Notes: generated by a model from the letters alone, not told the origin. Numbered from the stretch's first letter, positions 1-36,424 are shown. The stretch is 36,424 nucleotides of DNA from an uncultured Myxococcales bacterium (GCA_903847405.1 CAINDP010000197.1:1-36424), one strand, 5' to 3'. Numbers and translations: made by a program.

Positions 1-1
1 G

Positions 2-868
2 GACCCGGTGCTGACCGAGCCCTACGTCAAGCTGATCCGGAACGTGTCGGCGGGGGTCCTCCAGGGCGTGGAAATGCGCCTGCTGGTCGAGGCCTTCGCG
101 GCCGAAATCGCCCGACGCGCTGCGGCCCGCCTGGGGGCGCCCCTGCCCGAGGGGTTCGCCAAGGGCCTCGCCGCCGTGCCGATGGCTGCCGGCCCCGGCA
201 CCCTGCTGGCCCTGGACGCGGCCCTGTCCACCGACAAGGCGTGGACCGACGTCCCCAACTCGGTCCAGCAGAACGTCCCGGCGTGGACGATCTTCTCGAT
301 GTTCCTGATCGTGATCCCGCTGGCGGGCGCCCTGATCCGCGAGCGGCGGGACGGCATGCTGACGCGCCTGCGGGTGATTCCCGGCGCACCGTCGGCCGCG
401 CTGCTGGGCAAGGCGCTGCTGTTCCTGGGCGTGTGCGCGGCGCAGTTCGTCCTGATGTTCGCCATCGGCGCCTGGGTGCTGCCCCTGATGGGCACCCCGG
501 CCTTCACGCCCGGTGCGCACCTGGGCCCGGCGATCGTCGTCGGGCTGGCCACGGCCGCGGCGGCCATGGGCTTCGGGCTGGCGGTGGGCTCGGTGGCGGG
601 CACGCCCGAGCAGGCGTCGGTCTTCGGCGCATCCACGATCGTGATCTTCGGGGCCGTGGGCGGCGTTCTGATGCCCCGGTTCTCGATGCCCCAGACGATG
701 CGCGAACTGACGATCGTGTCCCCCCTGGGGTGGGCCCAGGAGGCGTTCCTGGGCCTGTTCCTGCGCCAGGGGGACCTGCTGTCGGTCGGACCCCCCGTGT
801 TGCGGTTGCTGGCCTTTGCCGCGGTCGGCGTGGCCGTGGCGTTGACGTTCCAGCGGCGACGGGGTTGA
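2..868 (+). CDS. ABC-2 type transporter permease, C-terminal part (5' end cut by window)
   Basis: The frame is open to the left edge, so the N-terminus lies outside the window; a GTG at position 8 is probably internal. The visible 288 codons end in about six hydrophobic segments, beginning near PAWTIFSMFLIVIPLAGAL and finishing in a basic tail (QRRRG). The segment LIRERRDGMLTRLRVIP is the cytoplasmic coupling region typical of ABC-2 permeases (compare the EREEEQGNLEQL region of the permease at 35258). It should form an inner-membrane channel driven by an ATPase encoded upstream. The ACP gene follows after 52 bases on the same strand, so the exporter may serve the lipid or polyketide cluster downstream. 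The substrate cannot be told from sequence. Confidence 0.88.
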   Translation, partial: DPVLTEPYVKLIRNVSAGVLQGVEMRLLVEAFAAEIARRAAARLGAPLPEGFAKGLAAVPMAAGPGTLLALDAALSTDKAWTDVPNSVQQNVPAWTIFSMFLIVIPLAGALIRERRDGMLTRLRVIPGAPSAALLGKALLFLGVCAAQFVLMFAIGAWVLPLMGTPAFTPGAHLGPAIVVGLATAAAAMGFGLAVGSVAGTPEQASVFGASTIVIFGAVGGVLMPRFSMPQTMRELTIVSPLGWAQEAFLGLFLRQGDLLSVGPPVLRLLAFAAVGVAVALTFQRRRG

Positions 869-920
869 ATGCGCGAACCAAGACGGCGGGAACGGGTCTC
901 CCCTGAGACGGAGGTGCGGT

Positions 921-1199
921 GTGGAGGAACTGGGACTGGAACTGGAAATTGAACTGCGGGCGCTGATCCAGCAGGCCTGCGACCTGGACGACGCGAAGAT
1001 GGCGTCGCTGACCGACGACGATCCCCTGGTGGGGCCCGAATCCCCCCTGGGTCTGGACAGTCTGGACGCCCTGGAAATCGTCACGGCGGTCCAGCGGCAG
1101 TACGCCGTCCGGATCGACAACCAGAACACCAGCATCCGGGTGCTCCAGTCGCTGAAGATCCTGGCGGACTTCATCCGCCAGGAAAAGGCCTCGGCATGA
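921..1199 (+). CDS. acyl carrier protein, type II
   Basis: A 92-residue acidic protein with the phosphopantetheine attachment motif GLDSLDALE; Ser47 is the predicted carrier serine. It would hold growing acyl or ketide intermediates as thioesters in the cytoplasm. The start is GTG at 921, chosen because GGAGG (910-914) lies six bases upstream. Length and helix pattern fit a stand-alone ACP. It differs from a standard housekeeping AcpP in its N-terminus and in the TSIRVLQSL stretch, and it sits outside any fab operon. Its stop overlaps the next gene's ATG (ATGA), so it is translationally coupled to the ketosynthase and is probably its dedicated carrier. Confidence 0.9.
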   Translation: MEELGLELEIELRALIQQACDLDDAKMASLTDDDPLVGPESPLGLDSLDALEIVTAVQRQYAVRIDNQNTSIRVLQSLKILADFIRQEKASA

Positions 1200-2386
1200 A
1201 CCCCGTCCCCGTCCGCATCGCCGGCCTGGGCCTCGTCAGCGCCCTGGGCATCGGCCGTGGTCCCGTCGCCGCCCGCATCCGGGCCGGCGACATCGGGCTG
1301 CACCGCCTGACCTCGGTGGCGTCGCCGATCGCCGACCGCGTCCCCGTGTCGCAGGTCGTGGAACTCGACATCGACCCGTCGGCCCCGCGCAACGACGTCC
1401 TGGCGACCGAGGCCGTGCGGCAGGCCCTGGCCGAGGCGGGCCTGGCCCCCCGGGGCCCCGAGGTCGCCGCCGCGGCGCTGCTGGTCGGCTCGATCACGGG
1501 CGACTCGAACCTGGCCGAAACCCGGTATCGCCGGAAGGTCCTGGAACAGGGCGCCGTGCCGTGCGTGACGATCGAGCCTCCCGCCGGACGCATCGCGTCG
1601 CGGCTGGCCGAAACCCTGGGCGTGCGCGGCCCCATCCTGACGTCGTGCTCGGCCTGCACCTCGTCGGCGAACGCGATGCTGACCGCGGTGCACCTGCTGC
1701 GCCAGGGCCGGGTCCCCCGGGCCATCGTCGTGGGCACCGACGTGCTGACGGCCACCTTGATCCACGGGTTCGACTCCTTGATGCTGCTGGACGTCGGCGG
1801 CTGCCGCCCCTTCGACCGCAGCCGCAAGGGCATCCAGGTGGGCGAGGCGGCCGGTGCGGTGGTGCTGGAACTGGCGAACCCCGACGACGCATCCGACGGT
1901 GCGCCCTGGCTGCTGGGCGGGGCCAGCCGGTGCGACCCCTTCCACATGACGGCCTCCTCCCCCGACGGCAGCGGCGCCGAGGCCGTGATGCGCGCCGCGT
2001 GCGCCCAGTCCGGCGTGGACCCGGCCGACATCGTCGCGATCAAGGCCCACGGCACCGGAACGCCGGACAACGACGCGGCAGAAGGCCACGCGCTGCGACG
2101 CCTGTTCGGCGACGCCGTCCCCCCCTTCGCCTCCCTGAAACGCTACCTGGGCCACACGATGGGCGCCGCCGGGACCGTGGAACTGGCCGCCTTCCTGGGA
2201 TGCCTGCAGGCGGGCTTCGTGCCGGCCTGCGCGGGCTTCGCCGAGGACGACCCCGAGGTGGGCGTGGCGCCGTTGCGGCAGCACGCACCCTTCGCGGGCG
2301 GCACGGTGATGCTGAACTACTTCGGCTTCGGCGGGAACAGCGTGTCGCTGCTGGTCCGGATGCCCCGACGGGAGGTCCGCCCGTGA
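1196..2386 (+). CDS. beta-ketoacyl-ACP synthase (FabF/KAS II-like), catalytically intact
   Basis: A 396-residue thiolase-fold condensing enzyme. The active-site Cys154 is in CSACTSSANAM, His285 is in AHGTGTPDND, and His320 is in the KRYLGHTMGAAG block with Lys315. This Cys-His-His set is that of decarboxylating ketosynthases joining malonyl-ACP to an acyl chain. The C-terminal LNYFGFGGNSVSLL matches the family's NSFGFGGxN motif. It overlaps the ACP gene upstream (ATGA) and the ketosynthase-like gene downstream (GTGA). The pairing of an intact KS with a degenerate KS recalls the KS-alpha/KS-beta heterodimers of type II polyketide and aryl-polyene systems. That partnership is inference; the enzyme class is clear. 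Confidence 0.93.
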   Translation: MNPVPVRIAGLGLVSALGIGRGPVAARIRAGDIGLHRLTSVASPIADRVPVSQVVELDIDPSAPRNDVLATEAVRQALAEAGLAPRGPEVAAAALLVGSITGDSNLAETRYRRKVLEQGAVPCVTIEPPAGRIASRLAETLGVRGPILTSCSACTSSANAMLTAVHLLRQGRVPRAIVVGTDVLTATLIHGFDSLMLLDVGGCRPFDRSRKGIQVGEAAGAVVLELANPDDASDGAPWLLGGASRCDPFHMTASSPDGSGAEAVMRAACAQSGVDPADIVAIKAHGTGTPDNDAAEGHALRRLFGDAVPPFASLKRYLGHTMGAAGTVELAAFLGCLQAGFVPACAGFAEDDPEVGVAPLRQHAPFAGGTVMLNYFGFGGNSVSLLVRMPRREVRP

Positions 2387-3348
2387 AGGTCCTTGCCGCC
2401 TGGTCCCTGTGGCCCGATCCGCCGGCGACGCCGGGCGCCGATTTCCGCGCCCCGGACCTGGGGCCGCTGGAGGCGCAATATGTCCCGCAGCGCCCGCGGC
2501 GCGTGGGTCGCCACGCCCGCCTGACCCTGGTGGGGGCAGCAGCCTGCGTGGCCCAGCGCGTCCAGCCGATCCCGGGCAACCGCACGGGCATCTACCTGGG
2601 CTCGGGCATCGGCAACGCCGCCGAGGAATCCCTGGTCGCCGGACAGGTCGTGTGCATGGTGATGGGGGTCAGCCCGGGCCCGGCCTCGCCCGTGCACTTC
2701 GCGAACTCGGTCAGCAATTCCGCCACGTTCTATGCGGCACGCGTCACCGGCGCCACGGGGCCCAACGTCGTCGTGTCCCAGGAGGAGGTGTCCTTCGAGG
2801 GCGCCCTGATGATGGCGGACGTGGCGCTGCAGGCCGGCGAAGTCGACTGCGCGCTGGTCGGCGGCGTGGACGAGTGCCTGGAGGCCCGGGAGGGCGTCTT
2901 CCTCCGCATCGACCTTCCCGCCGACACCGTGCTGGGCGAGGGATCGGGCTGGCTGATGGTGGGCCGGGACGGCGACGGTTCGCTGGGCGACATCCTCGCG
3001 TCCGTGCAGATCCCCGGCGCCCCCCGGGCCGGCCGGGACGCCCCCGACGCGTGGGCCGAGGTCGCGGCCCTGGCCCTGGCCGCACGGCGGGACGGCGAGG
3101 ACGTGACGATTCTGCCGGGCCTGCGCGTGGATGCCGACGACGCCCGGGCGCTGGCCGCCCTGGTCCCCGGCGCCCGCGTGCAGACCTACCTGGACCGGTG
3201 CGGATCGTTCGCCACGGCGGCCGCCCTGGGCATCGCCGGCATCTTCCGGCCGGGTGTCGCCCCGGGCCTGTACGTGCACGTTTCCCGCTGCCGCATCGGC
3301 GTCGCAGCCGTCGTTGTCCGACGCACACTGGATGAAGTCAGGGAGTAG
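2383..3348 (+). CDS. ketosynthase-like protein lacking the catalytic residues (chain-length-factor-like)
   Basis: The GTG start overlaps the preceding stop (GTGA), giving 321 residues, shorter than a full ketosynthase. The thiolase fold is recognisable: GIYLGSGIGNAAEES, then HFANSVSNSATFYAAR, then GPNVVVSQEEVSFEGA, then LGEGSGWLMV. Aligned on GP(N/I), the active-site Cys of the upstream enzyme corresponds to Glu135. The HGTGT block is missing, and the second histidine block reads LDRCGSFATAAALG with no His. It therefore cannot condense as a normal KS. It resembles the N-terminal-domain-only KS homologues of aryl-polyene clusters and the chain-length factors of type II PKS. It probably forms a heterodimer with the upstream enzyme and sets product length or specificity; that role is inferred. 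Confidence 0.8.
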   Translation: MKVLAAWSLWPDPPATPGADFRAPDLGPLEAQYVPQRPRRVGRHARLTLVGAAACVAQRVQPIPGNRTGIYLGSGIGNAAEESLVAGQVVCMVMGVSPGPASPVHFANSVSNSATFYAARVTGATGPNVVVSQEEVSFEGALMMADVALQAGEVDCALVGGVDECLEAREGVFLRIDLPADTVLGEGSGWLMVGRDGDGSLGDILASVQIPGAPRAGRDAPDAWAEVAALALAARRDGEDVTILPGLRVDADDARALAALVPGARVQTYLDRCGSFATAAALGIAGIFRPGVAPGLYVHVSRCRIGVAAVVVRRTLDEVRE

Positions 3349-3352
3349 CCCC

Positions 3353-4603
3353 ATGTGGATGAAACTGATCTACCCGAAGTGGCCCAAGCTGCCCGAGCAG
3401 ACGGAATTCCATCTGCCCCCCCACGGGCCCATCAACTTTGCGGCGAACGTCCCGAACGACGTCCACCTGACGTTCCATGACGAAAACCGCGAGGAACTGG
3501 ACCTCGAGGACACGCCGGACGTCGTGGCCCTGTCGGTCATGCTGACCTGTGCGACGCCCCGGGCCAAGGAAATCGCGGCGGCCTACCGGGCCCGCGGCAT
3601 CCCCGTCATCGCCGGCGGCATCGCGGTCGCGATCCACAAGGAGGAAATGGCGGCGGCATGCGACGCGGTCTTCCTGGGCGAGGTCGAGGGCAACTTCCAG
3701 GAAGTCCTGGCCGACCTGCGCAAGAAGTCGCTGAAGAAGGTCTACGACCGCATGGGCCAACTGCCGCCCATCGAGTCCGTGGGCCCGGCCCGCCGGGACA
3801 TCCTGAACTACGCCAACTACACGTACCGCGGCGTGCGCATGGTCGACCTGGTCCACGCGTCCCGCGGGTGCCGCTTCAACTGCCCGCCCTGCAGCGTCGC
3901 CTACCTGGGCGGCCGCTGCTTCCGGCCGCGACCCGTCGAAACCGTCGTCCGGGAAATCGAAGGCATCGACAACGGCCGCCTGTTCCTGGTGGACAACTCC
4001 CTGGCCCAGAACAAGGAATGGGAACTGGAGCTGTTCAAGGCGATCAAGCCGCTGAAGCGCAAGTGGATTTCCCACCCCATCGAGGCCGACGACGAGGTCC
4101 TGCAGGCGGCCTACGAGGCGGGCGCTTGGTACGTGTACCAGGCCGTCACCGAGGTGAACGACGGGATCCGCCGCCGCATCCAGATGTACAAGGACCACGG
4201 CATCGGCGTCGAAGGCACCATCATCCTGGGCACCGACGACCAGACGAAGGACGACGTCCTGCGCCTGATCGACTTCTGCCTGGAAATGGACCTGGACATG
4301 GCCGAGTTCACGGTCATGACGCCGTTCCTGCACACGCCCTACCGCACGCAGGTCGAAGCCGAGGGCCGCGTCCTGCACAACAACTGGATCGACTACACGG
4401 CGGGCAAGGTCGTGTTCCAGCCGCGGCACATGACGCCCACCGAACTGCAGGACCTGTACTACCTGGCGTGGGACAAGTTCTACGGCTCGGACGGGCGGCA
4501 GACGAAGATGGCGCGGCTGTTCCGGAAGGTCGTGCAGCGCGAGCGCGCGGAAGGCACCACGACGATGCCCGACGGCACCGTGCGCGGCTGGGTCAAGCCC
4601 TAG
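3353..4603 (+). CDS. B12-binding-type radical SAM enzyme
   Basis: The start is ATG at 3353, four bases after the previous stop; 416 residues. Residues about 27-130 resemble a Rossmann-like cobalamin-binding domain (DVVALSVMLT, then IPVIAGGIAVAI, then DAVFLGEVEG) but lack a visible DxHxxG cobalt-ligating motif. The radical SAM core follows with the 4Fe-4S cysteines Cys173, Cys177 and Cys180 (CRFNCPPC) and barrel-strand motifs such as LFLVDNSLAQN and GIGVEGTIILGTDDQ. Relatives include HpnR-like methylases and lipid-modifying enzymes that methylate or rearrange unactivated carbons. Position at the end of an ACP/KS operon suggests it modifies the acyl or polyketide product, possibly as an ACP-bound or lipid intermediate. 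The exact reaction is unknown. Confidence 0.85.
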   Translation: MWMKLIYPKWPKLPEQTEFHLPPHGPINFAANVPNDVHLTFHDENREELDLEDTPDVVALSVMLTCATPRAKEIAAAYRARGIPVIAGGIAVAIHKEEMAAACDAVFLGEVEGNFQEVLADLRKKSLKKVYDRMGQLPPIESVGPARRDILNYANYTYRGVRMVDLVHASRGCRFNCPPCSVAYLGGRCFRPRPVETVVREIEGIDNGRLFLVDNSLAQNKEWELELFKAIKPLKRKWISHPIEADDEVLQAAYEAGAWYVYQAVTEVNDGIRRRIQMYKDHGIGVEGTIILGTDDQTKDDVLRLIDFCLEMDLDMAEFTVMTPFLHTPYRTQVEAEGRVLHNNWIDYTAGKVVFQPRHMTPTELQDLYYLAWDKFYGSDGRQTKMARLFRKVVQRERAEGTTTMPDGTVRGWVKP

Positions 4604-4606
4604 GTC

Positions 4607-5083
4607 CTACAGCCCGCCCACGATCCGCCACACGCCGTCCTCCAGCGCGAATTCCAGTTCGGCGAAGTCGTTCTTGGCGGCCCAGCGGTCCTTCCCGCCC
4701 TCGACGTAGAAGAACTTGTAGTAGTACTCGAAGGCCGCGAAGGCCCGGGTTTCGCCCTTGAAGGTGACCTTCTTCAGGTTCACGACGTACTGGACGGATT
4801 TGACGTTTTCCTGCAGCAGCGGCAGGACCTTCTTTTCCAGTTGCTCGTACCCGTAGTCGTCGCTGGACTCGGCCGTCGTGCCCGCGTTCGAAAAATAGCG
4901 CCGCGAAACCAGTTCCTTCAGGGCGCCGATGTCCCGCTGCTCGATGGCGACGCGGTACCGCTCGATCAGATCCGCGATGACGTGGTTCTGGGGCGTGTCC
5001 TCGACCTCGGTGTTCACCAGGTATTTCGGCCCGCAGGCGACCGTCGCGAGCAGGACCAGGACCATGGGGACGGTGCGATTCAT
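4607..5083 (-). CDS. NTF2/SnoaL-like lipoprotein
   Basis: A 158-residue protein with a lipoprotein signal peptide; the lipobox TVAC places lipidated Cys17 after a hydrophobic stretch. The mature part begins with a helical segment (HVIADLIERYRVAIEQRDIGA) and continues with alternating strands ending in DGVWRIVGGL. This is the pattern of an NTF2-like cone fold such as SnoaL or DUF4440 proteins, which bind small ligands or act as scaffolds. No catalytic residues can be assigned. It is transcribed away from the glycosidase gene and converges on the radical SAM gene, with only three bases between the stops. GGAGG five bases before ATG supports the start. It is likely periplasmic and membrane-anchored. 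Confidence 0.75.
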   Translation of the reverse strand: MNRTVPMVLVLLATVACGPKYLVNTEVEDTPQNHVIADLIERYRVAIEQRDIGALKELVSRRYFSNAGTTAESSDDYGYEQLEKKVLPLLQENVKSVQYVVNLKKVTFKGETRAFAAFEYYYKFFYVEGGKDRWAAKNDFAELEFALEDGVWRIVGGL

Positions 5084-5104
5084 GGTTGCCTCCGACTCGC
5101 GGAA

Positions 5105-5133
5105 AGACTAGGCCACGGGCGGTTCCGTGTCAA
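5105..5133 (-). promoter_or_regulatory. sigma-70-type promoter of the NTF2-like lipoprotein gene
   Basis: On the minus strand a perfect -35 TTGACA (5128-5133) is followed after 17 bases by TAGTCT (5105-5110). Transcription would start near 5098, about 15 bases before the ATG, leaving room for the GGAGG ribosome site. The -10 box matches the consensus at only three positions. Confidence 0.55.
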
Positions 5134-5150
5134 TTGAGGGCGGTTGGAAG

Positions 5151-5186
5151 ATGGAGACCGGAAATCGGTGTCTGTCCCCATTTTCC
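5151..5186. repeat. REP-like imperfect inverted repeat remnant
   Basis: An imperfect hairpin, GGAGACCG then a short AT-rich loop then CGGTGTCT, runs into GTCCCCATTTTCCCC. The CGGTGTCTGTCCCC string looks like short extragenic palindromes often linked to REP-associated tyrosine transposases; that family link is from memory and not tested. No transposase lies in the window. It occupies the divergent intergenic space, between the lipoprotein promoter and the glycosidase start. Confidence 0.4.
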
Positions 5187-5202
5187 CCAATATCCCCGCC
5201 GG

Positions 5203-5211
5203 TGCTAAAGT
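5203..5211 (+). promoter_or_regulatory. possible extended -10 promoter of the glycosidase gene
   Basis: TGCTAAAGT reads as an extended -10 element (TGn followed by TAAAGT). The -35 region 17 bases upstream (TTCCCC) is poor. A start near 5218 would leave a short leader containing the strong GAGGAGG site before ATG 5238. Confidence 0.35.
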
Positions 5212-5237
5212 ACGGCCGATTTCGTGAGGAGGTTGCG

Positions 5238-7922
5238 ATGCGACGGTGGACGTTCCTGGTGGCGGTGCTGGCCGCGGCGATGGTCGGGGCCTGCGGGGGT
5301 TCTTCGGGCGGCACGGACCCGGGGACCGATCCGGGCACCGACGGGACCGTGGACGACGTCGTGGGCGACACGCCGGCGGATGCCCTCCCCGACGCCCCCC
5401 CCGGCGACACGGTCGTGGAGGACCTCCCCGAGGAGGTCCCGCCGACCGACACCGACGAGGACGTGCCCTCGGGCCCCCTCATCCCGAAGGAGGAAGGGGA
5501 CAAGCTGACCGTGTCGAACGGCGTCGTGACGCTGGTGTACGACCTCGCCAAGGGGACCTTCGACCTGGGCGTGGTCCCGGGCCAGGACGGCCTGATCAAC
5601 GCCCACTCGGAGGCCGTCCTGACGGTCCAGGGCGCCGAAACCACCATCGCGTCGTCGGACCCGGGCCCGCGCATCCAGTACCAGTCCGTCTTCGGCCCCG
5701 ACGAGCTGGGCGAGGCCGTCGTCATCCGCTTCGACGCCGTGCCCACCAACAAGATCGGCGGCGTCGCGACCTACATCGCGCTGCACCGGACGACGCCCGC
5801 GGTCACCTTCCGGACCATCGTGGCGATGCCGTTCGCCAACGACGTGCAGGTCCAGGAAATCCGGCCGGTCGTGGCCGACTTCGAGGACGGCGCCGCGCTG
5901 CACCTGGGTCCGGGCACCCGGGACGCGGTCGTCGTGGACAACGGCAGCGAGATCCTGCTGGACTTCAAGGCCGACGCCCAACTGGTCGGCGAGAACCCGG
6001 GCGGCACCGTCGGCCCGGGCCTGGCGTCGAACTGGAGCGCCGTCGTGTGCACGGCGGCAAAATCCTGCGCCGTGGCCGGCTTCGTGACCACCACCAAGGC
6101 CATCGGCCTGGTGACCACCGACCAGCGTTCCGGCAGCGCCGTGACCGTCGGCGGCGAGGAGGGCCTGTCGCTCTTCTCGATCCGCAGCCATTTCCAGCCC
6201 TACGCCAACCTGGACGTCGGCCGCACCCAGTCGTCGGACGTGGCCTACGTGGACCTCACGAACAGTTCGTACGAGGGTCTGAAGCGCTTCGGCCGCGCCA
6301 TCGCGACGATCAACAACCGCCAGCCCCCCGCGGTCCCGCCCTCCTCCTGGAATTCCTGGGGCGGCGGCGGCGGATCGGGCGGCGCCGGGCAGGGCATCGA
6401 CGAAACGTTCATCCTGCAGAACCTGGAAGCCGCCACCCGGGACTTCCTGCCCTACGGCATGGACTACTTCCTGATCGACGACGGCTGGCAGAAGGACGAC
6501 GGGACGTGGACCACTGATACCGCCAAGTTCCCGAAGCACGGCGCCCAGGACGGCATGGCGTGGATGGCGGACCAGATCACGGCCGCGGGCTTCCTGCCGG
6601 GAATGTGGGCGGCTCCCTTCCGGGTGGGCAAGGACTGGCCCATCGCCACGCAGCACCCCGACTGGCTGCTGACGCTGGATGCGTTCGGGACGATGGCCCT
6701 GGGCGCCACGTCCAACTACGCGATGCTGGACCCGTCGAACCCCGCCGTGAAGGCCTACCTCACCGAAATCTACACGCGCGTCACGAAGGACTGGGGCTAC
6801 CGGTTCCTGAAGTTGGACTTCAGCGTCTACGCGATGTTCGGGACCAACTACTCCGTCGCGGGCAGGAGCGGCCTGTCCCTGTACAAGGAGGCACTGCAGG
6901 TCATCCGGGACGCCATCGGGCCCGACGTGGTCCTGATGATCGTGTCCGGCACGGGCGCCAACTATGGCATCGCCGACGCCCAGCGCCTGTCGCTGGACAA
7001 CATGCCGCGGTGGGGCAGCACGATGTCGCCGTTCGACCAGGGCATCCGGGCGACGGTCCTGTCGGCCTCCCACCGGTACTGGATGGGCAACACGGTCTGG
7101 TCGAACAACCCGGACCTCGTGTTCTTCCGGGACGACCAGGGGCTGACCGCCGACGAGGCGCACGCGTTCGCGCTGTTCGTGTCGGTGTTCGGCGGGATCG
7201 TCAAGCTGGGCGAATCCTTCACGTACCTGGCCACGCACCCCGAGGCGCTGTCGCTGGTCGAGCGGATGGTCCCGCCGCTGACGACGTTCCCGGAACCCCT
7301 GGATCTGTTCCAGAAGCGCTGGCCGGAACTGTGGCGCGTCCCGATGGCGGACCTGGGCCTGAACTGCAATGTATACGGCCTGTTCCACTGGGGCGAAAAC
7401 CGCAACATCGTCGCCCAGCAGGACGTGGACGAGTCGGCGCGCACGCTGACCATCCCGGCCATCGTGGACGCGACCTCCGGCGGCCCCCGGGTCTTCTTCG
7501 ACCTGGAGGAAGGGACGGTTCTCACCGACCCCGACGGGAAGGCGCTGCGCACCGGTGACGTGGACGTGACGATGCCTCCGCGAACCGGCCGCCTGCTGCT
7601 GGCACGCGCCGTGCCCAGTTTCGGTGGCGTCGGGCCGGTGTTCCTGGCCACGGACCGCCACCTGATGGGCGGCGGCGGCGTCCTGACCGAGACCGCCGAA
7701 GACGCCAACAGCACGACGATCGCGTTCACCAAGGCCGTCCCCGGCCGCGTGACGACGATGTCGTTCCTGGTGGCGACGGGGGCACAGACCGAGGTGCAGG
7801 TGCTGGATGCGACGGACGTCACCCACGAAACCACGCCTCTCGCCGACGCGGACCTTCTGACCGTGACGTTCACCACGACCACGGCCACGGCCGGGCTTCG
7901 GGTAAACTACCTGGCGCAGTAG
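5238..7922 (+). CDS. lipoprotein glycoside hydrolase, clan GH-D (GH36/GH27-like, alpha-galactosidase type)
   Basis: An 894-residue surface or periplasmic lipoprotein. The signal peptide ends in MVGAC (Cys19), followed by an Asp/Pro/Thr-rich linker to about residue 80, as in many myxobacterial exported proteins. A beta-rich N-terminal region precedes the barrel, which carries DYFLIDDGWQ (about 409-418), MWAAPF, the predicted nucleophile Asp527 in FLKLDF, and acid/base Asp587 in an RxxxD motif (RLSLDNMPRWG). These are the clan GH-D signatures of retaining enzymes that release terminal alpha-galactose or raffinose-type sugars. A further beta-sandwich follows from about residue 790. The start was chosen at ATG 5238 after GAGGAGG. 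The next lipoprotein lies 17 bases downstream and is probably co-transcribed. Substrate specificity is not determined. Confidence 0.88.
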   Translation: MRRWTFLVAVLAAAMVGACGGSSGGTDPGTDPGTDGTVDDVVGDTPADALPDAPPGDTVVEDLPEEVPPTDTDEDVPSGPLIPKEEGDKLTVSNGVVTLVYDLAKGTFDLGVVPGQDGLINAHSEAVLTVQGAETTIASSDPGPRIQYQSVFGPDELGEAVVIRFDAVPTNKIGGVATYIALHRTTPAVTFRTIVAMPFANDVQVQEIRPVVADFEDGAALHLGPGTRDAVVVDNGSEILLDFKADAQLVGENPGGTVGPGLASNWSAVVCTAAKSCAVAGFVTTTKAIGLVTTDQRSGSAVTVGGEEGLSLFSIRSHFQPYANLDVGRTQSSDVAYVDLTNSSYEGLKRFGRAIATINNRQPPAVPPSSWNSWGGGGGSGGAGQGIDETFILQNLEAATRDFLPYGMDYFLIDDGWQKDDGTWTTDTAKFPKHGAQDGMAWMADQITAAGFLPGMWAAPFRVGKDWPIATQHPDWLLTLDAFGTMALGATSNYAMLDPSNPAVKAYLTEIYTRVTKDWGYRFLKLDFSVYAMFGTNYSVAGRSGLSLYKEALQVIRDAIGPDVVLMIVSGTGANYGIADAQRLSLDNMPRWGSTMSPFDQGIRATVLSASHRYWMGNTVWSNNPDLVFFRDDQGLTADEAHAFALFVSVFGGIVKLGESFTYLATHPEALSLVERMVPPLTTFPEPLDLFQKRWPELWRVPMADLGLNCNVYGLFHWGENRNIVAQQDVDESARTLTIPAIVDATSGGPRVFFDLEEGTVLTDPDGKALRTGDVDVTMPPRTGRLLLARAVPSFGGVGPVFLATDRHLMGGGGVLTETAEDANSTTIAFTKAVPGRVTTMSFLVATGAQTEVQVLDATDVTHETTPLADADLLTVTFTTTTATAGLRVNYLAQ

Positions 7923-7939
7923 GCCGGGCGGAAAGCATC

Positions 7940-8629
7940 ATGCGACACCTCCTGGTCCTTGCCGCGATGCCGTGCCTGTTCGCGGTTTCCTCCTGCGACG
8001 GGTCCGGCGACGCGTCCCCCGGGGATGTCGCCGACGTCGATCCGGGCGATGCTGCTTCCCAGGACCCGGGCCCGGTCACCTGCCAGGTTCCGGACCCCCC
8101 GACCGCACCCGACCGCTTCACCCTCCGGGTTCCCCAATGGCACGAGTTTCCGGCCGGGACGGCCCAGGTGCGACGGCGCGACGAGGACACCGTGTGCTCG
8201 ATCGCATTCCAGTCGTTCTGCGCCCTGCTCTACCTCCAGGCCACACCCGCCGGCGCGTCCTACGCGGACCCGTTCCACACGGACGGCGCCTGGGTGCTGT
8301 CCGACGGCACGGTGACGCCCGTCGTCGCGGTCTACAACCCGGGTTTTCCGCACCCGAACCCGTTCGTCACCCTGACGGTCGGCGGAACCGACTTCGTCCT
8401 GGATCACTCGTCGTTCGGCTGCTACTACCGCAGTTGCCAGCCGATGGACTGCCTGGAGGTCCTGGACCCGGACGGCCGCCTGGCCTTCAACGGCTGCACG
8501 CCCGACCGGACGATTCCCCTGACCTGCGTCCGCGTGAACGACGACGGCACCCTGCCCCCGCTGGTGGACACCTTCCACCCTTGCCCGGGCGACCCCAACC
8601 TGGGCGGGAATCCCGACGACTGCGCGTGA
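7940..8629 (+). CDS. cysteine-rich lipoprotein of unknown function
   Basis: Not recognised beyond its export signal. It has 229 residues; the signal peptide ends at AVSSC with Cys19 lipidated and Asp at +2. A short Asp/Gly/Pro linker follows, like that of the upstream glycosidase. The remaining ~190 residues contain ten cysteines (for example SFGCYYRSCQPMDC), enough for five disulfides, and alternate short beta-like segments. This suggests a compact extracytoplasmic module. It is 17 bases downstream of the glycosidase, so the two are likely one transcript and may act together at the cell surface. It converges on the membrane protein gene at 8680. Confidence 0.75.
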   Translation: MRHLLVLAAMPCLFAVSSCDGSGDASPGDVADVDPGDAASQDPGPVTCQVPDPPTAPDRFTLRVPQWHEFPAGTAQVRRRDEDTVCSIAFQSFCALLYLQATPAGASYADPFHTDGAWVLSDGTVTPVVAVYNPGFPHPNPFVTLTVGGTDFVLDHSSFGCYYRSCQPMDCLEVLDPDGRLAFNGCTPDRTIPLTCVRVNDDGTLPPLVDTFHPCPGDPNLGGNPDDCA

Positions 8630-8679
8630 CGGCCGGGGCATGCGGCGGTCGGTTTCAGGTCCGGGGCTGGGGTGCGCGA

Positions 8680-10353
8680 TCAGGAGGCCGGCAGGGTGCG
8701 CAGGCGCCGCCGCCGGATCACCGGCACCGCGACGGCCGCAATCGCCAGCAGCAGCAGGGACACCAGTGACACGACGCTCCCGGCGGTTTCCAGGACCGTC
8801 CCCCGGTACCGGACAATGACGTCGGCCCGACCGCCAGGAACCGGAACCTCGATCAGCCCGTCGGCGTCGGGCCGAATGTCGACCTGCGCGCCATCGACGG
8901 TGGCGACCCACCCGGGGTGGAAGAACGCCGCCACCTGCACCACCGCAGGCCCCTGCGTTTCCACGCCGACCGAGTAGATGACGCCGTCACGGGACGCTTC
9001 CACGACCCGCCCGTGGCCCTTGGCCAACCGGGCGTGGCCCGTCCGATGCGGCGGGTCCTTCGGCACGGTCCGGGGGGTGTACTCGTCGAACGACGTGATT
9101 TCCTTGTTGTCCAGGAAGTACGACAGGGTCAGGTGCGACGGGTCGACCGGCTGGGGCCGGAAGGACCGGATGCCCGGTCCCTGGATCGCCAGCAACGCCA
9201 CGATGGCCGCCGCCGCCACCGCGATGCGCAAGCCCCGGGCCTGGGGAACGGCGGCCAGCCAGGCCGAACCGACGATCGCGGCAGCCAGGGAGACGACCAT
9301 CAGGAAGCGCCACGGGAACTGCAGGAACGGCAGCAGGGGCACCCGGGGCCAGATCCACGCCGACCAGGACGTGATCAGGAACGCCGCCACCAGGCCCACC
9401 GCCAGGTAGAACCACAGCGTCGCCCGTTCACCCACCCGCCCCAGCACCGCCAGCACGCCGGCCGCCAGCACGCCCAGCACGCCGGGCAGGCCCACCGTCA
9501 GCAGCGGCTCCCCGTCCCCGGCCAGGGACATCGCGATCCGCCGCGCCGGCAGGAAGTGCTTGTTGAAGTCGAACCACCCGGCCAGGTTCCGGTCCAGCGT
9601 CACCAGGTCCTTTTCGAAGAAGGCCGGCATCCAGGCCCCGGCGCTGACCACGAGGGCCCCGGCCAGCGACCCCATCGCCGCCAGCACCCGCGGTCGCACG
9701 GCCGGCCGGATCGCCCACTCGAACACGACCGTCGCCCCCAGGATCGCGGTGAACAGCAGCGCGGAAATGTTGTGCGTGGCCACCAGCAGGCCCTGGGACG
9801 CCGTGGCCCCCACCCAGGCCAGGGCCGACCCCGTCGCCAGGAAGCGGTGGAACAGGTACAGCGCCATCGGGAACAGCGCGCACGCGGCGTATTCCGCCAG
9901 GGCCCCGCGCCAGTACAGGTTCGCGAAGTGGTACGGCGCCAGCGTGTAGGCGACGGCGGCGACCAGGCCCGCCGCGGCGCCCCACCGCGCCCGGACGAAC
10001 AGGTACAGGAACACCTGCTGCACGAACGTCAACCCCAGCAGCAGCGCCGTGTACGAGGCGACTTCCGACAGGCCCAGCAGGTGGAAGCCTTCGGCCAGGA
10101 AGTAGGTCACCGGGGGATAGAAATTGAAGAAGGGGTACCCGTAGCCCTGGTACATGATCGGGCACCAGCGGATCGTGTCCTGCCCGTCGGCCAGCATCTG
10201 GTCCAGGGCGAACAGACGCAGGACGTACCAGTCCCGCTCGTGGCTGGCGTACCAGCCGCCGGTGGCCAGCAGCGGCCACACGACGAAGATCGCCAGGGCC
10301 GCCATGAACCCCACGTGGGCCAGAGTCTGCCATGCCTGCCGGGGCATTCGCAT
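8680..10353 (-). CDS. multispanning membrane protein, PTPS-related/YfhO-like (possible glycosyltransferase)
   Basis: A 557-residue integral membrane protein with roughly a dozen hydrophobic helices and a C-terminal soluble part near residues 440-525. The early motif WCPIMYQGYGYPFFNFYPP is diagnostic for the '6-pyruvoyl-tetrahydropterin synthase-related' membrane family (PF10131-like). An acidic/His motif (SHERDW) in the first external loop resembles the metal or sugar-binding loop of GT-C glycosyltransferases. By that analogy it may transfer a sugar from a lipid carrier outside the inner membrane. A final helix and basic tail (RRRRLRTLPAS) close the protein. It starts 13 bases after the aspS stop, so it is likely the last gene of that operon, although functionally unrelated. 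Confidence 0.75.
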   Translation of the reverse strand: MRMPRQAWQTLAHVGFMAALAIFVVWPLLATGGWYASHERDWYVLRLFALDQMLADGQDTIRWCPIMYQGYGYPFFNFYPPVTYFLAEGFHLLGLSEVASYTALLLGLTFVQQVFLYLFVRARWGAAAGLVAAVAYTLAPYHFANLYWRGALAEYAACALFPMALYLFHRFLATGSALAWVGATASQGLLVATHNISALLFTAILGATVVFEWAIRPAVRPRVLAAMGSLAGALVVSAGAWMPAFFEKDLVTLDRNLAGWFDFNKHFLPARRIAMSLAGDGEPLLTVGLPGVLGVLAAGVLAVLGRVGERATLWFYLAVGLVAAFLITSWSAWIWPRVPLLPFLQFPWRFLMVVSLAAAIVGSAWLAAVPQARGLRIAVAAAAIVALLAIQGPGIRSFRPQPVDPSHLTLSYFLDNKEITSFDEYTPRTVPKDPPHRTGHARLAKGHGRVVEASRDGVIYSVGVETQGPAVVQVAAFFHPGWVATVDGAQVDIRPDADGLIEVPVPGGRADVIVRYRGTVLETAGSVVSLVSLLLLAIAAVAVPVIRRRRLRTLPAS

Positions 10354-10366
10354 CGGATTGCCCCGC

Positions 10367-12127
10367 CTACTTGATTTCCAGGTGCAGTTCCTTCAACTGG
10401 GCGTCGTCGACTTCGGAGGGCGAGGCGGTCATCAGGTCCGTGGCGCTGGTGGTCTTGGGGAACGCGATCACGTCGCGGATGGACGAGGCGCCGGCCATCA
10501 GCATGATCAGCCGGTCCAGGCCCAGGGCGATGCCGCCGTGGGGCGGGGCGCCGTACTCGAAGGCGTCCAGCAGGAACCCGAACTTCGACCGCGCCGACTC
10601 GTCGCTGAGGCCCAGGGCCTTGAACACGCGTGCCTGGATGTCCCGCCGGTGGATCCGGATGGACCCGCCGCCCAGTTCCGTGCCGTTCAGGATGACGTCG
10701 TAGGCCCGGGCCCGCATCTTCAGGGGCTCGGTTTCCAGCAGGTCCTGGTCCTCGGGCACGCAGGACGTGAAGGGGTGGTGCGTGGCCGTCGGGCGGTTGC
10801 CGTTGGAATCCCACTCGAACATCGGGAATTCCGTGACCCACAGGAAGGACCACTTGTTCGGGTCCCGCAGGTTCAGGCGATCGCCGACCTTCAGGCGCAC
10901 CGCGCCCAGGGCCTGGCGCGCCGGTCCCGCGTCGTCCGCCACCACCAGCAGCAGGTCACCGACGCCCGCGCCCGTCTTCGCCGCGATCGCGACCTTCTCC
11001 TCGGCCGTCAGGAACTTGGCCGCGGAGCCGGTCCACTCCTCGGCGCCGATCTTGAACCAGGCCAGGCCCTTCGCGCCGTTGTCCGTCGCGACCTTGGTCA
11101 GCCCGTCCAGATCCTTGCGGCTCCACGTTTCCGCGTCCGGCACCCGCAGGGCCGTCACGACGCCGTTCCGGGCCGCCACGTCCGCGAACACCTTGAAGCC
11201 CGAGGCGGCGACGGTGTCCGTGATCGTGACCATCGGCATCCCGAAGCGCAGGTCCGGCTTGTCACAGCCGTAGTTTTCCATGGCCTCGGCGTAGGGCATC
11301 CGGGGGAACGGCAGCGGCAGGTCGATGTCGAAGATGCCCTTCCAGACGGTCGCCAGCATGCCCTCGATCAGGCCGTACAGCAGTTCCGGCGTCGCGAACG
11401 ACACCTCCATGTCGATCTGGGTGAACTCCAACTGCCGGTCGGCCCGCAGGTCCTCGTCCCGGAAGCAGCGCGCGATCTGGTAGTACCGGTCGAAGCCCGC
11501 CACCATCAGGATCTGCTTGAAGGTCTGGGGGGACTGCGGCAGGGCGTAGAAGTTGCCCGGGTGGACGCGCGACGGCACCAGGAAGTCCCGGGCGCCTTCG
11601 GGGGTGGACTTGCACATGATCGGCGTTTCGATTTCCAGGAAGTCCTGGTCGTCGAGGTAGTCGCGCGTCAGGCGGCACACCTTCGACCGCAGGGCGAAGT
11701 TCTTCGCCAGGGCCGGCCGCCGCAGGTCCAGGTAGCGGTAGGTCAGGCGCGTCACTTCGGAAGCGTCCACGTCGTCCGTGATCGGGAACGGAAGGGGCTT
11801 GGACGCGTTCAGCACCTCGATGGTCGTGACGTCGACCTCGATGGCGCCGGTCGGCAGGTTCGGGTTCCGGTTGGTGCCGCGGTCCACCACGCGTCCCTCG
11901 ATCCGCAGGACCGATTCCGCCTTGATGCCCGTCGCGATCGCGAACGCCTGGGGCGCCACGGTCTGGTCGGCCTTGACCTGGGTCACGCCGTAGCGGTCCC
12001 GCAGGTTGATGAACACGCAGCCGCCGTGATCCCGCACGCTGGCGGCCCAGCCCGTCAGGACCACGTCCTTCCCGGCGTCCTCGAGGCGCAGGGCCCCGCA
12101 AGTATGCGTCCGTAGCGATTCGGCCAT
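10367..12127 (-). CDS. aspS: aspartyl-tRNA synthetase
   Basis: A 586-residue bacterial-type class II synthetase that charges tRNA-Asp (or, in non-discriminating forms, also tRNA-Asn). In order: an N-terminal OB-fold anticodon-binding domain (HTCGALRLEDAGKDVVLTGW, about 8-110), a catalytic core with the motif 2 region (ARCFRDEDLRADRQLEFTQI), a GAD insertion typical of bacterial AspRS (about 290-400), and motif 3 (GIALGLDRLIMLMAG) ending in IRDVIAFPKT. Length is normal. The ATG start is preceded by AGGAGG. It follows the exported protein gene by 16 bases. Whether it is discriminating depends on whether the genome has AsnRS or GatCAB, which this window does not show. Confidence 0.98.
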   Translation of the reverse strand: MAESLRTHTCGALRLEDAGKDVVLTGWAASVRDHGGCVFINLRDRYGVTQVKADQTVAPQAFAIATGIKAESVLRIEGRVVDRGTNRNPNLPTGAIEVDVTTIEVLNASKPLPFPITDDVDASEVTRLTYRYLDLRRPALAKNFALRSKVCRLTRDYLDDQDFLEIETPIMCKSTPEGARDFLVPSRVHPGNFYALPQSPQTFKQILMVAGFDRYYQIARCFRDEDLRADRQLEFTQIDMEVSFATPELLYGLIEGMLATVWKGIFDIDLPLPFPRMPYAEAMENYGCDKPDLRFGMPMVTITDTVAASGFKVFADVAARNGVVTALRVPDAETWSRKDLDGLTKVATDNGAKGLAWFKIGAEEWTGSAAKFLTAEEKVAIAAKTGAGVGDLLLVVADDAGPARQALGAVRLKVGDRLNLRDPNKWSFLWVTEFPMFEWDSNGNRPTATHHPFTSCVPEDQDLLETEPLKMRARAYDVILNGTELGGGSIRIHRRDIQARVFKALGLSDESARSKFGFLLDAFEYGAPPHGGIALGLDRLIMLMAGASSIRDVIAFPKTTSATDLMTASPSEVDDAQLKELHLEIK

Positions 12128-12143
12128 GGGGTTCCTCCTTTGT

Positions 12144-12983
12144 CTACTCGAGGGGCGCGCAGATGATCTGGAAGGAATCGACGAGGTTGGCCGCTGCGCC
12201 GCGCATGCCGACCATCACGTAGCCCTTCGGGCACACTTCGTTGTATTCGGCGCCGCCGGTGCCGCCGACCTGGGCGCCGTAGCGCTTGGACGACCCGATG
12301 CGCACCTTCGTGCCGGTCTGCGCCGCCGCGGCCCCGCCGCCCCCGCCGCCTTCCTCGGCCGCCCGCCGCACGATGTCATCGACGGTCAGGTTCATCAGGC
12401 GGTCGCTGTTCTTGGCGTGGTCGGCCTCGACGGCATACCCCGCCGTGTCGGCGTACTTCGCGGCGCCGGTCGCGCCGGACTTGCCGGCCTGGGGCGGCAT
12501 GGGGATCGGCGCGCCCTGGGGCACCCCGGGCGTCTTCTGGGCCCCGGCGGTCAGGACGGGCGGCCGGACGTCGGCGGGCACGAAGGGCTCGCGCACCAGT
12601 TCGCCCACGCCCTTCACGTCCACGCCCAGGACCATCCGGTTCAGGTCATCGCGCGCGGGCAGGGGCTTCGCGACCCCCAGGTGCACCGTGTACACGCCCC
12701 GATCCACCGCGACCCACATCGTTTCCGACCACACGGGCTTCTTCGCCTTCAGCCCGGGGTACAACTTGAACGTCACGGGAAAGATGCCGCTGATGGGCTT
12801 GCCGGACTCGTCGACCAGTTTGCCCTTGTACGCCTGGACCCCGGGCTCCTGCACCCCTTCGAGTCCGCCGGGTACCCGGGGAGCCGGCGAGGTCGCCCCG
12901 GCGGTCGCCGCGACGAGGGACACCACCAGGGCCACGGCGACCCCTGCCAACGCCCGACCAACGTCCGACCAACGACGCGACAT
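12144..12983 (-). CDS. exported protein of unknown function with N-terminal beta domain and C-terminal two-Cys motif
   Basis: The start is ATG at 12983 because AGGAGG lies eight bases upstream; 279 residues. A signal peptide (VGRALAGVAVALVVSLVAAT) is cleaved near ATAGA. Residues about 35-95 (YKGKLVDESGKPISGIFPV through VDRGVYTVHLG) resemble the carboxypeptidase-regulatory or tail-fibre-like beta unit seen in large secreted proteins. A Pro/Gly-rich middle leads to a C-terminal motif CPKGYVMVGMRGAAANLVDSFQ followed by a second Cys. That CPxG..vG.rG....VD.....C pattern recurs in myxobacterial secreted proteins and suggests a disulfide-closed beta module. No enzymatic residues are evident. It lies between the RDD gene and aspS in the same transcript. 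Confidence 0.75.
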   Translation of the reverse strand: MSRRWSDVGRALAGVAVALVVSLVAATAGATSPAPRVPGGLEGVQEPGVQAYKGKLVDESGKPISGIFPVTFKLYPGLKAKKPVWSETMWVAVDRGVYTVHLGVAKPLPARDDLNRMVLGVDVKGVGELVREPFVPADVRPPVLTAGAQKTPGVPQGAPIPMPPQAGKSGATGAAKYADTAGYAVEADHAKNSDRLMNLTVDDIVRRAAEEGGGGGGAAAAQTGTKVRIGSSKRYGAQVGGTGGAEYNEVCPKGYVMVGMRGAAANLVDSFQIICAPLE

Positions 12984-13033
12984 CGACCAACCTCCTGGGA
13001 CCCTGGAACCTGCCGACCATCCCCGCGCCGGGG

Positions 13034-13555
13034 TCATGCCCCCCGAAGCGCGTCTTCCCGATCCTCGATGCCGCCCCCCGAAAGGGGCTGCAACGGGCCC
13101 CGGACGGCCAGGCAGGCGCAGAGTATATCATGCAGCATGCGCCTGCGAGGGCTGACGAGCGCCCAGGCCGGGCCGATTCCCGCAGCCGCCGCCAGGCCCA
13201 GCGTCAGCACCGCCCGCAGCAGGCTGCGGAACCAGCCGATCCGCCGACCGGACGTCGTCACCACGCGGATCCCCAGCAAGCGTGCCATCGGCGCCGCGCC
13301 CAGGGTCGCCGTCCACAGCGTTTCCCACAGCACGAACACCGCGGCGAAGGCCACCGGGAACACCAGCACGACGTCGGGCCGCAGGTTGGCCACGTCGACG
13401 GCGTAGTCGAACACGTTCCAGTAGCGCGGCGGCAGGTCGGGCGGTTGGCGGATGAACCACGCCCACGCGACCAATGCCGCCAGCGCCGATTCCGGCACCA
13501 GGTCCAGGAGGCCCGCCACCAGGCGCCGGCCCAGGGATGCCACGCGCACCTGCAT
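13034..13555 (-). CDS. RDD family membrane protein
   Basis: A 173-residue inner-membrane protein opening with the RDD-type motif ASLGRRLVAGLLD, followed by three hydrophobic helices (around LAALVAWAWFI, VVLVFPVAFAAVFVLWETLW and LLRAVLTLGLAAAAG). The conserved loop MARLLGIRVVTTSGRRIGW, between helices two and three, and the late RRRMLHDILC also match the family. RDD proteins are poorly defined; some affect ion transport or transport complexes. It begins four bases after rsmE and is followed by the exported protein gene, consistent with one operon. The C-terminal 25 residues are polar and poorly conserved. Confidence 0.8.
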   Translation of the reverse strand: MQVRVASLGRRLVAGLLDLVPESALAALVAWAWFIRQPPDLPPRYWNVFDYAVDVANLRPDVVLVFPVAFAAVFVLWETLWTATLGAAPMARLLGIRVVTTSGRRIGWFRSLLRAVLTLGLAAAAGIGPAWALVSPRRRMLHDILCACLAVRGPLQPLSGGGIEDREDALRGA

Positions 13556-13559
13556 CGGC

Positions 13560-14336
13560 CTACCTCATGTCCCCGGCCACGGCCTGCGCCACGATCACCG
13601 CGGCCATCGCCGCCGTTTCCGCCCGCAGGACGCGGGGGCCCAGCCCGGCCGGAAGGAAGTCCGACGACGCCATCAGGGCACGCTCCCGGGCCGAAAACGA
13701 CCCCTCGGGCCCCACGGCCAGCACCGCTCCTAAGCACCCTTCCCTGCCGGCCAGGTGGACCGCCAGCGACGTCGTCCCGGGCGACTCGTCCAGGACGAAC
13801 CGCGGCAACGCCTGGGCGATTCCCGCCCCGTCCTGCCCGGCCAGCGCCTCGACGGCCCGTTCCAGGGAGGGGAACAGGTCAACGTAAGGCGCCGCCGCCC
13901 GTCCCGCCTGCCGTGCCGCTTCGGCCCCGACCTTCCGGGCGCGCTCGGCACGCCGCACGACGTCCGGCCCCACGGGCCGGGGCACCGACCGATCGCACAC
14001 GGCCAGCAGCACCGCCGCCACGCCGGCCTCGGTGGCCTTCTGGATCGCCCAGTCGGTCCGGTCGCCCTTCAGCAGTCCCAGGATCAGCACCCAGCGGGCC
14101 GCGTCCTTCACGGCCCGATCGACATCCGATGTCCGCTGGATTTCCAGGAAGGGTCCGTCCGGCCCGGCCGCCAGCAGCGCGGTCCAGGCCAGGCCGTCCC
14201 CATCGACGACGGTGACTTCCGCCCCGGCTTTCAGCCGCAATACAGATCGAAGATGGTGCAGTGCATCGGCGGGAGGTACAACGCCCCGACCGGACCCTAG
14301 AGCCCGGTCGGGGACGAGTACACGGGGCAGCGTCAC
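13560..14336 (-). CDS. rsmE: 16S rRNA (uracil(1498)-N(3))-methyltransferase
   Basis: A 258-residue SPOUT-class methyltransferase that uses SAM to methylate U1498 of 16S rRNA. The N-terminal PUA-like part contains HHLRSVLRLKAGAEVTVVDG. The C-terminal trefoil-knot part carries AVGPEGSFSARE and LGPRVLRAETAAMAAV, the family's SAM-binding signatures. The GTG start at 14336 overlaps the rplI stop (GTGA), so translation is coupled to L9. Its length is typical and all key motifs are intact. Placement of a ribosomal RNA modifier within the rpsF-rpsR-rplI operon fits a ribosome-maturation role. Confidence 0.95.
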   Translation of the reverse strand: MTLPRVLVPDRALGSGRGVVPPADALHHLRSVLRLKAGAEVTVVDGDGLAWTALLAAGPDGPFLEIQRTSDVDRAVKDAARWVLILGLLKGDRTDWAIQKATEAGVAAVLLAVCDRSVPRPVGPDVVRRAERARKVGAEAARQAGRAAAPYVDLFPSLERAVEALAGQDGAGIAQALPRFVLDESPGTTSLAVHLAGREGCLGAVLAVGPEGSFSARERALMASSDFLPAGLGPRVLRAETAAMAAVIVAQAVAGDMR

Positions 14337-14776
14337 TTCGCGACGACCCAGACCTTGACCTTCGCCACGACGTCGGTGGCGAGCTTCACTTCGACGGTGT
14401 AGACGCCGAGGTGCTTGATCGGGGAATCGAGGACGATCTTCTTGTGATCCGTCACGATGCCCTCTTCGGCCAGTGCGTCGGCGATGTCACGGATCGTGAC
14501 CGAGCCGAAGAGCTTGTCCTCTTCGCCGGCTTCGCGAGCGATCTTGCACGCGACGTCCTCGAGGCGCTTCTTGAGCCCCTCGGCGTCCTGGCGGGTCTTG
14601 GCGATCTTGTCCGCCACGATCCGCTTCTGGTGCTCGATCTGGTTGATCGACCGCGCCGTCGCCGGCAGGGCAAATCCCCGGGGGATGAGGTAGTTCCGGC
14701 CGAAGCCGTCAGCGACCTCCAGGACCGTTCCGGCCTTTCCGACCTGTTCGACGTCCTGGCTAAGGATGACCTTCAT
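14333..14776 (-). CDS. rplI: 50S ribosomal protein L9
   Basis: A 147-residue protein with the canonical L9 start MKVILSQDVEQVGKAGTVLE and GRNYLIPRGFALPAT, the N-terminal rRNA-binding domain. A long central helix (HQKRIVADKIAKTRQDAEGL) leads to the C-terminal domain (LFGSVTIRDIADAL and IKHLGVYTVEVKL). L9 binds domain V of 23S rRNA near L1 and helps hold the reading frame. A strong AGGAGG-type site precedes the ATG. It follows rpsR by 19 bases and overlaps rsmE by four, the usual bacterial rpsF-rpsR-rplI order without an ssb between rpsF and rpsR. Confidence 0.98.
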   Translation of the reverse strand: MKVILSQDVEQVGKAGTVLEVADGFGRNYLIPRGFALPATARSINQIEHQKRIVADKIAKTRQDAEGLKKRLEDVACKIAREAGEEDKLFGSVTIRDIADALAEEGIVTDHKKIVLDSPIKHLGVYTVEVKLATDVVAKVKVWVVAK

Positions 14777-14795
14777 TGCGCAACCTCCTCCCGCA

Positions 14796-15068
14796 TCACG
14801 CCGCAGCGCCGGTCGCGGCGTACGGCATCAGGGCGATGTGGCGCGCCCGCTTGATGGCCATGGCAACCTGCCGCTGGTGACGGGCGCACACGCCCGAAAT
14901 GCGACGCGGCACGATCTTGCCGCGCTCGGTCACCAGTCGCTTCAGAGCCGCCGGGTTCTTGTAGTCGATACGCGCATTCTTGTCCGCGCAGAAGGGGCAA
15001 ACCTTCCGGCGCGGAGGTCCGCGGCGCTTCTTCTTGTCCGTTGCTTTGTCGGGGCGCGTGCTGCGCAT
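14796..15068 (-). CDS. rpsR: 30S ribosomal protein S18
   Basis: A 90-residue basic protein. The N-terminal CPFC pair plus the cysteine of GVCARHQRQ suggest the zinc-binding (C+) form of S18; the core [18 protein letters not shown] is the family hallmark. It binds the 16S platform as a heterodimer with S6, encoded just upstream with a three-base gap. The C-terminus carries a short alanine-rich tail (TGAAA). The window shows no C-minus paralogue. Confidence 0.97.
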
Positions 15069-15071
15069 GGC

Positions 15072-15602
15072 CTACACCTCCTCGTCGTCGTCGCCCTTCT
15101 TGCGACGTCCGCCGTCCTCGCCTTCCTCGCCTTCCTCGTCGTCCTCGTCGTCGTCACCGGACGCCGCCTCGCCGCCGCGGTTCTGGAACTCGGCGTCCCA
15201 GCCCGTGGTCGAGCGCGAACGGTCGCCCTGGTCCTCGGAGTCGCTGGGGAGGCTGTCGAACTGACGCTCCTTGTCGAACTCGAAGGTCGCCGGGTCGATG
15301 TCGGTCTCGAGGACGATCGTCATGTAGCGCAGAACGTTGGTGTTCAGGCGCAGCATGCGGTTCAGCTCGCGGACGAAGGTCTCGTTCGCAAGGAACACGT
15401 GGTACAGGTAGATGCCCTTGAGGGCCTTCTTGATCGGGAACGCCAGCCGCCGCTTGCCCCACAGCTCGAAGCGGACATGGTGCCCCTCTGCCTTTTGCAC
15501 GAGCTCCTGGATCTTCTCGTACAGGCGCTTCTGGGCTTCCTGCCCCGCGTCCGTACGAGTGACGATCACCGTCTCGTACTTCCTCAGCTTCCCAGCGCTC
15601 AT
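15072..15602 (-). CDS. rpsF: 30S ribosomal protein S6 with long acidic C-terminal extension
   Basis: The start is ATG at 15602, four bases after AAGGAGG, and overlaps the pth stop (ATGA). Residues 1-100 are a normal S6 (KYETVIVTRTDAG, WGKRRLAFPIKK and GIYLYHVFLANE) that pairs with S18 on the 30S platform. The protein is 176 residues, against about 100 for a minimal S6. Residues from about 105 form a hydrophilic tail ending in an Asp/Glu/Gly-rich run with a basic break (GGRRKKGDDDEEV). Acidic S6 tails occur elsewhere; in E. coli the tail receives extra glutamates from RimK. This one is unusually long. A role in modification or assembly is a guess. Confidence 0.96.
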   Translation of the reverse strand: MSAGKLRKYETVIVTRTDAGQEAQKRLYEKIQELVQKAEGHHVRFELWGKRRLAFPIKKALKGIYLYHVFLANETFVRELNRMLRLNTNVLRYMTIVLETDIDPATFEFDKERQFDSLPSDSEDQGDRSRSTTGWDAEFQNRGGEAASGDDDEDDEEGEEGEDGGRRKKGDDDEEV

Positions 15603-16258
15603 CCAACCTCCTTCCGGTCTTGCGGCCCGGGGTGGCTTTCGTCCCCCGGGCAAGAAGGTTTGACCGGGCGGTTCGCTGGATCACTCCTGCGATTCACCCG
15701 GTTCTGGGCCTTCGGGACCCCCCCGATGACCCAATCCTCGATCCCTTCGACCGCCCGCTCCCGAGCTGCGTCGAATACCTCAAGCTCGTCCGTTGAAAAC
15801 GGAGAGAGCACGTGGTCTACCATGCTGATCTGCCCACCAGGCCCCTGCGTGCCCGGCCTTCCCACCCCGACGCGGATGCGCGGGAAGTCGGCCGTGCCCA
15901 GAACCTCGGTGATCGAGCGGATCCCCTTGTGCCCGCCGTCGCCGCCCCCCGGCTTCATCTGGATCCGTCCCAGGGGGAGGTCGATTTCGTCGTGCACAAC
16001 CAGCACATCGATCGGTTCGACTCGAAAGAACGTTGCCGCCGCGGCGACCGCGTTGCCGGACAGGTTCATGAACGTCAGCGGCAGCACGAGGAGGACTTCC
16101 TCGCCCCGAAACGACACGCGTGCCGTCCGGGCCTGCCAGCGCTCGCCGAACGAGGCGGACAGGGAGCCACCGAAGGCCTCCACCACCATGAAGCCCGCGT
16201 TGTGTCGCGTCCGGGCATACTGCGCGCCCGGGTTGCCGAGCCCACAGACCAGTTTCAC
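15599..16258 (-). CDS. pth: peptidyl-tRNA hydrolase
   Basis: A 219-residue enzyme that cleaves peptidyl-tRNA released prematurely from ribosomes. It carries the family signature GLGNPGAQYARTRHNAGF, including the catalytic His within RHNAG, then PLTFMNLSGNAV, LVVHDEIDLPLGRI and GGGDGGHKGIRSI. The start is GTG at 16258, followed directly by KLVCGLGNPG. The core ends near residue 185; the last ~30 residues are a polar tail (PGDESHPGPQDRKEVG) longer than in most homologues and partly created by overlap with rpsF. The rplY-pth-rpsF order is common in bacteria. Confidence 0.97.
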   Translation of the reverse strand: MKLVCGLGNPGAQYARTRHNAGFMVVEAFGGSLSASFGERWQARTARVSFRGEEVLLVLPLTFMNLSGNAVAAAATFFRVEPIDVLVVHDEIDLPLGRIQMKPGGGDGGHKGIRSITEVLGTADFPRIRVGVGRPGTQGPGGQISMVDHVLSPFSTDELEVFDAARERAVEGIEDWVIGGVPKAQNRVNRRSDPANRPVKPSCPGDESHPGPQDRKEVG

Positions 16259-16290
16259 GACACGCCCCAGGGTTCAGGGGGGAGCCGCCA

Positions 16291-16322
16291 CGGCCCGGCA
16301 ACGGTTGTCCGTCACCGGGCCG
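16291..16322 (-). other. inverted repeat between rplY and pth
   Basis: CGGCCCGG (16291-16298) pairs with CCGGGCCG (16315-16322). A 2x2 internal loop and an inner ACGG/CCGT stem with a TTGT loop lie between them. There is no T tract on either side, so it is not a classical terminator. It may dampen read-through from rplY or protect transcript ends. Confidence 0.45.
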
Positions 16323-16329
16323 GGAGAAC

Positions 16330-17067
16330 TCACTTCTTCGCAGGCTTGCCGGCCGCCGGAGCAGCCTTGCCGGCCGCCGGAGCCGCACCGGCCGCAGGAG
16401 CCGCGCCCGCCGCAGGAGCCGCGCCCGCCGCAGGAGCCGCACCCGCCACCGCAGCGCCCTCGGCCGCAGCCGCTTCGCCCGGCTTCTTCTCTTCTTCCTT
16501 CTCGGCCCGCGGGATCTTGACGGTCAGGACCGCGTTGTCCTTGACGAAGACGACCCGGGCGCCCTCGGGAAGCGGCAACTGGGACAGCGTCATCGTTTCG
16601 CCGACCTGGAACGGCGTGACGTCGATCACGATGGCGTCCGGCACGGCGCCGGCCTTGCAGCGCAGCGTGACCTGGCGCATCGCGATGTTCAGGCGCGCGC
16701 CCAGCTTCTCGCCTTCGGCCTTGCCGATGGTGCGGATCGGCACCTTGACCGACAGTTCCGTTTCGTCCGTGACGCGCAGGAAATCACAGTGCTCCAGGAT
16801 GCGCGAAACGGGATGAACCGTGTAGTCGCGGATCAGGGCCAGGTGCTCCTCGGTCCGGTCCCCTTCGACGCAGAGGCGGACCACGGTGTTGCGGCCGGTC
16901 TTGCTCTTCAGGATGTCCGAAATGACCTTCGGGTCCACCACCAGGCCGTACGTTTCACCGGCGCCACCGTAGACGACCGAGGGAAGGTAGCCCAGCGCCC
17001 GGATCTTGCGAGCGAAACCCTTGCCGACGACCGACCGGGCCTTCGCCTTTACCTGCACGTGTTCCAT
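16330..17067 (-). CDS. rplY: 50S ribosomal protein L25/general stress protein Ctc with Ala-Pro repeat tail
   Basis: The start is ATG at 17067 behind GGAGGAAC; 245 residues of the long Ctc type. The N-terminal 5S-rRNA-binding domain (GFARKIRALGYLPSVVYG and GRNTVVRLCVEGD) is followed by the second, TL5-like beta domain (HCDFLRVTDETELSVKVPI and ALLTVKIPRA-like end). L25 binds 5S rRNA in the 50S central protuberance. From about residue 205 the protein is an Ala/Gly/Pro tail with four GAAPAA-type hexapeptides and a final lysine cluster (GKPAKK). It is the first gene of a long operon, with a good promoter 128 bases upstream. Confidence 0.95.
   Translation of the reverse strand: MEHVQVKAKARSVVGKGFARKIRALGYLPSVVYGGAGETYGLVVDPKVISDILKSKTGRNTVVRLCVEGDRTEEHLALIRDYTVHPVSRILEHCDFLRVTDETELSVKVPIRTIGKAEGEKLGARLNIAMRQVTLRCKAGAVPDAIVIDVTPFQVGETMTLSQLPLPEGARVVFVKDNAVLTVKIPRAEKEEEKKPGEAAAAEGAAVAGAAPAAGAAPAAGAAPAAGAAPAAGKAAPAAGKPAKK
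16352..16444. repeat. 18-bp tandem repeats in the 3' end of rplY
   Basis: Units begin at 16373, 16391, 16409 and 16427. Those at 16391 and 16409 are identical and the others differ at one to three bases; a related 21-bp unit starts at 16352. Each 18-mer encodes one GAAPAA hexapeptide, so copy number can change without shifting frame. This makes the L25 tail length potentially variable between strains. Confidence 0.8.
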
Positions 17068-17194
17068 CGTGTTCCTCCTCGAACTTTCCCTGCGGACCGC
17101 ATGGCGGCCCGTGCCGGACCGAATCACCCACCGTGGGCGACAGGACGGGAAGCGACGCTGCCCGCCCGGCTCGGCCGACACCGAAAGGCGCGGA

Positions 17195-17223
17195 GTTTTA
17201 TCACCTTGGAGAGGCAGAGTCAA
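17195..17223 (-). promoter_or_regulatory. sigma-70-type promoter of the rplY operon
   Basis: On the minus strand TTGACT (17218-17223) is followed after exactly 17 bases by TAAAAC (17195-17200). It overlaps the end of gph. Transcription would begin near 17188, giving a leader of about 120 nt before the rplY ATG. That leader is GC-rich and can fold, and may carry ribosomal feedback control, but no known leader motif was identified. Confidence 0.65.
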
Positions 17224-17869
17224 GACGTTCCGCCAGCTCGCGCAGATCTTCGACCTCCGCGTCCGGCACCAGGCGGCAGCCCTGCCAGAGCCCCGTCCGC
17301 ACGCGGATCGAGCGCACGCCGGCCCGGGCCGCGGCCAGGATGTCCACGTCCGAGTCGCCCACCATCAGGGCGCGTCCGGTCGCGACCCCCAGGCGTTCCA
17401 GCACCGTGACGATCGGGGCGGGGTCCGGCTTCATGGTCGGGAAGGAGTCGCCGCCCCAGGCGCCATCCAGGTGAGGCGCAAAGCCGAGGGCCTCGACGAT
17501 GACCCGGGTCATGGCCTCGGGCTTGTTGGACAGGACCGCCCGCCTGCGGCCGGCCAGGCGGGCGACGGCATCCACCGCACCGGGATAGGGCTTCGTTTCG
17601 TCCAGCAGGTGGGCGCCGTAGTAGGTACGGAAACCTTCCAGGTCCGCGGCCACACGTTCCGGCGTCCGGGGACCCAGGGTGCCCGCCAGCAGCGCCGCGG
17701 CGCCATGACCGATCTGGTCCATGACCAGGGACATCGGAAGGGGCGGCAGCCCGCGCAGGGCCCGCAGGTGATTCACGGCCGCCTGCAGGTCCGCGAACGT
17801 GTCCGCCAGGGTGCCGTCCAGGTCGAACAGGACGGCGTCGACGTCGCGGAAGACCTCGGGGTCCGTCAC
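17201..17869 (-). CDS. gph: HAD-family phosphatase, phosphoglycolate phosphatase-like
   Basis: A 222-residue HAD hydrolase. Motif I DAVLFDLDGT provides nucleophile Asp16 and acid/base Asp18. Motif II/III appears as AVLSNKPEAMT with its conserved Lys nearby, and motif IV as MVGDSDVDILAA. The cap helices (NHLRALRGLPPLP and MDQIGHGAAALL) match Gph, which removes phosphate from 2-phosphoglycolate arising from DNA 3'-end repair. Other small phosphate esters remain possible. The GTG start at 17869 overlaps the rimO stop (GTGA). The gene ends at the rplY promoter. Confidence 0.85.
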   Translation of the reverse strand: MTDPEVFRDVDAVLFDLDGTLADTFADLQAAVNHLRALRGLPPLPMSLVMDQIGHGAAALLAGTLGPRTPERVAADLEGFRTYYGAHLLDETKPYPGAVDAVARLAGRRRAVLSNKPEAMTRVIVEALGFAPHLDGAWGGDSFPTMKPDPAPIVTVLERLGVATGRALMVGDSDVDILAAARAGVRSIRVRTGLWQGCRLVPDAEVEDLRELAERLDSASPR

Positions 17870-19230
17870 CGGCGCACCTTCCCGGCGTTGCCCGAGGGGA
17901 CCGGGACCAGGGCGGCCAGGAAATCGTTGCCCTCGAACCCGGTGATCCGGACCTGCACGCGCTGCCCCACCTTCAGCCCAGCACCCGCGATCCGCACGTT
18001 GCCGTCCACCTCGGGGGCCTGGAACCAGAGGCGGCCCGTCGCAGACCCCCTCCCGCGCTCTTCCACCACGGCCTCGTGGATGCTGCCCACGGTCCTGGCA
18101 CGGGCCTCGGCCGCGATGCCCGACAGGTCGTCCTCCAGGAGGGCCTTCCGGCGGCGCTTCGTCGACGGGGACACCGGACCGGGCAGCGCCAGCGCCCGGG
18201 ACCCGGGCTCGGGGGAAAACGCGAACACGCCCGCCATCTCGAACCGGGCAACCGCGGCGAAGGCCCGCAGGGCGTCGAAGGCCGCGGCATCCTCCCCCGG
18301 GAACCCCACCAGGTACGTCGTCCGCAGCACCACGCCGGGGACCCGCGCCCGGATCCGGGCCGCCAGGGCCAGCAGGGCACGCCCCGTGGTCCCGCGGCGC
18401 ATCGCCTTCAGCACGCCGTCGTCGCCGTGCTGCACCGGGATGTCCAGGTACGGCAGCACGGCCGGGTGATTCGCCATCAGGTCCAGCAACCCGTCTTCCA
18501 GGTCCCGGGGGTACACGTACATCAGCCGCAGCCAGGTCCCCGGGGGTACCGCGTCCGCCAGGCGGCCGACCAGCGACGCCAGGCCCGGCCGGCCGGGGAG
18601 GTCGGCGCCCCAGTGCGACAGATCCTCGGCCACCAGCACGATCTCGCGGACCCCGCCCGACACAAGGGCCAGCGCCTCGGCGACGACGTCCGCCACGGGC
18701 CGGCTGCGCTGGCGCCCCCGGATCCGCGGGATGATGCAGAAGGCGCACTGCCGGTTGCAGCCCTCGCTGATCTTCAGGTAGGCCACGTGCGGCAAGGTGG
18801 TGACCAACCGCGGGTTCGCCGCGGTGGGCGACGGGACTGCGCCGACGGGGGTATGCCCCTCCAACCGCCCGCGCAGGGCCAGCAGGTCCCGCACGCCCCC
18901 CAGCACCTCGGCCTCGGGGACCGCCGCCTCGATTTCCTTGCGAAAGGTCTGGGCCATGCAGCCGGTCGCCACCAGCCGGGCACCGGGCCGCAGCGCCCTT
19001 GCCGCGTCGCGCAGCACGGCCACCGATTCCTTCCGGGCGTCGGCCAGGAACCCGCAGGTGTTCACCAGCACCACGTCGGCGTCCTCGGGCTGGCCGGCCA
19101 GGGCGTACCCCGCGGTCAGCAGGTCGCCCAGCATGACCTCGGTGTCGACCCGGTTCCGGGGGCAGCCCAGGGTGATGGCGCAGACCGAGCCGGTCGGCAC
19201 GGGCCGGCGCGAGGGTCGGGATGTCGTCAT
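17866..19230 (-). CDS. rimO: ribosomal protein S12 methylthiotransferase
   Basis: A 454-residue enzyme that adds a methylthio group to the conserved Asp of ribosomal protein S12. The N-terminal MTTase domain holds Cys23 (TLGCPRNRVDTEVM), Cys59 (VNTCGF) and Cys91 (ATGCMAQ), which bind one Fe-S cluster. The radical SAM motif CNRQCAFC (Cys158, Cys162 and Cys165) in EGCNRQCAFCIIPRIRG binds the second. A TRAM domain closes the protein (about 385-445, ending near VQVRITGFEGNDFLAALV). The start at ATG 19230 overlaps the lolA stop (ATGA). The TLGCPRNRVDTEVM form and the FCIIPxIRG motif favour RimO over the related MiaB. Confidence 0.95.
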   Translation of the reverse strand: MTTSRPSRRPVPTGSVCAITLGCPRNRVDTEVMLGDLLTAGYALAGQPEDADVVLVNTCGFLADARKESVAVLRDAARALRPGARLVATGCMAQTFRKEIEAAVPEAEVLGGVRDLLALRGRLEGHTPVGAVPSPTAANPRLVTTLPHVAYLKISEGCNRQCAFCIIPRIRGRQRSRPVADVVAEALALVSGGVREIVLVAEDLSHWGADLPGRPGLASLVGRLADAVPPGTWLRLMYVYPRDLEDGLLDLMANHPAVLPYLDIPVQHGDDGVLKAMRRGTTGRALLALAARIRARVPGVVLRTTYLVGFPGEDAAAFDALRAFAAVARFEMAGVFAFSPEPGSRALALPGPVSPSTKRRRKALLEDDLSGIAAEARARTVGSIHEAVVEERGRGSATGRLWFQAPEVDGNVRIAGAGLKVGQRVQVRITGFEGNDFLAALVPVPSGNAGKVRR

Positions 19231-19883
19231 TTCGATCCGAGTTCCTGGACCCGGACGCCCGCCGGGACCTTGAAGGTGAAGCCCGACGCCGGCAACGGAC
19301 CGAACGTCGGATCGTCGAACCGCACGCGGCTGATGTTGCCCAGGGGATCCAGCACCTCGGTTTCCCGGGTTTCGCCGGTCGCCGGATCCACGAACAGCGT
19401 GATCGACTGGTACGACCCCGAGGGCTGGCGCGGGGTCAGGATGACCGGAACCAGCCCCCCGGCGGTTGCCGGCTGCTCGACGCCGTCGAACGAATCGGCC
19501 AGGCGCGTCGTGCCGGTCAGGAAGCCCAGGGCCTGGTACAGCTCCGAATCCTTGACGGGCAGGCGGTAGGCGACCGCCTCCTCCACGTCGTAGGACCACA
19601 GCACCTCGCCGTCGCTGACGTAGTGGACCTTGTCCGGGACCTGGTAGTCCCAGCGCATCCGGTTCGGCCGCTGGAACCACACCGTTCCCGACCGCGTGAA
19701 CGTCCGCTTCGGACTGCGGGTGCGGACGACCTGCTTGAAGGACGCCTTGAAGTCCGTCGTGCGGGCGTAGAACGCCTGCACCTTGGCCAGGATGCCGGTG
19801 GCAGGCGGGACCGCGGCGGGACCGGCGGCGGCGTCGACCGCAAAGGCGAGGACCAGGGCTGCTGCGAAGAATCGCGTTTCCAT
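19227..19883 (-). CDS. lolA: outer-membrane lipoprotein carrier protein LolA
   Basis: A 218-residue periplasmic protein. The signal peptide METRFFAAALVLAFAVDAAAG is followed by the LolA beta half-barrel: FYARTTDFKASFKQVV, GTVWFQRPNRMRWDY, KVHYVSDGEVLWSYD and ITLFVDPATGETRETEV. It ferries lipoproteins from LolCDE to the outer membrane and so serves lipoproteins such as those at 4607-8629. The start is ATG 19883, which has no Shine-Dalgarno sequence, only CCCGCCC in front, and a -10 box just seven bases upstream, suggesting leaderless translation. An upstream in-frame GTG-type extension is rejected because it would precede the signal peptide. It is the first gene of lolA-rimO-gph. Confidence 0.92.
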   Translation of the reverse strand: METRFFAAALVLAFAVDAAAGPAAVPPATGILAKVQAFYARTTDFKASFKQVVRTRSPKRTFTRSGTVWFQRPNRMRWDYQVPDKVHYVSDGEVLWSYDVEEAVAYRLPVKDSELYQALGFLTGTTRLADSFDGVEQPATAGGLVPVILTPRQPSGSYQSITLFVDPATGETRETEVLDPLGNISRVRFDDPTFGPLPASGFTFKVPAGVRVQELGSK

Positions 19884-19890
19884 GGGCGGG

Positions 19891-19919
19891 AGTGTACCGG
19901 TTTCGCCGGGCATCGCCAA
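19891..19919 (-). promoter_or_regulatory. probable leaderless promoter of lolA
   Basis: On the minus strand TTGGCG (19914-19919), a 17-base spacer and TACACT (19891-19896) precede the lolA ATG by seven bases. Each box matches consensus at four of six positions. A transcript would start at or next to the A of ATG 19883. Confidence 0.5.
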
Positions 19920-19949
19920 GGCTGGCAAGAGTGGGTGGGGGGATGGCTC

Positions 19950-20000
19950 TGCGATGGGGGGACGGGCTTGCGATGGGGGGACAGCCTGCGATGGGGGGAC
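19950..20000. repeat. three tandem copies of a 14-bp element TGCGATGGGGGGAC
   Basis: Identical 14-mers start at 19950, 19969 and 19987, separated by GGGCT and AGCC. A degenerate copy (GGTGGGGGGATGGCTC) lies just before. The third copy merges into the hairpin at 19995. The patch lies in the 181-bp space between the lolA start and the tolC stop and has no coding potential. Confidence 0.85.
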
Positions 20001-20018
20001 AGCCTGAAGGCTGTCCCC
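19995..20018. repeat. perfect inverted repeat, 10-bp stem with TGAA loop
   Basis: GGGGACAGCC, loop TGAA, GGCTGTCCCC. The GGACAGCC/GGCTGTCC arms reappear in the next hairpin (20026-20074). The form is that of a REP/BIME-type extragenic palindrome. There is no T tract for intrinsic termination. Confidence 0.8.
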
Positions 20019-20025
20019 TTCGCGT

Positions 20026-20074
20026 GGCGTTCTGGCAGCCGGACAGCCCTGGGCTGTCCGGCTGTCAGAACGCC
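20026..20074. repeat. long inverted repeat covering the tolC stop codon
   Basis: Two 23-base arms (20026-20048 and 20052-20074) flank a three-base loop and pair throughout except position 35 against 65, which is a G:U wobble in a plus-strand transcript. The right arm includes the last two codons and the TGA of tolC. It could stop exonucleases or terminate transcription at the tolC 3' end, although no T run follows. Confidence 0.75.
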
Positions 20075-21438
20075 CCGGCGGTTGCCCGCTGCAGGTTCGC
20101 GAAGGCGGTGTAGTAGCTGTACAGGGAAACCGCGTACCCCGCCCGGGACTGGGTCAGGGCGCTCTGGGCGTCCAGGACCTCGACGGAGGTGGCGGTGGAC
20201 GCCTCGTACTTCCGCGTCACGACCCGCAGGTTCTCCTCGGCCGACGCGATCGCCATGCGGTTGAAATCCAGGGACGAACGGGCCGTCCGGAGGTCCAGCC
20301 AGCTCTTCTTCACGTCCAGCAGGATCTGATCGCGGATGCCCACCAGGGCCTCCCGGGCCTTGTCGCGGTCGTGCCCGACGGACTGCATCTTCACGATGTC
20401 CCGCCCCAGGTCCCAGAAGTTCCAACTGAGCTGGGCGCCGACGAAGTACGAATCCTCGCGCTGGAACTTGCTGCCCTCGAAGTGGGTGTACCGGAAGAGC
20501 CCCGCGAGGGTCGGGATCAGGGCGCCGATCGTCGCCTGGTAGCCCGCGTCGGCCATCCGGCCCCGCTGCTCCACCGAATCGACCTCGGGGCGGTCGGACA
20601 GGGCACGCTCGATCGCCTTCTCCTCGGTCATGGAGGGCTCCGGCGGCGGGTCGGGGTAGTCGCCCTTCGGCATCAGCATGGTCGACGCCGGGATACCCAT
20701 CTGGATCGACAGGCCGGCACGGGCCAGCGCCACGCCCGACAGGGCCTGGTTGTTCTGGTCCCGCACCTTCGCCAGCATCGTTTCGGCCCGCAGGACGTCG
20801 TCCCTGCCCACCAGCCCGGCCTCGTTGAACGACTTCGCGGTCTTCAGGTGGGCCTCGACCTGCTCGACGGCCTTCTGGGTGACCTCGGTCAACTGCAGCG
20901 CCGACATCAACTTGAAGAACGTGTCGGCGATCCGGAACTTGACCTGCTGCTCCTTCGCCCGCTGATCCAGCCGGGCGGCCTCCAGCGCGGCGCCCTGCAT
21001 CCGGTACAGGGAGGCCAGCGAGTACAGCGGGGTGATCGGCTGCACGGCCTGCAACTGCACGGACGACGTCAGGCGCTTCTGGGTTTCCAGCGGGGTGCCG
21101 AGGCTGCTGAGGAGCCCGCCCAGGCCCAGCGAGGTAATCAGGTCGATCTGCTCCTGGGTCATGGACATCGACTTCGAATCGACGAACTCGACCGTCGTCG
21201 CCTGGTCCCAGTACTGGACGCCGGCGTCCAGCGAAAGCCGGGGACCCATCGCGAGGCCGGCGGACAGTTTCTCGTCCTTGGCCTTGTCGATGTCCGGCTT
21301 GCCCATCCTCAACTCGGGCGAGTGCTCGAGGCCCAGGCGGACCGCCTCCTCAAGACCAACTTCACGAACCTGGGCACCGGCCGGCACGGCCGCCAGCAGG
21401 AGTGCCAGGCACATCGTCATCCGGATCGCGTTTCGCAT
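20065..21438 (-). CDS. tolC: TolC-family outer-membrane efflux protein
   Basis: A 457-residue outer-membrane factor. The signal peptide is MRNAIRMTMCLALLLAAVPAGAQ. The mature protein has two OEP repeats: long helices rich in Ala/Gln/Glu (for example QVEAHLKTAKSFNEAGLVGRD and VVTRKYEASTATSVEVLDAQ) alternating with short beta segments (LSLDAGVQYWDQAT and AQLSWNFWDLG). Three such chains form the trans-periplasmic channel used by tripartite pumps. The ATG start has AAGGAGG upstream. There is no adjacent pump gene; the neighbours are lolA and dnaJ. The shared palindrome in its promoter points to the TetR-controlled ABC exporter at 31603 onward as its partner. The tolC symbol denotes the family. 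Confidence 0.9.
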   Translation of the reverse strand: MRNAIRMTMCLALLLAAVPAGAQVREVGLEEAVRLGLEHSPELRMGKPDIDKAKDEKLSAGLAMGPRLSLDAGVQYWDQATTVEFVDSKSMSMTQEQIDLITSLGLGGLLSSLGTPLETQKRLTSSVQLQAVQPITPLYSLASLYRMQGAALEAARLDQRAKEQQVKFRIADTFFKLMSALQLTEVTQKAVEQVEAHLKTAKSFNEAGLVGRDDVLRAETMLAKVRDQNNQALSGVALARAGLSIQMGIPASTMLMPKGDYPDPPPEPSMTEEKAIERALSDRPEVDSVEQRGRMADAGYQATIGALIPTLAGLFRYTHFEGSKFQREDSYFVGAQLSWNFWDLGRDIVKMQSVGHDRDKAREALVGIRDQILLDVKKSWLDLRTARSSLDFNRMAIASAEENLRVVTRKYEASTATSVEVLDAQSALTQSRAGYAVSLYSYYTAFANLQRATAGAF

Positions 21439-21504
21439 CGGGACCTCCTTCCGCTCACCCTTCTCGGGATTCCGGTTTCCCCGGCCCCGAAAACGTCGGG
21501 CGGA

Positions 21505-21533
21505 AACTTAATCAATTGATTAGAACCCGTCAA
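21505..21533 (-). promoter_or_regulatory. tolC promoter with an embedded palindromic operator
   Basis: On the minus strand TTGACG (21528-21533), 17 bases, then TAAGTT (21505-21510). The perfect 14-bp palindrome TAATCAATTGATTA (21509-21522) lies across the spacer and the edge of the -10 box, a classic repressor position. Its left part TAATCAAT is repeated in front of tetR at 31552. In DNA near 70% GC such an AT-rich palindrome is unlikely by chance. Confidence 0.65.
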
Positions 21534-21670
21534 GCCCGCACGGAGCGTAGCACCGACGCATGCCGTGATCACCCGTCATTGAATTCCTCCAAATCGCTCC
21601 GGACCCTTGCGGGAGTTCGCGTTTCGCCCGTTCCCGGCCGCGAACCCCGCAATACGGGCGGCTCCGGGGG

Positions 21671-21700
21671 TTGACAGGCTGCCCCTGAATGCACTTTATT
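21671..21700 (+). promoter_or_regulatory. probable leaderless promoter of dnaJ
   Basis: A perfect -35 TTGACA (21671-21676), an 18-base spacer and TTTATT (21695-21700). Only eight bases (CCCCCGCC) separate it from ATG 21709, and there is no Shine-Dalgarno sequence, so the message probably starts at the ATG. No CIRCE-type heat-shock inverted repeat is present. The remaining 21534-21670 holds nothing recognisable. Confidence 0.55.
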
Positions 21701-21708
21701 CCCCCGCC

Positions 21709-22770
21709 ATGGCGGACCGCGACTACTACGCTATTCTTGGGGTGCCTCGCGAGGCGGACAAGGAAGAGGTCAAAAAGGCCTACCGTCGTCTTGCGATCCA
21801 GCATCACCCCGACAAGAACCCCGATGACCCCAGCGCCGAGGACAAGTTCAAGGCGGTCGCCGAGGCGTACGACGTCCTGTCGGACCCCGAAAAGCGCCAG
21901 ATCTACGACCGCTTCGGCGCGGCAGGTCTGAAGGGACGGGGCTACGATTTTTCCGCCGAGGACATCTTCTCGCAGTTCATGAGCATGTTCGGCGGCGGGT
22001 TCGAGGACCTGTTCGGCGGCGGGATGGGAGCCCACGGGCGGCGACGTCCGGGGAAGGGCCGCGACCAGCAGGTCGAGGTGACCCTGACGCTGGAGGAAGC
22101 CGCCACCGGGATCGAGCGGGAGGTCACCCTCCGCCGCGACGAGGCCTGCGCGACCTGTACCGGGTCGGGCGCCGCCGCAGGGACCGGCCCCGAGCGCTGC
22201 CCCGCGTGCCACGGCCACGGCCGCATCGCCCACAGCCAGGGCCTGTTCACGATCACCACCACGTGCCCCCAGTGCCGGGGCGCGGGACGCGTCATCAAGG
22301 AGCGCTGCACCGCCTGCAGCGGCACAGGACGAACGTCGACGGAGCGCAAGATCAAGGTGCGCATCCCCGCCGGAGTCGATGCCGGCAACACGTTGCGCGT
22401 GGGCGGGGCCGGTGGCGCCGGCGACGCCGGGGCGCCCGCGGGCGACCTGTACGTGGTCGTGGACGTCCGGGAGGATCCGCGCTTCCGCCGGGAGGGCGAC
22501 GACCTGGTCCACGAACTGGCGCTGTCGATTCCCGACGCGGTGCTGGGCAAGAAGATCGTGGTGGACGGCATCCTGGGCTCCGTGAAGGTCGAAATCCCGA
22601 AGGGCAGCCAGCCCGGTGACGCGATCCGCGTCGCGGGCGAAGGCATGCCGCGCCTGGGCACCCGCAGCCGCGGCGACCTCTGGGTCCGCGTGGACATCGA
22701 GGTGCCGCGCGATCCGCCCAAGGCCATCCGCAAACTGTACGAGCAGATCCGGGAGATGGAAGCGGATTAG
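21709..22770 (+). CDS. dnaJ: chaperone protein DnaJ (type I Hsp40)
   Basis: A 353-residue DnaK co-chaperone. The J domain has HPD at 33-35 ([19 protein letters not shown]). A short Gly/Phe region ([17 protein letters not shown]) follows. The zinc domain carries all four CxxCxGxG repeats from Cys147: [24 protein letters not shown] and CTACSGTG. The C-terminal peptide-binding domains end in [15 protein letters not shown]. The start is the ATG directly before [11 protein letters not shown], with no ribosome site, consistent with the leaderless promoter. It is somewhat shorter than E. coli DnaJ. No dnaK or grpE is nearby; instead a kinase-like gene follows after ten bases. Confidence 0.96.
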
Positions 22771-22780
22771 GGACGCTCCA

Positions 22781-23650
22781 ATGAGGAAACCCCTGGAGTC
22801 CGTCCCTCGCCCCCGCCTGATCCGTCCCCTCTCCTTCAGCCCCGCCGTGGAAGTCTGGCGCGCCCGGATGGGACGGCGGTTCGTGGTGTTGCGCCGCTAC
22901 CTGCCGGCGCGCCCCGGCGCCCCCTGGCCCTCCCCTCCCGATCCCGCAGTGCTGGCCGCCGTGAACCATCCCGCGCTGGTGCGCTTCCTGGACTGCTGGC
23001 AGGACGACGACGCGGAGGTCCATGCCTTCGCCGAGGCCCGGGGGGAAACCCTCGCGGACATCCTGGTCCGGGGTCCGCTGCCGCCGGACCGGTGGACCGA
23101 GGTGGTGTCGCGGTGCGCGGTCGGCCTGCGCTGGCTGCATGTGCGCTGCCCGATTGCCCCCCGCCTGCACGGCGACGTGTCCCCACGGAACATCCTCGTG
23201 ACCGGGGAAGGCCGCGTGCGCTGGCTGGACGTCCGCGCCGACCGTCCCGGGATTCCGATGGATCGGCCCGAGGCGACTTCGTCTTCGGCGAGAGATTGCT
23301 GCGCAATCCGCGCGCCTTCGCCTGCGTGCTCGGGCGGCCCCCTGGCCCGCGACGGCGTGATCCTGGGAACACTGCCCTACCTGGCGCCCGAAGTGCTGCG
23401 CGGCGAACCGCCCACCGAAGCCTCCGAGGTGTACGCGCTGGGCCTGGTCGCGCTGGCGGCGGCGACCGGTCCACTGCCATGGCGGGAGGCCGCCTCGCCA
23501 CGCGACATGCTGGCGGCCTTTGACGCGACACCCCCGGCCGCTCGCGCAGTCCTCCTGCCGCCCCCGGCCGCGCGGCTGCTGGCGGCGATGCTGGCCCCGG
23601 CCCGCGGCGACCGACCGACGGCCGACGACGTCGCACGGCACCTTCGGTAG
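22781..23650 (+). CDS. degenerate Ser/Thr kinase-like protein (possible pseudokinase)
   Basis: A 289-residue kinase-fold protein ten bases after dnaJ. Recognisable parts are the catalytic loop as HGDVSPRNILV (in place of HRDxKxxN), DVR in place of DFG, GTLPYLAPEVLRG as the P+1/APE motif, and EVYALGLVALAAATGPLPW. The glycine loop is absent and the VAIK lysine position reads VVLRRYL. It may be an ATP-poor pseudokinase or an atypical kinase. Between about 23270 and 23338 codon use is abnormal, while the +1-shifted frame reads plausibly (GDFVFGERLLRNPRAFACVL), which hints at two compensating indels in the activation segment. The function is unknown; it may regulate the DnaJ chaperone or simply share its promoter. 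Confidence 0.7.
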   Translation: MRKPLESVPRPRLIRPLSFSPAVEVWRARMGRRFVVLRRYLPARPGAPWPSPPDPAVLAAVNHPALVRFLDCWQDDDAEVHAFAEARGETLADILVRGPLPPDRWTEVVSRCAVGLRWLHVRCPIAPRLHGDVSPRNILVTGEGRVRWLDVRADRPGIPMDRPEATSSSARDCCAIRAPSPACSGGPLARDGVILGTLPYLAPEVLRGEPPTEASEVYALGLVALAAATGPLPWREAASPRDMLAAFDATPPAARAVLLPPPAARLLAAMLAPARGDRPTADDVARHLR

Positions 23651-23684
23651 GGCCACCCGACCCGCCCCCGGGGGGGACGCATCC

Positions 23685-23713
23685 TTTACAGGAACGGACC
23701 CCAAGGCTATATT
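23685..23713 (+). promoter_or_regulatory. sigma-70 promoter of rpoN
   Basis: TTTACA (23685-23690), 17 bases, TATATT (23708-23713), with five of six matches in each box. The transcript would start near 23720 and carry AAGGA just before ATG 23749. It is the best sigma-70 match seen in the window. Confidence 0.75.
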
Positions 23714-23748
23714 TGAATCTGTTGGAGCCGATGTTCGGCAAGGATTGA

Positions 23749-25245
23749 ATGGCTGCAATGGAGATCCGGCAAGAGCAGAGTCTCAAGCTCTTGCAGAAGT
23801 TGGTCCTGACTCCCCAGCTCCAACTGGCCATCCGTCTTCTGCAATTGTCGCGACTGGAACTTGCCGAAGAAATCCGCACGCAACTGGACGCGAACCCGGT
23901 CCTCGAAGAGGACGGCCAGGCCGAAGAAAACCTGTCCTACCAGGACGCCGCCTCGGATACCGGCGACATGGGCGAACCCTCCCCGGCCGAGGCGCCGCCG
24001 CGTTCGATGTCCGAAGCCAACGACGTCGTGGACGTGGATCACGAACCCGGCCCGCGGACCGACGACGCCGCGGACTGGGACCGGTTCGTCGAAGGCTACA
24101 GCCGCTTTTCCTCGGGCCCCCAGATCCGGGTGACCAACGAGGACTACCCGTCCATCGAGTCCACGATCAGCCGGAAGGGCAACCTCACCGACCACCTCCT
24201 GTGGCAGTTGCAGTTGTCGGATCTGGATGACGCCGGCCGCGAAGTCGGGGCCTACATCATCGGGAACCTGAACGACGACGGGTACCTCCTGGACGTGACC
24301 GACGACGAGATCGGGGCGCGCACGAACGCCGACGAGGCCTTCGTGCGGGAGGTCCTGGTTCGCGTCCAGGCCTTCGACCCGGTGGGCGTGGCGGCGCGGG
24401 ACCTGCGGGAATGCCTGCTGATCCAGGCGCGCACCCACCACCCGGACAACGACCGGCTGCGCCTGTTGATCGAAAAGCACCTGCCGGACCTGGAACGCAA
24501 GAACTTCCCGGCGATTGCCCGGGGGCTCAAGTGCAGCCTGGACGAAGTGAAGGCCCTGGTGGAAACGATCGTGGGCATGGACCCGCGGCCCGGGCGCGCC
24601 TTCGGCAGCGACGACGTCGTGTACATCCAGCCGGACGTCTACGTGTTCAAGGTCGGCGGCGAGTACGTCACGGTCCTGAACGAGGACGGCCTGCCCAAGC
24701 TGAAGATCAGCCCCTACTACGAGGCCGCCCTGGGAAGCGGGGCGCCGGGCGAGGCGCGCGACTTCGTGCAGGAAAAACTGCGGTCGGCGATGTGGCTGAT
24801 CCGGTCGATCCACCAGCGCCAGAGCACGATCCGGAAGGTCACGGAAAGCATCATCCGGTTCCAGCGGGACTTCCTGGAGAAGGGCGTCACCTACCTGCGG
24901 CCGCTGGTGCTGCGCGACGTGGCCGAGGACGTCGGAATGCACGAGTCGACCATCAGCCGCGTGACCACGAACAAGTACGTCCACACGCCCCGCGGCATCT
25001 TCGAGTTGAAGTACTTCTTCAACAGCCGCATCGGCAGCGTGTACGGCGAGGACCAGTCGTCGGAAAGCGTGAAGTCGCGCATCAAGAACCTGGTGGACGC
25101 AGAAAGTTTGCGGAACCCGCTGTCGGACCAGGAAATCGTGGAACGGCTGCGGCGGGAGAATGTCGTGATCGCGCGGCGGACAGTGGCGAAATACCGGGAA
25201 GCCCTCGGGATTCTGCCATCGTCGCGCCGCCGTGCCCTGGTGTGA
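23749..25245 (+). CDS. rpoN: RNA polymerase sigma-54 factor
   Basis: A 498-residue sigma factor that directs polymerase to -24/-12 promoters and needs AAA+ activators to open DNA. Region I is Gln/Leu-rich (LKLLQKLVLTPQLQLAIRLL). Region II is acidic (about 50-110). The core-binding domain, the helix-turn-helix (LRDVAEDVGMHESTISRVT) and the C-terminal RpoN box ARRTVAKYRE (about 475-484) are all intact. ATG 23749 and ATG 23758 are both possible starts; the first has AAGGA nearby. It is followed by hpf and rapZ, the conserved rpoN neighbourhood. No sigma-54 activator is in the window. Confidence 0.97.
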   Translation: MAAMEIRQEQSLKLLQKLVLTPQLQLAIRLLQLSRLELAEEIRTQLDANPVLEEDGQAEENLSYQDAASDTGDMGEPSPAEAPPRSMSEANDVVDVDHEPGPRTDDAADWDRFVEGYSRFSSGPQIRVTNEDYPSIESTISRKGNLTDHLLWQLQLSDLDDAGREVGAYIIGNLNDDGYLLDVTDDEIGARTNADEAFVREVLVRVQAFDPVGVAARDLRECLLIQARTHHPDNDRLRLLIEKHLPDLERKNFPAIARGLKCSLDEVKALVETIVGMDPRPGRAFGSDDVVYIQPDVYVFKVGGEYVTVLNEDGLPKLKISPYYEAALGSGAPGEARDFVQEKLRSAMWLIRSIHQRQSTIRKVTESIIRFQRDFLEKGVTYLRPLVLRDVAEDVGMHESTISRVTTNKYVHTPRGIFELKYFFNSRIGSVYGEDQSSESVKSRIKNLVDAESLRNPLSDQEIVERLRRENVVIARRTVAKYREALGILPSSRRRALV

Positions 25246-25281
25246 TCGGGGGGTGGATCCGACGCCCCCAGGGCCCGGGAC

Positions 25282-25350
25282 GGCCACATTCGGCCGGTCG
25301 TGGCCCATCGAGGTTGGCCCCGGATTGACCGGGGCTCGAGCCGGCCGGCT
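25282..25350 (+). other. run of hairpins between rpoN and hpf
   Basis: The 143-bp gap contains GGCCAC/GTGGCC arms, a perfect 7-bp stem GCCCCGG-ATTGA-CCGGGGC (25317-25335) and a 12-bp palindrome AGCCGGCCGGCT (25339-25350). No T tract follows. The structures may attenuate read-through from rpoN or shape the hpf leader. No clear promoter was found here. Confidence 0.45.
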
Positions 25351-25388
25351 GCGACCCCTTGCGCCGGACCGACAGGAAGGAGACGCAT

Positions 25389-25694
25389 ATGCAGGTCAAC
25401 TTCGTCCTTCGCCAGTTCGATGCCTCGGATGACTTGAGGGCCCTGATCCAGGGCAAGATCGACAAGCGGCTCGACAACCTGGTGGACAAGACGGCGGATG
25501 CCCGGGTGACCCTCTCGCTGGAAAAGGCCTGGACCGTCATGGAAGTGGTCGTGACCACGCATGGCGAAGTGTTCAAGAGCGCGGAAAAGACGACGGACCT
25601 GTACCCGACGATCGACGTCGTCATCGAGAAGATCGAGCGCCAGTTGCACAAGAAGAAGGACATGGTCCACGACCGCCGCACCGGCCGGGCGTGA
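25389..25694 (+). CDS. hpf: ribosome hibernation-promoting factor, short form
   Basis: A 101-residue HPF/YfiA-type protein that binds the decoding centre of idle ribosomes and helps form inactive 100S dimers. The family pattern is clear: the beta-alpha-beta start MQVNFVLRQFDASDDLR, then KIDKRLDNLVDK, VTLSLEKAWTVMEVVV and YPTIDVVIEKIERQLHKKK. The start is ATG 25389 with AAGGAG six bases upstream; an upstream in-frame ATG at 25359 lacks a site and adds only a basic leader. It lacks the C-terminal dimerisation domain of long HPF. It sits between rpoN and rapZ. Confidence 0.93.
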   Translation: MQVNFVLRQFDASDDLRALIQGKIDKRLDNLVDKTADARVTLSLEKAWTVMEVVVTTHGEVFKSAEKTTDLYPTIDVVIEKIERQLHKKKDMVHDRRTGRA

Positions 25695-25713
25695 TGCCCT
25701 TCCGCGAGGCACC

Positions 25714-26580
25714 GTGAGCACCGCGCACGTCGTCATCGTCACCGGCCTTTCCGGCTCCGGAAAGTCGACCGCCATCCGGGCGTTGGAAGACCTCGGGTTC
25801 TTCTGCATCGACAACCTTCCCCTCGTCATCCTGGACAAGTTCCTGTTGCTGGCCGAGGACCATGAGCAGGTTCGCCGGGTCGCCCTGGGCGTCGATGCCC
25901 GCGAGCGCCTGTTCCTGGACACCTTCCCGGAGGCCCTGGCACGCGTTCGCGCCCTGGGCCACCGCGTGGAGGTCCTGTTCCTGGACTGCCAGGAGGAAGC
26001 CTTGCTGCGGCGCTATTCTGCGACGCGCCGGCGCCACCCCCTGGAGGCGGAGGCCGGGTCCCTGGCGGCCGCGCTGTCCCTGGAACGCCAGTTGCTGGAA
26101 CCCTTGAAGGAGCAGGCGGCCTGGATCATCGACACGTCCACGCTGAACGTGCACCAGTTGAAGGCGCGCGTGATGCAGGCCTGGGACCCCGGGCGCACGC
26201 GGCGCACCGCCGTCGTCGTGATGTCGTTCGGCTTCCGCAACGGCGTGCCCCGGGAGGCGGACTACGTCCTCGATTGCCGGGGCCTGCCGAATCCCTACTT
26301 CGTCGAGGAACTGCGTCCCCTGACGGGGAAGGACCCGGAAATCCTCAACTTCCTGGAAGCGACACCCGAGTGGCCGGCGTTTCGGGACCGGGTCCTGGAC
26401 CTGCTGCGGACCTCGCTGCCGATGCACGAGGCCGAGGAGCGCCCGGTGGTGACCATCGCCTTCGGTTGCACCGGCGGCCAGCACCGATCCGTTGCCCTTG
26501 CCGGCGTCGTGGCGGAAGCCCTCCGCGCCGGGGGACACGCGGTGTCGCTGGCCCACCGGGAACTGGAAGGCGGCGCCTGA
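25714..26580 (+). CDS. rapZ: RNase adapter/nucleotide-binding protein RapZ (YvcJ family)
   Basis: A 288-residue P-loop protein: Walker A GLSGSGKS (11-18), then FFCIDNLPLVILDKF, IDTSTLNVHQLK, MSFGFRNGVPREADYVLDCR, GLPNPYFVEELRPLTGKD and IAFGCTGGQHRSVALA. RapZ family members bind nucleotides and, in enterobacteria, guide RNase E to the GlmZ sRNA to control glucosamine-6-phosphate synthesis; the role elsewhere is less clear. The GTG start at 25714 has GCGAGG in front and lies 19 bases after hpf. In many Proteobacteria ptsN stands between hpf and rapZ; it is missing here. Confidence 0.95.
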   Translation: MSTAHVVIVTGLSGSGKSTAIRALEDLGFFCIDNLPLVILDKFLLLAEDHEQVRRVALGVDARERLFLDTFPEALARVRALGHRVEVLFLDCQEEALLRRYSATRRRHPLEAEAGSLAAALSLERQLLEPLKEQAAWIIDTSTLNVHQLKARVMQAWDPGRTRRTAVVVMSFGFRNGVPREADYVLDCRGLPNPYFVEELRPLTGKDPEILNFLEATPEWPAFRDRVLDLLRTSLPMHEAEERPVVTIAFGCTGGQHRSVALAGVVAEALRAGGHAVSLAHRELEGGA

Positions 26581-26637
26581 AACCGCCCCGGATCACCTGC
26601 CCCGAATACCTTCTTCGGCGAAGCGACGCGCCTGGAG

Positions 26638-26643
26638 TACAAT
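26638..26643 (+). promoter_or_regulatory. possible -10 element before the HEPN-like gene
   Basis: TACAAT matches the -10 consensus at five of six positions, 31 bases before ATG 26675. The -35 region (TTCGGC at 18-base spacing) is weak. It would allow the HEPN-like/ParA pair to be expressed separately from rapZ. Confidence 0.4.
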
Positions 26644-26674
26644 CCCACCCGGTCGACGAAGGAGCGGTTCTGCG

Positions 26675-27421
26675 ATGAAGACGATTGAAGATGCGGACGT
26701 GAAGGATTTCGTGAATGACGCCGAGGAGGATCTGTGGGACGCCACGGCGCTGGCCCGCCGTCCCGGGGGCTCCTCGATGGCGATGTACCACGCGGCCCAG
26801 GCGGCCGAAAAGTTCCTGCGGGGGCTGGGCGAAGCGGCCGACCGTCACGCCAACCCGATGTGGGACCTGCAGCACGTGTACGACGCGGTCAAGGACCAGG
26901 CCGGCCTGGCCGAGGTCGAGACGGCGGTCGAGGCGCTGCTGTCCCACGGGACCCCGGGCAAGGGATCGGGCTTCGGCAGTTCTGGGGAAGCCCTGCGGGC
27001 GGCCCGCGTCATCCGGCGCGCCGTCCTGGTGCTGCTGGGCGTCGAGGTGCCCCTGGAACCCGAGTTCGCGCCCCAGGCGGTGACGACGGCGCCGACGGCC
27101 GAGGCGGTGGTCAGTCCGCGGGAGGCGGCCCTGGAAAACGGCCCGCCCGCCGGGTACGTCAACGCGCCGCCCCCCGGGTACGACGACGGCCCCACGTTCC
27201 CGATGGGCATCCCCGAGGGGCAGCCCGACGGCCGCGCTCCGCAGCCCGACCGCCGCCCGTCGGCGCCGTCGGGACGGCCGGACGAGGAACGCCGGACCTC
27301 GTTCGTCAAGATGTTCCTGATCTGCGACACCTGCGGCGTGCGGCTGCCCCGGACGCGCCAGACGGCCCAGGGACGGGTCCCGTGCCCGCACTGCAACCGC
27401 CCGATGCGACTGGTTTCCTGA
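26675..27421 (+). CDS. HEPN-like domain protein with C-terminal zinc ribbon
   Basis: A 248-residue protein of unknown function. Residues 1-130 are helical and resemble a HEPN domain: AMYHAAQAAEKFLRGLGE matches the family's second helix, MWDLQHVYDAVKDQ its third, and RAARVIRRAVLVLLG its last. The toxin-type RxxxxH ribonuclease motif is not present, so an RNA-cleaving role is not supported. A Pro/Gly-rich disordered linker (about 145-210) leads to a zinc ribbon (CDTCGVRLPRTRQ, then CPHCNRPM), likely for nucleic acid or protein binding. The start is ATG 26675 after GGAG. A ParA ATPase gene follows after 28 bases, so the two probably act together. The HEPN call is moderate. Confidence 0.7.
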   Translation: MKTIEDADVKDFVNDAEEDLWDATALARRPGGSSMAMYHAAQAAEKFLRGLGEAADRHANPMWDLQHVYDAVKDQAGLAEVETAVEALLSHGTPGKGSGFGSSGEALRAARVIRRAVLVLLGVEVPLEPEFAPQAVTTAPTAEAVVSPREAALENGPPAGYVNAPPPGYDDGPTFPMGIPEGQPDGRAPQPDRRPSAPSGRPDEERRTSFVKMFLICDTCGVRLPRTRQTAQGRVPCPHCNRPMRLVS

Positions 27422-27449
27422 GAGCGCGGATGCCCCCGAGGAGGATTCG

Positions 27450-28307
27450 ATGTCGTTGTCCGAGCGGATCAAGCGCCTGGCCGGCCTCACCGACGAACCC
27501 GGACGTCCCAGGGCGCGCGTCCTGGCCGTGGCGGCCCAGAAGGGCGGCGTGGGCAAGACCACGACCGCGGTGAACCTGTCGGTGGCCCTGGCGCGGTTCG
27601 CGAACCAGCGGACCCTGCTGGTGGATCTGGACGGGCAGGGACACGTCGCCACCTCGCTGGCCTCGGTGTACGAGGACGGCAGCCCGGTGTCGATGTCGGA
27701 CGTGCTGCTGGGGCACGGGCGCGACCTCCTGGAAATCATCCACCCCACGCGCATCGACCTGCTGTCGGTGACGCCGTCGGACAAGGGACTGGCCTCGGCG
27801 GAGGGCGTCCTTGCCGGGCGCATCGGCAAGGAGTTCCTGCTGCGGGGCGCCCTGCGAAAGGCCCGGGAGCGGTTCGACGTGATCGTCCTGGACTGCCCGC
27901 CGAACCTGGGAAACCTGACCCTGAACGCCCTGATGGCGTCGGATGCCTGTCTGGTGCCGTGCGACATGAGCATCCTGGCGATGGCGGGCGTGGCCGACCT
28001 GCTGGCCGTGGTGGACACGCTGCGGGATCGGCTGGACCACCAGGTCCAGGTCCTGGGCATCCTGCCGACGCGGGTGGATCGACGCAACGCCCGGGTGACG
28101 GACGCCGTGCTGGAAGGACTGGCCGAGACTTACGGCGAACTGGTCCTGTCGACGCACATCCCGGTCAGCAGCGCCCTGGCCCGGGCCCAGATGGAAGGGA
28201 TCCCGGTCTTCGACTACGACGCGTCCGCGACCGGTTCCGTGGCCTACCGCGCCCTGTCCGAGGAAGTGCTGACGCGCCTGGGCGTCGGGGCGGCCCTGCC
28301 GTCCTGA
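27450..28307 (+). CDS. ParA/MinD-like partition ATPase (orphan)
   Basis: A 285-residue deviant Walker-A ATPase: KGGVGKTTT (31-39) with the signature lysine, VDLDGQGHVATSL as switch I, and VIVLDCPPNLGNLTLNAL as Walker B/switch II. Such proteins position DNA, chemoreceptors or other cargo by ATP-dependent dimerisation on the nucleoid. A short N-terminal extension (SLSERIKRLAGLTDEPG) may bind a partner that stimulates the ATPase, as in ParB or TlpT systems. No parB or parS was seen; the zinc-ribbon HEPN-like protein upstream is the obvious candidate partner. The GAGGAGG site supports the start. It converges on the kinase gene with 28 bases between. Confidence 0.88.
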   Translation: MSLSERIKRLAGLTDEPGRPRARVLAVAAQKGGVGKTTTAVNLSVALARFANQRTLLVDLDGQGHVATSLASVYEDGSPVSMSDVLLGHGRDLLEIIHPTRIDLLSVTPSDKGLASAEGVLAGRIGKEFLLRGALRKARERFDVIVLDCPPNLGNLTLNALMASDACLVPCDMSILAMAGVADLLAVVDTLRDRLDHQVQVLGILPTRVDRRNARVTDAVLEGLAETYGELVLSTHIPVSSALARAQMEGIPVFDYDASATGSVAYRALSEEVLTRLGVGAALPS

Positions 28308-28335
28308 ACCTGTCCGACGTCGCCGTCGTTCCGGA

Positions 28336-30162
28336 CTAGTCCGCCAGCCGCGTCCCGGCCAACCCGAAGATTCGTGTGGGATGCTCGCGCCCGCGGACGT
28401 GGATCTGTCCCAGGTCCTCGAAAGGCCAGTTGCGGCGGGTACGACGGCGGGTGTGGTCGTCCAGGATGACCTGGCCGGCCAGGGCCATGCGGGCCAACCG
28501 GACCGCCACGTCCACCGGGGATCCCCGGAGCGCCTGGTCCGGCGAGCCCGCCGCGATGGTGCGGCTGGACACGTGATCCGTGCAGACGCCCACCCGGACC
28601 TCGACCGGGACGCCGGTGTGGGACCGGAATCGGCGGGCGCGCTTGACCAGATCCGCAGCCGACTCGATTGCCCGCTGCCAGGGTTCCTCGGACCGGTCGT
28701 ACAGGCCGAACACCAGGCGGACCTCGTCGCCCGAATCGAAACAGATGCATCCGCCCGCGGCCATGGCCCCGGACTCGAAGGCCTCCATTTCCGGCGTGAA
28801 CATCAGGCGGGACGCAGCAAGGCCGGCGCCCTCCGGCCCCAGGTCCAGTTCGACGTGGACCAGCGACACCTCGACGTCCTCCTGGGTCCGGGCCGTGTTC
28901 CTGGGCAGGACCACGCTCGCGTGGACCGGCAGGGTGACCGGCGACAGCGTCCAGGGAACCTCGATGCGGGGCCCCAGCGTCGCCAACTGGACCCGTGCGC
29001 CGGGCGCCGTGGCGGCCGTCACCGCCACCGCCAGGCCACCCTCGCCGAGGAGCAGCGTCGGCCGATCGTGGAATCCTCCATCGCCCTGCGAGCCGACCGA
29101 AACGACTTCCAGCGTGGCACGTTCGTGGAAGGGGACCAGGGTTCGCAGCGGCGCCAGGATCTCCCCCAGGAGGCCCGTGTCCACGGCCCGCGCACGATCC
29201 AGCGCCAGGGCGTCCAGGATCCCGCGCAACCGCTCCCGGACGGCGACGGCCGACGGGGGACGGTCGGCGGGGTCCTTGCGCAGGAGGTCCGCCACGAGGG
29301 CCTCCAATCCCTGCCGGGCCGCGGGGGGGACCGCAAGGGCCGGCAGGGATGGAGGCGCCTCGGCGAGGTGCTGCCGCATGACCTCTGCGGCCGAGAGGCC
29401 CGGGAAGGGGGGACTTCCCGCAAGGGCCTCGTGCAACAGCACACCGAGGGAATACAGGTCGCTCCGGGGGTCCACGACATCGCCCCGGACCTGTTCCGGA
29501 CTCATGTACGCCGGGGTGCCCAGGACCTCGCCGCGATGCAGGGCGCCCCGGACCGGGCTGTCCGCGATGGCGGCGATCCCGAAGTCCAGGACCTTCACGA
29601 AGGCCCCTTCGCAGTCCCAGTCCACCAGCACGACGTTTTCGGGCTTCATGTCCCGGTGGACCACCCCGTGGGCGTGGGCGTGGGCCAGCGCATCGGCGAT
29701 CCCCAGGCACACCAGGACCGCGTCGCCGACCGACAGGCGACCCTCGCGGCCGATGCGGTCGGCCAGCGTCTCGCCGGGCAGGAACTCCATGGACAGGTAC
29801 AGCCAGCCTTCCCGCGACACGCCGAAATCGAACATCTCGACGACGTTGGGGTGGCGCAGGCGGCCCGCGGCCTGGGCCTCGATGAAGAACCGGCCGACCG
29901 CGGCCTCCTTGGCTGCCAGTGCAGGCTTGAGGATCTTCAGGGCCACCTCGCGACGGCCGCGGAGGTCGGTCGCGCGGAAGACCGTGCCCATCCCCCCGTC
30001 CGCAAGGCGACTGCGCACGAGGTACCTGCCGTTCACGACCGCGCCGGGCGTCGGGAATTCCTCGGGGATCGGACGCAGCGCCACCCCGTCAAGGGGGCAG
30101 AACGGCTGGTCGGCCCCGTAGGTCCGTTGGCAGCGCGAACAATATTGAACACCTGCAGGCAA
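28336..30162 (-). CDS. Ser/Thr protein kinase with zinc-ribbon N-terminus and degenerate class III cyclase-homology C-terminus
   Basis: The start is taken as TTG 30162, behind GGGGCGGG; 608 residues. An upstream TTG at 30219 is rejected because it forms the -35 box of the promoter. Residues 8-25 form a small zinc ribbon (CSRC, then CPLD). The kinase has the glycine loop LADGGMGTV (53-61), Lys76 in VALKILK, HRDMKPEN with Asp171, DFG Asp193 and GTPAYMSPEQ, all intact. Residues about 440-600 resemble an adenylate/guanylate cyclase domain (SGDEVRLVFGLYD, GVPVEVRVGVCTD, GSPVDVAVRLARMA and FEDLGQIHVRGR), but the first metal Asp appears to be Glu, so it is probably a sensor or scaffold. No membrane segment is present. 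Confidence 0.88.
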   Translation of the reverse strand: MPAGVQYCSRCQRTYGADQPFCPLDGVALRPIPEEFPTPGAVVNGRYLVRSRLADGGMGTVFRATDLRGRREVALKILKPALAAKEAAVGRFFIEAQAAGRLRHPNVVEMFDFGVSREGWLYLSMEFLPGETLADRIGREGRLSVGDAVLVCLGIADALAHAHAHGVVHRDMKPENVVLVDWDCEGAFVKVLDFGIAAIADSPVRGALHRGEVLGTPAYMSPEQVRGDVVDPRSDLYSLGVLLHEALAGSPPFPGLSAAEVMRQHLAEAPPSLPALAVPPAARQGLEALVADLLRKDPADRPPSAVAVRERLRGILDALALDRARAVDTGLLGEILAPLRTLVPFHERATLEVVSVGSQGDGGFHDRPTLLLGEGGLAVAVTAATAPGARVQLATLGPRIEVPWTLSPVTLPVHASVVLPRNTARTQEDVEVSLVHVELDLGPEGAGLAASRLMFTPEMEAFESGAMAAGGCICFDSGDEVRLVFGLYDRSEEPWQRAIESAADLVKRARRFRSHTGVPVEVRVGVCTDHVSSRTIAAGSPDQALRGSPVDVAVRLARMALAGQVILDDHTRRRTRRNWPFEDLGQIHVRGREHPTRIFGLAGTRLAD

Positions 30163-30189
30163 GGCATCCCGCCCCTGGAACGCCCGGCC

Positions 30190-30219
30190 AGTATAGAAGC
30201 GGGTGTGGACCAGCGCCAA
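30190..30219 (-). promoter_or_regulatory. promoter of the Ser/Thr kinase gene
   Basis: On the minus strand TTGGCG (30214-30219), 18 bases, TATACT (30190-30195). The -10 box matches at five positions and the -35 at four. Transcription would start near 30183, about 21 bases before the TTG start. Confidence 0.55.
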
Positions 30220-30241
30220 GCTGCTGACATTGGGACGGAAT

Positions 30242-30259
30242 CGCCCGTCAGGACGGGCG
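30242..30259 (-). terminator. short hairpin at the CFI-box gene stop
   Basis: CGCCCGTC-AG-GACGGGCG, an 8-bp perfect stem that includes the TGA stop of the minus-strand gene. It lacks a T tract, so it is only a weak terminator candidate separating this gene from the kinase promoter. Confidence 0.35.
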
Positions 30260-31468
30260 GCGACGCATCCAGGCCTCGGCCAGGTGGGCGGCGGGCAGCA
30301 CGACGACGCTGCGGACGAACCGGCGCACCGTCGGGTACGCGGCGATGACGCGGGCGATGGGGGGCGACACGCGGTAGTAGGCGGAAATGGCCGCCCGACC
30401 CGATCGCGTCGGGTACAGGACGTCGTCGCGCCAGGCGCGCAGGCACTCGACCTCGGCCGCGTCCGCGCCCAGGGCCGCCGTGGCGATGAAGCAGCGCTTG
30501 TCCCGTCCCAGGGGCGAGGAGGCCGACACCGAGTCCCGCAGGGCCTCGGCTTTGGCCCGGAGTTCGTCGTCGGGGTTTCCCGCCAGAATGCGTTCGGCGA
30601 TGGCCCGCGCCTCGCCGATGTCCCCCTTGGCCAGGCGCAGGTGCGCCAGGCGCAGCAGATCCTGCAGGTCCACGCGCAGGGTCAGGGCCTCCTGGAGGGC
30701 CACGATGGCGTCCAGCAGGTAGATCTGCTGCTCGAACGTTCCGACGGCGGCCTGCTCCAGGGGCGGGCCGATCTTTCCGGCCGCGGCCACGTAGGCATCC
30801 ACCTCGGCCATCCACGCGTCCCGAAGGCGATCCAACGCGGCGACCGAACCCGCCGGCACGCCCAGGATCCCGTCGTCCAGCGCGACCTCCTCCAGGATTT
30901 CCCGGGCCCGTTCCATCGGGGCAATCGCCGGTTCCAGGATCGCGTCCACGGGGTCGGACTCGGACCGCGTGGGCAACCCCTCCAGGGCACTCACCATCGT
31001 GGCCGCGTCGGCCAGCAGCGCCTCGGCCTCCGCCATCCGGGCTTCCCGATCCGCGCCGGGCGCCTCGCCGGCGGCCCGCATCGACGCGACGATCTCGTCG
31101 CGATGGTCCCCCACGAATCCCGCCAGCACCCCGGCGACCACCGCGACCGCCAGATCCCGGAACTGGGGACGCTCGTCCACCACCCAGCCGAACACCGCGT
31201 CCGCCGAACCGGCGGCCTCGGCCGGAACCTCGCCGAACTCCTCGGCCTCGTCGCCCAGGCGTTCCCGGATCCGGGTCAGGAGCTGTGCGTCCAACGCCGC
31301 CAGCAGGCCGTCCGCCAGCCCGCCCCGCTCCAGCCACACGTGGTCGGGTTCGTGCTCGACCGCCCCTTCCGGCCAGCGGGCGCCCAGCGCCCGGGCGACG
31401 CGGGCATCCCGCATCCCGCCCAGCATCGCCTTCAGCAGGGCATCCAGAGCCGTGGTCCCATCGTCCAT
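30248..31468 (-). CDS. large helical protein with CFI-box C-terminal domain
   Basis: A 406-residue protein of unknown function; ATG 31468 has GGAGGAGG before it. The body (to about residue 300) is predicted mostly alpha-helical and Ala/Glu-rich, with TPR-like helical pairs near LLRLAHLRLAKGDIGEARAI. The last ~75 residues match the CFI-box C-terminal domain: RCFIATAALGADAAEVECL, then LRAWRDDVLYPTRSGRA, SAYYRVSPPIARVIAAYP and a hydrophobic segment rich in Val/Leu. In other bacteria this domain ends diverse proteins and is suspected to direct sorting or membrane attachment. There is no N-terminal signal peptide, which leaves the route unclear. It is divergent from tetR. Confidence 0.75.
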   Translation of the reverse strand: MDDGTTALDALLKAMLGGMRDARVARALGARWPEGAVEHEPDHVWLERGGLADGLLAALDAQLLTRIRERLGDEAEEFGEVPAEAAGSADAVFGWVVDERPQFRDLAVAVVAGVLAGFVGDHRDEIVASMRAAGEAPGADREARMAEAEALLADAATMVSALEGLPTRSESDPVDAILEPAIAPMERAREILEEVALDDGILGVPAGSVAALDRLRDAWMAEVDAYVAAAGKIGPPLEQAAVGTFEQQIYLLDAIVALQEALTLRVDLQDLLRLAHLRLAKGDIGEARAIAERILAGNPDDELRAKAEALRDSVSASSPLGRDKRCFIATAALGADAAEVECLRAWRDDVLYPTRSGRAAISAYYRVSPPIARVIAAYPTVRRFVRSVVVLPAAHLAEAWMRRRPS

Positions 31469-31504
31469 GCAGTCCTCCTCCCGCCGACCCCGGCGTGTCG
31501 GACG

Positions 31505-31532
31505 ATTGTACGGGGACCACGGCGCAGGGCAA
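31505..31532 (-). promoter_or_regulatory. promoter of the CFI-box gene
   Basis: On the minus strand TTGCCC (31527-31532), 16 bases, TACAAT (31505-31510). It would start transcription near 31498, about 30 bases before the ATG. The tetR palindrome lies 20 bases upstream of the -35 box and could also influence this promoter. Confidence 0.55.
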
Positions 31533-31552
31533 GACCGAACGACGACGGGGCT

Positions 31553-31595
31553 AATCAATCGATTGATTGACATCGATTCGGGCCCGTGGCATGCT
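31553..31595 (+). promoter_or_regulatory. tetR operator and promoter
   Basis: A perfect 16-bp palindrome AATCAATCGATTGATT (31553-31568) runs into a consensus -35 TTGACA (31567-31572). A 17-base spacer and CATGCT (31590-31595) follow. The ATG at 31603 lies seven bases further with no Shine-Dalgarno sequence. The palindrome shares TAATCAAT with the tolC operator, but its centre is four bases longer. The layout fits autorepression by the TetR protein. Confidence 0.65.
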
Positions 31596-31602
31596 GCCGG
31601 AC

Positions 31603-32244
31603 ATGAAACAGACCGCACCATTGAATCGCGATCCGCCCCCCGGCGACGACGACACCCGGACCCGCCTGCTCGACGCGGCGCGGGACCTGTTCATCGCGCA
31701 CGGGTTCCAGGGCACCAGCACCCGGGCAATCGCCGCCGGCGCCGGCTGCAACCTGTCGTTGATCAAGTACTATTTCGGATCCAAGGAAGGGCTGCTGCGA
31801 GCGGTCCTGCAGCCCGAGATCGAGTCGGTCCGCCCCCTCATCGAATCCCTGGCAGGCGACGGGCCGCCCACCGCCGACCGTCTTCGCGAATTCTTCCTGG
31901 GCATGGCGCGCCAACTGGATTCCAACCGGCATTTCTTCCGCCTGATGTTCGCGGAACTGATGCGCGAGGACAGCCCCCTGGGCGGCGAACTGCTGGAACC
32001 CGTCCGCCGCAACCAGCAGTCCGCCCTGCGGGTCCTGGAAAACGCCCGGGATGCCGGAGTCCTGCGGGACGTCGACCTGCGGGCGACGCTGCTGCTGGTG
32101 ATGGGATCGCTGCTGTTCTACCACCTGGCCTACCCGGTGGCCTCGCATCTGGTCGGGCCCCGGTCCCCGGAGGTCATCGATCGCATCGGCTCGACCGCCG
32201 CCGACGTGTTCCTGCACGGTATATTGTTGGAGAAACCCCGATGA
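31603..32244 (+). CDS. TetR/AcrR family transcriptional repressor
   Basis: A 213-residue regulator. The N-terminal DNA-binding domain (RTRLLDAARDLFIAHGFQGTS) carries the helix-turn-helix TRAIAAGAGCNLSLIKYYF followed by GSKEGLLRAV, a textbook TetR pattern. The C-terminal helices (residues ~70-205) form the ligand pocket and dimer interface and include HFFRLMFAELMRED, as in CecR/YbiH-like regulators of ybhGFSR exporters. ATG 31603 was chosen over ATG 31591, which overlaps the -10 box, and TTG 31567, which is the -35 box. It overlaps the adaptor gene (ATGA), so repressor and pump are made together. It probably binds 31553-31568 and perhaps 21509-21522, with release by a toxic small molecule. Confidence 0.9.
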   Translation: MKQTAPLNRDPPPGDDDTRTRLLDAARDLFIAHGFQGTSTRAIAAGAGCNLSLIKYYFGSKEGLLRAVLQPEIESVRPLIESLAGDGPPTADRLREFFLGMARQLDSNRHFFRLMFAELMREDSPLGGELLEPVRRNQQSALRVLENARDAGVLRDVDLRATLLLVMGSLLFYHLAYPVASHLVGPRSPEVIDRIGSTAADVFLHGILLEKPR

Positions 32245-33278
32245 AGCGGATCCTCATCGTTCTGGTCGTGCTGACGGTCGTCCTGGGCGCCGTGCTGGCC
32301 GTGAAGATCATGCGCCAGGCCGCGGAACGGAAGGGCCCGCCCGGATCCTCGGGGATCGTCGAGGGCACCCGGGTCCAGGTGTCGGCCCGACTGGCGGCCC
32401 GCATCGAATCCATGGCGGTCCGCGAGGGGGACGTGGTCGTCGCAGGGCAGGTACTGGTCGAACTGGACTGCACGGAACCCGACGCCCTGGTGGCCGAGGC
32501 CGGCGCGCGGCTGGACGCGGCCGGTGCCCAGGTCGCGGCGGCCCAGGCCCAGGCCGCGGCCGTGGCATTCACCAGCCAGGCGGCCCTGCGGCAGGCCCGC
32601 AGCCAGAAGACCGGGGCGGGAGCCTACGCGGTACAGGAGGCGAATGCCCGGCGCCAGTCCCAGCGCGCGGCGCGCCTGGACAACGAAGGCGCCATGGCGA
32701 CCGCCCAGCGGGAAAACCTGGACACCGCGGCCGACGACCTCGGCAAGCGACGCGCCGCCGCCCTCGAGGCTGCGGACGCCGCCGGCCAGCAGGCGAAGGC
32801 CGCGCAACTGCAGGCAACGGCCGCCCTGGAACAGGTCCGCGCCGCGGAACGCACTGTCGCGGCGGCACAGGCGGGTCTGGCCCGGGCGAAGGCGGCGCAG
32901 GCCGAGTGCCACATCGCGTCGCCGGTTCCCGGAACCGTCACCGTCCGCGCCAAGGAACCCGGCGAGGTGGTCCTTCCGGGCACGACCCTGTACGAGGTCA
33001 CCGACGCCCGGGAATTCAAGGTGACGTTCTACGTGGCCAACGCCGACCTGGGTCGGGTCACCACCGGCCAGGCCGTCACGGTCACGGCCGATGCCTGGCC
33101 CGACCAGACGTTCCGCGGCGTCGTCCGGCGCGTGTCGCCCGAGGCCGAGTTCACGCCCCGGACGATCCAGACCCGCAGCGACCGGGACCGCCTGGTGTAC
33201 GCCGTCGAGGCCACGCTGCAGAACCCCGACGGACGGCTGCGGGTGGGCATGCCGGTCGAGGTGGCCCTGGTTCCCTGA
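32241..33278 (+). CDS. HlyD/YbhG-type periplasmic adaptor (membrane fusion) protein
   Basis: A 345-residue adaptor linking an inner-membrane ABC pump to an outer-membrane channel. One N-terminal membrane anchor (ILIVLVVLTVVLGAVLAV) is followed by a lipoyl half-motif (VSARLAARIESMAVREGDVV), a long Ala/Gln/Arg coiled-coil hairpin (about 90-225), the second lipoyl half (CHIASPVPGTVTVRAKEPGE) and a beta-barrel (FKVTFYVANADLGRV through RLRVGMPVEVALV). Overlap with tetR (ATGA) shows co-transcription. The hairpin tip should contact a TolC-type channel; the only one in the window is at 20065-21438. The 124-bp gap downstream holds a hairpin. Confidence 0.92.
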   Translation: MKRILIVLVVLTVVLGAVLAVKIMRQAAERKGPPGSSGIVEGTRVQVSARLAARIESMAVREGDVVVAGQVLVELDCTEPDALVAEAGARLDAAGAQVAAAQAQAAAVAFTSQAALRQARSQKTGAGAYAVQEANARRQSQRAARLDNEGAMATAQRENLDTAADDLGKRRAAALEAADAAGQQAKAAQLQATAALEQVRAAERTVAAAQAGLARAKAAQAECHIASPVPGTVTVRAKEPGEVVLPGTTLYEVTDAREFKVTFYVANADLGRVTTGQAVTVTADAWPDQTFRGVVRRVSPEAEFTPRTIQTRSDRDRLVYAVEATLQNPDGRLRVGMPVEVALVP

Positions 33279-33306
33279 AGTGCAGCCGCCCGAGCACGAA
33301 GGCGAA

Positions 33307-33336
33307 GGCGATGGGTTTCCGAAGGAAACTCTCGCC
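33307..33336 (+). other. hairpin between adaptor and first ABC ATPase gene
   Basis: GGCGA, a bulged T, GGGTTTCC, loop GAA, GGAAACTC, TCGCC: a 13-bp stem with one bulge and one G:U pair. There is no T tract. It may tune the ratio of adaptor to ATPase by stabilising or partly terminating the message. Confidence 0.5.
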
Positions 33337-33402
33337 GAAGCCGGAGTCGACTCGGGCCGATAAATGGCGCTGGGACACCCCACGCCCCTTCCGGAGGCAC
33401 CC

Positions 33403-34344
33403 GTGGGCGAAACGCCCGTCGCAGTCGTGTCCGGCCTGCGCCACCGCTACGGGACGACCCTCGCCCTGGACGGCATGGCCTTCGAGGTCCGCCCCGGCGA
33501 ACTGTACGGCCTGATCGGTCCGGACGGTGCGGGGAAGACCACGACGGTCCGAGCGCTGGCGGGGCTGCTGGAGCCCAACGAGGGCACGGTCCGCATCGGC
33601 GGCGGCGATCCGCTGGATCCGCGGTCGGGCGTGCGGGAGCACCTGGGCTACATGCCCCAGCGCTTCGGCCTGTACCGCGACCTCAGCGTCGACGAAAACC
33701 TGCGCTTTTTCGGCGATCTCTTCTGCCTGGACCGCAAGACCTTCCTGGAACGCCGCGATCGCCTGATGACCATCACGCGCCTGGCCCCGTTCCTGGCCCG
33801 GCGGGCCGACGCCCTGTCCGGCGGCATGTACAAGAAGCTGGCGCTGTCCTGCGCCCTGCTGCACCAGCCGGACCTCCTGATCCTGGACGAACCCACCAAC
33901 GGCGTGGACCCGGTGTCCCGCGGCGAACTGTGGGACCTGCTGGCGGACTTCACGACCCAGGGGATGGCCGTCCTGGTGACGACCTCCTACATGGACGAAG
34001 CGGCACGGTGCTCGCGCGTGGGCCTGGCGTCCGGTGGACGGCTGATCCTGGAAGGCCGCCCCGCGGACCTCGTGGCCGCCTTCGGGGATGCCGTCCTGCG
34101 GGTGGAACCGGGGGCCGGCGCCAGCACCGACGACGTCGAAGCCACGCTGGCCCGGGAAGGCCGCGCGATCGAGGCCGTCACGCCCCTCGGGACCGGCCTG
34201 CGGGTGGTGGTCCGGGGGGACGACGCCGACCGCATCACCGCCCGGCTGGAAGAAACGACCGCCACCGTACGCCGGATGACGCCCGGCTTCGAGGACCTCT
34301 ACCTGGCCCGCATGGCCTCCACGTCCACCGGGGAGGGGCCATGA
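33403..34344 (+). CDS. ABC transporter ATP-binding protein (first of pair)
   Basis: GTG 33403 is preferred because GGAGG lies five bases upstream; ATG 33364 would add 13 residues without a ribosome site. This gives 313 residues. Walker A GPDGAGKTTT, the Q-loop region GYMPQRFGLYRDLSV, signature LSGGMYKKLAL, Walker B LLILDEPTNGVDP and switch His replaced by Ser (VTTSYMDEAA) are seen. The sequence resembles the N-terminal half of YbhF. With the next gene it forms an ATPase heterodimer, split here as two genes rather than one fused protein. The C-terminal ~90 residues form the extra domain usual in ABC-2 drug exporters. The stop overlaps the next ATG (ATGA). Confidence 0.92.
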   Translation: MGETPVAVVSGLRHRYGTTLALDGMAFEVRPGELYGLIGPDGAGKTTTVRALAGLLEPNEGTVRIGGGDPLDPRSGVREHLGYMPQRFGLYRDLSVDENLRFFGDLFCLDRKTFLERRDRLMTITRLAPFLARRADALSGGMYKKLALSCALLHQPDLLILDEPTNGVDPVSRGELWDLLADFTTQGMAVLVTTSYMDEAARCSRVGLASGGRLILEGRPADLVAAFGDAVLRVEPGAGASTDDVEATLAREGRAIEAVTPLGTGLRVVVRGDDADRITARLEETTATVRRMTPGFEDLYLARMASTSTGEGP

Positions 34345-35261
34345 CCGACGCCGTCATCCGCTGCCGGGACCTGGGACGGACGTTCGGGGACTTCCACGCG
34401 GTCCGGGACGTGACGTTCGAGGTCCCGCCGGGCGAGATCTTCGGGTACCTGGGGGCCAACGGCGCGGGCAAGTCCACCACGATCCGCATCCTGTGCGGGC
34501 TGCTGAGCCCCTCCTCGGGCCACGCCGAGGTCGCGGGCTTCGACGTTGCGAAGGATCCCGAGGCCGTGAAGCGCCGCATCGGCTACATGTCCCAGAAGTT
34601 CTCGCTGTACCCGGACCTGACCGTCGAGGAGAACCTGGACTTCTTCGGCGGCGCCTACGGCCTGTCCGGCCGCACCCTGCGGGCACGCATCGACGCGGTC
34701 GTCGACGAGGTCGGCCTGCGCAGCGAACGCAAGGCCATGACCTCGTCCCTGCCGGGCGGCCGCCAGCAGCGCGTGGCCCTGGCGAACGCGCTGCTGCACG
34801 ACCCCCGCATCCTGTTCCTGGACGAGCCCACGGCGGGCGTGGACCCCGCGGCCCGGCGGGAGTTCCTGGCCCTGGTCCGGCGGCGCGTCCAGGCGGGCGC
34901 CACGGTCTTCCTGACCACGCACTACCTCGACGAGGCGGAGTACTGCCGCCGCGTGGGCCTGATGGTCGCGGGACGCCTGGTCGCGCTGGGCACCCCGGCC
35001 GAACTGAAGGCCGCCTGGGCCCCGGGCGACGTCCGCGTCCTGCGGGGCGCTCCGACCGCCCTGGGCGGCGCCGTCCGCCCGATCCCCGGGGTCCTGGCCG
35101 TCCAGTCCCTGGGCGGCGGCATCCGGATCCGGGTCGAAGCCGGCCGGCTGGACACCGTGCTGGCCGCAGCGCGCAGCGCCGACCCGGACGTCGCGGTCGA
35201 GGTCGCGGAACCTACGCTGGACGACGTGTTCCTGGCGGTCGTCCAGGGAGGTGACCGATGA
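34341..35261 (+). CDS. ABC transporter ATP-binding protein (second of pair)
   Basis: A 306-residue ATPase with Walker A GANGAGKSTT, Q-loop region GYMSQKFSLYPDLTVEENL, Walker B RILFLDEPTAGVDP and switch histidine in LTTHYLDEAEYC. The signature reads LPGGRQQRVAL, with Pro in place of the usual Ser. Similar Pro-containing signatures occur in the second half of YbhF, so asymmetric ATPase sites are likely. The C-terminal domain (about 230-306) ends in VEVAEPTLDDVFLAVV, as in drug and antibiotic exporters. It overlaps genes on both sides by four bases, giving tight translational coupling with the first ATPase and the permease. Confidence 0.92.
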   Translation: MTDAVIRCRDLGRTFGDFHAVRDVTFEVPPGEIFGYLGANGAGKSTTIRILCGLLSPSSGHAEVAGFDVAKDPEAVKRRIGYMSQKFSLYPDLTVEENLDFFGGAYGLSGRTLRARIDAVVDEVGLRSERKAMTSSLPGGRQQRVALANALLHDPRILFLDEPTAGVDPAARREFLALVRRRVQAGATVFLTTHYLDEAEYCRRVGLMVAGRLVALGTPAELKAAWAPGDVRVLRGAPTALGGAVRPIPGVLAVQSLGGGIRIRVEAGRLDTVLAAARSADPDVAVEVAEPTLDDVFLAVVQGGDR

Positions 35262-36415
35262 CCGGCTGGCGACCGCCCCACGTCCCCCTCACCGTGCGCT
35301 TCCGCCGGTTCGTGCGCCGCACGCTGGCGGTGTCCGGCAAGGAAATCGTCCACGTCGCCCGGGATCCTTCGACCCTGTACATCGCCCTGGGCATGCCGGT
35401 AGTCCTGCTGCTGATTTTCGGGTACGGCATCTCGTTCGACCTGGACCGGGCCGCCATGGCAATCGTGGACGACGACCGGACGCCGGCATCCCGGGACCTC
35501 GTCAGCGCCCTGACCTCGTCCGGCGAATTCCGCGTCGCCGCGCGGCCCGAAAGCGCCGACGACGTGGACCACGTCTTCCGGGCCGGCGATGCGTCGATCG
35601 CGGTGGTGATCCCCCCGGGGTTCTCCGACGACCTCGCCGGCGGTCTGCCGACCCCCCTCCAGATCCTCGTGGACGGCAGCGACGGGTCCAAGGCGGGTGG
35701 CGAGATGGGGACGGTGGCGGCCCTGCTGCGCAAATGGGCCGGCGGCCTGGCGGGAACCCCGATGGCCCCGCCCATCGAGGCGAAGGTCGAACTGCTGTAC
35801 AACCCCGGGCTGCGGTCCGCGATCTTCTTCGTGCCGGGCCTGGTGGCCTACATCCTGGCCCTGGCGGGCGTCCTGCTGACCGCCCTCACGATCGCCCGCG
35901 AGGAGGAGCAGGGGAACCTGGAGCAACTGTTCGCCACGCCGATCGGCCGCCTGGAGGTGATCCTCGGCAAGCTGGGGCCCTACGTCGGGCTGGGCGTCGT
36001 TCAGGCGCTGCTGGTCCTGGCCGTGGGCGCCGTCGCCTTCGACGTGCCGATGATGGGCAGCCCGCTCACCCTCGCGGTCGGCACCCTGCTGTTCTTGATC
36101 GGCGTCCTGTCCCAGGGCCTGTTCATTTCGGTCATCTCCCACAGCCAGCAGGTGGCCACGCAGATCGGCGCCATCACGTCCCTCCTCCCGGCGATCCTGA
36201 TGTCGGGTTTCATGTTCCCGGTCGAGCGCATGCCGATCCCCCTGCAGGTCATCGCGTCCATCTTCCCGGCGCGGTACTACGTGTCCATCCTTCGCGGCAT
36301 CCTGCTGAAGGGGAACGGGTTCGAGGTCCTCTGGCCCCACATGCTGGCCATGGCCCTGTTCTCGCTGATCGTCCTGACGGCGGCCACGCGGCGTTTCCGG
36401 CGGAGGGTGGCATGA
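35258..36415 (+). CDS. ABC-2 type permease, YbhS-like
   Basis: A 385-residue inner-membrane permease. The first helix (TLYIALGMPVVLLLIFGYGIS) is followed by a ~150-residue periplasmic domain (MAIVDDDRTPASRDLVSAL and IAVVIPPGFSDDLAGG). Five more helices follow from about residue 190, with the cytoplasmic EREEEQGN-type coupling stretch (AREEEQGNLEQLFATPIGR). The motif SGFMFPVERMPIPLQ and FPARYYVSILRGI near the end match the YbhS/YbhR family. Members export drugs or cations through an adaptor and TolC. The stop overlaps the ATG of a second permease at the window edge, completing the usual two-permease arrangement. Confidence 0.93.
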   Translation: MTGWRPPHVPLTVRFRRFVRRTLAVSGKEIVHVARDPSTLYIALGMPVVLLLIFGYGISFDLDRAAMAIVDDDRTPASRDLVSALTSSGEFRVAARPESADDVDHVFRAGDASIAVVIPPGFSDDLAGGLPTPLQILVDGSDGSKAGGEMGTVAALLRKWAGGLAGTPMAPPIEAKVELLYNPGLRSAIFFVPGLVAYILALAGVLLTALTIAREEEQGNLEQLFATPIGRLEVILGKLGPYVGLGVVQALLVLAVGAVAFDVPMMGSPLTLAVGTLLFLIGVLSQGLFISVISHSQQVATQIGAITSLLPAILMSGFMFPVERMPIPLQVIASIFPARYYVSILRGILLKGNGFEVLWPHMLAMALFSLIVLTAATRRFRRRVA

Positions 36416-36424
36416 CGCCGGGAC
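36412..36424 (+). CDS. start of the next gene, probably the second ABC-2 permease (cut by window)
   Basis: An ATG at 36412 overlaps the preceding TGA (ATGA), exactly as at the other junctions of this operon. Only four codons (MTPG) and one further base are visible. By operon logic it should be the YbhR-like partner permease; the sequence itself cannot confirm this. Confidence 0.5.

Follow-up and report, generated by a model that had tools for sequence, protein, structure and literature searches.

In the dialkylresorcinol (dar; arcuflavin) cluster of Azoarcus sp. BH72, the genes darA, darB, darD (hypothetical protein), darE (BtrH-like) and darF (ABC ATPase) are followed, in the same direction, by a toxin-antitoxin-like pair and then by darI (permease), darC (acyl carrier protein, ACP), darJ (ketosynthase, KS) and darK (hypothetical protein) (PMC3949708). 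In cispentacin biosynthesis, the KS-CYF pair AmcF-AmcG consists of a KS and a degenerate partner without the motifs, has a dedicated ACP, and shows that a KS with such a partner can work without a ketoreductase (KR) (PMC10698177). Clusters bearing radical SAM (rSAM) genes were considered in the ladderane discussion of Rattray et al., where syntenic examples were described in Desulfotalea, Geobacter and Pelobacter (Deltaproteobacteria); ladderanes were not found in Desulfotalea, although its cluster is similar (PMC2649909).

The stretch of DNA analyzed here (the window, 36,424 nucleotides) is the whole of contig C197 in a 5.65-Mb, 273-contig metagenome-assembled genome (MAG) of an uncultured Myxococcales bacterium. 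Four coupled genes were confirmed between positions 921 and 4603, encoding an ACP, a KS predicted to be competent, a KS-like protein without catalytic residues, and a B12-fold rSAM enzyme (Table 1). Their coordinates agreed with the preliminary description of this DNA, as did the junctions: a 4-bp ATGA overlap between the ACP and KS genes, a 4-bp GTGA overlap between the KS and KS-like genes, and a 4-bp gap before the rSAM gene. Comparable short overlaps were also present at the orthologous loci.

Table 1. Operon genes located in the window.
Feature	Position	Strand	Domains and motifs
ABC-2 permease, C-terminal part	1..868	+	ABC2_membrane_3, ABC2_membrane (Pfam)
ACP, 92 aa, dedicated, DarC position	921..1199	+	PF00550; GLDSLDALE phosphopantetheine motif
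Ketosynthase, 396 aa, predicted catalytically competent, DarJ position	1196..2386	+	PF00109/PF02801
KS-like protein, 321 aa, chain-length-factor-like, DarK position	2383..3348	+	weak ketoacyl-synt
B12-binding-fold rSAM enzyme, 416 aa	3353..4603	+	PF02310 above cut-off, PF04055 below

The N-terminal 202 codons of the permease were located on contig C186 (13078-13683). The end of this contig overlaps the first bases of the window exactly over 141 bp, and on this basis the two contigs were joined; an intact permease orthologue of 444 aa is present in genome G001. The full operon comprises eight genes in the order DarG - DarH - ABC ATPase - ABC-2 permease - ACP - KS - CLF (chain length factor) - rSAM, with housekeeping genes 5' of DarG. 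In the other carriers, where the upstream region was read, the order was a protein of ~150 aa, a BtrH_N/DUF4872 protein, an ABC ATPase and the permease. It had been expected that the cluster extends upstream and that reducing and releasing enzymes would be found there. The operon does continue on C186; however, this contig adds only DarG, DarH and the ABC ATPase before the housekeeping genes, and no KR, dehydratase (DH) or thioesterase was found in the operon or on C186. The proposed link with an exporter was borne out, as the ABC-2 permease and the ABC ATPase lie within the same operon as the type II PKS-like genes.

Comparison with the Azoarcus sp. BH72 cluster demonstrated that darD-E-F-I-C-J-K corresponds to the seven-gene order of the operon without its rSAM gene (PMC3949708); darK, which is annotated as hypothetical, was likened to the KS-like gene by its position. 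The first two operon genes scored above the NCBIfam cut-offs for the DarG family (109.2 bits, cut-off 70) and for the BtrH-related acyltransferase DarH (417.7 bits, cut-off 300), and the ACP-KS-KS-like module stands with the ABC exporter in the dar order. In DarH, the residues H12-C13-E14, H124 and H128 were invariant in an alignment of 11 sequences, and a plasmid search with this protein returned only actinomycete BtrH relatives (~30%). Unlike the Azoarcus cluster, the operon has a B12-fold rSAM gene after the KS-like gene, and an O-methyltransferase co-occurs with it.

Counterparts of the first two Azoarcus genes were looked for and not found. In genome G000, the only DarB-like protein was a KSIII, ~31% identical to a Myxococcota DarB, which stayed below the cut-offs of the DarB condensing enzyme models NF005293 and NF053539, with 116 and 79 bits against 450 and 550, respectively. 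The positive controls for the DarB homology search were G130 and G122, which belong to other Myxococcota families and have Dar-type loci with DarB (473 bits against 450 in G130). A flavodoxin-like gene beside DarB in G130, itself without an NCBIfam match, served as the DarA query; among the fetched regions it matched only in G130 and G122, and no DarA-like match was obtained in any of the 13 genomes of the host family in a search run without a positive-control genome. In a further genome, G214, the module is present; no DarB was detected in that genome, and neither DarA nor DarB was matched at the fetched locus.

The residues Cys154, His285, Lys315 and His320 of the KS were invariant in 14 aligned sequences, including E. 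coli FabF, which agrees with the earlier prediction of a competent condensing enzyme. In the joint alignment, the KS-like protein of the window carries Glu at the Cys position, where its relatives have Glu, Asp, Met or Gly. Since the Cys, both catalytic His residues and the Lys are not kept, the previously assigned term "inactive" appears apt. The absence of a conserved Gln also led us to reject a KSQ-type decarboxylase, the Gln being located two residues before the Cys position. Among PDB folds, the best matches to the AlphaFold2 model of the KS-like protein (pTM 0.83) were the CLF-type chains in two KS/CLF complexes, those of ishigamide and AntDE, both highly reducing type II PKS systems; a CLF fold with the Cys lost, a feature of type II PKS KS-CLF pairs, is thus seen here. 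Judging from the alignments and the model, the KS and the KS-like protein are a KS-CLF pair. However, the KS-like protein differs from the ishigamide and AntDE chains in its length of 321 aa, its shortened second half and its low identity to them (12-20%), and the operon has no KR or DH. The KS with its degenerate partner and dedicated ACP also resembles AmcF-AmcG; nevertheless, assignment to the cispentacin/coronafacic type was rejected, because the scores were 161 against 325 for AmcF and 22 against 80 for AmcB and the operon has no 2-oxoglutarate ligase (AmcH).

Trees of both KS proteins, which had been proposed as a check, placed the window KS as sister to the KSs of Dar-type loci in other Myxococcota (G130, G122 and G214) with a support of 100/99; the tree of the KS-like protein was consistent with this position at weaker support. 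In these trees G214 was labeled as a Dar-type locus although its genome had yielded no DarB, and the comparisons contained no E. coli aryl-polyene (APE) reference.

The C173-x3-C177-x2-C180 motif of the rSAM enzyme was invariant in 27 relatives. The match to Radical_SAM (PF04055) fell slightly short of the gathering score (24.6 against 29.5), while the B12-binding domain PF02310 was above its cut-off. The structural model (pLDDT 92) had AprD4, MgmA, TsrM and CysS as its nearest folds; the window enzyme has the fold and the CxxxCxxC motif in common with these four proteins at an identity of 12-19%, and AprD4 is the closest solved structure both by sequence and by fold. The fold and the Pfam domain point to cobalamin binding, in line with the type first assigned to this enzyme. 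None of the NCBIfam models fits the rSAM family, the best scores being 60 bits against 251 and 48 against 360 (TIGR04072).

A search for the gene order across genomes, also suggested earlier, revealed ACP-KS-KS-like-rSAM in five further genomes of the host family, which gives six carriers among 13 genomes. ACP orthologues were found in the matching position in these five genomes, and the operon genes were under purifying selection (dN/dS 0.10-0.29). The conserved order and the dN/dS values indicate that the four-gene arrangement is not due to chance. An O-methyltransferase (Methyltransf_2 + Dimerisation) was present in 6/6 carriers and 0/7 non-carriers of the 13 family genomes; it lies directly 3' of the rSAM gene in three carriers and elsewhere in the genome in the other three. 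This co-occurrence, like that of the two loci described next, is based on few independent lineages, since the 13 genomes form a single family and the within-genus contrast comes from genus g2 only, and the genomes of the lineage are, as far as the records name them, incomplete MAGs.

Two further loci showed a similar distribution. In the window's genome, the C201 locus, which is unlinked to the operon, contains a KS, a CLF, an rSAM that exceeds the TIGR04072 cut-off (382 bits against 360), a double KS, ApeP/ApeI-like dehydratases, FabG and FabD, as well as acyltransferases, a GT2 glycosyltransferase, a thioesterase, LolA and MMPL. Thus, the KR, DH, thioesterase and MMPL are located in a separate, co-inherited locus. 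The TIGR04072 rSAM was detected in all six operon carriers and in G006, and in 0/6 other family genomes. The third locus, C43, contains an ACP, a thioesterase, a KS, a KSIII, a FabD-like gene, two ECH genes and an HpnR-like rSAM, with a second TIGR04072-like rSAM nearby; C43-type loci were found in the same six carriers and in G006.

A scan of GTDB species genomes confirmed at least 551 relatives of the operon rSAM, and the neighborhoods of the best 80 of these were read. The family normally occurs in aryl-polyene/flexirubin/"ladderane"-type clusters, in the order KS-CLF-rSAM-rSAM2. Among the best 80 of at least 551 relatives, the two genes immediately 5' of the rSAM gene were KS-CLF in 39/80, and the 66 loci of at least 11 kb contained a KS in 59/66, a TIGR04072-type rSAM in 52/66, MMPL in 47/66 and LolA in 40/66. 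An arrangement like that of the window was found in this set of 80 only for the orthologues L091 and L092; the remaining hosts in the same set were Desulfuromonadales, Nitrospirae, Planctomycetes/Verrucomicrobia-type phyla, Elusimicrobia, Bacteroidota and others. The earlier statement that the combination matches no nameable classic fatty-acid, aryl-polyene or ladderane cluster was partly upheld. The cut-offs for aryl polyenes and ladderanes were indeed not reached, but apart from its rSAM gene the operon has the dar order, and KS-CLF-rSAM is recurrent in aryl-polyene/"ladderane"-type clusters of many phyla.

Several of the known cluster types were rejected as such. The KS and the ACP of the operon missed the APE-type models (239.5 against 407 for PRK09185 and 48.6 against 70 for PRK09184), and the KR, ApeP/ApeI dehydratases, LolA, MMPL and acyltransferase of a classic APE cluster are located not in the operon but at C201. 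Ordinary fatty acid synthesis (FAS) was discarded because the family cut-offs were missed. The celluxanthene-type anaerobic arylpolyenes are products of an iterative type I PKS and are unrelated (PMC12144888).

A comparison with Desulfuromusa kysingii DSM 7343 suggested how the rSAM gene came to its present position. In this strain, the family rSAM directly follows KS-CLF, in the order KS-CLF-rSAM-TIGR04072 rSAM; ACP-KS-CLF-DarG-DarH-ABC-ABC, DarB with another rSAM, and FabG, TAL-like, FlxY-like and GT2/acyltransferase genes all belong to one cluster. In the window's lineage, by contrast, these genes are split, and the rSAM gene stands beside the Dar-type KS-CLF rather than the polyene-type KS-CLF. 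The second loci of G002, G005 and G011 contain KS-CLF-rSAM2 (TIGR04072) without the family rSAM between CLF and rSAM2; the same trio, also without it, was found in G009 on a fragment of only 3.3 kb. In G002 the C201 locus is nearly whole and syntenic, but the copy of the family rSAM that C201 carries is absent. The sole family rSAM of these four genomes is the copy in the Dar-type operon. The comparison thus suggests that the rSAM gene has left its place between CLF and rSAM2 in the polyene-type locus and now closes the Dar-type operon. This picture is exact only in G002, G005, G009 and G011, since the C201 rSAM of G000 and G001 is a second copy. The C201 rSAM was rejected as the direct parent of the window rSAM, as the two are not sisters in the tree.

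Taken together, the observed gene content and order, orthology, active-site residues, fold matches and co-occurrence lead us to lean toward the view that the operon is a piece of a split pathway for an aryl-polyene/dialkylresorcinol-like lipid, shared with the C201-type and probably the C43-type loci. Most likely, the operon covers the steps from assembly and modification of a polyketide-like lipid to its transfer and export, and the split pathway is probably anaerobic. The new feature is the combination of a Dar-type module with an rSAM enzyme in a split pathway.

We infer the following scheme, including what the rSAM enzyme does, which acceptor is used and what is produced, taking the functions of DarG, DarH and the KS-CLF pair from their annotations. 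The KS-CLF heterodimer would use malonyl units to extend an acyl starter on the dedicated ACP; without local reduction, this would yield a beta-ketoacyl chain or short polyketide, and reducing and polyene-making enzymes would be supplied from the C201 locus. The rSAM enzyme would then modify the chain while it is bound to the ACP, with C-methylation as the likeliest reaction, and might either replace the DarA/DarB step or add to the polyene half. A phenol or enol may be capped by the O-methyltransferase. Subsequently, DarH, a putative BtrH-type acyltransferase, would take the acyl group off the ACP and attach it to a partner molecule at a hydroxyl or amine; this activity is proposed by analogy with BtrH. 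Finally, the product would cross the inner membrane through the ABC-2 exporter. A more specific version, which we put forward only tentatively, is an oxygen-independent aryl-polyene/resorcinol-like pathway in which the rSAM enzyme replaces DarB/DarA through a novel reaction, methylation or ring formation, on the ACP-bound beta-ketoacyl chain and DarH joins two halves made separately by unlinked loci.

Alternatively, the operon could be self-contained: together with the O-methyltransferase and housekeeping FAS, it could suffice to make and export a small polyketide-like lipid or amide. One or a few KS-CLF extensions, as with AmcF-AmcG for cispentacin, would be followed by methylation or cyclization by the rSAM enzyme and transfer by DarH. 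ACP, KS-CLF, transferase and exporter are all encoded within the operon, which is kept together as a unit, the G214 locus carries the module without DarB, DarA or rSAM, and AmcF-AmcG are a precedent for activity without a KR (PMC10698177). On the other hand, C201-type and C43-type loci are present in every operon-bearing genome, and the family rSAM is absent from its usual C201-type place in four genomes; we therefore consider self-containment possible but rather unlikely. Another explanation concerns the rSAM enzyme alone, which instead of methylating might catalyze an AprD4-like radical dehydration or cyclization of the ACP-bound chain and so take over the role of a dehydratase or of the DarB/DarA ring step. 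AprD4, its closest solved structure, is a dehydratase, the operon lacks DH and KR, DarB was below the cut-off, and DarA was not found in the search without a positive control. However, the B12-binding Pfam domain is above its cut-off, the next structural matches are MgmA and TsrM, methylases by their PDB titles, and CysS and TokK, which are methylases as well, and the C201 locus already has dehydratases. Such chemistry appears doubtful.

Ladderane biosynthesis is very improbable. The co-occurring C201 locus does have an rSAM above the TIGR04072 "ladderane" cut-off, and syntenic clusters are present in Deltaproteobacteria (PMC2649909); yet the window rSAM remained far below this cut-off, no ladderanes were found in Desulfotalea, whose cluster is similar (PMC2649909), and the ammonia-lyase and flexirubin-ligase-like genes of related clusters indicate aryl polyenes instead. 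The scattering of the genes of one larger cluster type over several loci in this family might also suggest a decaying, functionless remnant. This is disfavored by the purifying selection, and the conserved short overlaps and retained catalytic residues in six genomes argue against it as well, so that decay can be regarded as extremely unlikely.

The operon represents a natural rearrangement, in which a Dar-type assembly, transfer and export module has been parted from DarB, and apparently from DarA, and joined to one rSAM enzyme. A minimal gene set is thereby available for testing what DarG, DarH and the KS/KS-like pair at the DarJ/DarK positions do. The locus further draws attention to a B12-fold rSAM family that is widespread, occurs in many phyla and is regularly tied to aryl-polyene/flexirubin-type lipid clusters; the large version of the cluster is available in the cultured strains D. 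kysingii DSM 7343 and Geothermobacter hydrogeniphilus. In addition, among 284 Myxococcota genomes, a BtrH_N protein was encoded in 9/11 genomes with the rSAM family and in 42/273 without it (Fisher p = 4e-6, a value that ignores kinship).

In the unlinked aryl-polyene-like locus of the same genome (contig C201), the 719-aa protein was read as a putative ADP-forming acyl-CoA synthetase. Its presence alongside the dehydratase D subunit, activator, and reductase suggests a possible anaerobic aryl-acrylate starter route, encoded inside the locus, that would require no ammonia-lyase. The locus also encodes a GcvT-like protein.

Features of the genome discussed in the text
Feature	Position	Context
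2-Hydroxyacyl-CoA dehydratase D subunit, BcrA/BadF-type activator, ApbA-type reductase, 719-aa protein (jointly)	L009:971-3922 and C201:18815-20974	within aryl-polyene-like locus
GcvT-like protein (aminomethyltransferase family)	L008:8683-9750	C201 locus, flanked by ACP and FabG
Third co-inherited locus	L214/L215, C43:8855-21340	ACP, thioesterase, KS, StlD/DarB-related KSIII, FabD-like, HADH, two ECH, HpnR-like B12 rSAM, TIGR04072-like rSAM
Large secreted-looking protein	window 5238-7922	conserved in G001

The large cluster was present in a cultured bacterium, Desulfuromusa kysingii DSM 7343 (L178/L179). Besides DarB, it contained four rSAMs there, together with genes of the ammonia-lyase and FlxY-like types.

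A stand-alone DarG-DarH-ABC-ABC-ACP-KS-CLF module was found in G214, a genome of another Myxococcota family. In its fetched locus (L072), DarA and DarB had no match and rSAM was absent; a search of the genome found no DarB. Genome G177 (L088 and L193) carried a locus in the order ACP, small protein, DarH-like, ABC, ABC without KS, its family rSAM being located on a different contig.

The large protein in the window, also found in the family relative G001, resembled an alpha-galactosidase-type glycoside hydrolase, as judged by eye.
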